A stretch of DNA of 64,000 nt from Balneolaceae bacterium (GTDB lineage: Bacteria; Bacteroidota; Rhodothermia; Balneolales; Balneolaceae), in NCBI GenBank assembly GCA_034521445.1, contig JAXHMM010000017.1, positions 124,001 to 188,000 on the forward strand, read 5' to 3'. Positions 1 to 64,000 of the stretch are shown in pieces. Under the pieces are notes generated by a model. That model did no database searches and was not told the origin of the DNA. It worked only from the letters and a program-made list of their open reading frames with translations. The translations under genes were made by a program, and so were the position numbers. Every line of letters starts with the position of its first letter. Positions within the stretch are counted from its first letter, which is position 1.

Positions 1-273
1 ATCGGGACGCACTTCGGAGCCTCGGGGACGCAATACGTAGCGGAGGGTATCGGTGCGGTCCTGGTAGGGATTCAGCACCTCAAGCAGCTTGTAGCTCCCG
101 CGGTATTCGAGGCGGAAACCCTCGGCGTAGTCCACCGAAAGCGTGTCGGACCAGTTAGCCGATAGCAGACGGCCGTCGGCAGGGCCGGGTTCGGTCTCCG
201 GGACGCCGCAGGAAGCGAGAAGTACCAGAAGGGCCAGAACGGGCAGTAAGAGGGATATGCGATGATGGTACAT
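1..273 (-). CDS. Lipoprotein, probable cobalamin/siderophore ABC transporter binding protein (partial)
   Basis: This is the first 91 codons of a minus-strand gene that runs off the left edge. It starts at ATG 273-271. The N-terminus has a basic start, a leucine-rich hydrophobic stretch and a lipobox ending LLASC near residue 20, so it should be a lipid-anchored exported protein. The following segment (AEGFRLEYRGSYKLLEV) resembles the N-terminal part of periplasmic binding proteins of the BtuF/FecB type found in Bacteroidota. A cobalamin riboswitch lies directly upstream on the same strand, which favours a role in cobalamin capture for an ABC importer. The export signal is seen directly. The substrate is inferred from context, and an iron-siderophore binding protein is the main alternative. 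Confidence 0.7.
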   Translation of the reverse strand, partial: MYHHRISLLLPVLALLVLLASCGVPETEPGPADGRLLSANWSDTLSVDYAEGFRLEYRGSYKLLEVLNPYQDRTDTLRYVLRPRGSEVRPD

Positions 274-311
274 GGGTCGGCTTTTCTCCCGAAAGCGTTG
301 CCTTCATCGGC

Positions 312-480
312 GCGGGCAGGTCTTCTGGCTTATCCGCGGCCTCCTTCCCCTTCCCGCCCCGGCAGTGCCGGGGCAGTGGGCAGTGAAAGGGCCATCACGG
401 AATTACAGCAGCGGGGACTGCTCCGGTCTTTCCGCACGGTCCGTCGGACCGTGCGAAGCACCGGATTCCCATATTAATCC
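312..480 (-). promoter_or_regulatory. Cobalamin (adenosylcobalamin) riboswitch
   Basis: Read on the minus strand from about 480 to 312, this region holds the conserved blocks of the B12 riboswitch in the right order. They are GGGAATCCGGTG (near 472-461), a GCACGG hairpin, the core GCAGTCCCCGCTGCTGTAA, a CACTG block, GGGAAGG, and the B12 box AAGCCAGAAGACCTGCC at 331-315. It ends about 40 bases before the ATG of the partial lipoprotein gene at 273, so bound cobalamin would be expected to repress that gene. Together with upstream non-coding sequence it accounts for the long gap between 274 and 668. The rest of that gap (481-668) should hold the divergent amidase promoter, but I see no clear box. 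Confidence 0.93.
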
Positions 481-668
481 CTCCCGTGACCGCCGGGCGC
501 CTCTGCGGCCTCCGGCGGCATGCGGGAACGGAACCCAAGCCGAATCAGAATGTCAAGGTTGGTTGCCCGGACAGTATAAGGGAATTGCCCTCCATTCGCG
601 AATGCCTGCAGATGCATTATTGGACGCCTTCCGCTATATTAGACTTTTCCCAACCCAATCTTAGCGGC

Positions 669-2318
669 ATGACAAAGCGACTCACCCATCTCCTGGTCGG
701 CATTTCCATCGGCACCCTGCTCACCCTCGGCGCATTCCATCTGCTGGACGACCGTGAAATCACCCCGGAAACGGTGCGGCAGACCTCCAGGGTCCTCGGC
801 CTGGAATTCACCGACGGCGAGATTGACGCCATGATCGGTACCCTGGAGAACAACCGTGAGGACTACGTCGACCTGCGGGAGCTTTCCATTCCCAACGGCC
901 TGCCCCCCGCCCTGATATTCGACCCGGTACCCGCAGGCAAATCTTTCGACCGCACGCAGGAGCCCATCGACTGGGAGATACCAGGCGACGTACCTCTGCC
1001 TGACGACCGATCCGAGCTCGCCTTCTACTCTGTACGCGAGCTGGCCTCCCTCGTCCGCTCCCGCAAGATCAGCAGTGAGGAGCTCACCCGCTTTTTTCTG
1101 GATCGCCTCCGCACCTACGGCGACACCCTGGAAGCGGTGATCACCCTGACCGAGGAACGCGCCCTGGAGCAGGCACGGCGCATGGATCGCGAGCTGGCGC
1201 AAGGCAACTGGCGGGGTCCCCTGCACGGCATACCCTACGGGGCAAAAGACCTCTTCGCCGTGGAGGATTACCCGACCACCTGGGGTGCGGAACCCTACCG
1301 TGACCAGACCCTCGACCATACGGCCACCGTAATCAACAAGCTGGACGAGGCGGGCGCCGTACTGGTAGCCAAAACCACCCTGGGCGCTCTCGCCTACGGG
1401 GACGTCTGGTTCGGGGGACAAACCCGCAGCCCGTGGAATCTGGAGCAGGGCTCAAGCGGCTCCTCTGCAGGATCGGCAGCCGGCACCTCGGCGGGCCTGT
1501 TGCCCTTCGCCCTGGGCACGGAAACCCTGGGGTCCATCGTCTCTCCCGCCCACCGTAACGGCACCACCGGCCTGCGTCCCACCTTTGGCCGCGTTAGTCG
1601 CCACGGCGCCATGGCCCTGAGCTGGAGCATGGACAAGGTGGGACCGCTTACCCGCTCGGTGGAGGACGCCGCCATCGTATTCGACGCCATACGCGGCCCG
1701 GACGGCCGCGACCGCACCCTTTACGATCTGCCCTTTAACTACAAGCGGTCGGTGGACCTCTCCTCCCTGCGCATCGGCTACCTGGATGTGGACGACTACA
1801 GCCATCGCGACTCCCTCACCCTGGCGAAGCTGCGCGAGCTGGGGGCAGAGCTGGTTCCCGTCCAGCTGCCCGACGTGCCGGCCCGCAATATCAGCTTTAT
1901 TCTGAGCACAGAGGCCGCGGCCGCCTTTGACGATCTCACCCGCTCGGGTGCGGACGACGAGATGGTGCGGCAGAGCCCGGGCGCCTGGCCCAATACCTTC
2001 CGCGCCCACCGATTCGTTCCGGCCGTGGAGTACATCCAGGCCAACCGTCTGCGCACGCGTCTCATCGAGAAAATGGACTCGGTTATGCAGCATGTGGACG
2101 TCTACGTCTCCCCCACCTACGGTGGCAGCAACCTGCTGGTTACCAACCTGACGGGCCATCCCTCCGTGGTGCTGCCCAACGGTTTTGACGACGACGGAGA
2201 GCCTGCCAGCATCACCTTCGTGGGACGTCTTTTCGGGGAGGCCGATCTGCTGGGCGTGGCCAAGACCTACCAGGAGGCCACCGATTTCCACACGCGGCAC
2301 CCGCAGATGTTCCGCTGA
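669..2318 (+). CDS. Amidase signature family hydrolase, membrane-anchored or exported
   Basis: This encodes a 549-residue amidase starting at ATG 669. An in-frame ATG at 486 exists, but the extra sequence looks non-coding. Residues 5-25 form a hydrophobic signal or anchor. The amidase domain covers about residues 110-545. The Ser-cisSer-Lys triad of the family can be placed: Lys193 in GIPYGAKD, Ser265 in the GSSGSSAG glycine/serine-rich segment, and Ser289 in ETLGSIVSP. The family hydrolyses C-N amide bonds, and the physiological substrate cannot be told from sequence. Adjacent gatB/gatC genes are absent and there is an N-terminal export signal, so it is not GatA. The C-terminus (ATDFHTRHPQMF) is a normal amidase end, so the gene looks complete. 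Its TGA stop is followed in the same frame by an RND pump remnant. Confidence 0.88.
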   Translation: MTKRLTHLLVGISIGTLLTLGAFHLLDDREITPETVRQTSRVLGLEFTDGEIDAMIGTLENNREDYVDLRELSIPNGLPPALIFDPVPAGKSFDRTQEPIDWEIPGDVPLPDDRSELAFYSVRELASLVRSRKISSEELTRFFLDRLRTYGDTLEAVITLTEERALEQARRMDRELAQGNWRGPLHGIPYGAKDLFAVEDYPTTWGAEPYRDQTLDHTATVINKLDEAGAVLVAKTTLGALAYGDVWFGGQTRSPWNLEQGSSGSSAGSAAGTSAGLLPFALGTETLGSIVSPAHRNGTTGLRPTFGRVSRHGAMALSWSMDKVGPLTRSVEDAAIVFDAIRGPDGRDRTLYDLPFNYKRSVDLSSLRIGYLDVDDYSHRDSLTLAKLRELGAELVPVQLPDVPARNISFILSTEAAAAFDDLTRSGADDEMVRQSPGAWPNTFRAHRFVPAVEYIQANRLRTRLIEKMDSVMQHVDVYVSPTYGGSNLLVTNLTGHPSVVLPNGFDDDGEPASITFVGRLFGEADLLGVAKTYQEATDFHTRHPQMFR

Positions 2319-3245
2319 TCCTCCGCACTTGGGCTGCAGGTACACGAAGTGGCCGACCTGGCCGACGTACGCTCGGAAGCCGAGACGGGTTCCGAGGGCG
2401 AGACCGACGTCTTCCTGACCATGCGCGACGCCAACCGCCAGAGCATCGACGACCTTATGTCCATGCCTGTGCAGGTGAACGAGGCAACCTCCGTTAAACT
2501 GGCTTCCATGGCGGACAACCGTATAGAGAACAGCGCCCGGGCCATCCAGCGGCAGGACCGCCGCACCTCCATGGGCGTGACCGTGAACCTGGACGGCATC
2601 ACCATGGAGAAGGCGCGCACGGACATAGCCACCGTCATGGATCAGATCTCCTACCCCGCCGGCTACGGCTGGAGCTACGGTCGCAGCTTCCAGGACGACC
2701 AGCAGGCCATGGACGAGATGATCGTGAACATGTTGCTGGCCATGTTCCTGATCTATCTGGTGATGGCTTCCCTCTTCGAATCGGTGCTCTTCCCCTCCAG
2801 CATCATCACTTCCATCTTCTACGGGGTGGTGGGCATCTTCTGGTTTTTCATGGTCACAGGCACCGATTTCAGCTTTATGGCCATGATCGGCATCCTTATC
2901 CTGATGGGCATCGTGGTCAACAACGGTATCGTGCTCATCGACCACATCAACCAGCTGCGCGAACGGGGACTCTCCCGCATGGAAGCCATCGTACAGGGGG
3001 GACGCGACCGCATGCGTCCCATTCTGATGACCGCCGGCACCACCGTGCTGGGTCTGCTGCCCCTCTGTTTCGGATCCACCCAGATCGGGGGCGACGGACC
3101 TCCCTACTTTCCCATGGCGAGGGCCATCGTTGGCGGACTGGCCTTTTCAACGGTAATAACCCTGCTCATTCTGCCCGTCATCTACCTCATCCTGGACGAT
3201 CTCAAAAACTGGTCGGCCCGCACCCTCGCTTCAGGCCGCCCCTAA
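2319..3245 (+). pseudogene. C-terminal remnant of an RND (AcrB/CusA-type) efflux transporter
   Basis: The open frame continues directly after the amidase TGA, with a possible GTG start at 2349. It encodes about 300 residues that match only the last third of an RND inner-membrane transporter, which is normally about 1000 residues. It contains part of the second porter domain, then five hydrophobic segments at roughly residues 122-146, 150-172, 174-200, 226-243 and 260-284 counted from 2349. The RND pattern MAMIGILILMGIVVNNGIVL is followed by RMRPILMTAGTTVLGLLPL. The N-terminal two thirds, including the first transmembrane half with the proton-relay residues, are missing because the amidase gene occupies that place. 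It should not work as a pump alone. A deletion or recombination event, or a misassembly, are the likely causes. Confidence 0.82.
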
Positions 3246-3249
3246 CACC

Positions 3250-4068
3250 CTATTCCCAGTCGGGGGCGAAGCTGGGGTTGACCAGGCGGACGCCCTTCTC
3301 CAGGCCGTCAATGCGCTCAAACTCCTCGTCGCTGAGGTGGAAATCGAAGATGTCGATGTTTTCTTCCAGGTGCTCGCGGCTGGAGGCCTTGGGAATGGCC
3401 ACCACGTTCTCCTGCTCAATGAGCCAGCGAAGGGCTACCTGTGCAGGTGTCTTGCCGTGCTCCTCGGCGATTTCGCGGATCGTCTCGTCCTGCTCCACCC
3501 TGCCGCGTGCGATAGGACTGTAGGCGGTCAGCAGGATCTCCTTTTCGATGGCGTAATCGAGTATATCGAGCTGGTCGATGTAGGGATGAAATTCCACCTG
3601 GTTGCAGAAGATGGGAGCGCGTATTTCGTCGTTGACCTCTTTCAGTAGGGAGAGGGGAAAATTACTCACTCCGATGTTCATCGCCTTGCCCTGGTCGCGC
3701 AGCACCAGCATGGCCTCAATGGTGGCGCGCAGGTCGTACTGCTCGTTGGGCCAGTGGATCATCAGCAGGTCCACGTAGGGCGTCTGCATGTTGCGAAGAC
3801 TCTCCTCGGTGGTCTGCAGCACCTCGTCGGAGTCCAGATTGGTATGCCAGATTTTGGTACTCAGAAAGATTTGCTCCCGAGATACGTTGGAGATCTTCAT
3901 CGACTCGCCAATCTCACGTTCGTTCTTGTACATCTGGGCCGTGTCGATGTGACGGTACCCCATGTCGAGCGCCATTCGCACCGCATTGGCGCATTCTCTT
4001 TCGTGAAGTTTGTAGGTGCCCAATCCGATTTCGGGCACATCAATTCCCTGAATGTTTTTGTATTGCAT
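3250..4068 (-). CDS. Aldo/keto reductase (2,5-diketo-gluconate reductase-like)
   Basis: This encodes a 272-residue NADPH-dependent oxidoreductase of the aldo/keto reductase superfamily, full length for the DkgA/DkgB group. The catalytic tetrad is visible: Asp42 and Tyr47 in RHIDTAQMY, Lys72 in LSTKIW and His105 in MIHWP. The C-terminal part has the cofactor-phosphate segment AIPKASSREHLEEN. These cytosolic TIM-barrel enzymes reduce small aldehydes and keto-sugars, and the true substrate is not predictable. It is transcribed alone toward the RND remnant. Its upstream region (4069-4192) is shared with the end of the T9SS surface-protein gene and contains a hairpin. Confidence 0.9.
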   Translation of the reverse strand: MQYKNIQGIDVPEIGLGTYKLHERECANAVRMALDMGYRHIDTAQMYKNEREIGESMKISNVSREQIFLSTKIWHTNLDSDEVLQTTEESLRNMQTPYVDLLMIHWPNEQYDLRATIEAMLVLRDQGKAMNIGVSNFPLSLLKEVNDEIRAPIFCNQVEFHPYIDQLDILDYAIEKEILLTAYSPIARGRVEQDETIREIAEEHGKTPAQVALRWLIEQENVVAIPKASSREHLEENIDIFDFHLSDEEFERIDGLEKGVRLVNPSFAPDWE

Positions 4069-4125
4069 GCGTATCTGGTACTGCCGCTCCTTTCTTGGGT
4101 TAACGTGGGATTTTGTTATAACAGA

Positions 4126-4148
4126 AGGCGGAACCGATTGGTTCGCCT
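4126..4148 (-). terminator. Hairpin downstream of the T9SS surface-protein gene, possible terminator
   Basis: An inverted repeat reads AGGCG(G)AACC-GATT-GGTTCGCCT on the plus strand, with one bulged G. It lies 45 bases beyond the stop codon at 4193 of the minus-strand T9SS gene and before the aldo/keto reductase start. There is no strong U-run on the minus strand after it, so it may be a weak terminator or an operator-like palindrome. Confidence 0.35.
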
Positions 4149-4192
4149 TTAACTAAAGGTACAAATATTCGCATACCCTTGCAGGAAAGTCC

Positions 4193-5299
4193 CTAAGGGT
4201 TGATGTAGGTAACAGGACGGCTGAAGGGACGCCCGTCTACCTCCAGCATTATTCGGTAGATGCCCTGCGGAAGGTTGGAGGGGGTCCAGGTTTGCCGGTG
4301 TTCCCCGATCTCCATGGGGCGGTCGACCAGCGTGGCCACTTTGGCCCCGATGGTGTTCCAGACGGTGATGCGCACATGGGCGTTTTCGCTCAGCTCAAAG
4401 GGAATGGTGGTGGAAGAGCTGAAGGGATTCGGATACATGGGATTGAGCCTGACCGACTCTGGCGTCTCCTCCTCCGCCACCTGAGGTCCGACGGGCACGC
4501 GAACGGAGAGCGTAAAACGAGGCTGGTCGCCGGCATCCGGGGCGGGCATCTGCAGGTCGGGACGGCGCAGCTCCCCTTCAGTCTGACGGGTGACAGGTCC
4601 CTCGGCCCGTTGTTCAAATTCGTAGGCGTCGCGTGAGCGCAGGTCAATCTGCCTCCCGTTCAAGCGGTCGGTAAGCCGGAGCTCCCAGTTTTCGGGCAAC
4701 CCCTCCATGCTCCATCCCAGTTCCATGGTACCTGAGAAACCTCTCGTACGCACCTCAAGGGGGATGCTCAGCCCTCCCTTCAGGTTGCGGGGACGTGATT
4801 CGCGGGCCTTGTACACGCTGCGGCCACCGCGCTGTCCCACCAGGCTGAGGGTGGCCCAGCGGTCAGAGAGAGGACGAAGCTTGGTGGCGTCCATGGCGTC
4901 CCATCCGTGGGAGGCTTCTTCCCCAAAGACCATTTCGGCGGCGCGGTCCGTGACCGTTTCTCCCCCCGGGCCGCGGCCATTCAGGCGAAAGGAGATGCGT
5001 GGGGTCTCCTCCATGCCCCCTGGAGCAGGATCCCCTGAGTCAAGCTGCGCCGATTCGGGTATTTCCAGACTGGAAGCTTCCCGGTTTTGCACCAGAAAAC
5101 CCTCCCAGGCTTCCAGCCGTGCATCTTGTGGCGTGAGAAGCCGGAAGCTGCGTGTGCGGGCGTCCCATACCTGGGCCACCGCGCTCTCCAACTCACCGCC
5201 CCGGGCCCAGCCTTCCAGGCCGGACAGGTCAAGTGGTGCCGCATAGGGGTTGCCCAGTAGGTTCCAGCCACTGCCCTCGCCGTGAAGATCTACGGTAGA
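4193..5299 (-). pseudogene. C-terminal part of frameshifted lamin-tail surface protein, T9SS sorting domain
   Basis: This is the downstream half of a gene whose upstream half is at 5290-6552. The reading frame is open from 5299 but has no ATG near its start. It begins VDLHGEGSGWNLLGNPY, the natural continuation of the upstream protein, which ends ...NSGNLP. The last 80 or so residues form a type A T9SS sorting domain: PNPFSSSTTIPFEL, then VRITVWNTIGAKVATLVD, then LPQGIYRIMLEVDG. This domain directs secretion across the outer membrane and attachment at the cell surface. The frames join if one G is restored near 5293, giving one protein of roughly 785 residues. The gap may be a true mutation or a sequencing error. 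Confidence 0.75.
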
Positions 5300-6552
5300 T
5301 TACCGGAGTTGCCGCGGCCGGGGGCCTCAAGGACGGCGGTGCTCCCGGAAGCGGAACGGTCGTCGTTTAAGTAGAGCAGGAAGCCGCGTCCCGGCTCAAA
5401 AACCCCGTCCAGGCGGTCCGGGGCGGTGAAGCTCTCCCCGTCCAGGCGCGTGTAGAGATTCTTGGCCGCCATCGGCTCGTAGCCCCGGAAACCCTGCAGG
5501 GGTGTGACGTCGTGCATGTCGGCCAGGCGCATAGCAGGCGCAGGCGAGGAGAGTATATGCCAGGTGCCGGAGTCCAGGCTGCGGGAAGCGGTGAAATACG
5601 TGCCATCGCTGCGCAATCCGGGACTGCGGGACGTCTGGGAGACGGACAGGTGTCCGGTGAAGGCACCCCTGCCCTCGGGGCTGCGGACCAGGGAGCCCTC
5701 GCGTACCCGCTGATCACGGTAGCGGTGGGCGTCAATGCGCGTGCCCGACCCATCAAGAAGGGTCACGGTGTCGCTGTCTCCTTCGGGCGAGAAGTCAGGG
5801 GCCGCCAGGACCTGCGCTCCTCCGTAGGATCCTGCGGGTTGAGTATTGTTGATGACTACCAGGGCCGCGCCGGAAGCGAGACGTGTACCCTCCGGAAAGT
5901 GAAAAGCAGCGCCCCCGCTCCGTGTCAGGTACCACCCTGAGAGGTCCACCTGCTGCCGCTCGGTGTTGAGCAGTTCCACAAAGGCCTCCGTCCCTTCCGC
6001 TCGTCGGTCACCGTCCATGTCTGCTTCAGTGGCCGGCTGAATTTCGTTGATGACGACGCCGGCCTGATCGTTGTCGGCGATGTCCAGGCGGAAGGCGGCT
6101 GAGGTGCCTATGGAGATATTGGGGCCCGAGCGAAGGTTGCGCAGTACGAGGGTGGCGTGCTCCGGCCCTTCGAATTCGTTGTCGTCACGAAGCTCGATAT
6201 GCGCCTGCTGGACGCTGCCCGCTGACAACCCCGCCTCGAAATAAAGGGTAAGGACTTCTGGAGTGGCAAAATCTTCGGAGGAGGCGCTGCTGAGATTGGG
6301 TTGAAGCACGATGTCCACGTGGAGGTCCTCCTGCAGGTTCACGTCCAAACGTACCTCCACGACCACCGTTCCGTCGCTTTCGACCACGTGTGCCCCGGAA
6401 CGCACAAATCGGACCCCCTCCCGGCCGTCTGACGACGCCTGTGCCTCAGCCGGAGTGCGGACATAGCCCTCCGCAGGCGCGGTTCCCAGAAGAAGCAGGA
6501 ACAGGCCAAGGCAGGCGGCTATGTACGCAGGTTTCCGTAGCGTTAATCCCAT
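5290..6552 (-). CDS. Secreted protein with Calx-beta-like and lamin-tail domains (N-terminal part, frameshifted)
   Basis: This encodes 420 residues, starting at ATG 6552 with a clear signal peptide (residues 10-28, LFLLLLGTAPAEG). Residues about 45-160 look like a Calx-beta/sodium-calcium-exchanger repeat, with SEDFATPEVLTLYFEAG and DDNEFEGPEHATLVL. Residues about 165-290 look like a lamin-tail domain (VVINEIQPATEADMDGD, then VELLNTERQQVDLSGWYL). Such proteins are exported and often adhesive or enzyme-associated in Bacteroidota. The frame stops at TAG 5292-5290, in the middle of a domain whose remainder, with the T9SS sorting signal, continues in another frame at 5299-4193. As it stands the product would lack its surface-anchoring signal. 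Confidence 0.8.
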   Translation of the reverse strand: MGLTLRKPAYIAACLGLFLLLLGTAPAEGYVRTPAEAQASSDGREGVRFVRSGAHVVESDGTVVVEVRLDVNLQEDLHVDIVLQPNLSSASSEDFATPEVLTLYFEAGLSAGSVQQAHIELRDDNEFEGPEHATLVLRNLRSGPNISIGTSAAFRLDIADNDQAGVVINEIQPATEADMDGDRRAEGTEAFVELLNTERQQVDLSGWYLTRSGGAAFHFPEGTRLASGAALVVINNTQPAGSYGGAQVLAAPDFSPEGDSDTVTLLDGSGTRIDAHRYRDQRVREGSLVRSPEGRGAFTGHLSVSQTSRSPGLRSDGTYFTASRSLDSGTWHILSSPAPAMRLADMHDVTPLQGFRGYEPMAAKNLYTRLDGESFTAPDRLDGVFEPGRGFLLYLNDDRSASGSTAVLEAPGRGNSGNLP

Positions 6553-6646
6553 ACACGCGCGTTATTTTGGGGTGCAGGATATCAATTACGTCTTTTTTCG
6601 GCATTTTTTCAACGAAACTACTGCTATAATGCCTATATGTGCCCAT

Positions 6647-7546
6647 TTATTGTGTGTCCAGCCGCTCCATGCGACGGGCGCTCTCCTGGATCAGCTCCTG
6701 AAGACCGGGGTTGTCCATCCCGGCAGCCCTCCCGTAGAGTTCCTGGGCCTGCCGTGTTCGGCCAAGCTCCTCCTGGAGTCGCGCGCGGTTGTAAAGCACC
6801 AACAGGTTGCAGGGATAACGTTCCTGCAGACGTTCCAGGTAGGCGATGGCCTCTCCCGCCCTGCCCTCCTTCTCGTGCAGGTAGGCCAGAATCATAAGGG
6901 CGTCGTTGCGCACATGGGAATCCGAGCGTGAGGCGCGGCGCAGCAGCTCCAGGCCCTCCTTTCGGTCGCCCTTCAGTCCCGCCATGTTGGTCATCCAGCG
7001 CACCCCGCCCGGCACGCTGCCCAGCATGTAGCGGAATACCCCCTTGCCGATGAGCGCGCGCGGGTCGGCGCTGTCCAGCGCCAGCAGCTGCCGGGTATAC
7101 CGATAGCCGGTCATCCCACTCTCCAGGGCGGTGCGGTAACGTTTCTCGCTGGCGGCAATAAGACTTCGGTAGCCATACAGTCCGCTCATCAGAAGTACGG
7201 TGGTGGTATCGGTGGGATGGCGGTCCAGCCACTCCTCGCCGCGAATAAGTGCCTCCGAGGAGAGCTCCAGGAAACGCCGGGCGGTCCCGGTACCGCCCAT
7301 CCCGAAGAAATAGTCCCAGAAGGGAATCATGGCCTCGAAAAACCATGCGCGCGGGTCTTCAGGCCTCTGCTCCTGAAGGCCGTTGAACAGACGCTCGGCG
7401 CGCTGCCAGTCGGTCCGGTAGAAGGCGTCAATGCCCTCGCGCAGAATGGTCTCATAGTCCTTCTCCGGCTGTCCCGTCCCGCTAAGAGTCGGGGCGTTTT
7501 CACAGAGGGGACATAGAACTAGAATCAAACTGAGTAGTGCCATCAT
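6647..7546 (-). CDS. TPR-repeat protein, probably exported
   Basis: This encodes a 299-residue protein with a hydrophobic N-terminus (MMALLSLILVL) that could act as a signal peptide, and two adjacent possible ATG starts. The rest is helical, with tetratricopeptide-like units such as GIDAFYRTDWQRAERLFNGL and, near the C-terminus, LAYLHEKEGRAGEAIAYLERL and NRARLQEELGRTRQAQELYGRA. TPRs mediate protein-protein contacts, and no catalytic motif is visible. It lies between the lamin-tail protein and the symporter, all on the minus strand, with modest gaps. No specific partner can be named. Confidence 0.75.
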   Translation of the reverse strand: MMALLSLILVLCPLCENAPTLSGTGQPEKDYETILREGIDAFYRTDWQRAERLFNGLQEQRPEDPRAWFFEAMIPFWDYFFGMGGTGTARRFLELSSEALIRGEEWLDRHPTDTTTVLLMSGLYGYRSLIAASEKRYRTALESGMTGYRYTRQLLALDSADPRALIGKGVFRYMLGSVPGGVRWMTNMAGLKGDRKEGLELLRRASRSDSHVRNDALMILAYLHEKEGRAGEAIAYLERLQERYPCNLLVLYNRARLQEELGRTRQAQELYGRAAGMDNPGLQELIQESARRMERLDTQ

Positions 7547-7617
7547 GGTGGGTTCCGTCGGTGCATGGGTACGCTCGTTTCAACAAAAACGGCGTCGCCC
7601 GAGGTTCCCGGCACTCC

Positions 7618-8922
7618 TCAGTCGTCAAAGTGCATGTCGCCGAGCAGACCCTCGGTGTGAGCCACGGCCACTGATACGGCGGCATCGCCCGTAATATTGA
7701 CCGCCGTACGGCACATGTCCAATATGCGGTCCACCCCGAGAATGAGCGCGATGCCCTCCACCGGCACATTGATGGCCTGCAGTACGATGACCAGCATGAT
7801 TATGCCCGCTCCGGGCACGCCGGCCGCACCGATGGATGCGAGGGTGGCGGTGATCACGATGGTCAGCTGCTCAAGGATGGTAAGGTCCATACCCAGCGCC
7901 TGGGCGATGAATACGGCGGCCACCGCCTGGTAGAGGCTGGTACCGTCCATGTTGATGGTGGCTCCCACCGGCAGCACGAAGCTGGAAACCTCCTCGTCCA
8001 CGCCCACGTTCTTCTCCACGCGCTCCATGGTGACGGGGAGGGTGGCCGACGAGGAGGAGGTGCTGAAGCCCACCAGCATGGCAGGGCGGATAGCACGAAA
8101 AAAGTCGCGCAGCTTCATCTTGCTGAAGATCTTGAACAGACTGGAGTAAACCAGCGTGAGGTGCAGCAGGAGCCCCAGCAGTACGGCCACGCAATACCAG
8201 CCCAGGGCGCCCAGCAGGTTAAGGGCCTGGCCCAGATCGTCCCCGGCCAGGTCCACGATCACCCCCGCCATCAGGGCGAAGACGCCGTAGGGCGCCAGCA
8301 GCATGATGAAATCCACGATCTTGATAATCACCTCATTGAGGGCATCGAAAAAGTTGATCAGCGCCCCCCCTTTTTGTACGGGAATCTGGATGAGGCCAAT
8401 ACCCAGCAGGATGGCCAGAAAGACCACCTGCAGCATATTCCCGTTGTCGGAGGCGGCCGAAATGACGTTGGTGGGCACGATATCTACGAAGAAATCCATC
8501 AAGGTGCGGTCCATCACCTCCTGGGCATCCTCGCTGGAGCCCTCCAGGTTCTGCTGGTAGTTGGCCATCAGGCTCTGCTGGGTCTCCTGAGGGAGGGCGT
8601 CTCCGGGCTGAATGACATTTACCACCGTAAGTCCGATGGTAATGGCCAGAATGGTCGTCACCAGGTAGATGCCGATGGTCTTTCCCCCCATCCGTGAGAG
8701 CTTGGCCATGTCGTTGAGACTTGTCACCCCCACGACCAGGGAGGCCAGCACCAGCGGGATGGCGATGAGCTGGAGCAGGTTGATAAAGATGGTGCCGACC
8801 GGCTGTATGTAGTCAACGGTAATTTCTGTGAAGCCCCAGAAACTGGCTGCCAGTCCCCACAGGAGGCCGAGGATCAGCCCGATGATGATTTGCCAGTGCA
8901 GGCGCTTATACCATGCTTTCAT
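7618..8922 (-). CDS. Dicarboxylate/amino acid:cation symporter (DAACS family, GltP/DctA-like)
   Basis: This encodes a 434-residue inner-membrane transporter of the glutamate/dicarboxylate:Na+/H+ symporter family, of normal length. Family hallmarks are present: a serine-rich re-entrant loop VGFSTSSSSATLPVTME, the NMDGTS sodium/substrate motif in TINMDGTSLYQAVAAVFIAQ, and a C-terminal segment MCRTAVNITGDAAVSVAVAH. It imports acidic amino acids or C4-dicarboxylates. Which of these, and whether sodium or protons drive uptake, is not certain from sequence. Its ATG overlaps the stop of the DUF92 gene by 4 bases (8919-8922), so the two are probably translated together. Confidence 0.93.
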   Translation of the reverse strand: MKAWYKRLHWQIIIGLILGLLWGLAASFWGFTEITVDYIQPVGTIFINLLQLIAIPLVLASLVVGVTSLNDMAKLSRMGGKTIGIYLVTTILAITIGLTVVNVIQPGDALPQETQQSLMANYQQNLEGSSEDAQEVMDRTLMDFFVDIVPTNVISAASDNGNMLQVVFLAILLGIGLIQIPVQKGGALINFFDALNEVIIKIVDFIMLLAPYGVFALMAGVIVDLAGDDLGQALNLLGALGWYCVAVLLGLLLHLTLVYSSLFKIFSKMKLRDFFRAIRPAMLVGFSTSSSSATLPVTMERVEKNVGVDEEVSSFVLPVGATINMDGTSLYQAVAAVFIAQALGMDLTILEQLTIVITATLASIGAAGVPGAGIIMLVIVLQAINVPVEGIALILGVDRILDMCRTAVNITGDAAVSVAVAHTEGLLGDMHFDD

Positions 8923-9788
8923 AGATAAATCCCGTTTAGAATTAAGGCCCAGAGCGAGGCGAAGCCCGTGGCCAGCCAGTTCACCGTGTTATTGTCGATG
9001 CCCAGGCTCCACGGACGCTCCGTGAAAGGCATCGGGAATTCCAGCGTGAGGCTGTCCTGTGAAGTTGCTCCCAGCAGGGAATCGAAGAGGCAGCCCAGAA
9101 ACCCGGAGGAGAATATGATAAAAAACCACACCAAATTCAGGGAGTAAAACCATGTGCCGGCTCCGGCCAGAAGGGCGCTGCCGGCCACTCCGGCCAGGGT
9201 ACCCGGCAGGCTGATGCCGCCGTCGGAACCGGCCGGTACGGGGCGAAGACTTGTAAGCGACCAGGTATTGCCGGGCATGCGGTGGGTGCCGAGTTCGGTG
9301 GACCAGGTGTCGGAGGTGGCGGCCGCCAGCGCAGCCACTGCGCTGGCTGTGAAGAGATGCTCGCCGGTGACGTGCAGCAGCAACAGACAGAGTACCAGCC
9401 AGAAGCCGTTGGCCCAGACTTGGGAGCCGGTGCGGCGCCCCTCCCTGCCCGGAGGACGGCGGCGCAGCCGCTCTTCCCGCTCGGCCGATGCGGGGGCGGG
9501 CGGGTCGCCCCGGAACAGGGGAAGCCCGGAAATAAGGGAAGAGCTCAGAAAAAAGATCAGCAGCAGGCCCGCCATGGGCAGTCCCCCCAGCCCGAAGGAC
9601 ACGGTGCCTACCAGCGTGGCGGCGGGAACTCCGTCCAGGGTGAGCCAGTTCAGGTAGAACCCACTCACCGCCAATATAACCGAAAGAAGGGCGCCAAGAA
9701 TGACCAGGAACTGGTTTTCAGGGGGGGCAAAGAAGACGAACACGCCCACCAGGGCGAAGAGAAGAAGGTAGGTGGTGTGGCGGCCCAC
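8919..9788 (-). CDS. DUF92 family integral membrane protein (TMEM19-like)
   Basis: This encodes a 289-residue polytopic membrane protein with a GTG start at 9788. It carries family landmarks of DUF92: GFYLNWLTLDGVPAATLVGTVSFGLGG near the N-terminus, then ATSDTWSTELG, SDGGISLPGTLAG and GFLGCLFDSLLGA. Relatives include the plant VTE6/phytyl-phosphate kinase group and TMEM19, but the bacterial role is unsettled. A linker rich in Arg and Pro (about residues 90-120, FRGDPPAPASAEREER) is unusual for the family and probably cytoplasmic. The gene is translationally linked to the symporter downstream and to the small membrane protein upstream (one base gap). Confidence 0.82.
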   Translation of the reverse strand: MGRHTTYLLLFALVGVFVFFAPPENQFLVILGALLSVILAVSGFYLNWLTLDGVPAATLVGTVSFGLGGLPMAGLLLIFFLSSSLISGLPLFRGDPPAPASAEREERLRRRPPGREGRRTGSQVWANGFWLVLCLLLLHVTGEHLFTASAVAALAAATSDTWSTELGTHRMPGNTWSLTSLRPVPAGSDGGISLPGTLAGVAGSALLAGAGTWFYSLNLVWFFIIFSSGFLGCLFDSLLGATSQDSLTLEFPMPFTERPWSLGIDNNTVNWLATGFASLWALILNGIYL

Positions 9789-9789
9789 G

Positions 9790-10017
9790 TCAGCTTGACG
9801 GCTGGCCGGAGACGTCGGATTCGCCGTTCTTGCGTTTCATGATGGCTACGATGATGGAGATGTAGCCCGCCATGATAACAACAGGTGACACAAAGAGGGA
9901 GATGAAGCCGTTTACCTCGTTTTCGATGTACATGGCCGAGAAGCCCACCACGATGAGCAGGAGTCCCGCAGCCAGCACCTTGTAATTCCAGGATCCGAAT
10001 AGCATATCTTTGGACAT
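9790..10017 (-). CDS. Small two-helix membrane protein, DUF3098-like
   Basis: This encodes 75 residues from ATG 10017 (MSKDMLFGSWNY). A longer start at 10092 is open, but the extra part looks unlike coding sequence. There are two hydrophobic helices, YKVLAAGLLLIVVGFSAMYI and then VSPVVIMAGYISIIVAIM, followed by a basic tail. Size and pattern fit the DUF3098 family of small Bacteroidota membrane proteins, whose function is unknown. It heads the DUF92/symporter run on the minus strand and is divergent from maf. Confidence 0.65.
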   Translation of the reverse strand: MSKDMLFGSWNYKVLAAGLLLIVVGFSAMYIENEVNGFISLFVSPVVIMAGYISIIVAIMKRKNGESDVSGQPSS

Positions 10018-10101
10018 GGCGATGTTTTTTTGGTTAGACGTAATCTCACCATACATTCCGTATAATTCAAGGCCCAACCGCAACCTTTCCACACTTGCTC
10101 C

Positions 10102-10716
10102 ATGAGCGATCCCCTTCCCCTCTGCCTGGCTTCAGCCAGTCCCCGCCGGAAAAAGCTGCTTCGGGAGCTGGGACTCAGGTTTCTTGTGCGGGCGCCCCGC
10201 GTCGAGGAACACCTGCCCGGATCGCCTTCCCCGGAGGAGCTGGTACAGGAACTCGCCCTTAGAAAGGCCCGCAACGTATTCTCCTCCGACATGGGACTGG
10301 TCATCGGGGCGGACACGGTGGTGGTGCACCGCGGAGAGGTGCTGGAAAAGCCCGGATCCCCTGCGGAGGCCGAAGCCATGCTGCAAAGGCTCTGTGGTGA
10401 CCGCCACGAGGTGCTGACGGGCGTGGCCCTGATAAAATCTCACGGCCAAAACGAATCGGGCGAGCATACGTTCGTAGAGCGCACCCAGGTGCGTTTCGGC
10501 AACGTTGATAATGCCCTCATTCGAGAGTATGTTGCCTCCGGAAGTCCCATGGACAAAGCTGGGGGCTACGGCATCCAAGATCCCCTGGCGGGCCTTATGG
10601 TCGCAGGCATACGGGGCGACTACTACAACGTAGTCGGTTTTCCTCTCCATGCCTTCTACAGGCAGCTAAGATCCCATGCCCCAGAATATGTCGAGATGAT
10701 TACTACAAGCGCATGA
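10102..10716 (+). CDS. maf: Maf-family nucleoside triphosphate pyrophosphatase
   Basis: This encodes a 204-residue house-cleaning enzyme that hydrolyses non-canonical or excess NTPs (dTTP/UTP type for the YhdE branch). The Maf pattern is complete: LASASPRRKKLLRELG near the start, the catalytic GADTVVV, LEKPGSPAEAEAMLQRLCG, HEVLTGVAL, and DKAGGYGIQDPLAGLMVAGI followed by GDYYNVVGFPL. The stop overlaps the start of the next gene by 4 bases (ATGA at 10713). It is the first gene of an operon that ends with mazG, another nucleotide pyrophosphatase. Confidence 0.93.
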   Translation: MSDPLPLCLASASPRRKKLLRELGLRFLVRAPRVEEHLPGSPSPEELVQELALRKARNVFSSDMGLVIGADTVVVHRGEVLEKPGSPAEAEAMLQRLCGDRHEVLTGVALIKSHGQNESGEHTFVERTQVRFGNVDNALIREYVASGSPMDKAGGYGIQDPLAGLMVAGIRGDYYNVVGFPLHAFYRQLRSHAPEYVEMITTSA

Positions 10717-12659
10717 AATTCAGACCGTTACAACTTTTTGGTATCTCTATATTCCTGGCCTTTTCTTTGATGCTGACCCTCCCCGCTACCTCCACGGCTC
10801 AGCAGCCCCAGTTTGGCATGGAGTACACCATCGCCAACCGACTGCTGGACGACCAGGAATACGAGCAGGCCTACCGGCGTTTCCTGAAGCTCTACCGCGA
10901 AAATCCTCGTACCTACCTTCTGTTGGACCGGCTGACGGAGTGCCTGATCAATCTGCAGCGCTACGAGGAAGCCCTGGACCTTACCCGTGAATACATTGAA
11001 AACGACTACAACAACATGCAGGGCACCGTGCGCCTTGGAGAGATACATTACATTCGAGGGGACTCGGCGCGGGCCGACTCCACCTGGGACCGTATCGCCT
11101 CGAACCCTTCCGCCGGACTTCAGCAGTTGCTGACGCTGGCGCGCACCATGCGCGACCGGCGCGCCTTCGGGCGGGCTGTGGCCACTTACAGGGAGGCGGA
11201 ACGCCGCTTCGAGCAGTCCTCCCTGGTCGCTTCCGAACTGGCCAACACATACCTGATGTCAGGTGATTACAACGAGGCCATGCAAGTCTACCTCGACCTG
11301 ATCGCCGAACAGCCCGACCGCATCGACGAGCTCCAGAGCACGCTCTACCGCTACAGCGACGACGTGCTCTACGACACCGCCATCCTGGAGCTGGAGGAGA
11401 CCATGCCGGAGCTCTCCACCGGCCACCCCGCCTACCAACGTCTGCACCAACTCCACGTCTGGCTGCTGATGGAACGGGAGCTCTATGAGCGCGCTCTGGC
11501 CACCTCCATTGAATTTGAGGACCGTGTATCCCAGGTCACCTTCAATCTCTACGTTACAGGCCGCCGGCTGGCCTCCGAGCGGCAATATGCCCTGGCGGTG
11601 GAGGCCTATCGCTACTACATCGACCGCGACGTGGCCTCCGTCCTACAGCGAAGCATGCAGGAACTGGCTGATGTCTACATTGCCTGGGCGGACTACCTGG
11701 ACGACTACAACCTGGCGTACGCCTCGCGCCGCGACTCCCTCTACCGGCGCGCCTACGGTCTGCTGGACGACCTTCGTACCGGGGAACCGCGCTACGGTTC
11801 ACTGGGCGAAGTGCTGGTCACCCAGTCCGAGCTGGCCCTCTCCCGCCTCCATCGTCCCGACGAGGCGCGTCGCTACCTGCAAACGCTTGAGAGCCTGGGT
11901 GACAGCTCACTGGCTTCCCAGGCAGCATATCTGAGGGGACGCATCCTGCTCTACGAGGAAAATTATGCGCAGGCCCGCGTGGAACTCACCCGCAGCAACC
12001 GCCGTGAAGGCAGCGGAGCCCTGGCCGAGAAGGCGCGCTACTACCTCGCCATGAGTGATTTTTTCTCCGGGGACTACGAATTTGCCAAAATTCAGCTCAA
12101 CGCTCTGGAACGCCAGAACACCTCCTATTTTGCCAATGACGCCGTGCGCCTGCGCGTCTGGATACAGGACGGGCTGCAGGCCGACAGCACCGGAGGCTAC
12201 CTGGACCGCTTTTCGGGGGCCATGCGGCTTACGGAAACGGGCCGCACCGGTGAAGCCCTCCAGCGCCTGCACGCATTTGTCGACAGTTCAGCCGGCTCCC
12301 TTCGCGACGACGCCTGGCTGCAGCTCGCTTCCCTCGCCAGCCCGCAAAACCTCACGGAGCTATACCCGCAGCTGGACCGCTACCTTGAGAATGCCGGCGG
12401 TGGTTCCCCCCTGGAGGAGCGCCTTCTGTGGGAGCGGGCGCGCATGGCCGACCAGTGGCTGAACGGCGCCGGCGACACGCCGCCCCTCTCCGCCCGTTCC
12501 GGCGGAGAGGCGTCCGGCACCTCCACCTCCGCCCTGCCGGCCGACAATGAGGCACTGGTGGAGCTCTACGAGCGCCTTCTGCTCCGTTTCCCAAGCAGTT
12601 TTTACGCCTCCTTCGCCCGCGATCGCATACAGGAACTTCAATCCCCAAACGAAACCTGA
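10713..12659 (+). CDS. Exported TPR-repeat protein
   Basis: This encodes 648 residues with a signal peptide (IFLAFSLMLTLPATSTAQ, about 13-30) followed by a series of tetratricopeptide-like helical repeats through most of the length, for example RLLDDQEYEQAYRRFLKLY and ELANTYLMSGDYNEAMQVYL. No catalytic motif is visible. It is probably periplasmic or outer-membrane associated and acts as a scaffold. It overlaps maf by 4 bases, and the next gene starts one base after its stop, so all are likely on one mRNA. Large exported TPR proteins are common in Bacteroidota, and the partner is unknown. Confidence 0.78.
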   Translation: MKFRPLQLFGISIFLAFSLMLTLPATSTAQQPQFGMEYTIANRLLDDQEYEQAYRRFLKLYRENPRTYLLLDRLTECLINLQRYEEALDLTREYIENDYNNMQGTVRLGEIHYIRGDSARADSTWDRIASNPSAGLQQLLTLARTMRDRRAFGRAVATYREAERRFEQSSLVASELANTYLMSGDYNEAMQVYLDLIAEQPDRIDELQSTLYRYSDDVLYDTAILELEETMPELSTGHPAYQRLHQLHVWLLMERELYERALATSIEFEDRVSQVTFNLYVTGRRLASERQYALAVEAYRYYIDRDVASVLQRSMQELADVYIAWADYLDDYNLAYASRRDSLYRRAYGLLDDLRTGEPRYGSLGEVLVTQSELALSRLHRPDEARRYLQTLESLGDSSLASQAAYLRGRILLYEENYAQARVELTRSNRREGSGALAEKARYYLAMSDFFSGDYEFAKIQLNALERQNTSYFANDAVRLRVWIQDGLQADSTGGYLDRFSGAMRLTETGRTGEALQRLHAFVDSSAGSLRDDAWLQLASLASPQNLTELYPQLDRYLENAGGGSPLEERLLWERARMADQWLNGAGDTPPLSARSGGEASGTSTSALPADNEALVELYERLLLRFPSSFYASFARDRIQELQSPNET

Positions 12660-12660
12660 C

Positions 12661-13929
12661 ATGGTCCGACGAACTTCCCTCCTGCTGACTCTTCTTTTTC
12701 TGCTGGCCGGCAGTGCCTCCGCCCAGCAGAAACTCCTCATACCCATGGACGCAGGCCAGACCAACCATCTGAAGGCCTACGGCATCATATTCAACAGCCT
12801 CAGCGCGGGTGGAACCGCCCAATGGCTGCTCAACCATCGCGGCGGCAGCTTCATGACCGACTACAGCGAGGAGCTGATGCGCGAATGCCGTCTTAAAAAC
12901 GTCTCTGTGGAGACCCTCGACGCCTCTGAAGCCTCTTCGCTCATCGCCCGTGTGGAGCAGTCCGATGTGAACACCGCTGTCATGCAGCTGGACAAGGCAC
13001 CAAAAATTGCGGTCTACACTCCCGACCAAGCCCTGCCCTGGGACGATGCGGTCACCCTCGCCCTGACCTACGCCGAAGTGGAGTACGAACAGATATGGGA
13101 CCCCGAAGTGCTTAACGGCGATCTTTCGCAATACGACTGGCTCCACCTGCACCACGAGGATTTCACCGGCCAGTTCGGCAAATTCTGGGCCAGCGCCCGC
13201 AACCAGCCCTGGTACGTGCAGCAGGTGAAGCGCATGGAGGCCATGGCCGACCGGCTCGGCTATCCCACGGTCCACGAAGAGAAAAAAGCGGTGGCCCGCC
13301 AAATCAAGGAGTATGTGGGCAACGGGGGCTTTCTGTTCTCGATGTGTTCGGGCACCGACACCTTCGACATCGCGCTGGCCGCCGGGGAGACGGACATCGC
13401 CCCGGCTCCCTTTGACGGCGACCCGGCCGACCCGCAGGCACAGCAGAAGCTGGACTTCTCGCAGACCCTGGCCTTCACTGACTTCAACCTCATCACCGAC
13501 CCGGCCGAATACGAACACGCCGACATCGACGTGTCGGTGCGGCCCGAGGAGGTGGACCGGGTCCTCGATTTCTTCAGCCTCTTTGAGTTCTCTGCAAAGT
13601 GGGACCCTGTGCCCACCATGCTCACACAAAATCACGTGAGCAGCGTACGCGGCTTCTACGGGCAGACCACAGCTTTCCAGAAAGACAAGGTGAAGGAATC
13701 GGTGGTCATCCTGGGCGAAAGTCCCGGCCGCTCCATGGTCAAGTACATTCACGGCAATTACGGCAACGGCACCTTTACCTTCTATGCCGGCCACGACCCC
13801 GAGGACTACCGCCACTTCGTGAACGACCCGCCCACCGACCTGAGCCTGCATCCCAGCAGCCCGGGATACCGTCTCATCCTCAATAACATCCTTTTCCCCG
13901 CCGCCAAGAAGAAAGAGCGCAAGACCTGA
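12661..13929 (+). CDS. Exported GAT-like protein of the so-called 'asparagine synthetase B' family
   Basis: This encodes 422 residues from ATG 12661, one base after the previous stop. An in-frame ATG at 12547 lies inside the TPR gene and is unlikely. A signal peptide spans about residues 1-21 (LLLTLLFLLAGSASAQ). The mature part begins KLLIPMDAGQTNHLKAYG and contains WLLNHRGGSF. From memory this is a Bacteroidota family that databases often label asparagine synthetase B. The sequence shows no AsnB synthetase domain and no N-terminal Cys nucleophile. A segment GNGGFLFSMCSGTDTFD with Cys229 looks like the nucleophile elbow of class I glutamine-amidotransferase/ThuA-like folds. The function is unknown, and the position between maf and mazG is consistent with a single operon. 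Confidence 0.7.
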   Translation: MVRRTSLLLTLLFLLAGSASAQQKLLIPMDAGQTNHLKAYGIIFNSLSAGGTAQWLLNHRGGSFMTDYSEELMRECRLKNVSVETLDASEASSLIARVEQSDVNTAVMQLDKAPKIAVYTPDQALPWDDAVTLALTYAEVEYEQIWDPEVLNGDLSQYDWLHLHHEDFTGQFGKFWASARNQPWYVQQVKRMEAMADRLGYPTVHEEKKAVARQIKEYVGNGGFLFSMCSGTDTFDIALAAGETDIAPAPFDGDPADPQAQQKLDFSQTLAFTDFNLITDPAEYEHADIDVSVRPEEVDRVLDFFSLFEFSAKWDPVPTMLTQNHVSSVRGFYGQTTAFQKDKVKESVVILGESPGRSMVKYIHGNYGNGTFTFYAGHDPEDYRHFVNDPPTDLSLHPSSPGYRLILNNILFPAAKKKERKT

Positions 13930-14693
13930 TGAATGCCACCTCCTCCTTTGAAGACCTTATCGAGATCGTCCGCATTCTCCGCCGGGAGTGTCCCTGGGAC
14001 CGCAAGCAGACCCACGAAAGTATCAAGGATCACCTCATCGAGGAAGCCTACGAGGCCGTGGAGGCCATCGACAGGGAGGACTTCGACGAGCTACGCCGGG
14101 AACTGGGTGACCTGCTGCTGCACGTGGTTTTTCACAGCACCATGGCTTCCGAGTCTGGAAAATTCGACGTAGACGCGGTCATCCGCACCCTCCAGGAAAA
14201 ACTGATCCGCCGCCATCCCCATGTTTTCGGCGACGCCGAGGCCGAAGACGAGGAGCAGGTGGCCAGAAACTGGGAGAGGATCAAAAAGGAGGAGGGCAAA
14301 TCATCCGCCCTGGACGGCATTCCGGACCGCCTGCCCGCCCTCATCCGCGCACAGCGCATGCAGGAGAAGGCCGCTAATGTGGGCTTCGACTGGCCCGAGT
14401 CCGACCCGGTGTGGGATAAGGCGGCCGAGGAACTGGAGGAGTTGCGCGAGCGCATGGAGGAGGGCGACCGGGAGGCGGCTGCGGAGGAGTTCGGCGATTT
14501 CATCTTCTCCGCCGTCAACGCCGCCCGCGTTCACGGACTGACCGCCGAGGACAGCCTGCGGCTGACCATCCGTAAATTCGAGCGCCGCTTTCGGTATATT
14601 GAGGCGGAGCTTGAGCGACGGGGACGTACCCTGGGGGAGAGCTCCCTCGAGGAGATGAACCACTACTGGGAGGAGGCGAAGAAGCAGAATTGA
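13929..14693 (+). CDS. mazG: Nucleoside triphosphate pyrophosphohydrolase MazG
   Basis: This encodes a 254-residue two-domain MazG, full length for the family. The N-terminal domain has CPWDRKQTHESI, the metal-binding EEAYEAVEAI and ELGDLLLHVVFH. The C-terminal repeat domain has KAAEELEELRE and EEFGDFIFSAVNAAR. It converts NTPs to NMPs plus pyrophosphate, removing aberrant nucleotides and influencing ppGpp-linked stress in other bacteria. The start codon overlaps the previous stop by one base (TGATG). It closes the maf operon, and a spacer of about 160 bases with a promoter separates it from citrate synthase. Confidence 0.93.
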   Translation: MNATSSFEDLIEIVRILRRECPWDRKQTHESIKDHLIEEAYEAVEAIDREDFDELRRELGDLLLHVVFHSTMASESGKFDVDAVIRTLQEKLIRRHPHVFGDAEAEDEEQVARNWERIKKEEGKSSALDGIPDRLPALIRAQRMQEKAANVGFDWPESDPVWDKAAEELEELRERMEEGDREAAAEEFGDFIFSAVNAARVHGLTAEDSLRLTIRKFERRFRYIEAELERRGRTLGESSLEEMNHYWEEAKKQN

Positions 14694-14798
14694 CGGCCCC
14701 TTCAAACGATGGAAGGCCCGTTCACGTTATAGCGAGTGACGGGCAGGACTAAGGGATGCGGCATGGCCGCTGCACCTGAATTTTAGTACCTCCCGTGT

Positions 14799-14806
14799 TA
14801 TATTTG
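14799..14806 (+). promoter_or_regulatory. Probable -7 promoter box of citrate synthase
   Basis: TATATTTG matches the Bacteroidota sigma-70 -7 consensus TAnnTTTG exactly. It lies 46 bases before the citrate synthase ATG, in an AT-richer spacer between two GC-rich genes. The expected -33 TTTG is not clear; only a T-run (TTTT at 14781) is nearby. A GGAGA sequence a few bases before the ATG could act as ribosome binding site. Confidence 0.45.
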
Positions 14807-14852
14807 ACCGACATTTGACCAAGACCGTAAAACAATAAAATCGGAGAACAGA

Positions 14853-16019
14853 ATGGCTGAGAGCTTACCCAACAATATTGACATGAATCAGTACCCTCAC
14901 ATCAACAAGGGACTGGAGGGAATTGTCGCCTTTTCAACTACTAAAAGTTTTATCGACGGACAGAAAGGCGAGCTGATTTATGCCGGATATCCCATCGACA
15001 CCCTTGCCGAAAACGCCACCTTCGAGGAGGTTTGTTTCCTGCTGTGGCACGACCGTCTGCCCGACCGCAGTGAGCTGAACCGCCTAAACGCCAGGCTACA
15101 GAAGGATCGCAACCTGCCGGAGCCGGTGAAGCGCTACCTGCACAGCACCTCCAAAACGGCCGAACCCATGGCTGTGCTCCGCACCGCCGTCTCCATGCTG
15201 TCGGATTTCCACGATGTGAAGGGGGACCGCAGCGAGAAGGAGTTCCGCATCCACAAAGCCATCTCCATCACAGCCAAGATTCCTACCGTCATCGCCGCCT
15301 TCGACCGTATCCGCAACGGCAAGGATCCCGTGGAGCCGCTTTCCGACCGGAGCACCGCCTACAACTTCCTCTACATGCTCAACAACGAGCGGCCGGGCGA
15401 GAAGGCCGAAAAGACGATGGACCTCTGCCTGATTCTGCACGCAGAGCACGGAATGAACGCCTCCACCTTTACATGCCGCGCCATTTGCTCCACTGAATCC
15501 GACATGTACTCGGCAGTCACCGGCGCCATCGGCGCCCTCAAGGGTCCCCTTCACGGCGGCGCCAACGAGCGCGTGATGAACATGCTGCTGACCATCGAGG
15601 AGGAGGGGTCCGATCCCGTGGAATATGTGAAGGAGCGGCTGGCAAGCAAGGAGAAGATCTCCGGTTTCGGCCACCGCGTCTACAAGACCATGGATCCCCG
15701 CGCCCGCATCCTGCGGCAGATGTCCAAGGATCTCTCCGAGGAGACAGGACACGTGGAACTCTACAACTGGTCGGAGGCCATCCTTAAGACGATGATGGAC
15801 GACAAGGGCATCGACCCGAATGTGGACTTCTTCTCGGCCACCGTCTACTACTCCATGGGCATCAAGCCCGACCTCTATACCTGCATCTTCGCCATGAGCC
15901 GGGTCTCCGGCTGGACGGGCCACTATATTGAGCAGGCCGAGAACAACCGCCTGGTACGGCCACGCGCCCTGTATATCGCCGAAAAAGACCTGGACTGGAC
16001 GCCTGTAGACGAGCGGTAG
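14853..16019 (+). CDS. gltA: Citrate synthase
   Basis: This encodes a 388-residue citrate synthase that condenses oxaloacetate and acetyl-CoA at the entry to the TCA cycle. The catalytic residues are His234 in GPLHGGANE, His274 in GFGHRVYKTMDPR and Asp325 in VDFFSATVYYSMG. The length fits the short dimeric type, which also includes 2-methylcitrate synthases, so propionyl-CoA use cannot be excluded. The gene stands apart from other TCA genes in this window. It has its own promoter-like box upstream and the GH3-like gene four bases downstream, so it is probably co-transcribed with that gene. Confidence 0.93.
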   Translation: MAESLPNNIDMNQYPHINKGLEGIVAFSTTKSFIDGQKGELIYAGYPIDTLAENATFEEVCFLLWHDRLPDRSELNRLNARLQKDRNLPEPVKRYLHSTSKTAEPMAVLRTAVSMLSDFHDVKGDRSEKEFRIHKAISITAKIPTVIAAFDRIRNGKDPVEPLSDRSTAYNFLYMLNNERPGEKAEKTMDLCLILHAEHGMNASTFTCRAICSTESDMYSAVTGAIGALKGPLHGGANERVMNMLLTIEEEGSDPVEYVKERLASKEKISGFGHRVYKTMDPRARILRQMSKDLSEETGHVELYNWSEAILKTMMDDKGIDPNVDFFSATVYYSMGIKPDLYTCIFAMSRVSGWTGHYIEQAENNRLVRPRALYIAEKDLDWTPVDER

Positions 16020-16023
16020 GTCC

Positions 16024-17469
16024 ATGTTCCGCCGCCCCGAACCGGCCGCCGCCCAGCGCCGACAGCTGCGCGGGCTGCTGAGCGCCGCTTCCGAAACCCG
16101 CTGGGGAGAGGAATACGCCTTCGGGGAACTGCAGGATTATCGCGACTTCGCCGCCCGCGTACCCGTACTCACCCGCCCGCGACTACAGGAGCTGACCGAC
16201 GAGCTCAAGTCGGGGGCCGAGGATCTGGCCTGGCCCGGCCAGGTAAGACGCTTCGCCGTTTCGGCGGGCACCACCGGCGAGGGACGTCACCTGCCTGTGA
16301 CCCGAGAGCGGCTGCGCAGCGACCGGCAATTCATGCGCATGGTGACTCTCTCCCACCTACGCCGATACCCCAACGTACTTCGGCTGGCCGGGCCACACCT
16401 GAGTCTGCCAGGGAATGTGGAGGAATATGGCGGCTGGACGGCCGGGGAGATCAGCGGCTACACCGCCCTGCAGGCCCCCGCCTGGCTGCGCTGGCTGCAG
16501 GTGCTCGATCCGGAAGAGGCGGTGCGCATGTCCTTCAGACATAAGATGGAACTCATTCGGCGTCGCGCCGCCGACCTCTCCCCCCGCGTGATCGTCTCTG
16601 CGCCCAGCTGGCTGCTCACCCTCTTCCAGGACATCCTGGAAGACACGGGCGCCGGTTGCCTGCGCGAGATCTGGCCGCGGCTGCGCCTGCTGGTCTGCGG
16701 CGGGGTCGCCCTGAGCAGCTACCGCGGACATCTGGTCCGCCTTATCGGTCCCCCGGAACCCCGTTTTATCGAGACCTACGGCGCCTCGGAGGGCTATTTC
16801 GCCTGGTCAGACGATCCTGAACGCGGGGACCTGCTACTGGCCGTCGACAACGGCATTTTCTACGAGCTTATCCCTGATCCCCTGCCCCAGGCCGAGGCAG
16901 CGGGCATCCAGCAGACTGTGCCGCTATGGGAGGCGGAGACCGGCCGCGCCTACGGCCTGGTAGTGAGCACCAACGCGGGTCTGTGGCGCTGTCCTGTCAA
17001 CGACATTGTCTCCTTCACCTCCCTTGACCCGCCGCGGCTGGTGGTGCGGGGACGGGTGAACGAGATGCTGGACGACTACGGAGAGGCCCTTCACCTGCAT
17101 GAGGCGGAGGAAGCGCTTAAGGAGGCGGCTGCGGAGCTGGGACTGGAGGAGACGCCGGGACCCTTCACCATCCTGGCCTATCTGCCGGAGCGCGGGGCCC
17201 CACGGCACCGCTGGTTTCTTCGCTTCGGGCGTACGCCCCACCGCGGGCTGCTGGAAAAACTGGCTGGGGTGATGGACCGCCGGCTGCAAAAGGTCAATCG
17301 CCACTACGCCACGCGCAGGGAGAGCGGCGCGCTGGAGGCCCCGGAGATGCGCTCCATCCGCCAGTCCGACATCAGGCGGTGGCTGGAAGTTACGGGGCGG
17401 GACCGGGCGCAGGGCAAGCTGCCGCGGGTTATAGGAAAGGATGACGCAGACATTCTTCAAAGTCTGTAA
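16024..17469 (+). CDS. GH3-family adenylate-forming enzyme (auxin-responsive GH3-like)
   Basis: This encodes a 481-residue protein resembling the bacterial branch of the GH3 family of acyl-adenylating enzymes. The phosphate-binding-loop-like segment FAVSAGTTGEGRHLPVT is near residue 78-94, and the adenosine-binding region PRFIETYGASEGYFAWSDD is near 240-258. GNVEEYGGWTAGEISG and the C-terminal RVNEMLDDYGEALHLHEAEEAL also fit. Plant GH3 enzymes join amino acids to hormones, while the bacterial substrate is unknown. It directly follows citrate synthase. Its last codons and stop lie inside the left arm of a long inverted repeat shared with the converging leuS gene. Confidence 0.85.
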   Translation: MFRRPEPAAAQRRQLRGLLSAASETRWGEEYAFGELQDYRDFAARVPVLTRPRLQELTDELKSGAEDLAWPGQVRRFAVSAGTTGEGRHLPVTRERLRSDRQFMRMVTLSHLRRYPNVLRLAGPHLSLPGNVEEYGGWTAGEISGYTALQAPAWLRWLQVLDPEEAVRMSFRHKMELIRRRAADLSPRVIVSAPSWLLTLFQDILEDTGAGCLREIWPRLRLLVCGGVALSSYRGHLVRLIGPPEPRFIETYGASEGYFAWSDDPERGDLLLAVDNGIFYELIPDPLPQAEAAGIQQTVPLWEAETGRAYGLVVSTNAGLWRCPVNDIVSFTSLDPPRLVVRGRVNEMLDDYGEALHLHEAEEALKEAAAELGLEETPGPFTILAYLPERGAPRHRWFLRFGRTPHRGLLEKLAGVMDRRLQKVNRHYATRRESGALEAPEMRSIRQSDIRRWLEVTGRDRAQGKLPRVIGKDDADILQSL

Positions 17470-17539
17470 AGTCGGGAAGTCAGAAAGTCTTAAAGTCGGT
17501 GGACCTACGGACTTTCTGACTTTTGGACTTTACAGACTT
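17460..17539. terminator. Long interrupted inverted repeat between converging genes, probable bidirectional terminator
   Basis: The arms 17460-17473 and 17526-17539 (AAGTCTGTAAAGTC) pair perfectly over 14 bases. The arms 17477-17489 and 17510-17522 (AAGTCAGAAAGTC) pair over 13 bases. The two helices are separated by a 3x3 mismatch, and the loop is 20 bases. The left arm includes the last codons and TAA of the GH3 gene. The right arm ends at 17539, just before the leuS stop (17541-17543). The position between converging genes suggests a two-way terminator. The repeated AAAGTC/AAGTC units inside each arm are unusual and could mark a dispersed repeat family. Confidence 0.75.
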
Positions 17540-17540
17540 A

Positions 17541-19967
<2,427 letters not shown>

Positions 19968-20081
19968 CGGGCGATACGGGGGATGCGGATTGCAATTACA
20001 GTTCGATGGATGCGGTCGACGAAGATAAGGAAAAATAGCCACTGCTTCAGCCGGCGGAGAGCCAGCAGGCGGGCCGGCGCC

Positions 20082-21155
20082 CTAGGCTTGCCGGGTGAGC
20101 CAGCGGAGGGGATCGGTGCCATCGGGCTTCCAGTGCAGGGGCGGGGACTGTGCATCGGTCAGGTATTCCGAGCGCTCCGCCCAGCCCGGCACTTCCGCCT
20201 CCGGATGCGGCAGGTAGACCGACTGCAGTCGGGGACCGAATTGACCGGCCAGGTCGGCCACCGTCTCCTCGTCGCCCTGGACCCAGTAGCAGATGAAATC
20301 ACGGTCCAGCTCCAGTCCCCCCTCCTGCACCAGGAAGTGGTCCAGCCAGGCCTGGGGGCGCTCCACGGCCTTGTTGTAGGCGAAGCGGTGGCGCAGGGCG
20401 GGTCCCGGCTGCAGATACTGCGGATTCTCCAGCCAGAAAGACTCGATATAGTCGGTCCACTCGCATTTGATCTCATCCAACGGCCACGGGGCCACCACCA
20501 CGGCCACCGAGCGGCAGCCCATGCCCCCGTAGCGGAAAACGGCCTCGGTCAGATCCTCCATTACGCGCGGATCGCGCCGGTCCACCCAGGCCAGGGAAAA
20601 GCCGGCGGTTCGTACCAGGAAACGCGCATCACGGGAGGCCATGTCCCCCTCCTCCACGGCGCGGCGAACCGGGGGCACCGAGCGCTCCGAGCCGGCAAAG
20701 AGCACCGCCTCGTGGGCCATGCCCTCAAAATCGCTCAGCCGGTGGGTCCACTGTACCTGCCGGTCGTTCCAGCCGGCGGTCTTCTTCACTTCGTTCAGGA
20801 AGGTGGGCATCAGGTAGGGATCCTTGCGGGAGATCTTACCGCTGTAGCGTCCCCCGCCGAGAAGTACCGCCAGGGCGTCCTGCATGCCGACCAGGGGCAG
20901 GTTGCCGGCGTGCAGACAGAGGGTCAGCGGAGCGGGCGCATGACCCTCCTCCAAGCCAGCCCTTTCGACCCAGGTGCGCAGTCCTTCCGGGGTGCAGCTC
21001 CGGCGAAGGGCCTGCAGGGCGTTCCGCACGTCGGGCAGGGAGAAGTAGCCCTCATCCACGGTACGTTCCACCGCCTCTTGCAGATAGGCGTTCTCCTCGT
21101 GCAGCCAGTTCTCACAGGCTTCGGCCAGATATGATATGCGTCTTTCAAGTTCCAT
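20082..21155 (-). CDS. LuxC-like acyl-CoA reductase
   Basis: This encodes 357 residues similar to LuxC fatty-acyl-CoA/acyl-protein reductase, a member of the aldehyde dehydrogenase superfamily. Visible landmarks are LCLHAGNLPLVGMQDALAVL and the catalytic-cysteine segment RYGGMGCRSVAVVVAP (Cys214). In light-emitting bacteria LuxC makes the long-chain aldehyde for luciferase, but no luxA/B gene is present here. The start codon overlaps the stop of the LuxE-like gene by one base (TAATG), so the two are translationally coupled and probably form an acyl-activation and reduction pair. The product, a fatty aldehyde or acyl-protein intermediate, is inferred from family knowledge only. Confidence 0.82.
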   Translation of the reverse strand: MELERRISYLAEACENWLHEENAYLQEAVERTVDEGYFSLPDVRNALQALRRSCTPEGLRTWVERAGLEEGHAPAPLTLCLHAGNLPLVGMQDALAVLLGGGRYSGKISRKDPYLMPTFLNEVKKTAGWNDRQVQWTHRLSDFEGMAHEAVLFAGSERSVPPVRRAVEEGDMASRDARFLVRTAGFSLAWVDRRDPRVMEDLTEAVFRYGGMGCRSVAVVVAPWPLDEIKCEWTDYIESFWLENPQYLQPGPALRHRFAYNKAVERPQAWLDHFLVQEGGLELDRDFICYWVQGDEETVADLAGQFGPRLQSVYLPHPEAEVPGWAERSEYLTDAQSPPLHWKPDGTDPLRWLTRQA

Positions 21156-22162
21156 TAATCCCTGTCAATCAAGAAGTTACACCCTCTCATATTATCTGGT
21201 TTCCATCTTCCCTCCACCCGAAACTTGCCCTTGCCGTTATGTGCCCCGCGGTCTCCTGTGAGCAGGAAGGCGCAGGAGTGGCGGTTGGCCAGATCCACAA
21301 AGCCCAGCAGTCCCTCCTGCCCCGGGGGGAGTGCACGGGAGGGATCGTCGGGATCGCGCACGGTCACGCCCAGCCAGGGCGGGCTGTGAAACCAGCTGCC
21401 CCCGGTGGCGTAGGCCTGGCTGAGCATCTCGGCCATGCCGTACTCGGAGTGCACACGGGAGATGTCCAGACCGAAGCCTCGGGAGAGCCTGCGGTGCAAC
21501 TCATCGCGGTTCATTTCCCGGCGTCGGGTTTTCATGCCCCCTGTTTCGATAACCACGCTGTCGGAGGGAAGAGGGGGCGCGCCCGCCTCCAACAGATCCA
21601 GCAGACCGAAGGCCGCCCCAAAGAGCACCAGCGAGCGCCCGCTCTCCTGTACCACTTCAACAGCTCCGCCCTCGTAGGCCTCGCCCAGCGGAAGGAAGCG
21701 GCTGAGGGGACTCCCGCTGGCTTCGATGAGTTCGCGCAGCATCCAGATGAGGGAGGAATCGGGGTTCTCGCTATAGCCGGGCGTGCAGGCCCAGACCGCC
21801 GAGCTTTCCAGGCGGTAGTGGCGGCGAAAGCCGCGGAGCAGGGAGTCGCGGTAGCGTTCCGGATCGGGCACGCGGTGCACGCTGCGCGGGCCCCCGCCGG
21901 TGCCGCTGCTGCGGAAGAGGAGATCCTCTTCATCGTCCTCGACGCCATTCTCCCCTGTCGGGGTGATTACCTCGGCATCGGCGAAAGCGCGCACGGGCAA
22001 GAGGGGAAAGTCGTCTGGGTAACCGGATACCTGCTCCGGAGCCCCCAGAGCATCGCAGAAACGGCCATAGACAGGATTCTCCGCCCGCTGGAGGCGGTAG
22101 AGAGCGGAAGCCTTCCCGGCAAAGGGAATATCTTCCGAAAATAGCTCCTTCGTGTCACTCAT
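21155..22162 (-). CDS. LuxE-like acyl-protein synthetase/acyltransferase
   Basis: This encodes 335 residues resembling LuxE acyl-protein synthetase and the wider adenylate-forming acyltransferases. The ATP-binding loop is FRSSGTGGGPRSVHRV (near residue 85-100). The adenosine-region motif is SEYGMAEMLSQAY, preceded by VIETGGMKTRRREM. The family activates a fatty acid as acyl-AMP and passes it to a cysteine on itself and then to the LuxC-type reductase. It sits 24 bases after purB on the same strand, with the luxC-like gene overlapping its stop. A ferredoxin gene that I recall near such pairs in other Bacteroidota is not seen here. Confidence 0.8.
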   Translation of the reverse strand: MSDTKELFSEDIPFAGKASALYRLQRAENPVYGRFCDALGAPEQVSGYPDDFPLLPVRAFADAEVITPTGENGVEDDEEDLLFRSSGTGGGPRSVHRVPDPERYRDSLLRGFRRHYRLESSAVWACTPGYSENPDSSLIWMLRELIEASGSPLSRFLPLGEAYEGGAVEVVQESGRSLVLFGAAFGLLDLLEAGAPPLPSDSVVIETGGMKTRRREMNRDELHRRLSRGFGLDISRVHSEYGMAEMLSQAYATGGSWFHSPPWLGVTVRDPDDPSRALPPGQEGLLGFVDLANRHSCAFLLTGDRGAHNGKGKFRVEGRWKPDNMRGCNFLIDRD

Positions 22163-22186
22163 GACGGAAAAGGGATTACAGGGGAC

Positions 22187-23482
22187 TCAGGCGAGACCCA
22201 CGCGCTTGAAAATGCGGTCCACGTTTCGCGTGTGGTGGTCCAGGTCGAATGCCTCGTCGATATCCTCAGCCTCCAGGTAGCCGGTAACCGTATCGTCGGC
22301 CTCCACCAGCTCACGGAACATGCGCTTCTCTTCCCATGCCTTCATGGCCAGTGGCTGCACCGTGTCGTAAGCCTCCTCGCGTGAGAGGCCGCGGTCGATG
22401 AGCATGTGCAGAAGCCGCTGGGAGAAGGTGAGCCCGTAGGTGCGCCAGATGTTCTCCTCCATGTTCTCGGGATAGACGCGTAGATTTTCAATCACACCCG
22501 CAAAGCGGTGCAGCATGTAGTCGAGCAGGATGGTAGCGTCGGGCAGGATGATGCGCTCTACGGAGGAGTGTGAGATATCGCGTTCGTGCCAGAGGGGAAT
22601 GTTTTCGTAGGCGGAGGTGACATAGCCCCGTAGCACGCGCGAGCAGCCGCTGATGTTCTCCGAGCTGACCGGATTGCGCTTGTGCGGCATGGAGGAGGAG
22701 CCCTTCTGGCCCTGGCGAAAATGCTCCTCGGCCTCCCTCACCTCGCTGCGCTGCAGGTGGCGCACTTCCACGGCCATCTTCTCCAGCGTGGAGCCCACCA
22801 GGGCCAGCACGGAGACGTAGTGGGCATGGCGGTCGCGCTGCAGCGTCTGGGTGGAGATGGGCGCCGGGGCAAGTCCCAGTTTCTCACAGGCGTACTCCTC
22901 CACCTCCGGCGGGATATTGGCGAAGGTGCCCACGGAGCCACTCATTTTGCCGAATTCCACGTCCGTCGCCGCTTTCTCGAAGCGATCGATGTTGCGCTGC
23001 ATCTCGGCGTACCAGAGGGCGCATTTGAGCCCGAAGGTCGTGGGCTCGGCGTGCACTCCGTGGGTACGTCCCATCATAACGGTATACTTGTGCTCACGCG
23101 CCTTTGCGGCCAGCACCTCGGACATGCGGGACAGTCCCTCGCGCAGGATGGTGTTGGCCTGTTTGAGGCGCACCCCGTAGGAAGTGTCCACCACGTCGGT
23201 GGAGGTGAGCCCGTAATGCACCCATTTCTTTTCGGGTCCCAGCGTCTCTGAAACTGCTCGCGTAAAGGCCACCACATCGTGGCGGGTCTCCTTTTCGATC
23301 TCCTTGATGCGTCCCACATCAAAATCCGCCTTTTCGTAGAGGGTCTCCACGTCCTCCTCGGGTATTTTGCCGAGACGGCTCCAGGCCGAACAGGCGGCCA
23401 GTTCCACCTCAAGCCAGGAACGAAACTGGTTTTCGAGAGACCAGATGTCCGACATCTCCTTGCGTGCGTACCTTTCGATCAT
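22187..23482 (-). CDS. purB: Adenylosuccinate lyase
   Basis: This encodes a 431-residue enzyme of the fumarase/aspartase superfamily. It acts twice in purine synthesis, releasing fumarate from SAICAR and from adenylosuccinate. The family signature [12 protein letters not shown] is intact, as are [12 protein letters not shown] (catalytic His region) and [13 protein letters not shown]. The length fits the bacterial 430-residue class. It is followed by the luxE-like gene on the same strand. The purine partner purC lies elsewhere in the window (38940-39911), so the genes are dispersed. Upstream is a 93-base non-coding spacer to the M48 gene. Confidence 0.95.
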
Positions 23483-23575
23483 GAATGGGGGAAATTAGTT
23501 TTTGGCGTGGGTTCCGGAACAAGATATTAAAAGTAGGGCGCAATGGATAAGGGAATCGGGGACGGAAGATCCGGT

Positions 23576-25099
23576 CTACCGCCCGCCTGCCGGAACCTTC
23601 AGGAGGGTGCCCTCGGCAATGACCTGGCCGTCCTCCACCTGGTTCAGGATGGCGATCTCTTCCAGGGTAACCTCGCCGGGCAGCGGCTGCGGCAGCAGCG
23701 CGGCCAGGTCGCCCTCTCTTTGGGCGGGACGAACCTCCAGGCGCAGGGGACGGATGGCGAGAATGTCAGGATTGTCGAGCTCCCGGAAAGAACTTGCGGT
23801 TCGACCGAAGGTCTGCTCGTAACGGCCGTAACGTTCGGCATAGGTGTAGGAGGTGAAGCGGTAGATGAGGTCGCCGTAGGCCACGGCGCGCACGCGGTAG
23901 CGTACCTGGTTTCCCTCCTGTGTATCGGCGGAAGCTTCGGCTTCGTAGGCCGTCAACCCGTGCTGGCTGTCCTGTGACTGATCCAGGACGGTGATACCCT
24001 CCTGGTTGAGGAAGGCCTCGACCGAGGCGCGCGGGCTGTCGTGCTCGCTGTCGATCTGCAATAGGGTGACGGCGTCTTCTTCGGGGCTGACCGCGGCCAC
24101 AAGATTACGCTGGTTGATGAGCTGCCAGTCATCGGGCCGGTCGAAGCGGAAGGCCAGGTCGGGATGGTAAAAAACTCCTTCGCGCGAAAATCCTTCGCGG
24201 GGGTTCTCTCCGTAGACCAGTCCCTCGAGGCGTCTTAGGTAGTCTTCGCGTTCAATCACCTCCTGCGGGTAGCCTTGCTCGGCCCAGTCCCGGGCCAGTT
24301 CGGGGATGGTCTCAGCCCGGACAGCCGGGTCGGGATGGGTGGACTGGAAGGTGGGCAGGGAGTGCCCCGACTGTGCGGAGATACGCTGCAGCGTGGTGAA
24401 GAAGTCGGCCCCTTCGGCCGCCTCGTAGCGCTGCCGCGCGGCGTACTCCACACCCAGTGCGTCCGATTCCCTTTCGTCCTCGCGGCTGTAGCTCAGAAAT
24501 AGAAACTGCGCGGCCTGGCTGCCGGCCGCCAGGATGTCGCCGCCGGGCACACCCAGCAGCTCCTGACCCGCAATGGCGCCGCCCAGCAGGGCAAGCTGGC
24601 CGACCTGCTGCTCCAGGGCACGCTGGGAGGCATGGCGCGCGGCCACGTGGCCGATTTCGTGTCCCAGCACCACAGCGAGCTGCGCCTCGTTCTCCAGGTG
24701 CGCCAGCAGTCCCCGCGTCACGTAGACGTAGCCTCCCGGCAGGGCAAAGGCGTTGACGACGGGCGAGTCGAGCACGCGGAAGGTGAATTCGGTCTCTCGG
24801 TACTTTTGCTGGCTGTCCTCACGCCGCATGTGGCTCACCTCCAGCATGCTCCGGCCCACGCGGTCGACGTAGTCCTGGATCTCCTCATCGGGATAGACGC
24901 CGTATTGCTGCTGTATCTGCCGGTCGGCCTCCTCGCCCAGCCTCAGTTCCTGCTCCCAGCTCCAGGCATAGGCGCGGCGGTTGCCGGTTATGGGACTTTT
25001 CTGCACCGAGCAGGCGGAGGTGAGCAGGGCCAGAAGGAGCACGGCGAGGAGACGGACAGCGGATCCCGGCCGGCGGCGTTGAAACGAAGATGTGTTCAT
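23576..25099 (-). CDS. M48-family metalloprotease, lipoprotein
   Basis: This encodes a 507-residue predicted lipoprotein with lipobox LLTSAC (Cys30). The zinc metalloprotease motif HEIGH is at residues 147-151 (AVVLGHEIGHVAARH), preceded by FALPGGYVYVTRGLLAHLENEAQLA. This is typical of the M48 subgroup with BepA/YcaL-like periplasmic proteases that take part in envelope protein quality control. The C-terminal 200 residues form a second domain, ending with a LysM-like segment (EIAILNQVEDGQVIAEGTLL). It is probably anchored in the envelope facing the periplasm. It is the downstream neighbour of the DUF2779 gene on the same strand. Confidence 0.9.
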   Translation of the reverse strand: MNTSSFQRRRPGSAVRLLAVLLLALLTSACSVQKSPITGNRRAYAWSWEQELRLGEEADRQIQQQYGVYPDEEIQDYVDRVGRSMLEVSHMRREDSQQKYRETEFTFRVLDSPVVNAFALPGGYVYVTRGLLAHLENEAQLAVVLGHEIGHVAARHASQRALEQQVGQLALLGGAIAGQELLGVPGGDILAAGSQAAQFLFLSYSREDERESDALGVEYAARQRYEAAEGADFFTTLQRISAQSGHSLPTFQSTHPDPAVRAETIPELARDWAEQGYPQEVIEREDYLRRLEGLVYGENPREGFSREGVFYHPDLAFRFDRPDDWQLINQRNLVAAVSPEEDAVTLLQIDSEHDSPRASVEAFLNQEGITVLDQSQDSQHGLTAYEAEASADTQEGNQVRYRVRAVAYGDLIYRFTSYTYAERYGRYEQTFGRTASSFRELDNPDILAIRPLRLEVRPAQREGDLAALLPQPLPGEVTLEEIAILNQVEDGQVIAEGTLLKVPAGGR

Positions 25100-25124
25100 G
25101 TAATTGGTGTCTGAAAGTAGAGGG

Positions 25125-27026
25125 TCAGGAATCTTGTACTTGAAATGCGCATCCGCTGTTCCAGTGCTGGAAAATCATCAGCATGGCCAACGTGTCCAAC
25201 TCGCAGTATTTAAGCAACGAAGAGAGGCGGTCCTGGCGTTCGTCCACTCCGAGCCGGCCGGCACGCAGATCCGCATAGCTGGTCATGGCCTCCGCCCCCC
25301 GCTGCACGTCCGCCCCGCCCTGTTCCACCAGGATGCGGTAGGGGCTGCGCACCCCGCCCTTCCCGTCGGGCTGCCACCAGACGATTCCGTCGAAATTGGA
25401 GCCGCGGTAGGGGCGGCTCCAGCGCTCCTGCAGCACTCCGCCCATCGCCATGACTGCACGCACCACCTCCTTCAGGCCGAGGGAGTCCTCCATGTGGCGG
25501 TTGTAGTAGTAGTCGCGCACCAGCCGGCTCATGTCGGCCAGCTGGACGGCCGGTCTTCCCTCCGCCCCGTCCAGCAGAGCGTCCAGCCAATCGAGTAGCT
25601 CCCGACGGTCTTCGGGTGCCCGTCCGCGTTGTTCCTCCCGCAGCTCACCGCGCATCTTGCGCAGGGCCTGTCCCTCGAATCCTGAATACTGCACGAGGGT
25701 GCCGCCGCCCGTCGAAGAGTCCGCTCCCAGCCCGGGCACCCTGGCCAGGTTGCGCAGCAGGGCATAGTTGCAGTAGCCCTCCCCGCCCCGGTCAATCCAC
25801 TGCCGGTGGCTCCACGACCCATCCTCGTGCAGGGTGTGGCAGGAGAACTGGAAAAGCTCCAGGTGATAGGGCGGTCGCCCTCCGCGGACAGGAACAGCGT
25901 AGGTGCCGGCTTCAAAATCAAGAAAGTACAGCGGGTAGCGCCAGGAGGCGAGCGCATCCGGCAGGCCGGGGCGCACGATCTCCTCCGGCAGCTCTCCACC
26001 CCGGTAGCCCCTCATCTGCAGGCCCTGCCGCTGCTTGGCGGTAAGGGGACGCTCCCCCGCGCGTACCTCGGCGACAGTGGCAATTTCCTCTTCCGGGATC
26101 TCATGCTGCAGGTAAATGCCCTCGCGGCTCCAGCGGCGTATGCCGGGACCGAAAAGTCCGAAGATGTGACGGTCGTCCTCCTCCATGCGGCCGCTCCAGC
26201 ACTCCCGGAAACCGTGCGGTTCCCGCCCGTCGTCCGGATCGAGGCGGAACTCGCAGCCGCGGCACTTGTAGCCCGGCGAAGGCTCGGGCCGCCGTTTCCC
26301 GCGCAGCAGCTCCACCGCACTTTCCATGGCGTCCGGCAGCTCCAGTCCGGCCCAGGAGGTGCCCCTGAAAAGCTCCCCGCGGCGTACACGCGAGACCTCC
26401 TCTTCGGCCTCCACCTCCACCAGGAGCGAAGACTCGGGATGTGGAAGCGGATCACCTTCCTCCAGCATGCGATGCAGGGCGTCGTTGGCAGCCCTGCCAC
26501 TGCGGCTGGGGAAGACAAGCAGGGGACGAAGCTTCTCCCCGGGAAGGCACCAGGAGACCACCTGCATGCGGAAGGCGAAGTCCAGGAGCGTTTCTCGCCA
26601 TGTATCGCGCACCGCCCCGCCCTTACCGCTCAGCCTGTGACGCCCCGGTTTAAAGGCGCGGGTCTGCACCAGAAGGCACTCCAGGCTCCCCTCCCGCCGG
26701 CGCAGCAGGGGAAGGCGGGCCCGGCAGCCGCGGTCTTCGAACTGCGCGTCATAGACCAGCTCCCAGCCCTGATCCAGGGCTTCCCGCGTGGCCCCAGCAG
26801 CGGCGGCATCCCCCTCCTTCTCTACGCGGAGTCCCCCGGGATGGACGGCCCTCAGAAGGGCTTCCAGCTGACGCCGATTGTAGCGGGCATGGCGCGCGTA
26901 GGTGCGTCTCTCCTCCTTTTCGGGATAGTCCAGGCGGTGGTAGCGCAGGCGGACGGGACACCTGGTGGCCGTGCGGAAAAGAAAGGAGCGCAGCAGGGGC
27001 GCTTCGCCTTGCGGTTTTGAGGCCAT
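25125..27026 (-). CDS. DUF2779-type nuclease-like protein (RecB-like N-terminus plus RNase H-like domain)
   Basis: This encodes a 633-residue cytosolic protein. The N-terminal half has TRCPVRLRYHR at the start and a Cys-containing segment YKCRGCEFRLDPD with a later RECW. That layout resembles Cas4/TM0106-like RecB-type nucleases with an Fe-S-binding Cys cluster. The C-terminal half has YFLDFEAGTYAVP and ends with YCELDTLAMLMI, which resembles a DEDD/RNase H-like exonuclease core as in DUF2779. The family has no settled biochemical role. No defence, CRISPR or mobile genes are nearby. Its neighbours are murB and an M48 protease, so context does not add a function. The fold assignment is pattern-based and should be read as probable. 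Confidence 0.65.
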   Translation of the reverse strand: MASKPQGEAPLLRSFLFRTATRCPVRLRYHRLDYPEKEERRTYARHARYNRRQLEALLRAVHPGGLRVEKEGDAAAAGATREALDQGWELVYDAQFEDRGCRARLPLLRRREGSLECLLVQTRAFKPGRHRLSGKGGAVRDTWRETLLDFAFRMQVVSWCLPGEKLRPLLVFPSRSGRAANDALHRMLEEGDPLPHPESSLLVEVEAEEEVSRVRRGELFRGTSWAGLELPDAMESAVELLRGKRRPEPSPGYKCRGCEFRLDPDDGREPHGFRECWSGRMEEDDRHIFGLFGPGIRRWSREGIYLQHEIPEEEIATVAEVRAGERPLTAKQRQGLQMRGYRGGELPEEIVRPGLPDALASWRYPLYFLDFEAGTYAVPVRGGRPPYHLELFQFSCHTLHEDGSWSHRQWIDRGGEGYCNYALLRNLARVPGLGADSSTGGGTLVQYSGFEGQALRKMRGELREEQRGRAPEDRRELLDWLDALLDGAEGRPAVQLADMSRLVRDYYYNRHMEDSLGLKEVVRAVMAMGGVLQERWSRPYRGSNFDGIVWWQPDGKGGVRSPYRILVEQGGADVQRGAEAMTSYADLRAGRLGVDERQDRLSSLLKYCELDTLAMLMIFQHWNSGCAFQVQDS

Positions 27027-28055
27027 TCAGCTTATGATATTCACTTCCGGTACCAGTTCAATGCCAAAGACGCCGGCCACCTCGTCGCGGATGCGGCGGG
27101 CCAGCTCCCAGACCTCGTGGCCGGTAGCCCCGCCGTGGTTGACGATGACCAGGGCCTGCTGCCGGTAGGTGCCCACGGGTCCAACTCTACGTCCCTTCCA
27201 GCCCGTTTCCTCTATAAGCCAGCCTGCCGGTACCTTCACCCGGCCTTCGCCCGCCGGATAGTGGGGCATGCCGGGCCAGCGCTCCCGGAGTTCCTCAAAG
27301 CGTGGACGATTGATCACCGGATTTTTGAAAAAACTGCCGGCATTGCCCAGGTCGTCCGGGTCGGGCAGCTTGCTGCGTCGCTCGGCCATGACCGCACGGC
27401 TGACCTGGTCGATGTCGGGATTGACGATGCCCTCTCTCTCCAGGCGTCGGCGCAGGGCGTCGTAGCCAGTGTTCACTTCGTGCTGAAGGGAAAGCCGAAG
27501 TGTCACGTCGGCCACCAGCCATTGTCCCCTGCCCTCCCCCTTGAAATAGCTGTCGCGATAGCCAAAACGGCACGCCTCGCGGTCGAAGGTGCGCGTTGTG
27601 CCGTCCGACAGGTTAACCGCCGTGAGGGAATGGAAAACGCCGGAGAGCTCCGCCCCGTAGGCGCCGATGTTCTGTATGGGCGCGGCGCCTACGGTGCCGG
27701 GAATGAGGGAAAGATTTTCGATACCGCCCCACCCCTGCTCTACACAGTGGCGAACCAGTGCGTGCCAGTTCTCGCCTGCGCCCGCTTTCAGCCATAGGTG
27801 GCGGTCGTCGCGGGCGATTACCTCCCGACCGCCAACGGCCACGTGCGCCACGATTCCGTCCACATCGCCCAGGAACAGAACGTTGCTTCCGCCACCCAGG
27901 ATATGCACCGGACGCTCCCGGCTGGGGGGCGCTTCGAGCAGTCGTGCCACGTCGGGGATTTCCCGGATTTTGACAAACCATCCGGCCGTGGCCCCCACGC
28001 CAAGCGTATTGTAGGGAGCGAGATCGACGTGTCGTCGGATGGAAAAATCGGCCAT
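27027..28055 (-). CDS. murB: UDP-N-acetylenolpyruvoylglucosamine reductase
   Basis: This encodes 342 residues from ATG 28055. A longer open frame upstream lies within the CNNM gene and is not used. MurB is the FAD/NADPH enzyme that reduces UDP-GlcNAc-enolpyruvate to UDP-MurNAc in peptidoglycan synthesis. Landmarks are NTLGVGATAGWFV, the FAD-binding HILGGGSNVLFLGDVDG, SLIPGTVGAAPIQNIGAYG, the catalytic region LGNAGSFFKNPVI and PAGWLIEETGWKG. The length and the type I pattern match the E. coli enzyme. It starts two bases after the stop of the CNNM gene and continues the minus-strand run. Confidence 0.95.
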   Translation of the reverse strand: MADFSIRRHVDLAPYNTLGVGATAGWFVKIREIPDVARLLEAPPSRERPVHILGGGSNVLFLGDVDGIVAHVAVGGREVIARDDRHLWLKAGAGENWHALVRHCVEQGWGGIENLSLIPGTVGAAPIQNIGAYGAELSGVFHSLTAVNLSDGTTRTFDREACRFGYRDSYFKGEGRGQWLVADVTLRLSLQHEVNTGYDALRRRLEREGIVNPDIDQVSRAVMAERRSKLPDPDDLGNAGSFFKNPVINRPRFEELRERWPGMPHYPAGEGRVKVPAGWLIEETGWKGRRVGPVGTYRQQALVIVNHGGATGHEVWELARRIRDEVAGVFGIELVPEVNIIS

Positions 28056-28057
28056 GC

Positions 28058-29458
28058 TTACTTGTTTTCCCTGCTGTCGGAAGAGCGGGGCCGGGCGTTT
28101 CCGGGCTGCACACGCACGCGGAGCTTGCGCACCCGGTTGTTCTGCACGGAGTGGATGGTAAGTTCCAGGTTGCCGTAGTAAACCCGCTCGCCCACATTGG
28201 GGATGCGTTCGGTGAGATGGTAAACAAGTCCCCCCAACGTCTCGTACTCGTCCTGGTCGGAGGTCAGCTCGCACTCGATGATCTCCTCCATGTCGTCCAG
28301 ATCGATTTTGGCATCGAAGATGTAGACCCCGTTCTTGAAACGGGTGTAGAGCTTCTCCTCGTTGTCGTCGTACTCGTCGGTAATGTCGCCCACAATCTCC
28401 TCCAGGATGTCGTCCAGGGTGATCAGCCCTTCGGTCCCCCCGTACTCGTCCACCACAATAGCGATATGCGTCTTTTCCTGCTGGAAGTCGCGCAGCAGGT
28501 CGTCCAGCTTCTTGGTGGCCGGAATAAATAGCGCCTTTCGGGCAATGGAGCGCCAATTAATGGTGGTGCGCTCGATGTCGGAATTGATGTAGGGAAGCAC
28601 GTCCTTGGCGTAGATCACGCCCAGGATGTTGTCCAGGTCACTTTGGAAAAGGGGCATGCGCGAGAGGTTTCTGCCGCGGATCAGCTCGAGTACCTCATGC
28701 AGGGTGTTCTCGGTGGATACGGCTACGACATTCACCCGCGAGGTCATGATTTCGCGTACCGAGGTGGTGCCGAACTCGATGACGTTCTCGATGATCTCGC
28801 GCTCATCGCTCTTCAGCGAGCCCTCCATCTCGCTAACCTCCGCCATGGTCTTGATGTCCTCTGAGGTCATCTTGGCGCTGGGTTTGGGAAGACGCCCCTC
28901 CAGGCTGAGAGTGCTGCTGGCGATCCAGCGCGACAGGGGCTTTAGCAGCACGAAAAAGAAATAAATGAAGCGGCTGATACGCCGGGAGGTCTGAAGGGAG
29001 TTGTTGATGGCGATGAGCTTGGGGGTAATCTCGCTCAGAATAAGGATGGTAAAGGTGAGCACCAGCACTTCAATGGTGAAAGCCAGGACTTCAGGCAGCC
29101 CGTACCATGCGGCCACCTGGCCGGTAAGCACGGCCGCCAGCACGGAAGTGACAATGTTGGCCACAGTGTTGCCGATTAGGATGGTGGCCAGCAGGCGACG
29201 CGGCTTCTCCAGCATGCGCAGGATGAGTTGGTCGGCGGTACCTTCCATCTCTCCCTCGATAAGCAGGTCCGGTTTGCGGGAGATAGAGAAGAGGGCTACC
29301 TCCGATCCCGAAAATAGCGCTGAAAAGACCAGTCCCAGCAGGATAAACAGCCCCTGGACGGCCAGAGTGAGCACGGAGGGTGCCTCTCCGGAAAATACGT
29401 GCTCCTGCATCATCAGGAGTAGGTCTCCCATCATGTATAGACTGCCGGGATCGTCCAA
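28058..29458 (-). CDS. CNNM/CorC-type transporter-associated membrane protein (hemolysin family)
   Basis: This encodes a 466-residue protein with an N-terminal DUF21/CNNM membrane domain (about residues 30-200; GLVFSALFSGSEVALFSISR, IGNTVANIVTSVLAAVLTG, ILSEITPKLIAI). Two CBS domains (about 220-360; REIMTSRVNVVAVS, HIAIVVDEYGGTEGLITLDD) follow, then a CorC/HlyC C-terminal domain (LGGLVYHLTERIPNVGERV). Such proteins handle Mg2+/Co2+ efflux or regulate it, and the family also includes the gliding protein GldE in some Bacteroidota. The sequence does not prove the cation. The gene follows ssb after a terminator and is read together with murB downstream. Confidence 0.87.
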   Translation of the reverse strand: MDDPGSLYMMGDLLLMMQEHVFSGEAPSVLTLAVQGLFILLGLVFSALFSGSEVALFSISRKPDLLIEGEMEGTADQLILRMLEKPRRLLATILIGNTVANIVTSVLAAVLTGQVAAWYGLPEVLAFTIEVLVLTFTILILSEITPKLIAINNSLQTSRRISRFIYFFFVLLKPLSRWIASSTLSLEGRLPKPSAKMTSEDIKTMAEVSEMEGSLKSDEREIIENVIEFGTTSVREIMTSRVNVVAVSTENTLHEVLELIRGRNLSRMPLFQSDLDNILGVIYAKDVLPYINSDIERTTINWRSIARKALFIPATKKLDDLLRDFQQEKTHIAIVVDEYGGTEGLITLDDILEEIVGDITDEYDDNEEKLYTRFKNGVYIFDAKIDLDDMEEIIECELTSDQDEYETLGGLVYHLTERIPNVGERVYYGNLELTIHSVQNNRVRKLRVRVQPGNARPRSSDSRENK

Positions 29459-29520
29459 GGACGCAACATTCGGTTCATCGGTTTCAGAGGCCTGCGGGTT
29501 CCCGCGGGGTGCAAGATAAG

Positions 29521-29552
29521 AAAAAAGCGGTGGATTGCACGCAATCCACCGC
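29521..29552 (-). terminator. Rho-independent terminator of ssb
   Basis: A perfect 11-base-pair stem, GCGGTGGATTG with loop CACG and CAATCCACCGC, lies at 29527-29552. On the minus strand it is followed at once by a run of six T residues (29526-29521). It sits 40 bases after the ssb stop and before the CNNM gene start, so it ends the ssb transcript and separates it from the CNNM/murB run. Confidence 0.92.
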
Positions 29553-29591
29553 CTGGCAGGGTCCTTCCGTTATTCGGGTCAGGTGTAGGGC

Positions 29592-30038
29592 TTAGAAGGG
29601 AAGGTCGTCGTCCATATCATCCAGGTCCTCGTCGAGGTCTACGTTGCTGGAGACAGGCTGGGAGCTGTCGGGCTTGGCGGGTGCCGCCTCACGGGCCTCG
29701 CGATCGCTCTTGCTGTCGAGCATGGTCAGGGTGAGGGCCTTGATTTCGGTGGTATAGCGGGTCTGTCCCTCACGGTCCTCCCACTGGCGGGTCTGGATGG
29801 GTCCCTCGATGTAGACCTGGGAGCCCTTTGTCAGGTACTCCTGGCAGATTTCCGCCAGGCGTCCCCAGGCCACCACACGATGCCACTCGGTGTTCTCCTT
29901 CCACTCGCCGGTGCTGTCCTTGTAGCGTTCGGAGGTAGCCACGGAGAGGTTCGCCACGGCCGTGTTAGACTGGGTGTAACGCACTTCGGGATCCTGTCCC
30001 AGCCGGCCGATAATCATCGCTTTGTTCAGTGAACTCAT
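29592..30038 (-). CDS. ssb: Single-stranded DNA-binding protein
   Basis: This encodes a 148-residue Ssb: an OB-fold of about 110 residues ([60 protein letters not shown]), a short linker, and an acidic tail ending DDDLPF. The acidic tip is the usual docking site for replication and repair partners. The protein coats single-stranded DNA during replication, repair and recombination. It is transcribed alone: a strong terminator follows it, and the divergent nicotinate phosphoribosyltransferase gene starts about 120 bases upstream. Confidence 0.96.
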
Positions 30039-30155
30039 AACGGTTCCTCATTTGGGGTTACTTTTCTTGGGTAAAAGGTAAGACATCTGAGGCAGGAAAT
30101 CCTTACAGTTTTTTTTCCCACAGCGGGCCGTTCGCGTCTCCCTTTTCCTCTGCAT

Positions 30156-31634
30156 ATGCCAGAAACGAATGCCTGTCCTCCCTTGTTAGAGCATCTGCAC
30201 AACCCCCAACAAACCCGGCGCCACGTGATCTCCCACCCTGCACTCTACACCGACTACTACGAGCTGACCATGGCCCAGGGTTATGTGCTGGAGGGCCGGG
30301 CGGAACAGACCGCCACATTCGACTATTTTTTCCGCGATCTTCCCTTCAACGGGGGATACGTGCTCTTCGCCGGCATCTCCGACCTACTGAAGCTGCTGGA
30401 CGAATACCGTTTCGGACCGGAGGAACTGGCCTGGCTGAAGGAGCAGGGATTCAAGGAACCCTTCCTGGACTACTTGGGGGATATGGAGCTCGAACTTGAC
30501 ATCCTCTCGGTTCAGGAGGGCGAAGTGGTTTTCCCCCGGGAGCCGCTGGTGCGCGTGGAGGGACCGGTCGTGCAGGCCCAGCTTCTCGAAACCCTGCTGC
30601 TGAACATCCTTAACTTCGAATCGCTCATCGCCACCAAGGCCTCCCGCATGACCCAGGCGGCCGGATCGGGCAAGGTACTTGATTTCGGGTTGCGCAGGGC
30701 CCAGGGCTACGGCGGGCTGCAGGCCTCCAAGGCGGCGATCATCGGCGGAGTGGAGGCCACTTCCAATTCGCTGTCGGCCTTCCTTCACGGCACCCCGGCC
30801 AGCGGCACGATGGCCCACTCCTGGGTGCAGTCTTTCGACACGGAACTGGAGTCCTTCCGTGCCTTTGCGCGCTGCTACCCCGATAACAGCGTGCTCCTCG
30901 TGGATACCTACGACACCCTCCGCAGCGGGATGCCCAATGCCATCAAAGTGGCTCATGAGATGGAGGAAAGGGGCAACCGACTGAAAGGTATTCGTCTCGA
31001 CAGCGGCGACCTGGCCTACTTTTCGCGCAAGGCGCGCGAAATGCTGGACGAGGCGGGGTTGGGTTACGTAAAGATCGCCGTTTCCAACCAGCTGGACGAG
31101 CGTCTTATCAAAAGCCTGCTCGACCAAGGGGCACCGGTGGACCTCTTCGGGGTGGGTACACGCCTGGTGACCGGTCACGAAAGCCCGGCCCTGGACGGGG
31201 TCTACAAGCTGGCTGCCATCGACGGGGATCCCAGGCTCAAGATCTCCGAGAATATCGAAAAAATCACCCTGCCCGGCCGAAAAAAAGTGCTGCGTTACAC
31301 CGACGGGCGCGGTCGCTTCTACGGCGACGGCATCGTCCTCGAAGAGGACGTACAGGCCGATACCATTTACCACCCCTACTATCCCGCCAAGCACACTGCC
31401 ATCAGCGGCTATGACGCGGAAGAGCTGATGCAGCCGGTCATGGAGGGCGGACGGCAGACCGCCGGCGACGCCACCGCGCAGGAGAGCGCGGACTACGCCT
31501 CCCGCCGCCTGGAGAAATTAATGCCAGAGCATAAACGTTTCGAAAATCCCCACATCTACAAGGTGGGCATCGGCGGGTCCCTGATGGATCTGCGCGACGA
31601 ACTCACCCGGCAAATCAAAAAGCAATCAAACTGA
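30156..31634 (+). CDS. pncB: Nicotinate phosphoribosyltransferase
   Basis: This encodes a 492-residue enzyme of the Preiss-Handler NAD salvage route that makes nicotinate mononucleotide from nicotinate and PRPP. Landmarks include ALYTDYYELTMAQGY near the N-terminus, VLDFGLRRAQGYGGLQA, ASGTMAHSWVQSF and IRLDSGDLAYFSRKAREMLD. The first 23 residues (MPETNACPPLL...) have little family likeness, and a GTG at 30225 (VISHPAL) is a plausible alternative start. It is followed by nicotinamidase four bases after its stop, giving a compact NAD-salvage operon that recycles nicotinamide via nicotinate. Confidence 0.93.
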   Translation: MPETNACPPLLEHLHNPQQTRRHVISHPALYTDYYELTMAQGYVLEGRAEQTATFDYFFRDLPFNGGYVLFAGISDLLKLLDEYRFGPEELAWLKEQGFKEPFLDYLGDMELELDILSVQEGEVVFPREPLVRVEGPVVQAQLLETLLLNILNFESLIATKASRMTQAAGSGKVLDFGLRRAQGYGGLQASKAAIIGGVEATSNSLSAFLHGTPASGTMAHSWVQSFDTELESFRAFARCYPDNSVLLVDTYDTLRSGMPNAIKVAHEMEERGNRLKGIRLDSGDLAYFSRKAREMLDEAGLGYVKIAVSNQLDERLIKSLLDQGAPVDLFGVGTRLVTGHESPALDGVYKLAAIDGDPRLKISENIEKITLPGRKKVLRYTDGRGRFYGDGIVLEEDVQADTIYHPYYPAKHTAISGYDAEELMQPVMEGGRQTAGDATAQESADYASRRLEKLMPEHKRFENPHIYKVGIGGSLMDLRDELTRQIKKQSN

Positions 31635-31638
31635 CGCC

Positions 31639-32262
31639 ATGTCCCGACGCGCACTGCTCATCATTGACGTCCAGAACGACTTCTGTCCCAGGGGCGCCCT
31701 CGAGGTGCCCGAAGGCGACCGAGTGGTTCCGGTGATCAACCGACTCTCCGGCGCCTTCGACATCGTAGTGCAGACGCAGGACTGGCACCCCGACGGCCAC
31801 TCCTCCTTCGCCTCCTCCCATAAGGGCAAAGAGCCTTTCGAGACTGTGGAGATGTCCTACGGCGAACAGGTGCTCTGGCCCGACCACTGCGTTCAAGGCA
31901 GCGAGGGGGCGGCCTTTCATCCCGACCTGGAAACCCACCGCAGCCAGCTCATCGTGCGCAAGGGTTTTCGGCCCGACATCGACTCCTACTCGGCCTTTTA
32001 CGAGAACGACGGCAATACCTCCACCGGCCTGACCGGCTACCTGCGCGACCGGGACGTTGAAACGCTCTATGCCGTGGGCCTGGCCACCGACTTCTGCGTG
32101 AAATGGTCGGTGGTGGACGGACTCAGGGAGGGGTTCAAGGTTACCGTCGTTGAGGACGCCGTGGCCGGCATCGACCTCGACGGCTCCGTGGAGGCCGCCT
32201 GGCAGGAGATGGAGCAGGCAGGCGCCGGCAGGGTGCGCTCCGGCGAACTCCACGGGACGTAG
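31639..32262 (+). CDS. pncA: Nicotinamidase
   Basis: This encodes a 207-residue isochorismatase-fold hydrolase that deamidates nicotinamide to nicotinate, feeding the upstream pncB product. The catalytic triad is visible as Asp10 (LIIDVQNDF), Lys108 (VRKGF) and Cys153 (ATDFCVKWS). Likely metal ligands are Asp48 and His50 in TQDWHP, and His83. VLWPDHCVQGSEGAAFH is the usual family segment. It starts four bases after pncB and its stop abuts the start of the FAD oxidoreductase. It is cytosolic. Confidence 0.95.
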   Translation: MSRRALLIIDVQNDFCPRGALEVPEGDRVVPVINRLSGAFDIVVQTQDWHPDGHSSFASSHKGKEPFETVEMSYGEQVLWPDHCVQGSEGAAFHPDLETHRSQLIVRKGFRPDIDSYSAFYENDGNTSTGLTGYLRDRDVETLYAVGLATDFCVKWSVVDGLREGFKVTVVEDAVAGIDLDGSVEAAWQEMEQAGAGRVRSGELHGT

Positions 32263-33378
32263 ATGTCCGTATCCGACTACCTGGTCCTGGGCGCCGGCCT
32301 TGCCGGCACATCCCTGTCGCTGGCCCTGTGCCGTGCCGGCCGAAACGTGCGGCTGGTCGATACCGCGGCAGTAGGCTCCGGGGCCTCCGGAACGCCCGGT
32401 GCGCTGGTCAACCTGGCCACGGGGCGCCGCGGTACCCGCGTATGGCGGGCCGACCGCTGCCTGCGGGCCGTGCGCGGTAACCTGGAAGCCGCCTCGGACC
32501 ACCTGGAAGCCGGCGATCCCCCCTTCTGGCGCCCCACCGGAGTCCTGCGCCCTGCCCTCACCCCCAAGATGGCCCGCAAGATGCGCGAGCAGTACGAGAA
32601 GACGCAGTGGGACCCTTCCATGTGCCGGTGGCTTGACCGCGGAGCGGTGCATGAACGGCACCCCGGAATCTCCTGCGTGGACGGGGGACTCTGGCTGCCC
32701 GCCGGCATGTCGGTGGACAGCGGCGCCTACCTGGAGGCCCTGGCACGGCTGCTATGTGCCGAGGGGGCGGAGGTGCACGAGCATGTCTCCTATGAGCTGC
32801 GCCGCGAAAACGGAGTCTGGATCGCCGAGGGTGAGGACGGCGTGGGCCAGGCCATCCGCTGGAAGGCGCGGCGCGCGGTTTTCGCCGCGGGACGCGCCAT
32901 GGTGGAACATCCGCTCTGGAATTTTCTCAACCTGCATCCTGTCAAGGGGCAGCTGGCCCTGCTTGAGACTGACCAGCCCCTGGGCTTCGCCCATTCGGTC
33001 TCCTCCCTGGGCTACCTTTCCAACGCAGGCGACAACCGGCACTGCGTAACCGGAAGCACCTACGAGCACGACTACAACCACCTGAAGCCCGACCAAGAGG
33101 GCGAAAACTACCTGCGAAGGCGCCTGCGACGAGCCCTGCCGGAGCTGGAGGCACGCGCCCGCACCAAGGGCCGCTGGTCCGGCGTGCGGGTCTCTTCCCC
33201 GGATCGCAAACCTGTGCTGGGGGCGCACCCGCGCGAGAAGGACCTCTATTGCTTCACGGCGCTGGGTTCGAAGGGACTGCTATACAGCGCCTATCTGGCA
33301 ACGTGCATGTCCGGCTGGCTGGAGGGCATAGATAAGCTGCCGGAGGCAGTCCACATCCGCCGTATGACGGAGGGGTAA
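32263..33378 (+). CDS. FAD-dependent oxidoreductase (DAO family, MnmC C-terminal-like)
   Basis: This encodes 371 residues with an N-terminal Rossmann FAD-binding motif (LVLGAGLAGTSLSLALC, then VRLVD) and a C-terminal segment WSGVRVSSPDRKPVLGAHP...ALGSKGLLYSAYLA. That segment strongly resembles the FAD oxidase half of the tRNA-modifying MnmC, and DAO-type amine oxidases generally. It is a single-domain protein without the methyltransferase half. Its role could be tRNA wobble-uridine modification or oxidation of an amino acid. It begins right after the pncA stop, so it belongs to the same operon, though a link to NAD salvage is not established. Confidence 0.8.
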   Translation: MSVSDYLVLGAGLAGTSLSLALCRAGRNVRLVDTAAVGSGASGTPGALVNLATGRRGTRVWRADRCLRAVRGNLEAASDHLEAGDPPFWRPTGVLRPALTPKMARKMREQYEKTQWDPSMCRWLDRGAVHERHPGISCVDGGLWLPAGMSVDSGAYLEALARLLCAEGAEVHEHVSYELRRENGVWIAEGEDGVGQAIRWKARRAVFAAGRAMVEHPLWNFLNLHPVKGQLALLETDQPLGFAHSVSSLGYLSNAGDNRHCVTGSTYEHDYNHLKPDQEGENYLRRRLRRALPELEARARTKGRWSGVRVSSPDRKPVLGAHPREKDLYCFTALGSKGLLYSAYLATCMSGWLEGIDKLPEAVHIRRMTEG

Positions 33379-33391
33379 TCAGGGAAAAGTG

Positions 33392-33480
33392 CGGAGAGGG
33401 AGGGATTCGAACCCTCGGTACCCCTATGGGGGCACACTCGCTTTCCAGGCGAGCCCGTTCGACCGCTCTGGCACCTCTCC
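33392..33480 (-). tRNA. tRNA-Ser (anticodon GGA)
   Basis: On the minus strand the acceptor stem GGAGAGG pairs with CCTCTCC. The anticodon arm is CTCGC-CTGGAAA-GCGAG with anticodon GGA, which decodes TCC/TCT serine codons. A long variable arm (TGTGCCCCCATAGGGGTACC) follows, typical of class II tRNAs, then the T-arm GAGGG-TTCGAAT-CCCTC. The 3' CCA is not encoded: after the discriminator G the genome reads CAC. It is flanked by the FAD oxidoreductase gene (convergent) and tonB. Confidence 0.96.
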
Positions 33481-33535
33481 GAAAAGAAGGGCTAAGATAG
33501 GACATTGCCGCTGCAGTATCAACGCCTAAATCGCC

Positions 33536-34219
33536 TCAGATCTCTACGCGGAAGTCGTGCCTGACGAAGGCTCGCACCTCGCTGCCCTCGTTCCTGGCGG
33601 GCCGGAAGCGCCACTGGTGGGCGGCCCGCAAAGTGGCCGAAAGAATGGACTCCGGGAGGTCGTTAACTATTTCGAAACTGCCGTCCTTGTTAATGCGACG
33701 AATCTCTGAAATGCTGGCCTCCTCCACGGAGCCGTCGCGGTTCACCAGGAACCGGATTTTAATCACCACCTCGCCCAACTTGCCATCAAGATCGGAGGGA
33801 AGGGTGGGCTCCACGATGCGCACCACGCTGGGCGGAAGTTGCGGGTTTGCTGCGATTTCGTCGCTGTTTCCCCTGCTTTCGGGCATAGGCGTCGAGAGGG
33901 AATCGGCGTACTCGTCAAAGGTGGCGTCGGAAAAATCGATGGGATCCTCCTCAATGATGCGGTCGTTGGGCACCTCGATGGGAACCGGCGGCGCCGGCGG
34001 CGGGGGTGGCTTGCTCTCCTGCGTGGTGCGGCGCACCTCCTCTATCGGGGTATTGCTGTCAGAGTAGATCACATCCTGATAAACCGGATCGCCCTGGTCC
34101 GGGACGGGCCACAGCAGTACGAAGGCTAGGGCGATCAGCTCTGCCGCGGCGATGCCCGCCATGATGCGCACGCGGTAGGTCTGCTCGCTGCGGTGACTAT
34201 GTCCGTTTCTGTGGTCCAC
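33536..34219 (-). CDS. tonB: TonB-family energy-transducing protein
   Basis: This encodes a 227-residue TonB-like protein: a cytoplasmic N-terminus, a single transmembrane segment (IMAGIAAAELIALAFVLLW, about 19-37), a periplasmic linker containing the proline run PPPPPAPPVPIEVP, and a C-terminal TonB fold (about 130-227; GEVVIKIRFLVNRDGSVEEA and AHQWRFRPARNEG). It would pass proton-motive force to outer-membrane TonB-dependent receptors. ExbB/ExbD and a receptor are not in this window. Upstream, 34220-34435 is non-coding and AT-richer, with no clear promoter box found. Confidence 0.88.
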   Translation of the reverse strand: MDHRNGHSHRSEQTYRVRIMAGIAAAELIALAFVLLWPVPDQGDPVYQDVIYSDSNTPIEEVRRTTQESKPPPPPAPPVPIEVPNDRIIEEDPIDFSDATFDEYADSLSTPMPESRGNSDEIAANPQLPPSVVRIVEPTLPSDLDGKLGEVVIKIRFLVNRDGSVEEASISEIRRINKDGSFEIVNDLPESILSATLRAAHQWRFRPARNEGSEVRAFVRHDFRVEI

Positions 34220-34435
34220 CGGGATTCGCCCTTGTTTTTGTGTAGTGATAACTACTTACTAGGTATCTAAATTCCGCACCCTTTGCAATTCCTTTTCGTT
34301 TTGCCCGCGGCATGGCTTTACCCACATCTAAAAAAACGAAAGACTTCACCTGAAAATTATATGCACAGGCCGGCTGGAGGAAATGGAGGTAAAAGATCCA
34401 CCGATCCCATATGAGCTAGCTGGTCGGGGCACGAA

Positions 34436-35446
34436 TCAGGAGCTATCCACCCCCAGTTCATGAAGGGTGCGCCGCACAAAACCGTCGTTTCGGGCCAGCA
34501 GTCGCTCGGCTTCGGGACGTTCTACCTCCCCGAGGGTCATCACCAGGGCCACCTTTACATTGCCGCCCGAAGCCTTCATGGCCCGGTCGGCCCCCTCATA
34601 ATCCAGGTTGCTGAAAAGCATAAGAATGCGGCGGGCCCGCTCGTGCAGCTTGCGGTTGGTGAGCTGCAGGTCCACCATCACGTTTTCATAGATCTTGCCC
34701 AGGCGTACCATGGCCCCTGTGGAAATCATGTTGAGCACCATCTTCTGTGCGGTGGCGCTTTTCATGCGGGTACTGCCCATAATCACCTCGGGGCCCACCG
34801 GCACGTCGATCATAATATCCACCTCCAGACGCACCTGCTCGCCCGGCACCGTGGTCACCATGACGGTGAGACAGCCGCGTTCGGCCGCCTCCCTGAGCGC
34901 CCCGTGCACGTAGGGCGTACGACCGCTTGCCGCCAATCCAATAAGGATGTCATATGAATTTAAACCTATATCTTCCATGGCTTTACGCCCGTTCTCCTCG
35001 AAATCCTCAGCACCCTCCTGGGCGACGAACATAGCCTCACGTCCGCCTGCGATCAGGCCCTGCACCCTATCCGGGTCGGTGCCGAAGGTGGGAGGACACT
35101 CAGCCGCGTCAAGCACGCCCAGGCGTCCGCTGGTACCTGCCCCGGCATAGATGAGCCTTCCCCCGCTCGCCAGGGCCGCGCGCACGGCCTCGATGGCGCG
35201 TGCGATCTCGGGCAGGCGCTTCTTTACGGCAGGCGCCACTTTTTGGTCCTCCTCGTTGATCAGGCGGGCGATCTCCCCGGCCTCCGCCAGGTCGATGCGC
35301 ATGGACCGGGGATTTCGCTGCTCGGTGTCGAGGGAGCGCAAAAAATCGAACAGGGATTCCGAATCGTCTTCTTCCCCAGGCCTTCCCGGCGTGTCCCCGC
35401 CTGTGGGCGTGCTTCGGTCGGGATTGCGTGCATCGTCGTCAGTCAC
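34436..35446 (-). CDS. murQ: N-acetylmuramic acid 6-phosphate etherase
   Basis: This encodes a 336-residue SIS-domain enzyme that cleaves the lactyl ether of MurNAc-6-phosphate to give GlcNAc-6-phosphate in peptidoglycan recycling. The family signature GRLIYAGAGTSGRLGVLDAAECPPTFG is intact and is followed by GLIAGGREAMF and GLAASGRTPYV. The start is GTG 35446. An N-terminal extension of about 30 polar, charged residues precedes the core. It lies three bases after the biotin carboxylase stop and 216 bases upstream of tonB. No MurNAc transporter or kinase is adjacent. Confidence 0.94.
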   Translation of the reverse strand: MTDDDARNPDRSTPTGGDTPGRPGEEDDSESLFDFLRSLDTEQRNPRSMRIDLAEAGEIARLINEEDQKVAPAVKKRLPEIARAIEAVRAALASGGRLIYAGAGTSGRLGVLDAAECPPTFGTDPDRVQGLIAGGREAMFVAQEGAEDFEENGRKAMEDIGLNSYDILIGLAASGRTPYVHGALREAAERGCLTVMVTTVPGEQVRLEVDIMIDVPVGPEVIMGSTRMKSATAQKMVLNMISTGAMVRLGKIYENVMVDLQLTNRKLHERARRILMLFSNLDYEGADRAMKASGGNVKVALVMTLGEVERPEAERLLARNDGFVRRTLHELGVDSS

Positions 35447-35449
35447 AGC

Positions 35450-36961
35450 TCAGGAGTGGGATTGGCGTTTGCGCCACCACTCGGAAGCTGCGGACCCGTT
35501 GGCGCCGCTGCGCTGCAAGTCGAGCTGCTCCCCTCCGCCGTTGGTCGACCGGAGAAGTGTGGCGGCCAGCATGCGGGTGGCGGGCGGGACCCGTCGGGCC
35601 TCGTCCAGTGCTTCCGGGCGGAACAGGTCGGGCACAAAGTGCGTGTCGTAGTCACCGGACACGAAGTCTTCGTGTCCCAGCACATAGCTGCAGAAGGGAA
35701 TAGTGGTGCGGCACCCGGCGATCTCGTACTCCTCCAGGGCACGCAGCATGCGTGCAGTGGCCTGCCGGCGGTCGCGGCCGTACGCGCAAAGCTTGGAGAT
35801 CATGGGGTCGTAGTTAATGGTCACGGCCTGCCCCTCCTCCACCCCGGCGTCCACGCGGATGCCGTTGCCGGAGGGGATGCGGTGGCGGTGGAGGGTGCCC
35901 GTACTCGGCAGAAAGTTTTCGCGGGGGTCCTCCGCGTAGATGCGGCACTCGATGGCGTGTCCACGGACGGTCACCTCCTCCTGGCTGAAGGGCAGCTCGC
36001 GTCCCTCGGCCACCAGGATCTGCAGCTCCACAAGGTCCAGTCCGGTAATGAGTTCGGTGACGGGGTGTTCCACCTGCAGACGTGTGTTCATCTCCAGGAA
36101 GTAGAAATTGCGTTCAGCGTCCACCAGGAACTCCACCGTGCCGGCGCCCACGTAGTCGCATGCGCGGGCGGCCGAGATAGCCGCGGCGGCCATCTCCTCC
36201 CGCAGCGCGTCGGTGAGGATGGTGCAGGGCGCTTCCTCGATCACCTTCTGGTGTCGGCGCTGAATGGAACACTCGCGGTCAAAGAGATGCAGGCAGTTGC
36301 CGTGCTCGTCGGCCATGATCTGGAACTCCACGTGGCGCGGTTCCACAAGGTACTTTTCGATATAAACCCGGTCGTCGCCAAAAGCGTTGCGCGCCTCCGA
36401 GCGGGCCGCACGAATACCCTCGCCGAACTCCTTCTCCTCGCGGATGATGCGCATACCCTTGCCTCCCCCGCCGGCCGCCGCCTTGACCAGCACCGGGAAT
36501 CCGATGTCACTCGCCACCTGCTCAGCCTCCTCTACGGTTTGCAGCTCTTCGGTGGTGCCCGGCGGAAAGGGCACGTCGGCCTTGCTCATAAGGGTGCGCG
36601 CTGCGGTTTTGTCGCCCATAAGCCGGATGGACTCGGCCGAGGGACCGATAAAGACTATCCCCTCATTCCTGCAGCGCTCGGCGAAGTCGCCGTTTTCGCT
36701 CAAAAAGCCGTAGCCGGGATGGATGGCGTCGGCGTCTGTCTCACGGGCCGCCGCAATGATCTTGTCGTGTACCAGATAACTTTCGGAGGAAGCGGCCGGT
36801 CCTATGGCCACCGACTCGTCGGCCATGGATACGTGGGGGGCGTCCGCGTCGGGCTCCGAATAGACAGCCACGGTGGACTTGCCCATCTCCTTGCAGGTAC
36901 GGATGACACGGCAGGCGATCTCCCCCCGGTTGGCTACCAGAATCTTGTTAATGTCGGGCAT
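35450..36961 (-). CDS. accC: Biotin carboxylase subunit of acetyl-/acyl-CoA carboxylase
   Basis: This encodes 503 residues: the biotin carboxylase domain (MPDINKILVANRGEIACRV; ATP-grasp AAAGGGGKGMRIIR; NFYFLEMNTRLQVEHPVTE; IECRIYAEDP) plus roughly 50 extra residues at the C-terminus. It carboxylates the biotin of a carrier protein at the expense of ATP and bicarbonate. No biotin carrier (accB) or carboxyltransferase gene is adjacent. It could serve acetyl-CoA carboxylase or a propionyl/acyl-CoA carboxylase. The C-terminal tail lacks a biotinylation motif (no AMKM), so it does not carry its own carrier domain. Confidence 0.9.
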   Translation of the reverse strand: MPDINKILVANRGEIACRVIRTCKEMGKSTVAVYSEPDADAPHVSMADESVAIGPAASSESYLVHDKIIAAARETDADAIHPGYGFLSENGDFAERCRNEGIVFIGPSAESIRLMGDKTAARTLMSKADVPFPPGTTEELQTVEEAEQVASDIGFPVLVKAAAGGGGKGMRIIREEKEFGEGIRAARSEARNAFGDDRVYIEKYLVEPRHVEFQIMADEHGNCLHLFDRECSIQRRHQKVIEEAPCTILTDALREEMAAAAISAARACDYVGAGTVEFLVDAERNFYFLEMNTRLQVEHPVTELITGLDLVELQILVAEGRELPFSQEEVTVRGHAIECRIYAEDPRENFLPSTGTLHRHRIPSGNGIRVDAGVEEGQAVTINYDPMISKLCAYGRDRRQATARMLRALEEYEIAGCRTTIPFCSYVLGHEDFVSGDYDTHFVPDLFRPEALDEARRVPPATRMLAATLLRSTNGGGEQLDLQRSGANGSAASEWWRKRQSHS

Positions 36962-36997
36962 GGGACGTTCGGACTTGAATGGCTTGGTTGAATGGTA

Positions 36998-37711
36998 TCA
37001 GATGATGTGGGTCCTGAGCATACGTTTCCAAAGCTCCCACTCCTTCTCCCCAGGCAGGTTCCATACATCCAGCTCGTGCTCGACGAACTTCATGCGCAGC
37101 ACGTGGCTCATCCGGCGGGAGAGACTTTCCCTGGAATCGCCGGAAAAGGTGGCCAGGCGGAAATCCACCTCCTGGATATGCTGCAGGAGGGTAGACGAAC
37201 CCAGGTTGGGTACGTAGTCCACGGGATTGTTGTAGTAGACGTCGTCGTCGTAGTGATCGCCCAGGAAGGTTTTGATGTCGTAGACCCCACTCATGCCAAT
37301 AACCTTGCCGAACTCCTCCGGGTGCTTCAAGGCGAGGTTCACCGCGTGGTAGCCTCCCAGATCGGAACCCGCGATGATGAGGTAGGGAATATCGTTGTGC
37401 TGGCGAATATAGGGCACCACCTCCTCCACCACATAAGCCTCGAACTGCGTCTGTCTAGTGACCCGTCGGTCTGCGGTGACAGTTTCGTTGAGAAAGCTCT
37501 CCTCGTCCACCGCGTCGATGCAGAACAGCTGGTTGTACTCCTCCCCGAGCTGGTGGGCGATGGCCTCCACCATCCCCTGCTGCTCCCACTGACCGTGTTT
37601 GGCCCCTCGCGTGGGCAAGGCCAGCACCGGGGTGCCCGATCGGCCGTATACCGCAAGGGTCATGTCGCGTCCCAGGCTGGGACTTCTCCAGGTTTCGATA
37701 TTTTTTTGCAT
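36998..37711 (-). CDS. Esterase-family alpha/beta-hydrolase-like protein with altered catalytic residues
   Basis: This encodes 237 residues with clear likeness to the esterase family found in Bacteroidota and other bacteria (ETWRSPSLGRDMTLAVYG, GTPVLALPT, NNPVDYVPNL). Two catalytic positions differ from what I recall of active relatives. The nucleophile elbow, usually GxSxGGYHA, reads GSDLGGYHA with Asp117 in the serine place. The C-terminal HDW of active relatives reads KEW (Lys223). Hydrolysis by the usual Ser-His mechanism is thus unlikely, and it may be a pseudoenzyme, a binding protein or an Asp-nucleophile hydrolase. It is cytosolic, with no signal peptide. It lies between accC and phytoene synthase. 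Confidence 0.75.
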   Translation of the reverse strand: MQKNIETWRSPSLGRDMTLAVYGRSGTPVLALPTRGAKHGQWEQQGMVEAIAHQLGEEYNQLFCIDAVDEESFLNETVTADRRVTRQTQFEAYVVEEVVPYIRQHNDIPYLIIAGSDLGGYHAVNLALKHPEEFGKVIGMSGVYDIKTFLGDHYDDDVYYNNPVDYVPNLGSSTLLQHIQEVDFRLATFSGDSRESLSRRMSHVLRMKFVEHELDVWNLPGEKEWELWKRMLRTHII

Positions 37712-37828
37712 AAAATCGTGCTGATGCGAACGGTTAGGGCGCGGCCGAACGGCGCGCGGTACAGGGGGAATATAACAGAAAGCCCGCTTTAGTGTAAAGG
37801 TCCCGGCCGGCCGCGCGAAGGCGCGCGC

Positions 37829-38806
37829 CTAACTCTGCTGGTAGCGCATGCGGTACAGCACACCGGGCAGCACGGCTAATTTTTCGGTGGCATTCAGGTA
37901 GGCACGCCGGTCGAAAACGCGGTAGCCGTTCTCCTCGATCTTGTCCAGTATGCGGCTGTAGTTGTAGCGCGCAAGGTAGACCGGCAGGCGTGTGCCGGGC
38001 TCCAGCATGGGCACGCCCAGGTCGGAGCGGGCGTAGTAGCGGCGGGCGCGGTCGATCTGAAAGCGCATCAGCTCGCGGAAGTTCCCGTCCATGCGTCCCC
38101 ACAAGAGCTGTTTTTCGGTCACTCCGAAGCGGCGAAGCTCCTCTGCGGGAAGATAGATGCGGTCCCGGCGAAGGTCCTCTCCCACGTCGCGCAGGATGTT
38201 GGTAAGCTGCATGGCAATGCCCAGCTCTTCGGCGTGATCCAGGGCTTCGGGGGTGCGGTAGCCAAAGATCTCGCAGGTCATCAGTCCCACCACGCTGGCC
38301 ACCTTGTAGGCGTAGCCGTAGAGCTCCCCGAAGGTTTCGTAGCGGCGCTTGTAGAGGTCCATGCCCACCCCTTCAATGAGCTGCAGGGGAAGTTCCAGGG
38401 GGATATGAAAGGTGTTGAGGGTGTGGGAGAAGGCGCGCAGGATGGGATGGTCACACGCCCCTCCCAGGCAGGCCGCCTCCAGCCTGCGCTTCCACTCCTC
38501 CATGCTTCGGCGGATGCCCTCCCGGTCGAGCTGCCTGCGGCTCACCAGGTCCTCCGCCTCGTCCACCAGGTCGTCCACATAGCGGCAGAGGGCGTAGAGG
38601 GCGAAGATGCCCCGCTGCTTGTCGTTGGGCAGGAAGCGGGTGGCCATGTAGAAGGTTTTGGCGTGGGTACGCGTAATCTCCCGGCACTGGGCGTAGGCCT
38701 CCTGCAGTTCCTGCCCGCGCACCTCCTCGATCACCGACCGGTGCAGGGAGGTGCGCCGGTAGAGGGGCTTTACAAGCTTGTAGGATATGCGAAAGAGGTC
38801 GGTCAT
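37829..38806 (-). CDS. crtB: Phytoene synthase (squalene/phytoene synthase family)
   Basis: This encodes 325 residues from ATG 38806; a longer frame to 39001 runs through non-coding sequence and into purC. It is a trans-isoprenyl diphosphate synthase that joins two GGPP molecules head to head. The two Asp-rich motifs are YVDDLVDEAED in the N-terminal half and NILRDVGEDLRRDRIYLP in the C-terminal half. HAKTFYMATRFLPNDKQRGI is the usual early segment. Carotenoid production follows from this family; a squalene-type product (HpnC/D) is the alternative. No other crt genes are adjacent, but a GGPP-type polyprenyl synthase and IPP isomerase are further along the window. Confidence 0.87.
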   Translation of the reverse strand: MTDLFRISYKLVKPLYRRTSLHRSVIEEVRGQELQEAYAQCREITRTHAKTFYMATRFLPNDKQRGIFALYALCRYVDDLVDEAEDLVSRRQLDREGIRRSMEEWKRRLEAACLGGACDHPILRAFSHTLNTFHIPLELPLQLIEGVGMDLYKRRYETFGELYGYAYKVASVVGLMTCEIFGYRTPEALDHAEELGIAMQLTNILRDVGEDLRRDRIYLPAEELRRFGVTEKQLLWGRMDGNFRELMRFQIDRARRYYARSDLGVPMLEPGTRLPVYLARYNYSRILDKIEENGYRVFDRRAYLNATEKLAVLPGVLYRMRYQQS

Positions 38807-38939
38807 GGGATCGCATCGTGCGTTCACTAAAATAATGCGTTGATTCGTCCCGAACGTTCCCGCAGGACCCGGTCGTTTCAATTGCCTCGTATTTTTCGGA
38901 TTTTCCCCCGACCCAGCAATTTCAACGAAGTTCCGCCAC

Positions 38940-39911
38940 GTGGACACCTCCGCCTCCGACCGCCGCAAAGCTCTCGACCACTGCGTCACCCGCACCTCCA
39001 TACAGGGACTGCCCGAGCCCTACCGGGGCAAGGTGAGGGACGTATACGAGCTGGACGCGCATACCCTCGGCATTGTGACCTCCGACCGCATCTCCGCCTT
39101 CGACCACATCATGAAACAGGCCATTCCCTTCAAGGGACAGATCCTGAATCGGCTGGCGGCCTTCTCCTTCGGCAAGGTGCAGGACCTGGTCGAGACCCAC
39201 GTGGTCGACGTGCCCCATCCCAACGTCACCGTGGCAAAGCGTTGCCGGCCCCTGCCTGTGGAGGTGGTGATCCGGGCCTGCCTTACCGGACACGCATGGC
39301 GGGTCTACCGTGACGGGGGACGAACACTCTGCGGGGTCTCCCTGCAGGAGGGCATGCGCGAGAATGAGCATTTCGAGGAACCCATCCTCACCCCGGCCAC
39401 CAAGGCCGAGGAGGGACATGACGAGGACATCTCCGAGGCCGATATCCTGGCGCAGGGCATCGTGGAGGAAGAGATCTGGGAGGAAATACGTGAACGCGCC
39501 TTCGCCGTCTTCGAGCGGGGACGGCAGGTGGCCGCCGAACGGGGACTCATCCTGGTCGATACCAAGTACGAGTTCGGGCTCTTCGAGGGGCGCCCGGTGC
39601 TCATCGACGAGGTGCACACGGCCGACTCCTCCCGCTATTTCTATGCCGAGGGCTACCGGGAGCGGCTGGAGGCGGGAAAACCGCAGCGACAGCTCTCCAA
39701 GGAGTTCCTGCGTGAGTGGCTGATGGATCACGGCTTCCAGGGCCGGGAAGGGGAGCGCCTGCCCAACCTGCCCGACGAATTCCGATGGAAGGTCTATCGG
39801 CGTTACGCCGAACTGTTCGAAACCCTTACGGGCGAGCCTTTCGTCCCCCGCCTGGTGGAGGACATGGACGCTGAGCTGGAGAAGCTGTTCGAAGGCTGGC
39901 GCACGGGCTGA
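38940..39911 (+). CDS. purC: SAICAR synthase (phosphoribosylaminoimidazolesuccinocarboxamide synthase)
   Basis: This encodes 323 residues from GTG 38940. It catalyses ATP-dependent condensation of CAIR with aspartate in de novo purine synthesis. Landmarks are YRGKVRDVYELD, LGIVTSDRISAFDHIMKQAI, LPVEVVIRACLTGHAWRVY, GLILVDTKYEFGLFEGRPVLIDEV and DSSRYFYAEGY. The length matches the longer form (about 300-320 residues), as distinct from the about 240-residue E. coli type. It is the only purine gene of its strand here. Divergent phytoene synthase starts 133 bases away. AT-rich sequence TATTTTTC at about 38888 may belong to its promoter. Confidence 0.95.
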   Translation: MDTSASDRRKALDHCVTRTSIQGLPEPYRGKVRDVYELDAHTLGIVTSDRISAFDHIMKQAIPFKGQILNRLAAFSFGKVQDLVETHVVDVPHPNVTVAKRCRPLPVEVVIRACLTGHAWRVYRDGGRTLCGVSLQEGMRENEHFEEPILTPATKAEEGHDEDISEADILAQGIVEEEIWEEIRERAFAVFERGRQVAAERGLILVDTKYEFGLFEGRPVLIDEVHTADSSRYFYAEGYRERLEAGKPQRQLSKEFLREWLMDHGFQGREGERLPNLPDEFRWKVYRRYAELFETLTGEPFVPRLVEDMDAELEKLFEGWRTG

Positions 39912-39948
39912 AGAGTCAAAGCGTGAGCGGCATCCCCTATTCCGAGGT

Positions 39949-40581
39949 TCATGGACGCCGGTTTTGATATTTCACCCGGCCGATGCCAGCAGGGAGCACC
40001 TGCAGGTAGCCGTGGATCAGCAGGGCCACGCCGCCGGCCAGCAGCAGCTGCCAGCTCCACGTCCGGACCGCCTCCTGCAACGGGAGCATCCAGTAGGCCA
40101 GGTAGGCGCCCCCCATCAGTCCCAGGCCGCCCAGCACGCGCACGTAACCTCCCCGGCGGTACTGGTAAACTCCGTACATGAGGCCCGCTACGGCCAGGGC
40201 CCCTCCCTGGTAAATGGCCAGCATCCACTCCTTCAAGGCGTAGGTGTCGCGCACCAGGAAGTAGGAGATGACGATCAGCAACGGAAGCGCGGTATAGAGG
40301 AGGGGAAAACGAGCAAAAGCGGGCTTGGACTCCCGCACGAAAAGGGCCAGGGCGCTGAGCACACAGGCAAGCAGCAGCACGTGGCCCCATTCGGCCACGG
40401 GTGCTGCTATTACTTCGGGAAGAGGCGCAGCGAACAGCACGGCGGCCTGCGATATGCATAAGAAGGCCGCGGCCGCCAGAAGCACGCGGAAGGTGGTGCG
40501 CCCGCTTCGCACCGCCACCAGGGAGAGTTTGAGCAGGGCGTAGAGTCCGCTTGTCATCAGGATGAGGGCGGGCCACTCCAT
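39949..40581 (-). CDS. Polytopic membrane protein of unknown function
   Basis: This encodes a 210-residue protein with about six to seven hydrophobic segments (for example FRVLLAAAAFLCISQAAVLF, HVLLLACVLSALALFV and LLYTALPLLIVISYFLV) and short charged loops. I do not recognise the family. It follows the DinB-like gene after one base, so the two are probably translated together. It converges with purC at its 3' end. It could be an integral-membrane sensor or transport component, but nothing in the sequence supports a specific role. Confidence 0.6.
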   Translation of the reverse strand: MEWPALILMTSGLYALLKLSLVAVRSGRTTFRVLLAAAAFLCISQAAVLFAAPLPEVIAAPVAEWGHVLLLACVLSALALFVRESKPAFARFPLLYTALPLLIVISYFLVRDTYALKEWMLAIYQGGALAVAGLMYGVYQYRRGGYVRVLGGLGLMGGAYLAYWMLPLQEAVRTWSWQLLLAGGVALLIHGYLQVLPAGIGRVKYQNRRP

Positions 40582-40582
40582 T

Positions 40583-41137
40583 TCAGTCTTCCCCTATCCT
40601 GCGTTCGCGCTCGCGCCGCTGCTCGATCTCGCGGCGGGCCTGCCGGTCCTGGTTGAAGACCATTACAAGGTCGGCCACCTCCTTGAGTCGCTTGCGCTCG
40701 AAGCGTACCATCTCCTGCATCAGCGAAAAGAGGGTCATCTTCTCCTTGCCGCGGTGCAGCTCGGCCTCCCAGTCGGCATGCGTTATCTCCCCGAGGACAT
40801 TCACCAGGCCGGTGCGGTGCTCGGCCAGCCTGCGAAGCAGGTTCTCCGCCCCCTCCTCTCCTGTGGCGCCCCCGAAGGTCTCGCGAAAGGAGTCAAAGTC
40901 GTCCAGCGAGAGGGGCTTGCTTCTTCCGCGCGCCTCCTCCAGCAGGGGACGATAGTAGGCGCACTGGGCGTGGTCGATGAGCAGCAGCTTCTCGGCGATG
41001 GAGCTGCCGCCGGGCGGGGCTTCATGCACGGGCACCGCGTCGATGACGTGGCGGAGGGCTTCGGCCTCATCTGTCAGGTAGGCGATGTCGCCGGTAAGCT
41101 TGCGAACCTCACCCGGGTCTATGTCGGTGACGTTCAT
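40583..41137 (-). CDS. DinB-like four-helix protein
   Basis: This encodes 184 mostly helical, charged residues. The pattern SIAEKLLLIDHAQCAYYRPLLEEA, LRRLAEHRTGLVNVLGEI and HADWEAELHRGKEKMTLFSLM resembles the DinB/YfiT superfamily of metal-binding four-helix bundles, with candidate His ligands near residues 56, 106 and 120 or 127. Members act as thiol- or metal-dependent enzymes, and this one is not assigned. The tail is rich in Arg and Glu. It begins three bases after the nuoI stop and precedes the membrane protein gene. The assignment is pattern-based. Confidence 0.5.
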   Translation of the reverse strand: MNVTDIDPGEVRKLTGDIAYLTDEAEALRHVIDAVPVHEAPPGGSSIAEKLLLIDHAQCAYYRPLLEEARGRSKPLSLDDFDSFRETFGGATGEEGAENLLRRLAEHRTGLVNVLGEITHADWEAELHRGKEKMTLFSLMQEMVRFERKRLKEVADLVMVFNQDRQARREIEQRRERERRIGED

Positions 41138-41140
41138 GGC

Positions 41141-41839
41141 CTAGCGTACCCACGCCGAATCGACCTCGGCGCGGTCGCTCCCTTTCTGCCGCTCCAGCAT
41201 GTCGACCAGGGAGAGACCGGTGTTGAAATCACGGTCTCGGTCGCGCACCGAGTGGATGTTGTTCTCCTCCTGAAAATCCCAGAACTCCCCGAACTGCCGG
41301 TTGCGGTATTCGCGCAGGAACTCCAGACGCTCCTGCAGGTCCTCCTTGGGTACCAGCAGGCGCTCTTTGTCGTAAACGGCTTCCTCGCGCGACTCGAAAA
41401 CGATATCGTAGTCCTTGCTCATCACGATGGCCTCTTCGGGACAGACCTCCTCGCAGTAGCCGCAGTAGATGCAGCGGAGCATGTTGATTTCAAAAATTTC
41501 AGGATAGCGCTCCTTGGGATCGTCGCTCTTTTCGCTGGCCTGCATGCTGATGGCCAGGGGCGGACAGGCCCGGGCACAGAGCCCGCAGGCCACGCAGCGT
41601 TCCTGTCCCTCGTCCTCCACCAGCACGGGACGACCCCGGAAAATAGCGGGCGGGTCCCATTTCTCCTCGGGATACTCCAGGGTAACCGCGGGCTGGAACA
41701 TCTGCTTGAGAGAATACCAGAGCGCCTTGAAGATTTCGGGCAGATAGAGCTTTTCCAGCAGGGAAAGGCTGCGCTCGCGGTCGTACTCTGGATTAAGCGC
41801 ATTGGCGCGCGGCTGTTCCAGGTTGCTTATATCGGCCAT
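41141..41839 (-). CDS. nuoI: NADH-quinone oxidoreductase subunit I (4Fe-4S ferredoxin-type)
   Basis: This encodes 232 residues with two classic 4Fe-4S motifs, [12 protein letters not shown] (near residue 78-89) and [12 protein letters not shown] (near 122-133). An N-terminal segment is typical of complex I subunit I ([20 protein letters not shown]), and the C-terminus is longer than usual. It would carry the N6a/N6b clusters that relay electrons to quinone. No other nuo gene is present in the window, so it stands apart from any nuo operon. It lies between der and a DinB-like gene. An alternative is a related ferredoxin in another electron-transfer complex. Confidence 0.82.
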
Positions 41840-41924
41840 AGTCTGCTCGTTTCGGAACGGTTCGGGGGATGGCTGCGCGGGTTAAAATAACGCATATGCC
41901 TATTCACATCAACGCGAATATCAC

Positions 41925-43232
41925 TCATTTCTCGCGGAAGACAAGGGTCAGCGGAACGCCCTGAAAACCCCAGCGCTCGCGAATCTTGTTCTCGATGTAG
42001 CGGCGATGGTTGGGGGGAAGTTCCGAGGGCATGTTCATGAAGAACTTGAAGACGGGAGGCGCCGACTTCACCTGCGTGGCATACTTGATCTTCAGGGCAT
42101 GGCCCCTGCGCATGGGAAGGGGCTTCTCCTTGAAAATCTCTTGCAGGAAGTCGTTGAAGGCGGGGGTGGGAATCTCCCGGGCCCGCTCGGCCAGCACGCG
42201 GTCGGCCACCTCGAGCACGCGGTGCACACGCTGCCGTGTAAGGGCGGAGCAGGTCACAATGGGGATCCAACGCATCATGGGAATGCGGTCGTAGACGTAC
42301 TCCTCGAACTCCCGGTGCAGGTTGGTGTCCTTGTCCGGAACCAGGTCCCACTTGTTGAGCACCAGCACGATGCCCTTGTTGAGGCGGTCCGCCTCGCGCA
42401 GGATACGTTTGTCCTGGTCCTCGAAACCCTGCATGGCATCCACCATCAGGATGGCCACGTCACACTCCTGCAGCGCCCGGTCAGTGCGCAGGGTGCTGTA
42501 GAACTCTACGTTTTCCTTGACATTCTTGCGCTTGCGCAGCCCGGCCGTGTCCACCAGCACATACTCTTTATTTTCCATGATCAGCCGGCTGTCGAGGGAG
42601 TCACGGGTCGTGCCCGGGATGTCGGTGACGATGCAGCGCTCGTCGTTCAGCAGGGCGTTGATAAAGGAGCTCTTGCCCACGTTGGGACGCCCTACAACCG
42701 CCATGCGCGGCGCAGAGGTTCCCTCCTCCCCCTGCCGCTCCGGCAGCAGGGGCACCAGGTCGTCCAGCAGCTCGCCGGTACCGGTTCCGCTCAGGGCCGA
42801 AACCGGGTAGACCCTGTCAAAGCCGAGGGCATAGAATTCGGAGGCGTTGAGGCTGCGCTCCTCGTTGTCGGCCTTATTGGCCACCAGAAGCACCGGCCTG
42901 GACTGCTGCCGCAGCAGGGCGGCCACGGACTGGTCGAGGCTGGTCATGCCCCCCGCGGTATCCACCACAAAGAGAATGACATCCGACTCCTCGATGGCGA
43001 TATGCACCTGCTCGCGGACCCCCTCCACCATCACCCCGCTCTCTTCCGGCAGGTAGCCCCCGGTGTCGATGACAGAGAACTCGCGGCCGTTCCAGTGGGA
43101 GAGCCCGTAGTGGCGGTCGCGGGTCACCCCGTAGTGGTCGTCTACGATGGCTTTGCGGCTTCCCACCAGGCGGTTGAAGAGCGTGGATTTGCCTACGTTG
43201 GGTCGGCCTACGATGGAGACTACGGGAAGCAT
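41925..43232 (-). CDS. der: Ribosome-associated GTPase Der (EngA)
   Basis: This encodes 435 residues from ATG 43232, a usual length for the family. It is a double-GTPase needed for 50S ribosome maturation. Two G1 motifs (SIVGRPNVGKST near residue 6, VVGRPNVGKSSF near 180) and two sets of NKAD/NKWD G4 motifs (NKADNEERS, NKWDLVPD) are visible, followed by a KH-like C-terminal domain with KIKYATQVKSAPPVFKFF. An upstream extension of 23 codons from 43301 is open but unlikely to be used. It is upstream of nuoI on the same strand, after about 85 non-coding bases. Confidence 0.95.
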   Translation of the reverse strand: MLPVVSIVGRPNVGKSTLFNRLVGSRKAIVDDHYGVTRDRHYGLSHWNGREFSVIDTGGYLPEESGVMVEGVREQVHIAIEESDVILFVVDTAGGMTSLDQSVAALLRQQSRPVLLVANKADNEERSLNASEFYALGFDRVYPVSALSGTGTGELLDDLVPLLPERQGEEGTSAPRMAVVGRPNVGKSSFINALLNDERCIVTDIPGTTRDSLDSRLIMENKEYVLVDTAGLRKRKNVKENVEFYSTLRTDRALQECDVAILMVDAMQGFEDQDKRILREADRLNKGIVLVLNKWDLVPDKDTNLHREFEEYVYDRIPMMRWIPIVTCSALTRQRVHRVLEVADRVLAERAREIPTPAFNDFLQEIFKEKPLPMRRGHALKIKYATQVKSAPPVFKFFMNMPSELPPNHRRYIENKIRERWGFQGVPLTLVFREK

Positions 43233-43317
43233 GTGGATGAAATTATTGGTATTTTGGGCCCCTTCGCGGGAAGCCGCTAAAATAAGGAATTCACCGCTCA
43301 ATACAGAACCTCATTCC

Positions 43318-43554
43318 ATGCTGGAGACCTTCTATAATAATTTCGGATTCCTGGGGTCCATCGCTCTCGCCTTCACGGCCTTTCTCCTGTTCATATTCTG
43401 GATCGCAGGAATCGCCGGACTGGCCCAGCGTCCCGACACGGGCACCAAGAATATCCAGCTGGCCTGCTGCGTGCTCTTCCCCCCCTTCCCCATTCTCTGG
43501 CTTTTCTGGGACATGTACTGGCAGAAAAAACAGATGGAGCACACCGGAGACTAG
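43318..43554 (+). CDS. Small two-helix membrane protein
   Basis: This encodes 78 residues from ATG 43318 (MLETFYNNFGFLGS). A longer upstream frame exists but overlaps der on the other strand. There are two hydrophobic stretches, SIALAFTAFLLFIFWIAGIA and then IQLACCVLFPPFPILWLFW, with a charged C-terminus (WQKKQMEHTGD). The pattern CCVLFPPFPILWLFWDM suggests a conserved short membrane protein, but I do not recognise a named family. It is divergent from der and convergent with the YaiO-like gene. Confidence 0.55.
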   Translation: MLETFYNNFGFLGSIALAFTAFLLFIFWIAGIAGLAQRPDTGTKNIQLACCVLFPPFPILWLFWDMYWQKKQMEHTGD

Positions 43555-43565
43555 CCCGCCGGCCG

Positions 43566-44819
43566 CTAGAATCGGTAGCCCAGCTGCACGTTGAAGGTGA
43601 GAATATCGAGGTAGCGGTCCGGCGCATTCAGCCTCTCCTGGCGCTCGTAGTTTACCGACAGCTCCGCGCTCACCGCGTCCCCCAGCTCATGGCGGAGGCC
43701 TGCGCCCGCGCCCCACGACTGCAGGCGGAAGATCCCTGCCTCCACCTGCTGAAAGGTGCGCTCGGACGGGCTCACGCCCATGCTGCCTGAGAGCCAGAGG
43801 TAGCTGTCGGGCGTGCCCAGGTAGCGGCGCGCCATCAGTACGGCTGAGCCGTCCAGTGCCCCGCTCCCGGGGATCACAAAGGGTTTGAAACTCAGGTACC
43901 AGCTTCCGAAATAGCCTGCCAGGGAGCCGGTCAGCAAGGTGACCTCCTCCCCGCCGACCAGTATAAGGTGACGCGCGCCCAGAGAGAGCTCAAGGGAGAG
44001 CGGCAGGCGGTGGTACAGCTCCACCCCTGCGCGGTGTTCCGGGTAGAGAGGACTTCCGCTCCAGGCGTAGCTCAGGTAGGCGTAGAATCCCTCCCCGAAG
44101 ACCGGGTACCAGTCCACCTCCCCCTGCAGGCCGTTCTCACCGAAGCGGCGCTGCATACGCAGCCTGCCCAGGACCGGTCCCATTCCCGTCTCCCGGCGGT
44201 ACTGCAGGAAGAGGTTTTGGGACGGGCCAAAGACCGCGGAGTAGTGGTCGTAACTCCAGGAGGCGCGCACGCTGTTCATATACCGATGAGAACTCACCAT
44301 GTCGCGCAGTTCCTTCAGCTCTCCGTAGCCGGGGGAGGTCCGCTGCAGGCGTGTGTAGACCAGGCCCGCCTCCCGATAGCGTTGCGTGGCCGTCAGGGCG
44401 CGAATGCGGCGGTCCATCAGTTCCGGGTCGAGGGGGTGGTATACCAGGGCGCGCGCTGCGGCTCGGGCTGCTTCGGCGTGGTTGCCACTCCAGTAGGCCA
44501 CGTTGACCAGGGCCAGCAGGGCGTCCCGGTTGCGCGGGGCGCGCACGAGTACCTCTTCGAGATGTTTACGGGCCTCACCGAAGCGCCCCTCCCATGCGTA
44601 GGTGCGTCCCAGCAGTATGCGCACCTCGTGGTAGTCTGGTACCTCATCCAGGATGCCGAGGCAGAGTCTCCTGGCCTCTTCGTAGCGCTCGGCGTAGGCG
44701 GCCTCCCTCGCCTGTCGGAAGCGCTCGTCCACCCCGGCCTGCTGGGCCGGAAGGGCGATAGGAAGGAGCAGAAGAAACGGGAGCAGCAGAACGAGGCGTA
44801 AGCGTGCGGTTTGATGCAT
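43566..44819 (-). CDS. YaiO-like outer-membrane protein (TPR plus beta-barrel)
   Basis: This encodes 417 residues from ATG 44819, with a signal peptide (LVLLLPFLLLLPIALPAQQ). Residues about 25-165 form TPR-like helices (AREAAYAERYEEARRLCLGI, LGRTYAWEGRFGEARKHLEE). The C-terminal 250 residues alternate in the manner of outer-membrane beta-strands, ending in aromatic residues (TFNVQLGYRF). This layout matches the YaiO family of outer-membrane proteins. The function is poorly known. The gene starts divergently from the thymidine kinase operon, with about 190 bases between. Confidence 0.75.
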   Translation of the reverse strand: MHQTARLRLVLLLPFLLLLPIALPAQQAGVDERFRQAREAAYAERYEEARRLCLGILDEVPDYHEVRILLGRTYAWEGRFGEARKHLEEVLVRAPRNRDALLALVNVAYWSGNHAEAARAAARALVYHPLDPELMDRRIRALTATQRYREAGLVYTRLQRTSPGYGELKELRDMVSSHRYMNSVRASWSYDHYSAVFGPSQNLFLQYRRETGMGPVLGRLRMQRRFGENGLQGEVDWYPVFGEGFYAYLSYAWSGSPLYPEHRAGVELYHRLPLSLELSLGARHLILVGGEEVTLLTGSLAGYFGSWYLSFKPFVIPGSGALDGSAVLMARRYLGTPDSYLWLSGSMGVSPSERTFQQVEAGIFRLQSWGAGAGLRHELGDAVSAELSVNYERQERLNAPDRYLDILTFNVQLGYRF

Positions 44820-45009
44820 GGAGGATCGAATAATTTGAAGTTCGAACGATTCAATACGACCTTCGGCAGCGCCTGCAGCTACCAGGGGAAACATAGCAAG
44901 CCGCGGCCACAGTTGCATGCGGATCCCCGCACCGCCGCCAAAAGCCTTTTTATTTTAGTGCTCACACAGATATATTCCGTGTTTTAACCGCCATGCCCAA
45001 CGCTCTGCC

Positions 45010-45687
45010 ATGCTCAACGAACCCGCATTCGTTCCCCGCAATCTCGGCTGGATCGAGGTAGTCTGCGGCGGGATGTTCAGCGGCAAGACCGAGGAGCTTA
45101 TCCGCCGGGCTCGCCGAGCCCACATTGCGGGGCAGCGCGTGGTGGTGGTCAAGCCCAAACTGGACAACCGCTTCAGCGAACAGGATGTGGTCTCCCACAA
45201 CGACACCATGATGCCGGGGCTGGTGGTCGACACGGCAGACCAGATCGTGCTGCTGACCGGCAACGCCGAAGTCATCTGCATCGACGAGGCGCAGTTTTTC
45301 GACGAGCGCATAGTGGAGGTGGTCAACACCCTGGCCGACGACGGAAAACGTGTCATCGTGGCGGGCCTGGACATGGACTTCGAGGGGCGGCCCTTCGAGC
45401 CCATGCCCCAGCTGATGGCCGTGGCCGAGTATGTAACAAAGCTGCACGCCATCTGCGCCGAGAGCGGCATGATGGCGCACTACTCCCAGCGCGTGGTCGA
45501 GAACCAGGACCGGATGCTGGTGGGCGAGTCGGATGCCTACGAGCCTCGCGCCCGCCACTGTTTCCGTCCGCCGGTGGACCGCCGCAGGGGACGCAAGGTT
45601 CCTCCTTTCCGGGGAGGCGGGACAGACGCTTCCCCTACGTCCATACGCAAACCAACCCAGGCAACACAGGATCCCGACCATGATTGA
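45010..45687 (+). CDS. tdk: Thymidine kinase (TK1 type)
   Basis: This encodes 225 residues. It phosphorylates thymidine in the salvage pathway. The P-loop is GGMFSGKTEELIRR (near residue 20), IDEAQFFDE is the Walker B-like segment, and AEYVTKLHAIC precedes the lasso region. The usual four zinc cysteines are only half kept: CAES (149-152) instead of CxxC, and ARHC (181-184) instead of CRxC. As I recall, such loss is common in Bacteroidota homologues. A basic, low-complexity tail of about 40 residues follows and overlaps the start of the nucleoside transporter by 8 bases, so translation may be coupled. Confidence 0.88.
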   Translation: MLNEPAFVPRNLGWIEVVCGGMFSGKTEELIRRARRAHIAGQRVVVVKPKLDNRFSEQDVVSHNDTMMPGLVVDTADQIVLLTGNAEVICIDEAQFFDERIVEVVNTLADDGKRVIVAGLDMDFEGRPFEPMPQLMAVAEYVTKLHAICAESGMMAHYSQRVVENQDRMLVGESDAYEPRARHCFRPPVDRRRGRKVPPFRGGGTDASPTSIRKPTQATQDPDHD

Positions 45688-47014
45688 CATTTTCCGCGGG
45701 CTGCTCGGCATGGGCGCCATTGTGCTGCTCACATGGCTCTTCAGCAACAACCGAAAGGCCGTAAACTGGCGCCTGGTAGGCGTGGGACTTGGTATTCAGT
45801 TCGTGCTGGCCGTCCTGATTTTGAAGGGCGATCCCATGTCGCAGTATTGGGCGCCGCTGGGATGGCCCAAGGCCTTCTTCAGCTGGGTCTCCTCCTTTTT
45901 CGTGATCGTGCTTGACTTCACCACCGAAGGGGCGGAGTTTATCTTCGGCGACCTCGCCAAAAGTCCGGGCACCGAAAACAGCATGGGGAGCTTTTTTGCC
46001 TTCCAGGTGCTGCCCACCATTATCTTTTTCGCCTCCCTCACCGCCATACTCTACCACTACGGCATCATGCAGCGGGTGGTCAGGTACATGGCCCGGGGCA
46101 TGCAGAAGTTGATGGGCACCTCCGGTGCCGAATCGCTCTCGGTCATTTCCAACATCTTCGTGGGTCAGACCGAGGCGCCCCTGGTCATCAAGCCCTACAT
46201 CAGCCGGATGACACCCTCGGAGCTTCTGGCCGTGATGACCGGCGGCATGGCCACCATTGCGGGCGGGGTGATGGCAGCCTACGTGCAGATGCTGGGCAAT
46301 TCCTATGCCCAGGCACAGGGCGTCGGTCTCGATGCGGGGCGACTGCTTTTTGCCGAGCAGCTGCTGGGGGCCAGCCTGATGGCCGCCCCCGCAGCCCTGG
46401 TCATCGCCAAAATCCTCTACCCGGAAACCGGCGAACCGGAGACCTCCGGGGAGGTGCAAATGACCATCGAGAAGACCGACGCCAACGGCATTGACGCTGC
46501 CGCCAGCGGGGCCGGAACGGGACTCAAGCTGGCCGCCAACGTGGGCGCCATGCTGCTGGCCTTCATCGCCCTGCTGGCCATGGGCAACTACTTCCTGGAA
46601 CAGCTCGGGGGACTCACCGGCCTCAACGGGCTTATCAGCGGCGGTCCTCTGCGCATCGAGACCATCCTGGGCTGGATCCTGGCGCCCGTCGCCTTCATGG
46701 TGGGCGTACCCTGGGCCGACGCCGTGCAGATGGGCTCCCTGCTGGGCACCAAAATTGTACTCAACGAATTTGTAGCCTACATGCAGATGTCCGAACTTGT
46801 GAGCGGCGGCGCCCTCAGTCCCAAGACCACCCTGATGGCCACCTTTGCCCTCTGCGGTTTCGCCAATTTTTCCTCCATCGCCATACAGATCGGCGGAATC
46901 GGAGGACTCGCCCCTGATCGCAAGTCCGACCTGGCCCGCTTCGGCATCACCGCCGTCTTTGCAGGCACCCTGGCCAACCTGATGACGGCCACCATCGCAG
47001 GCATGCTCTATTGA
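45680..47014 (+). CDS. Concentrative nucleoside transporter (CNT/NupC family)
   Basis: This encodes 444 residues from ATG 45680; a longer in-frame opening to 45533 lies inside tdk. It is a sodium- or proton-coupled nucleoside importer with a CNT-type core: FFASLTAILYHYGIMQRVV, GTSGAESLSVISNIFVGQTEAPL (substrate-binding region), ELLAVMTGGMATIAGGVMAAY, and ALCGFANFSSIAIQIGGIGG near the C-terminus. The sequence shows about ten hydrophobic segments. It supplies nucleosides to the adjacent thymidine kinase. The substrate range and coupling ion are not predictable from sequence. Confidence 0.92.
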   Translation: MIDIFRGLLGMGAIVLLTWLFSNNRKAVNWRLVGVGLGIQFVLAVLILKGDPMSQYWAPLGWPKAFFSWVSSFFVIVLDFTTEGAEFIFGDLAKSPGTENSMGSFFAFQVLPTIIFFASLTAILYHYGIMQRVVRYMARGMQKLMGTSGAESLSVISNIFVGQTEAPLVIKPYISRMTPSELLAVMTGGMATIAGGVMAAYVQMLGNSYAQAQGVGLDAGRLLFAEQLLGASLMAAPAALVIAKILYPETGEPETSGEVQMTIEKTDANGIDAAASGAGTGLKLAANVGAMLLAFIALLAMGNYFLEQLGGLTGLNGLISGGPLRIETILGWILAPVAFMVGVPWADAVQMGSLLGTKIVLNEFVAYMQMSELVSGGALSPKTTLMATFALCGFANFSSIAIQIGGIGGLAPDRKSDLARFGITAVFAGTLANLMTATIAGMLY

Positions 47015-47031
47015 ACCCAGCTGTCCGACCC

Positions 47032-47970
47032 GTGTACAACATTTCAAACCAGATACTGCGCCCTCTTTGCCTCCTGCTTGCAGGTGCGCTCGGCCTGGCC
47101 GCCTGTACCGTACCCGGCGGACAGGGCAACGACAGGGCGCTGGCCCGTGTGGGCGGCGAGACCCTTACCCTGCAGCAGGCGCGCGAGGCCCTGCCGGAAC
47201 ACCTGCTGGCCTCCGACAGCCTTCGGGCGCTGACCAGCTACCGCGACGAATGGGTGCGCAGCCGCCTGATGAGCCGCGAAGCAGAGCGGCTGGGACTCAT
47301 CCGTTCCGAAGAAGTGCAGCGGCGTCTCGAGCGCGCACGCCGCGAGGTGCTCTCCGAGGCCCTGCGCAGCCAGATCATGCGTCAGTTTGCGGAGGGCGAC
47401 AGCGTCAGCAATGAGGAGGCGCGCAATTACTTCCAGACCCACCGCGAACAGTTCGTCCTGCAGGAGCGTTACGTGCGCTTCCGCCACCTGGAGACCCAAA
47501 CCATTGAAGAGGCGCGCTCGGCACGCCAGCAGATCATGCAGGGGGAGCCCTGGCCGGAGGTTGCCCGGCGTTTCGGTCGCAATCCCGAACAGGCCATAGG
47601 CCAGTCCGAGCAGTTCTGGCCCGTATCGATGGCGGCGGCCGACCAGCCCGTGCTGCAGCGCTACCTGGAGGAGGTCATCGGCATCACCGAGATTTCGCCG
47701 GTTCGCCGTCTCGGCACAACCTACCACTTCGTTCAGCTCATGGAGGCGCGTGAGGCGGGCGAACAGCCTGACCTGGAATGGTTGATGACGCAGATCAAGG
47801 ACTGGCTGCGCATGGAGAAGCGCAGAAGGCATTTCAGTTCCTTCGTCAAGAATCTTTATCTTAAGGCTGAATCGAATAAGGAAGTGGAGACCTTCGACGT
47901 TCTGGAAACGAACCTGAATTTCAATACTGTCCCTGCAGACACCCTTGAAAGTCCATCCCCGAATGATTAG
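47032..47970 (+). CDS. Exported parvulin-type peptidyl-prolyl isomerase lipoprotein
   Basis: This encodes about 312 residues from GTG 47032; a TTG at 47011 overlapping the transporter stop is an alternative. The N-terminus is a lipoprotein signal (LCLLLAGALGLAAC). The rest resembles a SurA/PrsA-like chaperone: helical core (REALPEHLLASDSLRALTSY), a parvulin-like domain (RYVRFRHLETQTIEEARSAR, then PWPEVARRFGRNPE) that appears degenerate, and a C-terminal helix. It is probably periplasmic and assists outer-membrane protein folding. Its end overlaps the start of SurA by eight bases, so the two chaperones are likely produced together. Confidence 0.78.
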   Translation: MYNISNQILRPLCLLLAGALGLAACTVPGGQGNDRALARVGGETLTLQQAREALPEHLLASDSLRALTSYRDEWVRSRLMSREAERLGLIRSEEVQRRLERARREVLSEALRSQIMRQFAEGDSVSNEEARNYFQTHREQFVLQERYVRFRHLETQTIEEARSARQQIMQGEPWPEVARRFGRNPEQAIGQSEQFWPVSMAAADQPVLQRYLEEVIGITEISPVRRLGTTYHFVQLMEAREAGEQPDLEWLMTQIKDWLRMEKRRRHFSSFVKNLYLKAESNKEVETFDVLETNLNFNTVPADTLESPSPND

Positions 47971-49339
47971 ATCCTATCTTGTCCTCCTACTTTTCGCGGT
48001 CTTTCTGACACTCCCGCCCGCCCTGCTCGCACAGTCCGGCTCCACATCCGCCACCATGGATCAGATTGTGGCCGTGGTCAACGACCACATCATCCTCAAG
48101 TCAGACGTGGACGCCCAGGTCCAGAACATGATGCTCCGTCAGCAACAGCAGAGCGGCCAGCTCCCGCAGTTTGGAGAGGAGCTCTGGTACAGCACGCTGC
48201 AGGACATGGTCACACGCTTCGTAATGCTTGACCAGGCGCGCATCGACTCGGTTACCGTTCCCGAATCGAACGTTCAGCAGGCCGTTGACTCCCAGATCCA
48301 GTCCTATGTAGAACAGCTTGGCAGCGAGCAGGCCCTGGAGCAGGAGCTCGGTCAAAGCATCATCCAGTTCCGGGCCGAAATGCGGGATAACTATCGCCAG
48401 CAGATGATCGTCAACCAGTTCCTTGACGGGCGCATGTCGGATGTTCAGATCACCCGCCCCGAAGTGCGCCAGTTCTTCGAACGCATTCCCGCCGATTCCC
48501 TCCCCACCATTCCGGAGCAGGTCTCCATCTCCCAGATCGTCAACCTGCCGCCGGCCCGAACCGACGCCGAGGATGAAGCCCGGCGCCTGGCCGAACAGCT
48601 CCGCGATTCGGTGATCAATCACAACCGGCCCCTCGAGGAAATGGCTCGCAGATACAGCGACGGACCCAATGCCTCCAACGGAGGCAAAATCCCCCTCATC
48701 AACATCGACGACCTGGTACCGGAGTACTCAGCCGCCGCATCCGCCCTGGAGCCCGGCAGCATCTCCGAGGTGGTCCGCACGTCTTTCGGCTATCACGTCA
48801 TACGCCTGAATCGCAAGGTGGGCGACCAGATCGATACCAACCAGATTCTCATTACCGTCCCCGAAGAGAGCTACGACACCCAGAGTGCCATTGACCGGCT
48901 CACCGCCATCCGCGACAGTATTCTGAACAACGAGGAGATCACCTTTGCCGAGATGGCCCGAAAACATTCCGAAGACCCCAACACCGCCTCGCGGGGGGGG
49001 CAGCTGCTCTACAACGAGAATACCCAGGAGCGACTTTTTCCCGTGGAGGAGCTTGACCAGAATCTCTACCGCACGGTGGTCCAGCTGGAAGAGGGCGACA
49101 TCTCAGAGCCCCGCCCTTTCACCACAGGTTCGGAAAACAACACCCGCCAGGCCTACCGCATCATTAAACTCAACCTCCATATCCCAGAACACACCGCCAG
49201 CCTGGAGCAGGACTACGAGCGTGTGCGCAGCTACGCCCTGCAGGAAAAGCGGTTCCGCGTGCGACAGCAGTGGCTGGATGAACTGAAGCAGGACACCTAT
49301 ATCAGCTACAAGATTTCGGTCCCCGAACAGTACCGTTAA
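47963..49339 (+). CDS. surA: SurA-like periplasmic chaperone/peptidyl-prolyl isomerase
   Basis: This encodes 458 residues from ATG 47963; a TTG six codons earlier is possible. A signal peptide (YLVLLLFAVFLTLPPALLAQ) is followed by a SurA N-domain (MDQIVAVVNDHIILKSDVDA). Two parvulin domains follow: EQVSISQIVNLPPARTDA with ARRYSDGPNASNGGKIPLIN, and then QILITVPEESYDTQS with FAEMARKHSEDPNTASRGGQ. It helps outer-membrane protein precursors fold in the periplasm before delivery to the BAM complex (BamD is at 54144-54998). It follows the lipoprotein isomerase gene and precedes moxR in one operon. Confidence 0.92.
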   Translation: MIRSYLVLLLFAVFLTLPPALLAQSGSTSATMDQIVAVVNDHIILKSDVDAQVQNMMLRQQQQSGQLPQFGEELWYSTLQDMVTRFVMLDQARIDSVTVPESNVQQAVDSQIQSYVEQLGSEQALEQELGQSIIQFRAEMRDNYRQQMIVNQFLDGRMSDVQITRPEVRQFFERIPADSLPTIPEQVSISQIVNLPPARTDAEDEARRLAEQLRDSVINHNRPLEEMARRYSDGPNASNGGKIPLINIDDLVPEYSAAASALEPGSISEVVRTSFGYHVIRLNRKVGDQIDTNQILITVPEESYDTQSAIDRLTAIRDSILNNEEITFAEMARKHSEDPNTASRGGQLLYNENTQERLFPVEELDQNLYRTVVQLEEGDISEPRPFTTGSENNTRQAYRIIKLNLHIPEHTASLEQDYERVRSYALQEKRFRVRQQWLDELKQDTYISYKISVPEQYR

Positions 49340-49359
49340 CTCGTACGATTCCCTCCCAC

Positions 49360-50352
49360 ATGAACTCCATTCCCCAGCAGGAAGAAGATGCGGTGGCCTT
49401 CTTCCAGGATTCCGTCAGCCGCATCAAGCAGCAGATCGCCAAACGGATCGTCGGGCAGCGCGACATCATCAATCAGCTTCTCATCTGCCTCTTCGCACGG
49501 GGACACTGCGTGCTTATCGGTGTGCCTGGCCTGGCCAAGACGCTGCTCATCCGCACCGTGGCCCGGACACTGAATCTGAGTTTCAGCCGCATCCAGTTCA
49601 CCCCCGACCTTATGCCCGGCGACATCACAGGTACGGAGGTGATCGAGGACGACCGGGAGACCGGCCACAAGTCCTTCAAGTTCGTCAAGGGGCCCATTTT
49701 TGCCAACATCGTCCTGGCCGATGAGATCAACCGCACGCCCCCCAAGACACAGGCCGCCCTGCTGGAGGGCATGCAGGAGTTCCACGTGACCACGGCAGGC
49801 ACCACCTACAACCTCGACCAGCCATTTTTTGTGCTGGCCACCCAGAACCCCATCGAGCAGGAGGGGACCTACCCCCTGCCGGAGGCGCAGCTCGACCGCT
49901 TTATGTTTAACCTCTGGCTGGATTACCCCAGCCTGGACGAGGAGATGGACATTGTCAGCCAGACCACCTCGGTGCGGGAGGAGGAAATCGAGCCTGTGCT
50001 TGACGCCCGCCAGATCCTGGATCTGCAACAGCTGGTGCGGGAGGTACCCGTGCCGGAAAGCGTACTAAGCTTCGCCGTCACCCTGGTCAACAAAACGAGA
50101 CCGGGCTCAGACGTGGCGCCTGACTTTGTGGACAAGTACATGAGCTGGGGAGCGGGTCCGCGCGCATCGCAGTACCTTATCCTGGGCGGCAAAACGCGTG
50201 CGCTGACCGAGGGCCGCTATAACGTGACCGAAGAGGACATCACCGCCCTGGCCAAGCCGGTGCTGCGCCACCGCATCGTCAACAACTACGCGGCCGAAGC
50301 CGAGGGTCTCACCCCCGACAAGTTGATCGAACGCCTCCTGGCCGAAATGTAA
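49360..50352 (+). CDS. MoxR-family AAA+ ATPase
   Basis: This encodes a 330-residue MoxR ATPase, a chaperone-like AAA+ protein. Walker A is IGVPGLAKTLLIR (near residue 50), Walker B/sensor is NIVLADEINRTPPKTQAALLE, and the MoxR segment FVLATQNPIEQEGTYPLPEAQLDRF is followed by the C-terminal lid. MoxR proteins usually act with DUF58 and vWA membrane proteins to assemble or activate substrates. Here the vWA-type membrane gene follows after 10 bases, but no DUF58 gene lies between. It is cytosolic. Confidence 0.94.
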   Translation: MNSIPQQEEDAVAFFQDSVSRIKQQIAKRIVGQRDIINQLLICLFARGHCVLIGVPGLAKTLLIRTVARTLNLSFSRIQFTPDLMPGDITGTEVIEDDRETGHKSFKFVKGPIFANIVLADEINRTPPKTQAALLEGMQEFHVTTAGTTYNLDQPFFVLATQNPIEQEGTYPLPEAQLDRFMFNLWLDYPSLDEEMDIVSQTTSVREEEIEPVLDARQILDLQQLVREVPVPESVLSFAVTLVNKTRPGSDVAPDFVDKYMSWGAGPRASQYLILGGKTRALTEGRYNVTEEDITALAKPVLRHRIVNNYAAEAEGLTPDKLIERLLAEM

Positions 50353-50362
50353 GCCCGCTGCC

Positions 50363-52492
50363 GTGGAATTTATCTTTCAAGGTTTTCAGACGGGCCTGCC
50401 CCCCTGGCTTTTCCTATTGCTGGCCGCCGTCTCCGTGGGTCTGGCCTGGTGGTCCTACCGCCACCTTGCGTCTCTTCCCTTTTCCGCCCGCCTGGGCATG
50501 GCTTCCCTGAGGGCCGCGGTTTTACTTTTGCTTCTGGTGCTGCTTCTGAATCCCTTCTTCCGCGCGCGTGAAGAGCTGCCGCGAGACCCCGAAATCTTGG
50601 TCTTCCTGGACGCCTCGGCCAGCGCCGGCATCACCAAAGGCGACTACCGCGGTATGGAGAGCTACAGGGAGACGGCTGCGGAGCTGGGACTGGAGGGACG
50701 TGAAGGGGTGCGATTCAGCTATGTCGCCTTCGACCGCCAGGTGCAAAGCCTCGCCTCCCTCGACAGCCTGCGGACTGAGGGGGGCGAAACCAATCTCTAC
50801 AACCTGTTTGAGGTGTTGGAGGACCGCCGCTCGGAGGCCACCGCCGCCCTCCTGCTGAGCGACGGAATCTTCACGCAGGGGCGCAGCCCCGCCTTCGAAG
50901 CCGCCTCCTCGCCCCTCCCACTTTTTACTGTGGCCCTGGGCGACACCTCGCGGCAACGGGACATAACCGTACAGAATGTAGTCACCAATACCACCGGCTA
51001 CCTGGACACTCCCCAGCCTGTGGAGGTAACCGTGGGCGCCCACGGTTACGAGGGACGTCCCCTGCAGGTGGAGCTTCGCCGCGGGGAGGAGCTCGTGGAG
51101 AGCCGGCAGGTGACCCCCTCCTCTTCCCGGGAAAGTCTCAGCCTGCGTTTTGAGCTGCAGCCCGAAGCTACGGGCCTTCAGCAGTACCAGGTAAGGGTGC
51201 CGGCCCTGGAGGACGAGTGGACCGCTGAAAACAATACGCGGCCCTTCGCAGTAGACGTGCTGGACGACCGTCAGCGCATTCTCTCCGTAGCCTTTGAGAT
51301 CCATCCCGACGTACGCATGATGCGCGGCCTGCTCCAGGGCGAGGAGAACACCCGCCTATCGCGACGCACCTGGCTGGGCTCCTCGCGTTTCCTGGAGGGG
51401 CCCTTCCGCTTCGATCCCGACACCCTCGACCTGCTGGTCATGCACGGCTATCCCGCCGGGGGCCTGCCCTCGGAAACGGCCGGGCAGCTGCAGGAAATTA
51501 TGACCTCCGTTCCGGCCCTCTACCTGCATGCCCCCTCGGCCAGCCTGGTGCGCATGCAGAAGCAGCTTGGAACCTCCCTGCCCGTTCGCGCCGCGGGGGA
51601 ATCGCCGGCCCGGGAAGTCTCGCCGGTGCCTGCCGTTGAGACTGACGACCACCCGGTGATGGAGCTTCCCGCCGCAACCTACGCCAGCCTGCCCTCCCTG
51701 CAGGCCCCCGTGGAGAACCTGGAGGCCGGTGCAGCCTCCATCACCCTCTTCGAGAGTTCCCACCTTGGCAGCCCCACGGGCCAGCCCCTGGTGGCCGTGT
51801 CGGAGACCGGCAACCTGCGCCGCTCCGTCCTGACGGGTTACGGCTGGTACCGCATTTCGCAGAGCATCTCGGATGACGACCGCCTTTTCGTGCGCACACT
51901 TATGGACAACCTGGTGAGCTGGACCGCCTCGCGGCCCGACAACCGACTGTTGACGGTAGACCCGGCCAGCCAGAGCTTCGGGGGAGGCGAGCCCGTGGTG
52001 CTCAACGCCTACCTGCGCAACGAAAGCGGGGATACCGAATCGGAGGCCTCCATACAGGTCACCCTCGAAGGAGATGCCATCGACGAGCGCTTCTACTCCA
52101 TGCAGAACACCGGGCCCGGCCAGTATGCGCTGAGCGTCCCTGCCCTGCCTGAGGGCCTCTATCGCTTCGAAGCGGAGGCCACCAGGGGCGACCGCACCAT
52201 CGACACGCGCAGTGGAGAGTTTGGGGTGAGCGGAAGCAACGCCGAGCTGGTGGACACGCGACGCAATGACCAGCTGCTTAGACGCATGGCAGTGGAGTCG
52301 GGCGGCGCCTTTCGGGCCTGGGACAGCCTGGATGGTTTCTGGAACAGCCTGGAGCAGCGTGGCCTGCTAGACGCGGAGACGCGGGTACAGGAGACGCTCT
52401 TCTACCCCTACCGCTGGTGGCCCTGGTTTGCCCTGGTGATTGTGCTGCTGGCCGGCGAGTGGCTGCTGCGCAAATACTACGCCCTGCCCTGA
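50363..52492 (+). CDS. vWA-domain-containing membrane protein
   Basis: This encodes 709 residues from GTG 50363. Two N-terminal membrane helices (LFLLLAAVSVGLAWWSY and LRAAVLLLLLVLLLNPFF) come first, then a vWA-like domain with a MIDAS-type DxSxS motif (VFLDASASAG, near residue 79-88), GGETNLYN and LLLSDGIFTQG. A large periplasmic region with a probable GATase-like segment (LLVMHGYPAGGLPSE) follows, and a final helix (WPWFALVIVLLAGEWLLRKY). It pairs with the MoxR ATPase upstream. It differs from classical BatA/BatB by its length and its topology. The function is unknown, but the pairing implies a role in envelope protein handling or stress. Confidence 0.78.
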   Translation: MEFIFQGFQTGLPPWLFLLLAAVSVGLAWWSYRHLASLPFSARLGMASLRAAVLLLLLVLLLNPFFRAREELPRDPEILVFLDASASAGITKGDYRGMESYRETAAELGLEGREGVRFSYVAFDRQVQSLASLDSLRTEGGETNLYNLFEVLEDRRSEATAALLLSDGIFTQGRSPAFEAASSPLPLFTVALGDTSRQRDITVQNVVTNTTGYLDTPQPVEVTVGAHGYEGRPLQVELRRGEELVESRQVTPSSSRESLSLRFELQPEATGLQQYQVRVPALEDEWTAENNTRPFAVDVLDDRQRILSVAFEIHPDVRMMRGLLQGEENTRLSRRTWLGSSRFLEGPFRFDPDTLDLLVMHGYPAGGLPSETAGQLQEIMTSVPALYLHAPSASLVRMQKQLGTSLPVRAAGESPAREVSPVPAVETDDHPVMELPAATYASLPSLQAPVENLEAGAASITLFESSHLGSPTGQPLVAVSETGNLRRSVLTGYGWYRISQSISDDDRLFVRTLMDNLVSWTASRPDNRLLTVDPASQSFGGGEPVVLNAYLRNESGDTESEASIQVTLEGDAIDERFYSMQNTGPGQYALSVPALPEGLYRFEAEATRGDRTIDTRSGEFGVSGSNAELVDTRRNDQLLRRMAVESGGAFRAWDSLDGFWNSLEQRGLLDAETRVQETLFYPYRWWPWFALVIVLLAGEWLLRKYYALP

Positions 52493-52508
52493 CGCGCCGG
52501 TCGCGCTC

Positions 52509-53543
52509 CTACCCCTCTTCCTCGTGCGCCACGGGACTTTCCAGCAGTTCCAGCGTGCCCGTGCCGGCGTCCAGGCGAGCGCGCACGCCTACGGGGATGG
52601 TCAGGCTGTGGTCCACATGACCGAACGGGAGTCCCATGACTGCCGGTATTCCCAGGGGCAGAAGATGCTGCTCCAGCACCTCGCGAAGCCCGTGTGCCCG
52701 CGGCGTGCCCCTTTCGCAGGAGGCGCAGCGTCCGAAGGCGAATCCGGCCAGCCCCTTCAGCAGTCCGGTTTGTCCCAGCTGGGTGAGCATGCGGTCGATG
52801 CGGTAGTAGTCCTCCCCAACCTCTTCCAGAAAGAGTACGGCGCCTTCAAAATCGGGCAGCCAGCCGGTGCCCGCCATGGCGGTGAGCACACTCAGATTGC
52901 CGCCGAGCAGCACGCCCTCGGCCCGGCCTTCCCGAAGGGTACGCACCTCACCTTTGTCCCCTGCGTCCGCCCCGGCAAGAGCGCCCGTTCCCCCCTGCCT
53001 CAGCACGCGGTGAAAACAGCCGGTGGTGAAGGGCGTCCACTCCGATCTGCCCACCGGGCCATGGAAGGTGACCATGCCCGTGCGTGCGTATACCGCCATG
53101 AGAAGGGAGGTAATGTCGCTGAATCCGATGAGCGCCTTGGGATGGGACACGATAAGGCTGAAGTCCAGCAGGGGCAGGATGCGGGCGGATCCCCACCCCC
53201 CGCGGAACGCCATGACGGCGTCTACCTTCGGGTCGCGGAACATCGCGTGCAGGTCGTTCGCGCGTTCGCGGTCGGTGCCCCCGAAGTTACCCCAGGTGTT
53301 GCGCGCGTGCGCGCCCTCCCGGACCCGGTAGCCCAGATCGCGCACGCGCTGCAGCACGCGGTCGTATTCCGCCTGTTCGGGCAGGGCGCTGGCAGGGCTT
53401 ACCAGTCCAATGGTGTCGCCGGGACGCAAGGCGGGGGGGCTGAGAGGCACGGCACCGTCCGCGGCCCGTGTCCTGGAGACCGGGACGGCGAGGGCGCCGC
53501 CCAGCAGGGAAAGGTTTCGGAGGAACTGCCTACGGCTGTACAT
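52509..53543 (-). CDS. ldcA: LD-carboxypeptidase (S66 family), Tat-exported
   Basis: This encodes 344 residues from ATG 53543; a longer frame to 53690 overlaps nadD and is unlikely. The N-terminus has a twin-arginine signal (SRRQFLRNLSLLGGALAVP), suggesting folded export. The S66 core is visible: RPGDTIGLVSPAS, KALIGFSDITSLLMAVY (nucleophile Ser), ILPLLDFSLI, AVLFLEEVGEDYYRIDRML (catalytic Glu region) and LPFGHVDHSLTIPVG (catalytic His). It removes the terminal D-Ala from murein tetrapeptides during cell-wall recycling. The start overlaps the end of nadD by 14 bases. Confidence 0.88.
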   Translation of the reverse strand: MYSRRQFLRNLSLLGGALAVPVSRTRAADGAVPLSPPALRPGDTIGLVSPASALPEQAEYDRVLQRVRDLGYRVREGAHARNTWGNFGGTDRERANDLHAMFRDPKVDAVMAFRGGWGSARILPLLDFSLIVSHPKALIGFSDITSLLMAVYARTGMVTFHGPVGRSEWTPFTTGCFHRVLRQGGTGALAGADAGDKGEVRTLREGRAEGVLLGGNLSVLTAMAGTGWLPDFEGAVLFLEEVGEDYYRIDRMLTQLGQTGLLKGLAGFAFGRCASCERGTPRAHGLREVLEQHLLPLGIPAVMGLPFGHVDHSLTIPVGVRARLDAGTGTLELLESPVAHEEEG

Positions 53544-54141
53544 GGTCGTCGGTCTGGTAAAGCTTACGGCTGCGGATGATGGCGAGCACCGGTTCCGGAA
53601 GCCAGGGGGAGACGTCCCCGCCTTCGGCCAGGGTCCGGCGTATGTCGGTGGAGGAGACCTCCACGGGCTTATGGGGTACGAAATGTACACGCGTCTTCAG
53701 CTCCTCCGGCACCTCGCGTGCCGGCGCGTCGGGCCTTTCGGCCACCAGAATGGCATGATGGCGGACGATCCTGCGCCACTTCTTCCAATGCGTAAAATGG
53801 CGGTAGGAGTCTTCGCCGATGCACAGGAGGAACGGACGCTCCGGGTGTTCGTCACGCAGGTGCGCCAGGGTGCGCCAGGTCCACGAGGGACGGGGAAGAC
53901 GGGTTTCAAGATCGGAAATCCTTACGCGCTCCATGCCGGAAAAGGCGGCCTTCAGCATCTCCAGACGGTCTTCATAGCCGCTGAGGGCCTGCCGCTCCTT
54001 GTGCGGGGGATGGGGCGTGAGCAGCACCCAGAGTTCGGTTAAGCGCCCGCTCTCCAGGAAAGAGCGTGCAATCGAGAGGTGTCCCCGGTGGACGGGGTCG
54101 AAGGTGCCTCCCATGATCCCGGTGGAACGAGGGGAAGGCAC
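53530..54141 (-). CDS. nadD: Nicotinate-nucleotide adenylyltransferase
   Basis: This encodes 203 residues from GTG 54141. It transfers AMP to nicotinate mononucleotide, the penultimate step to NAD, completing the route fed by pncB/pncA at 30156-32262. Motifs are GIMGGTFDPVHRGHLSIA (nucleotidyl-transferase HxGH), LLTPHPPHKERQ, LLCIGEDSYRHFTHWKKWRRI and EVSSTDIRRTLAEGG (the SxTxxR segment). The length is normal. It is two bases after the bamD stop and overlaps the LD-carboxypeptidase start, so the three are likely one transcript. Confidence 0.94.
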   Translation of the reverse strand: MPSPRSTGIMGGTFDPVHRGHLSIARSFLESGRLTELWVLLTPHPPHKERQALSGYEDRLEMLKAAFSGMERVRISDLETRLPRPSWTWRTLAHLRDEHPERPFLLCIGEDSYRHFTHWKKWRRIVRHHAILVAERPDAPAREVPEELKTRVHFVPHKPVEVSSTDIRRTLAEGGDVSPWLPEPVLAIIRSRKLYQTDDHVQP

Positions 54142-54143
54142 GC

Positions 54144-54998
54144 TTACGGGGTGGGCCTGTTGTCCGCGCCGACGCTGTCCGCCGCCGGGGCGCCGGGCAG
54201 CGAGGAGAGGGCCGACCGGGCGTTATCCACGTACTGTTCGGCCAGGCTGCGGTTCTCCCCGTTGGGAAAAAGCTGAACGTAGGTTTCATAGGCTTCCACA
54301 GCTGACTCGTAGCGGGGGCGCTGCATCTCCTCCACGCTGCGCGATGCGTAGATGTTGTAGGCGTTGATCTCATCCACCAGCGCCTGCTCTGCCCAGGGCG
54401 TGTCGGGGTAGTTCTCGATGGTCAGGTCGAAGTAGATGATGGCCGCCTCGTACTCGCGCATGCGCATGTAGAGGTCGCCCGCATTGTACTGCTTGCGGGC
54501 CAGTTTCGCACGCAGATCGGAGATGTACTGCGCGGCCTCCTGGGTGCGGTCCGAATCCGAAAAGTTGGAGTTGAAAATGCGCAGCTTTTCAATTGCGGTA
54601 TACGTGTACTCCTGGTCGAGGCGGTAACGCGGACTGAGCTGGTAATAGCAGTAGGCTTCCTTGAACTGAACCTCCTCCCGGCGTTCGGAACGCGGGAACT
54701 GCGAGATGAAACGTTCATACTCGGTGGCGGCCAGCAGGTAGCGGCGGTCGTTGTAGTACGACTCCGCCAGGTAATACTGGGCATGGCGCCCGTAATCGGT
54801 GCCCAGACCGATCTGGATGACGGTCTCGAAGGCGCGGGCCGCGTCGGCATAGTGCTCGTCTTCATACAGGGCCAGGGCCTTCTCATAGGCGACCTCGAGG
54901 GAGTCGCCCTGGCGGATCAGCTCGCGTTTTGTGCAGGAGGCCAGCAGCATGGTCGCCAGAAGACTCAGAAGCAAAGATTTGGTGTAGATGGATTGCAT
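54144..54998 (-). CDS. bamD: Outer membrane assembly lipoprotein BamD
   Basis: This encodes a 284-residue lipoprotein (lipobox LLASC, Cys22) with a set of TPR-like helical repeats: KALALYEDEHYADAARAFET, HAQYYLAESYYNDRRYLLAA, EEVQFKEAYCYYQLSPRY and DLYMRMREYEAAIIYFDL. This matches BamD, the essential BAM-complex subunit that recruits outer-membrane protein precursors to BamA. The C-terminal tail is longer and Pro/Ala-rich (SSLPGAPAADSVG). It follows the polyprenyl synthase gene on the minus strand after 16 bases. Confidence 0.9.
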   Translation of the reverse strand: MQSIYTKSLLLSLLATMLLASCTKRELIRQGDSLEVAYEKALALYEDEHYADAARAFETVIQIGLGTDYGRHAQYYLAESYYNDRRYLLAATEYERFISQFPRSERREEVQFKEAYCYYQLSPRYRLDQEYTYTAIEKLRIFNSNFSDSDRTQEAAQYISDLRAKLARKQYNAGDLYMRMREYEAAIIYFDLTIENYPDTPWAEQALVDEINAYNIYASRSVEEMQRPRYESAVEAYETYVQLFPNGENRSLAEQYVDNARSALSSLPGAPAADSVGADNRPTP

Positions 54999-55014
54999 GG
55001 GGTGTTGGGGTGAA

Positions 55015-56028
55015 TTAGAATTCCCTTTGGTTCAGGTTGCGAATGAGCAGGGAGATGTCCTCCCGATATTTGGAATCCTCGAAGTGGTCGAGGATATCGA
55101 GTGCCCGCGTGTAGCGGCGCTTCACTTCGGCCCTGGTGTCATCGATGACGTCCAGCTCGTGGTAGAGATCGATGACCATATCGATCTCGCCGCTGCTGAC
55201 CGCTTCCCGGGTGAATACGCGGTCCAGGCGGTGTTTCTGGTCGTCCGTGCTCCTCTGTAACGAGAGGATGGAAAGATATGTTTTCTTCGATTCGGCGATG
55301 TCGCCACCCTGTTTCTTGCCGAACTTTTCGGGATCGGCCACGCTGTCAAGCAGGTCGTCCTGAATCTGGAAGGCAAGCCCGATCTCCTCCCCCAGGTCGG
55401 CCAGCACCTCCACGTCGCGCCGGCCGGCTCCTGCCACCACGCCGCCCATCTGTAGGGAGGCGCAGATAAGGGCGGCCGTCTTGCCCCCGATCATCGTCAT
55501 ATACTCCTCCATACTCACCTGTTCGCGGCGTTCGAATTCCAGGTCGAAGGCCTGTCCCTCGCAGACGCGGACCACGCACTCCATGAAGATGTCCATGATC
55601 CGCGCGTAACATGCGCGGCTGACACCGGGGTCGTCGGCAAAGCGCTGCAGCTGGCGGAAGGCCCAGGCGTACATAGCGTCGCCGGAGAGAATGGCGGTCG
55701 AGTCATCCCACTTCACATGAACGCTCTCCTGTCCCCTTCGCGTCTCCGCGCGGTCCATGATGTCGTCGTGCAGCAGGGTAAAGTTGTGCAGCAGTTCGAT
55801 GGCCAGGGCCGCCGGGAGAGCTTTTTCCATTTCGCCCCCGCAGAGTCCGCAACCCGCCAGGGTGAAATAGGGACGGATGCGCTTGCCCCCCCGAGAGAGG
55901 GTGTAGCGGACCGGATCGTATAGGGAGGCGGGCTGGCCGGGCAGATCGAGCCCTTCAAGCTGCCGGTCGATATAGCGGGAGATCTGCTGCTGCAGTTCGG
56001 TGGTCTTCACGTAGCTATTCTTACACAA
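55015..56028 (-). CDS. Polyprenyl (geranylgeranyl/farnesyl-type) diphosphate synthase
   Basis: This encodes 337 residues; the start may be GTG 56028 or, more likely by family alignment, GTG 56010. Trans-prenyl-transferase landmarks are visible: RYTLSRGGKRIRPYFTLAGC, the first Asp-rich motif LLHDDIMDRAETRRGQESV, SGDAMYAWAFRQLQRF, and the second AFQIQDDLLDSVADPEKFGKKQGGDI. It elongates allylic diphosphates to GGPP or longer chains for carotenoids, quinones or lipid carriers. Chain length is not predictable from sequence. It is near the IPP isomerase gene and could supply phytoene synthase at 37829-38806. Confidence 0.9.
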   Translation of the reverse strand: MCKNSYVKTTELQQQISRYIDRQLEGLDLPGQPASLYDPVRYTLSRGGKRIRPYFTLAGCGLCGGEMEKALPAALAIELLHNFTLLHDDIMDRAETRRGQESVHVKWDDSTAILSGDAMYAWAFRQLQRFADDPGVSRACYARIMDIFMECVVRVCEGQAFDLEFERREQVSMEEYMTMIGGKTAALICASLQMGGVVAGAGRRDVEVLADLGEEIGLAFQIQDDLLDSVADPEKFGKKQGGDIAESKKTYLSILSLQRSTDDQKHRLDRVFTREAVSSGEIDMVIDLYHELDVIDDTRAEVKRRYTRALDILDHFEDSKYREDISLLIRNLNQREF

Positions 56029-56074
56029 TTCGGAAAAGTAAAATATAAGGAAATTAGCCGAAGATGTTATGGGG

Positions 56075-57097
56075 TCATCCCACGGCGCGCAGGTGGTTGG
56101 GTCCCCATTCGGCGGGGGTGCGGCAGCCCGTCAGAAGCAGGATGGTCCGCAAATCCTCCCTCCACCCGAGATAGTGTTTGCGGAGCCCGTCGGCTCCGTC
56201 CTCATGGATGGCCCGAATCAGGGGCTGGGCGGCGGCCGCAAAGTCCGCCCCCAGGCAGAAGGCCTTGGCGATGTCGAAGGCGCTGCGCACCCCGCCCGAG
56301 GCGATCATCTCGAAGTTGTAGTCCGCGCGCAGCTCCTGAAGCCCGAGGACGCAGGTCACGGTGGGGATGCCCCAGTTGTCGAAATCATGGCGTGCGGAAC
56401 CGGACTCCTGCCGCAGGTTCTCGATTCGGGCCCAGCTGGTGCCGCCAGCGCCGGAGGTGTCGAGCACCTGCACGCCCAATTCCAGCAGGCTCCTACCGGT
56501 GCGGGCAGAGATGCCTGCGCCGGTCTCCTTGACGATCACCGGACAGCCGGCCTGCTCCACCAGGCGGGCGATGCCCTCCTCCACGCCCCGGAAGTTGCGA
56601 TCGCCCTCGGGCTGCATGAGTTCCTGAAGGGGATTCAGATGTACGATCACCGCATCGGCGGCGATAGATTCGGTCAGCAGTCGCACCTGTTCGTCGGGGA
56701 GCCCCCCGACGAGCTGGGCGCCGCCGATGTTGGCGGCGATAAAAGCGCCGGGGGCCCGTTCGCGCACCACCGAAAAAGAGGAGGCGGTCTCCGGTTCCTC
56801 GAGCATGATGCGCTGGGACCCCACGCCCATGGGCAGGTTGTATTCTTCGCAAAATTCAGCCAGGATGGCGTTGACGGCCCCAGCCTCGGTGTATCCGCCC
56901 GTCATGGAGGAGACGAAGAGAGGAAAGTCGAAGGTGCGTCCCAGCAGCGTGCAGGAGGTATCCACCTCCTCCAGGTCCAGTTCCGGCAGGGCCTCGTGCA
57001 GCAGCCGGTAGTCGCCGAAGCCGGTGGCCCGGGTATAGTCCACCTCTCCCGAGACGGAAAGCTCCACGTGATCCCTCTTTCGCCTTCCGATGCTCAT
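56075..57097 (-). CDS. fni: Type 2 isopentenyl-diphosphate delta-isomerase
   Basis: This encodes a 340-residue FMN-dependent enzyme that interconverts IPP and DMAPP, balancing precursors for isoprenoids. Landmarks are KRDHVELSVSGEVDY near the N-terminus, DFPLFVSSMTGG, PMGVGSQRIMLEEPE, HLNPLQELMQPEGDRNF, CPVIVKETGAGIS and LDTSGAGGTSWARIE. The length and order match the Fni/IDI-2 family. It precedes the polyprenyl synthase gene on the same strand, and its ATG overlaps the GNAT gene stop by 4 bases (57094-57097). Confidence 0.93.
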   Translation of the reverse strand: MSIGRRKRDHVELSVSGEVDYTRATGFGDYRLLHEALPELDLEEVDTSCTLLGRTFDFPLFVSSMTGGYTEAGAVNAILAEFCEEYNLPMGVGSQRIMLEEPETASSFSVVRERAPGAFIAANIGGAQLVGGLPDEQVRLLTESIAADAVIVHLNPLQELMQPEGDRNFRGVEEGIARLVEQAGCPVIVKETGAGISARTGRSLLELGVQVLDTSGAGGTSWARIENLRQESGSARHDFDNWGIPTVTCVLGLQELRADYNFEMIASGGVRSAFDIAKAFCLGADFAAAAQPLIRAIHEDGADGLRKHYLGWREDLRTILLLTGCRTPAEWGPNHLRAVG

Positions 57098-57624
57098 GGA
57101 CTCCCCTCCCCTTTTTCGAAGGCGTCGGAGAGGCGCTGCAGGGGCTCGCCGGTCAGCCGGTAGACCGTCCAGTCGTCCATGGGACGGGCATCAAGGGATT
57201 CGTAGAAGCCGATGGCCGGCTCGTTCCAGTTGAGCACCGCCCACTCCAGGCGCCCGCAGCCGCGCTCCACGGCAAGCCTCGCCAGGCATCCCAGCAACGC
57301 CCTGCCGTAGCCTCGGCCGCGGCATTCCGGCCGCACATAGAGATCCTCCAGGTAGAGGCCCGGGCGTCCCAGGAAGGTGGAGAAGGTGTGGAAGAAGAGG
57401 GCGAAGCCGGCGGGCTCCCCGCCCTCCTCCCCGATCAGCACCTCCGCGCGCGGCTGCTCCCCGAAAAGGTGTGCGTGCAGCATCTGCTCGTCGGCCACCA
57501 CCTCGTCGAGCAGCTTCTCGTAGGCGGCCAGCTCGCGAATGAAGCGCATCACCAGGGGGGTGTCTCCTTCATCGGCGAAGCGGATGGAGAAATCTTCTAT
57601 ACCGGTGGAAATGGGAGGCTGCAT
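57094..57624 (-). CDS. GNAT-family N-acetyltransferase
   Basis: This encodes 176 residues with the GNAT fold: an N-terminal segment IRFADEGDTPLVMRFIRELA, the central strand-helix YLEDLYVRPECRGRGYGRALLGCLARLA (acetyl-CoA binding loop RGRGYG), and LEWAVLNWNEPAIGFYESL near the C-terminus. It transfers an acetyl group to an amine; relatives include diamine acetyltransferases, so a polyamine is possible but unproven. The start is only two bases after the SDR stop. It is coupled to the IPP isomerase gene by an overlap. Confidence 0.87.
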   Translation of the reverse strand: MQPPISTGIEDFSIRFADEGDTPLVMRFIRELAAYEKLLDEVVADEQMLHAHLFGEQPRAEVLIGEEGGEPAGFALFFHTFSTFLGRPGLYLEDLYVRPECRGRGYGRALLGCLARLAVERGCGRLEWAVLNWNEPAIGFYESLDARPMDDWTVYRLTGEPLQRLSDAFEKGEGSP

Positions 57625-57626
57625 AG

Positions 57627-58412
57627 TCAGTTCATGTAGGATCCGCCGTTGATGTGGAAGGTGGCACCGGTCATGTGCGGCACCCGGCCGGAGGCCAGGA
57701 AGGCCACCAGCTCGCCCACCTCCTCCGGGGAGGTAATCCGGTCAAAGGCCATGCCGCGGGTCAGGTAGTCGCGCCCGTAGGTCTCCACGGCCTCCTCGGC
57801 CATGTCGGTGTCGATAAAACCGGGGGCGATGCTGTAGGCGGAGATACCGTGCCGTCCGAAGTCGCGCGCCACACTTTTGGTGAAGGCCACAAGACCTCCC
57901 TTGGAGGCGGCGTAGGAGGCGTATTCCTGGGTATCCCCCCGGTAGGCCGCGCGGGAGGAGATGTTAACCAGCAGTCCGCGTACCGGCTGGGCGTCTTCGG
58001 AGGAAGCGCTGCGCAGGCTGCCCTCACCGTCTTTCCAGCACGCCAGGGCCCACTTGGAGAGCAGCGCCGGGGACTCCAGGTTGACGTGCATGGTGTGACG
58101 CCAGTTATCCAGCCACGAACCGTCGTCCTGGTCCATCGGCGCGGCCTCATTGATGCCGGCGTTGTTGACCAGCACGCGCGGGGGCTCCTTACGCCCGAAA
58201 AGCGGCCGAAGACGTTCCTCCATCTGAGCGCGGTCGGCAAGATCTACGTACAGGCCCTCAAAACGCTCATGGGAAACCAGCCCGTCAGGAAAGGCGGAGC
58301 TACGGGCGGTGCCGATGACCCGCGCACCGGAGCGAAGGAGAGCCTGAGAGACGCTGAGTCCTATGCCGCGCGAGGCGCCGGTGACCAGCGCGTACACGTG
58401 TGCGTTGTCCAT
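57627..58412 (-). CDS. Short-chain dehydrogenase/reductase
   Basis: This encodes a 261-residue Rossmann oxidoreductase of the classical SDR type. The NAD(P)-binding motif is VTGASRGIGLSVSQALL (near residue 10), the NNAG segment is VNNAGINEAAPMD, and the active-site pattern is YASYAASKGG (Tyr and Lys). The C-terminal PGFIDTDM follows. A polar insertion (CWKDGEGSLRSASSEDAQ) lengthens the middle. The fold is shared by 3-oxoacyl-ACP reductases and many others, so the substrate cannot be fixed. It is in the minus-strand run downstream of the SUF genes. Confidence 0.87.
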   Translation of the reverse strand: MDNAHVYALVTGASRGIGLSVSQALLRSGARVIGTARSSAFPDGLVSHERFEGLYVDLADRAQMEERLRPLFGRKEPPRVLVNNAGINEAAPMDQDDGSWLDNWRHTMHVNLESPALLSKWALACWKDGEGSLRSASSEDAQPVRGLLVNISSRAAYRGDTQEYASYAASKGGLVAFTKSVARDFGRHGISAYSIAPGFIDTDMAEEAVETYGRDYLTRGMAFDRITSPEEVGELVAFLASGRVPHMTGATFHINGGSYMN

Positions 58413-58439
58413 GGGAAAAGGCTGTGGTGAGGATTGCGG

Positions 58440-58964
58440 TCAGCCCCGGTAGACCGGTACGTTGGAGCAGGCCTCCCCGTACATCAGCTTCTTGACAAGG
58501 GGTACCAGCCTGGTGGAGGCGTACAGGTAGACGCTTTCGGGCACCGGCTTCTCTTTGGAGCTGCAGCCCTTCAGGATGACAAACTTATCGCGGAAGCGCT
58601 CCCAGTCCACCTCCTCCAGCTGCCGGCGGTAAAGTTCGGTGCGGACGTCCCGGGGGCGGCCGGTTAGCACATCCCTGGCGCTGCCGGCCGCGCGGGCGGC
58701 CACCAGCATCCACGCCCACTTGGAGATGATGGCGTCGGTGGAGCAGTGTACGGCCAGGTAGGCGCCGCGGTGTTGCTTCCAGTCGTAGTTGTCGATGCAC
58801 TCGCGGAATACCTCCTCCTTGAGCATCAGACCCTCCACGAGGAAATCCTTCAGATCCAGCCCGTGCACCGGGGTGTCGTCCCAGTACTGCTGCAAGTCAA
58901 GCGTGACGAGCTTGTCGGACTGCTTGACCTTGTTTTCGATGGTTCCGTCGGCCGCGGTGCTCAT
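58440..58964 (-). CDS. DUF2480 family protein
   Basis: This encodes 174 residues from ATG 58964; a longer frame upstream lies over the sufA-like gene. The sequence matches the Bacteroidota DUF2480 pattern: NKVKQSDKLVTLDLQQYW, LDLKDFLVEGLMLKEEVFREC, HCSTDAIISKWAWMLVA, RFRDKFVILKGCSSKEKPVP and MYGEACSNVPVYR. Two conserved Cys-containing segments (KGCS and EACS) suggest a metal or Fe-S connection, but no function is known. It directly follows the sufA-like gene, so it may be a late member of the SUF operon. Confidence 0.8.
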   Translation of the reverse strand: MSTAADGTIENKVKQSDKLVTLDLQQYWDDTPVHGLDLKDFLVEGLMLKEEVFRECIDNYDWKQHRGAYLAVHCSTDAIISKWAWMLVAARAAGSARDVLTGRPRDVRTELYRRQLEEVDWERFRDKFVILKGCSSKEKPVPESVYLYASTRLVPLVKKLMYGEACSNVPVYRG

Positions 58965-58980
58965 GGCGATGGCGGGTGAT

Positions 58981-59319
58981 TCAGATGGAAAAGGATTCGC
59001 CGCAGGAGCAGGTGCGGCTGGCGTTGGGGTTGTGGAAGTGGAAGCCCTCGCCCTCCAGCCCCTCGGTGTAGTCCAGAGAGGTGCCCGACAGGTAGAGGAA
59101 GGAGCGCATGTCGACGACCAAACGTATGCCCTTGTCTTCGAATAGCTTCTCCTCGCTCCCGGGATCTGCATCTCCCGTGTCAAAGTCCAGTTCGTAGGTG
59201 AGTCCGCTGCAGCCTCCGCTTACCACGCCGACCCTCAGCAGGGCCTCATCAGGTATCTCCTTTTCGCGGCGGATCTCGTTGATGCGCCGCGCAGCTCGTT
59301 CGGTAACGGTGATGGACAT
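58981..59319 (-). CDS. sufA: A-type iron-sulfur assembly protein (SufA/IscA/ErpA-like)
   Basis: This encodes 112 residues from ATG 59319 (MSITVTERAARRI). The three conserved cysteines of the A-type carrier are present: VVSGGCSGLTYEL and TCSCGESFSI at the C-terminus. The protein accepts and delivers Fe-S clusters to apo-targets. The upstream frame extension to 59694 lies over the nfu gene and is not used. It follows nfu on the minus strand and is close to sufS, sufD and sufC, so it belongs to the SUF assembly operon. Confidence 0.9.
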   Translation of the reverse strand: MSITVTERAARRINEIRREKEIPDEALLRVGVVSGGCSGLTYELDFDTGDADPGSEEKLFEDKGIRLVVDMRSFLYLSGTSLDYTEGLEGEGFHFHNPNASRTCSCGESFSI

Positions 59320-59357
59320 GGTAATCGCGGTGCTCTTCTGTTCGAAATGGTACGGCT

Positions 59358-59909
59358 TCAGACGGAAACTACCTGCAGCTCGGGATCGATGCGTTTGACC
59401 ATGCTTTCGATGGCATAGAGGGTGCCCGAGGTGGCCGTGGGACAGGTACCGCAGGCGCCCTGGTAGTGCACTTTCAGGCGGTTGCCGTCCAGCCCCAGGA
59501 TTTTGAGTCCCCCTCCGTCGGCCAGCAGGTAGGGGCGCACCTGTTCGTCGAGCATCTTGTTGATCTCGAAAAGGCGCGGATCGTCTGACTCCTGCACCTC
59601 CTTGCTGGCGTGCACCTCCTCGTCCTCTACAGCGTCGGTCTGGGGCGTGGCCTCCCGAATGGGCGGGGCCAGTCTGCGGAGCAGCTCCGACCATACGGCC
59701 TCGCCGTCCTGTGTGACCGTCACGTACTTGTCCACGTAGTAGACGTTGATCACGTGGTCGATGGCAAAAAGGGCCGAGGCCAGGTCGTCGTTCTCCGCAT
59801 CAGAGGGCTTTTCGTAGGATTTGGTTACGCCGTTGGTCAGCGGCTCCCCCAGCACGAAGCGCATGGCGTCGGGGTTCGGTGTTCGTTCAATTTCCTTGAT
59901 CTTGGGCAT
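59358..59909 (-). CDS. nfu: Nfu-type Fe-S scaffold protein
   Basis: This encodes 183 residues with an N-terminal Nfu_N domain (TPNPDAMRFVLGEPL, SALFAIDHVINVYYVDKYVT) and a C-terminal NifU-like domain (LADGGGLKILGLDGNRLKV, then GACGTCPTATSGTL). The CxxC pair binds a 4Fe-4S cluster for transfer to client proteins. It lies between sufS and the sufA-like gene on the minus strand with short gaps, so it is part of the SUF operon. A middle linker is acidic (EDEEVHASKEVQESDD). Confidence 0.92.
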   Translation of the reverse strand: MPKIKEIERTPNPDAMRFVLGEPLTNGVTKSYEKPSDAENDDLASALFAIDHVINVYYVDKYVTVTQDGEAVWSELLRRLAPPIREATPQTDAVEDEEVHASKEVQESDDPRLFEINKMLDEQVRPYLLADGGGLKILGLDGNRLKVHYQGACGTCPTATSGTLYAIESMVKRIDPELQVVSV

Positions 59910-59980
59910 GGCTGCTGTGCTTTATTTGACACCTTTTGTTGCTTATTTAGAACGAATATACGGTGTTTAAAGTTCACTTT

Positions 59981-61231
59981 TCAAAAGAATTCCTTGGCCT
60001 TGCGCACCCCATCCGCCAGCCGGTCGATGTCTTCGAAGGAGTTGTAGAAAGAGAGGGAGGCACGGACAGTGGCCGGCACGCCGAATCGCCGCATGGTGGG
60101 CTGTGCGCAGTGGTGCCCGGTGCGGACGGCCACGCCCTGCTGGTTCAGAATGGTACCCACGTCGGTGGCGTGAATATCCTCCAGCACGAAGGAGATGACG
60201 GAGGCTTTCTCGGCGGCGGTACCTACGATGCGCAGTCCAGCAATCTCCTGCAGCTTACCGGTGACATAAGCAAGCAGCTCCTGTTCGCGCTGTTCAATGC
60301 GCTCCATGCCTATACTGGAGAGGTAGTCGACAGCGGCACCCAGGCCGATGCCGGCTGCGATGGGCGGGGTGCCCGCCTCAAACTTGTGTGGGATATGGTT
60401 CCAGGTGCTCTCCTCGAAGGTGACCTTCTCGATCATATCCCCTCCTCCTCTATAAGGCGGCATCCTTTCCAGGTGCTCCTTCTTTGCGTAGAGGATGCCG
60501 AAGCCGGTCGGCCCGCACATCTTGTGGGAGGAGAAGGCGTAGAAGTCGGCGTCCAGCTCCTTCAGGTCCACCGGACTGTGAGGCACGGCCTGCGCCCCGT
60601 CCACCAGCACGGGGACGCCGCAGGCGTGGGCCTCGGCGATGAGCTCGCCCACCGGATGTACCGTACCCAGGGCGTTGGAAACGTGTCCCAGCGCCACAAG
60701 TGCGGTGCGTTCGCCCAGGCGGTCGGAAAAGGCATCGCGGTCCAGCTCCCCGCGGTCATTGACCGGGGCCACGGTGATGCTTGCCCCGGTTTTGCGGGCG
60801 GCCATCTGCCAGGGCACAATGTTGGCGTGATGCTCGATTTCGGTGAGCAGGATCTCGTCGCCCTCTTCCAGGAAATGCTCCGCCCAGGAGGAGGCGACCA
60901 GGTTGATGGAGTCGGTGGTGCCTGTGGTGTAGACGATCTCCCCGTCGTCAGGTGCGTTGAGAAAGGTGCGCACCTTCCGCCTGGTGGACTCGTAGGCGTC
61001 GGTGGCCTGCTGGCTCAGGGTGTGAATGCCCCGGTGCACGTTGGCGTGCTCGGCCGTGTGGTAGCGGTGTAGGCGTTCGGCCACCTGGCGGGGCATCTGG
61101 CTGGAGGCGGCATTGTCGAGATAGACCAGGGAGCGTCCGTTCACCTGCCGGGCGAGTACGGGAAAGTCTTCACGCAGACGGTCGAAGTCGACTGCCCCGT
61201 CCTTTTGCTGCCGTGTGATCGTATCCGCCAT
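59981..61231 (-). CDS. sufS: Cysteine desulfurase SufS
   Basis: This encodes a 416-residue PLP enzyme of the group II (SufS/CsdA) type that takes sulfur from cysteine for Fe-S assembly. Features: VYLDNAASSQMPRQV near the start, EIEHHANIVPWQM, DGAQAVPHSPVDL, the PLP lysine in FSSHKMCGPTGFGILYAK, and the active-site Cys in VAVRTGHHCAQPTMRRF. Complete length. It is followed by nfu and preceded by sufD at nine bases. A SufE partner is not visible in the window. Confidence 0.96.
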   Translation of the reverse strand: MADTITRQQKDGAVDFDRLREDFPVLARQVNGRSLVYLDNAASSQMPRQVAERLHRYHTAEHANVHRGIHTLSQQATDAYESTRRKVRTFLNAPDDGEIVYTTGTTDSINLVASSWAEHFLEEGDEILLTEIEHHANIVPWQMAARKTGASITVAPVNDRGELDRDAFSDRLGERTALVALGHVSNALGTVHPVGELIAEAHACGVPVLVDGAQAVPHSPVDLKELDADFYAFSSHKMCGPTGFGILYAKKEHLERMPPYRGGGDMIEKVTFEESTWNHIPHKFEAGTPPIAAGIGLGAAVDYLSSIGMERIEQREQELLAYVTGKLQEIAGLRIVGTAAEKASVISFVLEDIHATDVGTILNQQGVAVRTGHHCAQPTMRRFGVPATVRASLSFYNSFEDIDRLADGVRKAKEFF

Positions 61232-61240
61232 ATCGCTGTG

Positions 61241-62572
61241 TCAGGCCACCAGTTCGGAATCGAGCTGCCGGTCGGTGTAGGCGTGCACCTCTTCCACCAG
61301 CAGTTTCTGCACGGATTCCACCGAAATATTTTCGATGGTTTCCAGGGCGAATGCGTAGGTAAGCAGTTCGCGGGCCTGCTTATCGGTGAGCCCGCGGCTC
61401 TTCAGGTAGAATACCTCATCGTCCTCCAGCTGTCCCACGGTGGCGCCGTGCGTACAGACCACGTCGTCGGCGAAAATCTCCAGCTGGGGCTTGGTGTTGA
61501 CCAGCCCCTTGCGGGAGAGCAGCAGGTTCCGGTTTTCCTGGAAGGAGTCGATCTTCTGGGCGTGCTGACGCACAAAGATCTTGCCGTTGAAGACCGAGTG
61601 GGCCTTGTCGTTGATCACGCACTTGTGGAGTTGGTGGCTTTGGGCCGTGGGAAAGCGGTGGTCCATCACCGAATGGGTGTCGGACACCTGCTCCCCGTCG
61701 ATGAGCACCAGCCCGTCCACGGTAAATTTCACATCCTCCTCAAGCTGCGTGATGCGCGGCTCGTTGCGGGAGAGCCTCGCCCCCAAGGTAACGGTATAGG
61801 ATTCGTAGTTGGAATGGCTTCGCACGTGCGCAGCGGTGCGGGCGACATGGATGGCCTCGCGGCTTTCGCGCTGCAGCTTGGTATGCCGCACCATGGCGCG
61901 GCGCTCCAGGTTGATCTCTACCACCGGGAGGCTGAAGTACTTGTTGCCGGCCAGGCCGATGTGATCTTCCACCAGCGTCAGGTCCGCGTCCTCCTCGGCC
62001 ACCACCAGGATGCGCGGGGTGGTGAAGTAGGGGCGGTCGGCGTCGGTCTGCACAAAAAGAAGCTGCACGGGCGGACCCGCCTCCACGCCCTCGGCCACAT
62101 GGATAAAGGCCCCGTCGTCGGCATAGGCGCTGTTGAAGGAGCTGAAGGCGTCGCTCTCGAAGTTGCCGTAGCGGTTCAGGTGCTCCTCCACAGCGGGATG
62201 ACTGCCGGCCAGTTCGGCCAGGCTCCCCGCAGTCACGTCCCCGGGGAGTGCCTCCACGGACGAGCGTTCCGGTGCATAGCGGCCGTTGACGAAGACCAGA
62301 CGGGAACCCTCGCACTCGGGCAAGTAGTGCCCGGAGAAGTCGCCGGGTTCCGCCTCCACCTGCGAGGCGTGCACGTACTCATCTCTATAGAGGTCGCGGA
62401 GGCTTATAAAACGCCAGTCCTCGTCCTTGGGTTGGGGAAAAGGCGTACTGCGCACGTCTTCGGCCCCCTTGCGGCGCAGGCCGTCCAGCAGGGCTGATCG
62501 CCCGTCCAGATCCTGTCGGCCGAGGTGGTTGATCAGGAAGTTGTCTCGTAGGTCTTGCAGGGTCTTGCTCAT
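61241..62572 (-). CDS. sufD: Fe-S cluster assembly protein SufD
   Basis: This encodes a 443-residue SufD, partner of SufB and SufC in the SufBC2D scaffold. Landmarks: PQPKDEDWRFISLRDLYRD near the N-terminus, HVRSHSNYESYTVTLGARLSR, VMDHRFPTAQSHQLHKCVIN, HSVFNGKIFVRQHAQKIDSF, and CTHGATVGQLEDDEVFYLKSRG followed by ARELLTYAFA. It lies between sufC and sufS with short gaps, in the usual order. Confidence 0.95.
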   Translation of the reverse strand: MSKTLQDLRDNFLINHLGRQDLDGRSALLDGLRRKGAEDVRSTPFPQPKDEDWRFISLRDLYRDEYVHASQVEAEPGDFSGHYLPECEGSRLVFVNGRYAPERSSVEALPGDVTAGSLAELAGSHPAVEEHLNRYGNFESDAFSSFNSAYADDGAFIHVAEGVEAGPPVQLLFVQTDADRPYFTTPRILVVAEEDADLTLVEDHIGLAGNKYFSLPVVEINLERRAMVRHTKLQRESREAIHVARTAAHVRSHSNYESYTVTLGARLSRNEPRITQLEEDVKFTVDGLVLIDGEQVSDTHSVMDHRFPTAQSHQLHKCVINDKAHSVFNGKIFVRQHAQKIDSFQENRNLLLSRKGLVNTKPQLEIFADDVVCTHGATVGQLEDDEVFYLKSRGLTDKQARELLTYAFALETIENISVESVQKLLVEEVHAYTDRQLDSELVA

Positions 62573-62581
62573 CTCAGGTTC

Positions 62582-63361
62582 TCAGTTCGGTTCTCCGTTG
62601 ACGGATACGGACGCCAGGTCGTCCAGCCAGTCGTAGCCCTTCTCCTCGAGTTTGAGGGCCAGATCCTTGTCGCCCGACTTGACGATCTTGCCGTCCAGCA
62701 TGACGTGGACGTGATCGGGGACCACGTAATCCAGGATGCGCTGGTAGTGGGTGATCATCACCACAGCATTGTCGTCGCCGGAGAGCTGATTGACGCCGTC
62801 GGCTACGATTTTGAGCGCGTCGATGTCCAGGCCCGAGTCGGTCTCGTCCAGGAAGGATAGGCGAGGGCGAAGCACCGCCATCTGGAAAATTTCGTTTCGT
62901 TTTTTCTCGCCTCCGCTGAAGCCTGCGTTCACGCTGCGCTCCAGGAATTCCTCCTTCATGTCGACCAGCTCCAGGCGCTCCCTTACGTAGTCGTCGAACT
63001 GGATGGGGTCCAGCTCCTCTCGGCCCTGCTTGGGGGCGATGGTGTTGTAGGCCTGCCGCATGAGGGTGGCGTTGGTCACGCCCGGCACCTCCACGGGATA
63101 CTGGAAGGCGAGGAAAATACCCAGGTGGGCCCGCTCCTCGGGATCCAACTCCAGGACGCTCTCCCCTTCGAAGAGGATGTCGCCCCTGGTCACCTCGTAG
63201 GTGGGATGGCCGGAGACCGCCTTGGCGAGCGTACTCTTGCCGCTGCCGTTGGGTCCCATAATGGCGTGAATTTCACCGGGGTTGACGGTCAGGTTGACCC
63301 CTTTCAGGATCTCGGTCCCCTCTTCTTCGACTATCACATGTAAATCCTTGATCTCTAACAC
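62582..63361 (-). CDS. sufC: SUF system ATPase SufC
   Basis: This encodes a 259-residue ABC-type ATPase that powers the SufBC2D complex. Walker A is [16 protein letters not shown] (near residue 35), the signature is [13 protein letters not shown], and the Walker B/D-loop segment is [19 protein letters not shown]. It is complete and of normal length. It follows sufB after a 62-base gap and precedes sufD after nine bases. Confidence 0.96.
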
Positions 63362-63423
63362 GTTACACTTGTCTTTTAAGGTTTGCTGTAGGTTGGTTTC
63401 TTGGCGATGAAGGACAGGGGTCT

Positions 63424-64000
63424 CTAGCCCACACTGCCTTCAAGCTTGATGCCGAGCAGCTTGTTGGCCTCCACGGCGAATTCCATGGGAAGCTCCTTGA
63501 GGACTTCCTTGCAGAAGCCGTTTACGATGAGGCTGATGGCATCGTCCTCATCCATGCCGCGTTGCTGCAGGTAGAAAATCTGATCCTCGCCCACACGGCT
63601 GGTGGTCGCCTCGTGCTCCACCTTGGCGGTAGGGTTTCCGGACTCGATGTAGGGAAAGGTGTGGGCGCCGCAGGTCTGCCCGATAAGCATGGAGTCGCAC
63701 TGCGAGTAGTTGCGGGCGTTGTCAGCCCGCGGGGATATCTTGACCAGGCCCCGGTAGCTGTTGTTCGACTCGCCGGCGGAGATGCCCTTCGAAATGATGG
63801 TGCTTTTGGTGTTTTTGCCGATATGGATCATTTTGGTGCCGGTGTCAGCCTGCTGCCGATTGTCGGTCACGGCCACCGAGAAAAACTCGCCTACCGAGTC
63901 GTCGCCCTGCAGAATCACGCTGGGGTACTTCCAGGTAATCGCAGCGCCGGTTTCCACCTGGGTCCATGAAATCTTGGAGCGGTCGCCGCGGCAGTGGCCG
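63424..64000 (-). CDS. sufB: Fe-S cluster assembly protein SufB (C-terminal part, runs off edge)
   Basis: This is the last 192 codons of sufB, running off the right edge. The frame at the edge reads [20 protein letters not shown], a conserved SufB stretch. It is followed by [41 protein letters not shown] and [21 protein letters not shown], also typical of SufB. It is the scaffold subunit on which clusters are built. Being upstream of sufC, it supports the order sufB-C-D-S-nfu-A. The N-terminus and promoter are outside the window. Confidence 0.95.

Follow-up and report, generated by a model that had tools for sequence, protein, structure and literature searches.

Efflux pumps of the RND type have twelve membrane helices in two halves, and MdtABC is an MFP-RND-RND efflux operon with two different permeases. 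Deletion pseudogenes of RND efflux operons belong to ordinary bacterial gene decay, and microhomology or template-switch deletions can leave short templated inserts. Here we describe a locus in a draft genome of the Balneolaceae where the end of an RND pump gene directly follows a complete amidase gene. Judging from the sequence and its comparison with related genomes, we consider it probable (about 0.83) that an internal deletion removed most of an efflux-pump operon, left two short islands behind, and destroyed the pump.

Materials and methods

The window, i.e., the whole stretch of 64,000 nucleotides that was analyzed (G000:C17:124001-188000), belongs to a 3.2 Mb draft genome (G000) of 18 contigs with an estimated completeness of 97.8% and a contamination of 3.8%. 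The locus was read in eight relatives (G002, G003, G006, G011, G017, G021, G024, and G034), and the mosaic described below was resolved by alignment to their two pump genes, RND1 and RND2. Family tests for the membrane-fusion protein (MFP), RND1, RND2, and the thioesterase were run on the G006 proteins, the fusion proteins of G024 and G034 being assigned by similarity, and missing lengths were measured on G024 coordinates. The start of the mosaic was searched in 92 genomes of the family including G000, and RND2 matches in 57 relatives, neither set containing another genome of the same genus. The invariant-residue test covered all 22 RND2 loci (L021-L042) and 18 of the 29 amidase loci (L051-L079), and distances were compared over the 10 relatives present in both the remnant and the amidase sets. 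The frameshift survey reported matches with > 40% identity or in several pieces.

The amidase gene and the remnant behind it

The features of the locus, in window coordinates, are:

669..2318, plus strand: intact amidase gene (amidase signature family), by Pfam PF01425 and orthologues
2316..2325, plus strand: junction 1, from the amidase stop to RND1 codon ~788; RND1 similarity starts within a few bases of the stop, and the base-level position is approximate
2325..2360, plus strand: RND1 island, 12 codons, residues ~788-799 of the ~1095-residue RND1, by protein and DNA match
2361..2396, plus strand: RND2 island, 12 codons, residues ~675-686, by protein and DNA match
2397..3245, plus strand: C-terminal part of RND2, residue ~728 to the natural end, by RND2 alignments and ACR_tran 757-1020/1021
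2349..3245, plus strand: GTG-initiated open reading frame, the longest with a start over the remnant; putative product of 298 aa with five hydrophobic segments, by ORF list and hydropathy
3246..3249, no strand: four-base gap between the stops of the remnant and the reductase, without a thioesterase gene
3250..4068, minus strand: aldo/keto reductase gene, native downstream neighbour, by Pfam PF00248 (E 3.7e-63)

The amidase frame runs from the ATG at 669 to the TGA at 2316-2318, and its product of 549 residues combines a match to Pfam Amidase (E 1.9e-74, 251.7 bits, cut-off 27) with the normal end of the family, the alignment reaching residue 552 of the 554 in the G024 protein, which confirms what an earlier note on this DNA had said of its C-terminus. 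Orthologues in G006, G011, G024, and G034 share 66-69% identity with it over near-full length, and the protein has a hydrophobic stretch at its N-terminus.

Directly 3′ of this stop and in the same frame lies an open frame at 2319-3245 (stop at 3243-3245), which matches Pfam ACR_tran at profile positions 757-1020 of 1021 only (E 4.8e-60) and scores 129 bits against the NCBIfam MdtC model (cut-off 1774). The earlier note had thus rightly seen an RND end in the amidase frame, although it is nearer the last quarter of a transporter than the last third that was claimed, and it is composite rather than continuous: an island of RND1 is followed by one of RND2, a gap of 41 missing RND2 codons just before 2397, and the tail of RND2, all in one frame. 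The RND1 island (ALGLQVHEVADL) agrees with RND1 of G034 in 12 of 12 residues, and 31 of its 36 bases are identical to those of G079, the best among the loci compared. For the RND2 island (ADVRSEAETGSE), 11 of 12 residues match the counterpart in G006, G024, and G034 (ADVRSEAETGTE), with G002 giving the best DNA match among the loci compared (31/36 bases); chance similarity was ruled out for both islands by these figures. The product of 2397-3245 is 72-75% identical to RND2 of G002, G006, G011, G024, and G034, and the whole 308-residue remnant 69-72%.

A search with the start of this mosaic (45 residues, 2319-2453) gave a match at E 1e-5 in G000 alone among the 92 family genomes, and a DNA query with 2250-2480 matched five other genomes over 28-37 bases each, all inside 2320-2358 (the RND1 island). 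Compared with a pump of the HAE1 type, the remnant covers only the last part of the ~1020 ACR_tran positions (G006 RND2 matches 2-1020), has five hydrophobic segments by hydropathy instead of twelve helices, and is left at the locus without a partner fusion protein, for which the best match in the own genome has 32% identity.

Some further observations were made in the vicinity. A cobalamin riboswitch (Rfam RF00174, 90 bits) lies on the minus strand at 298-551, upstream of a divergent gene whose start is at 273 and whose remainder extends beyond the window; the encoded protein is 54.9% identical to a BtuF-like protein of G006. In the frameshift survey of the first 30 kb, one gene was split between two frames, namely that of a lamin-tail/Calx-beta protein (4193-6552, minus strand), which is one frame in relatives and is split here near 5263-5299 by what may be either a real small indel or a sequencing error. 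The gene of a substrate-binding protein at the window edge gave one weak (32%) second-frame piece.

The locus in related genomes

In G006, G024, and G034, the amidase gene is directly followed by genes for a fusion protein (351-353 aa), RND1 (1,095-1,102 aa), RND2 (1,010-1,024 aa), a thioesterase-like protein (241-254 aa), and an aldo/keto reductase. G011 has extra genes after the amidase and the same order beyond them, and in G003, G017, G021, and G002 genes of the same sizes are ordered fusion protein, RND1, RND2, with a reductase match following in three of the four. A gene of 350-353 aa precedes RND1 in the loci of all eight relatives, and the reductase gene was found downstream of RND2 in seven of the eight stretches (60-82% identity), the stretch of G021 having none. 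From amidase stop to reductase stop, the interval measures 931 bp in the window, 8,528 bp in G024, 8,571 bp in G006, 8,555 bp in G034, and 12,773 bp in G011. The remnant had a match of ≥ 60% identity in 22 of the 57 relatives, each within an open frame of 1,009-1,038 residues (RND2). By the gene order given above, intact orthologues stand at the same place in relatives, as is typical of a deletion pseudogene.

Since the same neighbours enclose a whole operon in these relatives (~8.5 kb against 931 bp), the amidase gene is, to judge by gene order, in its original place upstream of the lost pump operon, and it does not stand where the first part of the pump would be, as had been proposed in the earlier note. 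The suggestion made there that a deletion placed the pump end behind the amidase agrees well with this comparison; the first part of the pump is indeed missing, although the loss is larger and extends over the fusion-protein gene and almost the entire RND1, and the thioesterase gene, found in most relatives whose locus was read, is absent from the interval as well. In G006, G024, and G034, full RND genes stand between the same neighbours; the note took such a finding as a sign of misassembly, which does not follow, as these genes show the likely ancestral state.

The distance between RND2 and the reductase is 914 bp in G024, 224 bp in G002, and four bases in the window. A search of the own genome, run without a positive control, gave no thioesterase match. 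Because G002 also has no thioesterase gene between RND2 and the reductase, the absence of this gene may be an event separate from the pump deletion. In G012 (L062), thioesterase and reductase are the next genes after the amidase, and the 4.6 kb locus gave no match to the fusion protein or to an RND permease; this could be a parallel loss of the operon, so that the loss may not be unique. Given this locus without pump genes and an RND2 match (≥ 60%) in 22 of 57 relatives, the operon looks dispensable.

No close copies of the lost genes were detected elsewhere in G000 with the G006 proteins as queries, the top matches by E-value having 32% identity for the fusion protein and 36% for RND1, which also gave part matches to other pumps (43% over ~500 and 49% over 97 residues). 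Apart from itself, the remnant had a best match of 35% and one 95-residue piece of 43%, and a scan of the contigs for a near pump relative gave none, only two distant pumps (34% and 29% identity). Three other RND genes of this genome, L111 (G000:C6), L112 (G000:C12), and L113 (G000:C11), match RND1 in at least two frames, and pump genes in G000 may be decaying or carrying indel errors.

Proposed course and age of the deletion

The gene order of the relatives (amidase, membrane-fusion protein, RND1, RND2, thioesterase, reductase) is presumably ancestral. From such a site, ~6.7 kb (3,636 + 2,931 + 123 on G024) would have been deleted between the amidase stop and RND2, leaving two 36-base islands, one of each pump gene, and RND2 from residue ~728 onwards. 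Without a fusion-protein gene, with RND1 reduced to its 12-codon island, and with RND2 lacking residues 1-674, the remnant should not pump and is probably a pseudogene. As the pieces keep their original order and strand, they could derive from template switching in a single repair event or from deletions at short repeats, that is, from one complex event or from a few illegitimate deletions in quick succession. Ku-dependent end joining is without support, no Ku match having been found in G000 at E 0.001 in a search whose control matched in 1 of 14 named genomes.

The remnant shows no stop, no frameshift, and no excess of change. Among 277 aligned columns, 106 are invariant in the 22 RND2 orthologues, and the remnant keeps 105 of them (one changed residue, with an exact upper limit of 5.1%); when each orthologue was left out in turn, it departed from the others at 0-6 of their 105-111 invariant columns, and the amidase of the window, used as a control, differed at 0 of 153 invariant positions. 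The ratio of remnant to amidase distances was 0.87 (0.67-1.07) over the 10 pairs with G000, compared to 0.90 (sd 0.16, range 0.29-1.26) in the 45 other pairs. With 105 of 106 invariant residues kept, either little time has passed since the loss or selection still acts on the frame, and a young deletion is favoured over continued constraint because five hydrophobic segments remain of twelve helices and most of the periplasmic part is gone. All three junctions keep the frame, for which the probability by chance is 1 in 27 (1 in 9 if the two internal ones are taken alone), and together with the lack of decay this counts mildly against a purely neutral scar.

Alternative explanations

It is unlikely, given the conserved gene order and the matching codon G+C, that two unrelated contigs were misjoined, as the earlier note had considered. 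The order of genes is that of G034, G011, and G024 from a point upstream of the amidase to ~30 kb (no match is listed beyond 30,038 in the stretches compared), and the third-position G+C of the remnant (0.839) is close to that of the amidase (0.811) and the reductase (0.768), against 0.42-0.54 in RND2 of five relatives; overall G+C is 0.647 in the amidase, 0.604 in the remnant, and 0.559 in the reductase. The two sides of the junction have the look of a single genome. The neighbour-like third-position G+C and the same flanks in relatives also ruled out a horizontal gain of the pump fragment. A subtler assembly error or a read-level chimera, in which the operon is complete in the organism but has dropped out of the contig, would suit a draft of 18 contigs and a mosaic found in G000 alone among the 92 family genomes, but RND1, RND2, and the fusion protein have no close copy on another contig, the junction lies ~126 kb into a 275 kb contig between conserved flanks, and three joins with near-zero overlap would be needed that keep the frame each time; we regard such an error as improbable.

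A further alternative is selection on what was left, the 298-residue product being kept as a five-helix membrane protein and perhaps co-translated with the amidase. The open frame with all its joins in frame, the conserved residues without an increase in rate, and a GTG start 30 bases past the amidase stop would fit this, but a recent loss gives an identical pattern, the product has lost the N-terminal membrane half together with most of the periplasmic portion, and a search of the other 91 family genomes did not find the mosaic start. A simple scan of 2200-3400 gave no match to a sigma-70-type consensus, a weak test (0.2 expected by chance), as co-transcription with the amidase would need none. 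Such a retained protein therefore seems very unlikely to us, and it is more doubtful still that the RND1-RND2-RND2 mosaic was itself selected, an in-frame exchange having made a chimeric pump and the five-helix remainder being still expressed from the amidase mRNA. Read-through of the amidase stop, which would tether the enzyme to five membrane helices and which the earlier note had raised as a speculation, can practically be dismissed: the two frames are identical, but a shared frame is a one-in-three chance, the C-terminus is like that of the relatives, the amidase already has its own hydrophobic stretch, and the open frames at the 29 relatives' amidase loci (L051-L079) have ≤ 655 residues, none fused to such a part of a pump. 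Nothing was found in support of a fusion. A probably recent deletion within the operon remains our preferred reading.

Comparison with known systems

The odd junction would thus be explained by gene loss, and the shared frame is no ground for reading a fusion protein. At most, the locus may add a further case in which the loss of several genes left short collinear islands behind, here in a genome without a Ku match. It resembles microhomology or template-switch deletions with short templated inserts in that short stretches of the deleted interval lie in collinear order at the junction. Like MdtABC, the lost operon would have had one fusion protein and two different RND permeases in a row, of which the window retains only two scraps and the tail of the second permease. 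In kind the scar is ordinary gene loss, with a well preserved in-frame mosaic junction that is somewhat unusual: as in other deletion pseudogenes of RND efflux operons, most of the operon is lost between conserved neighbours and a 3′ fragment is left, whereas here two short in-frame islands from two neighbouring pump genes are found in addition, and the fragment as yet gives no sign of decay.
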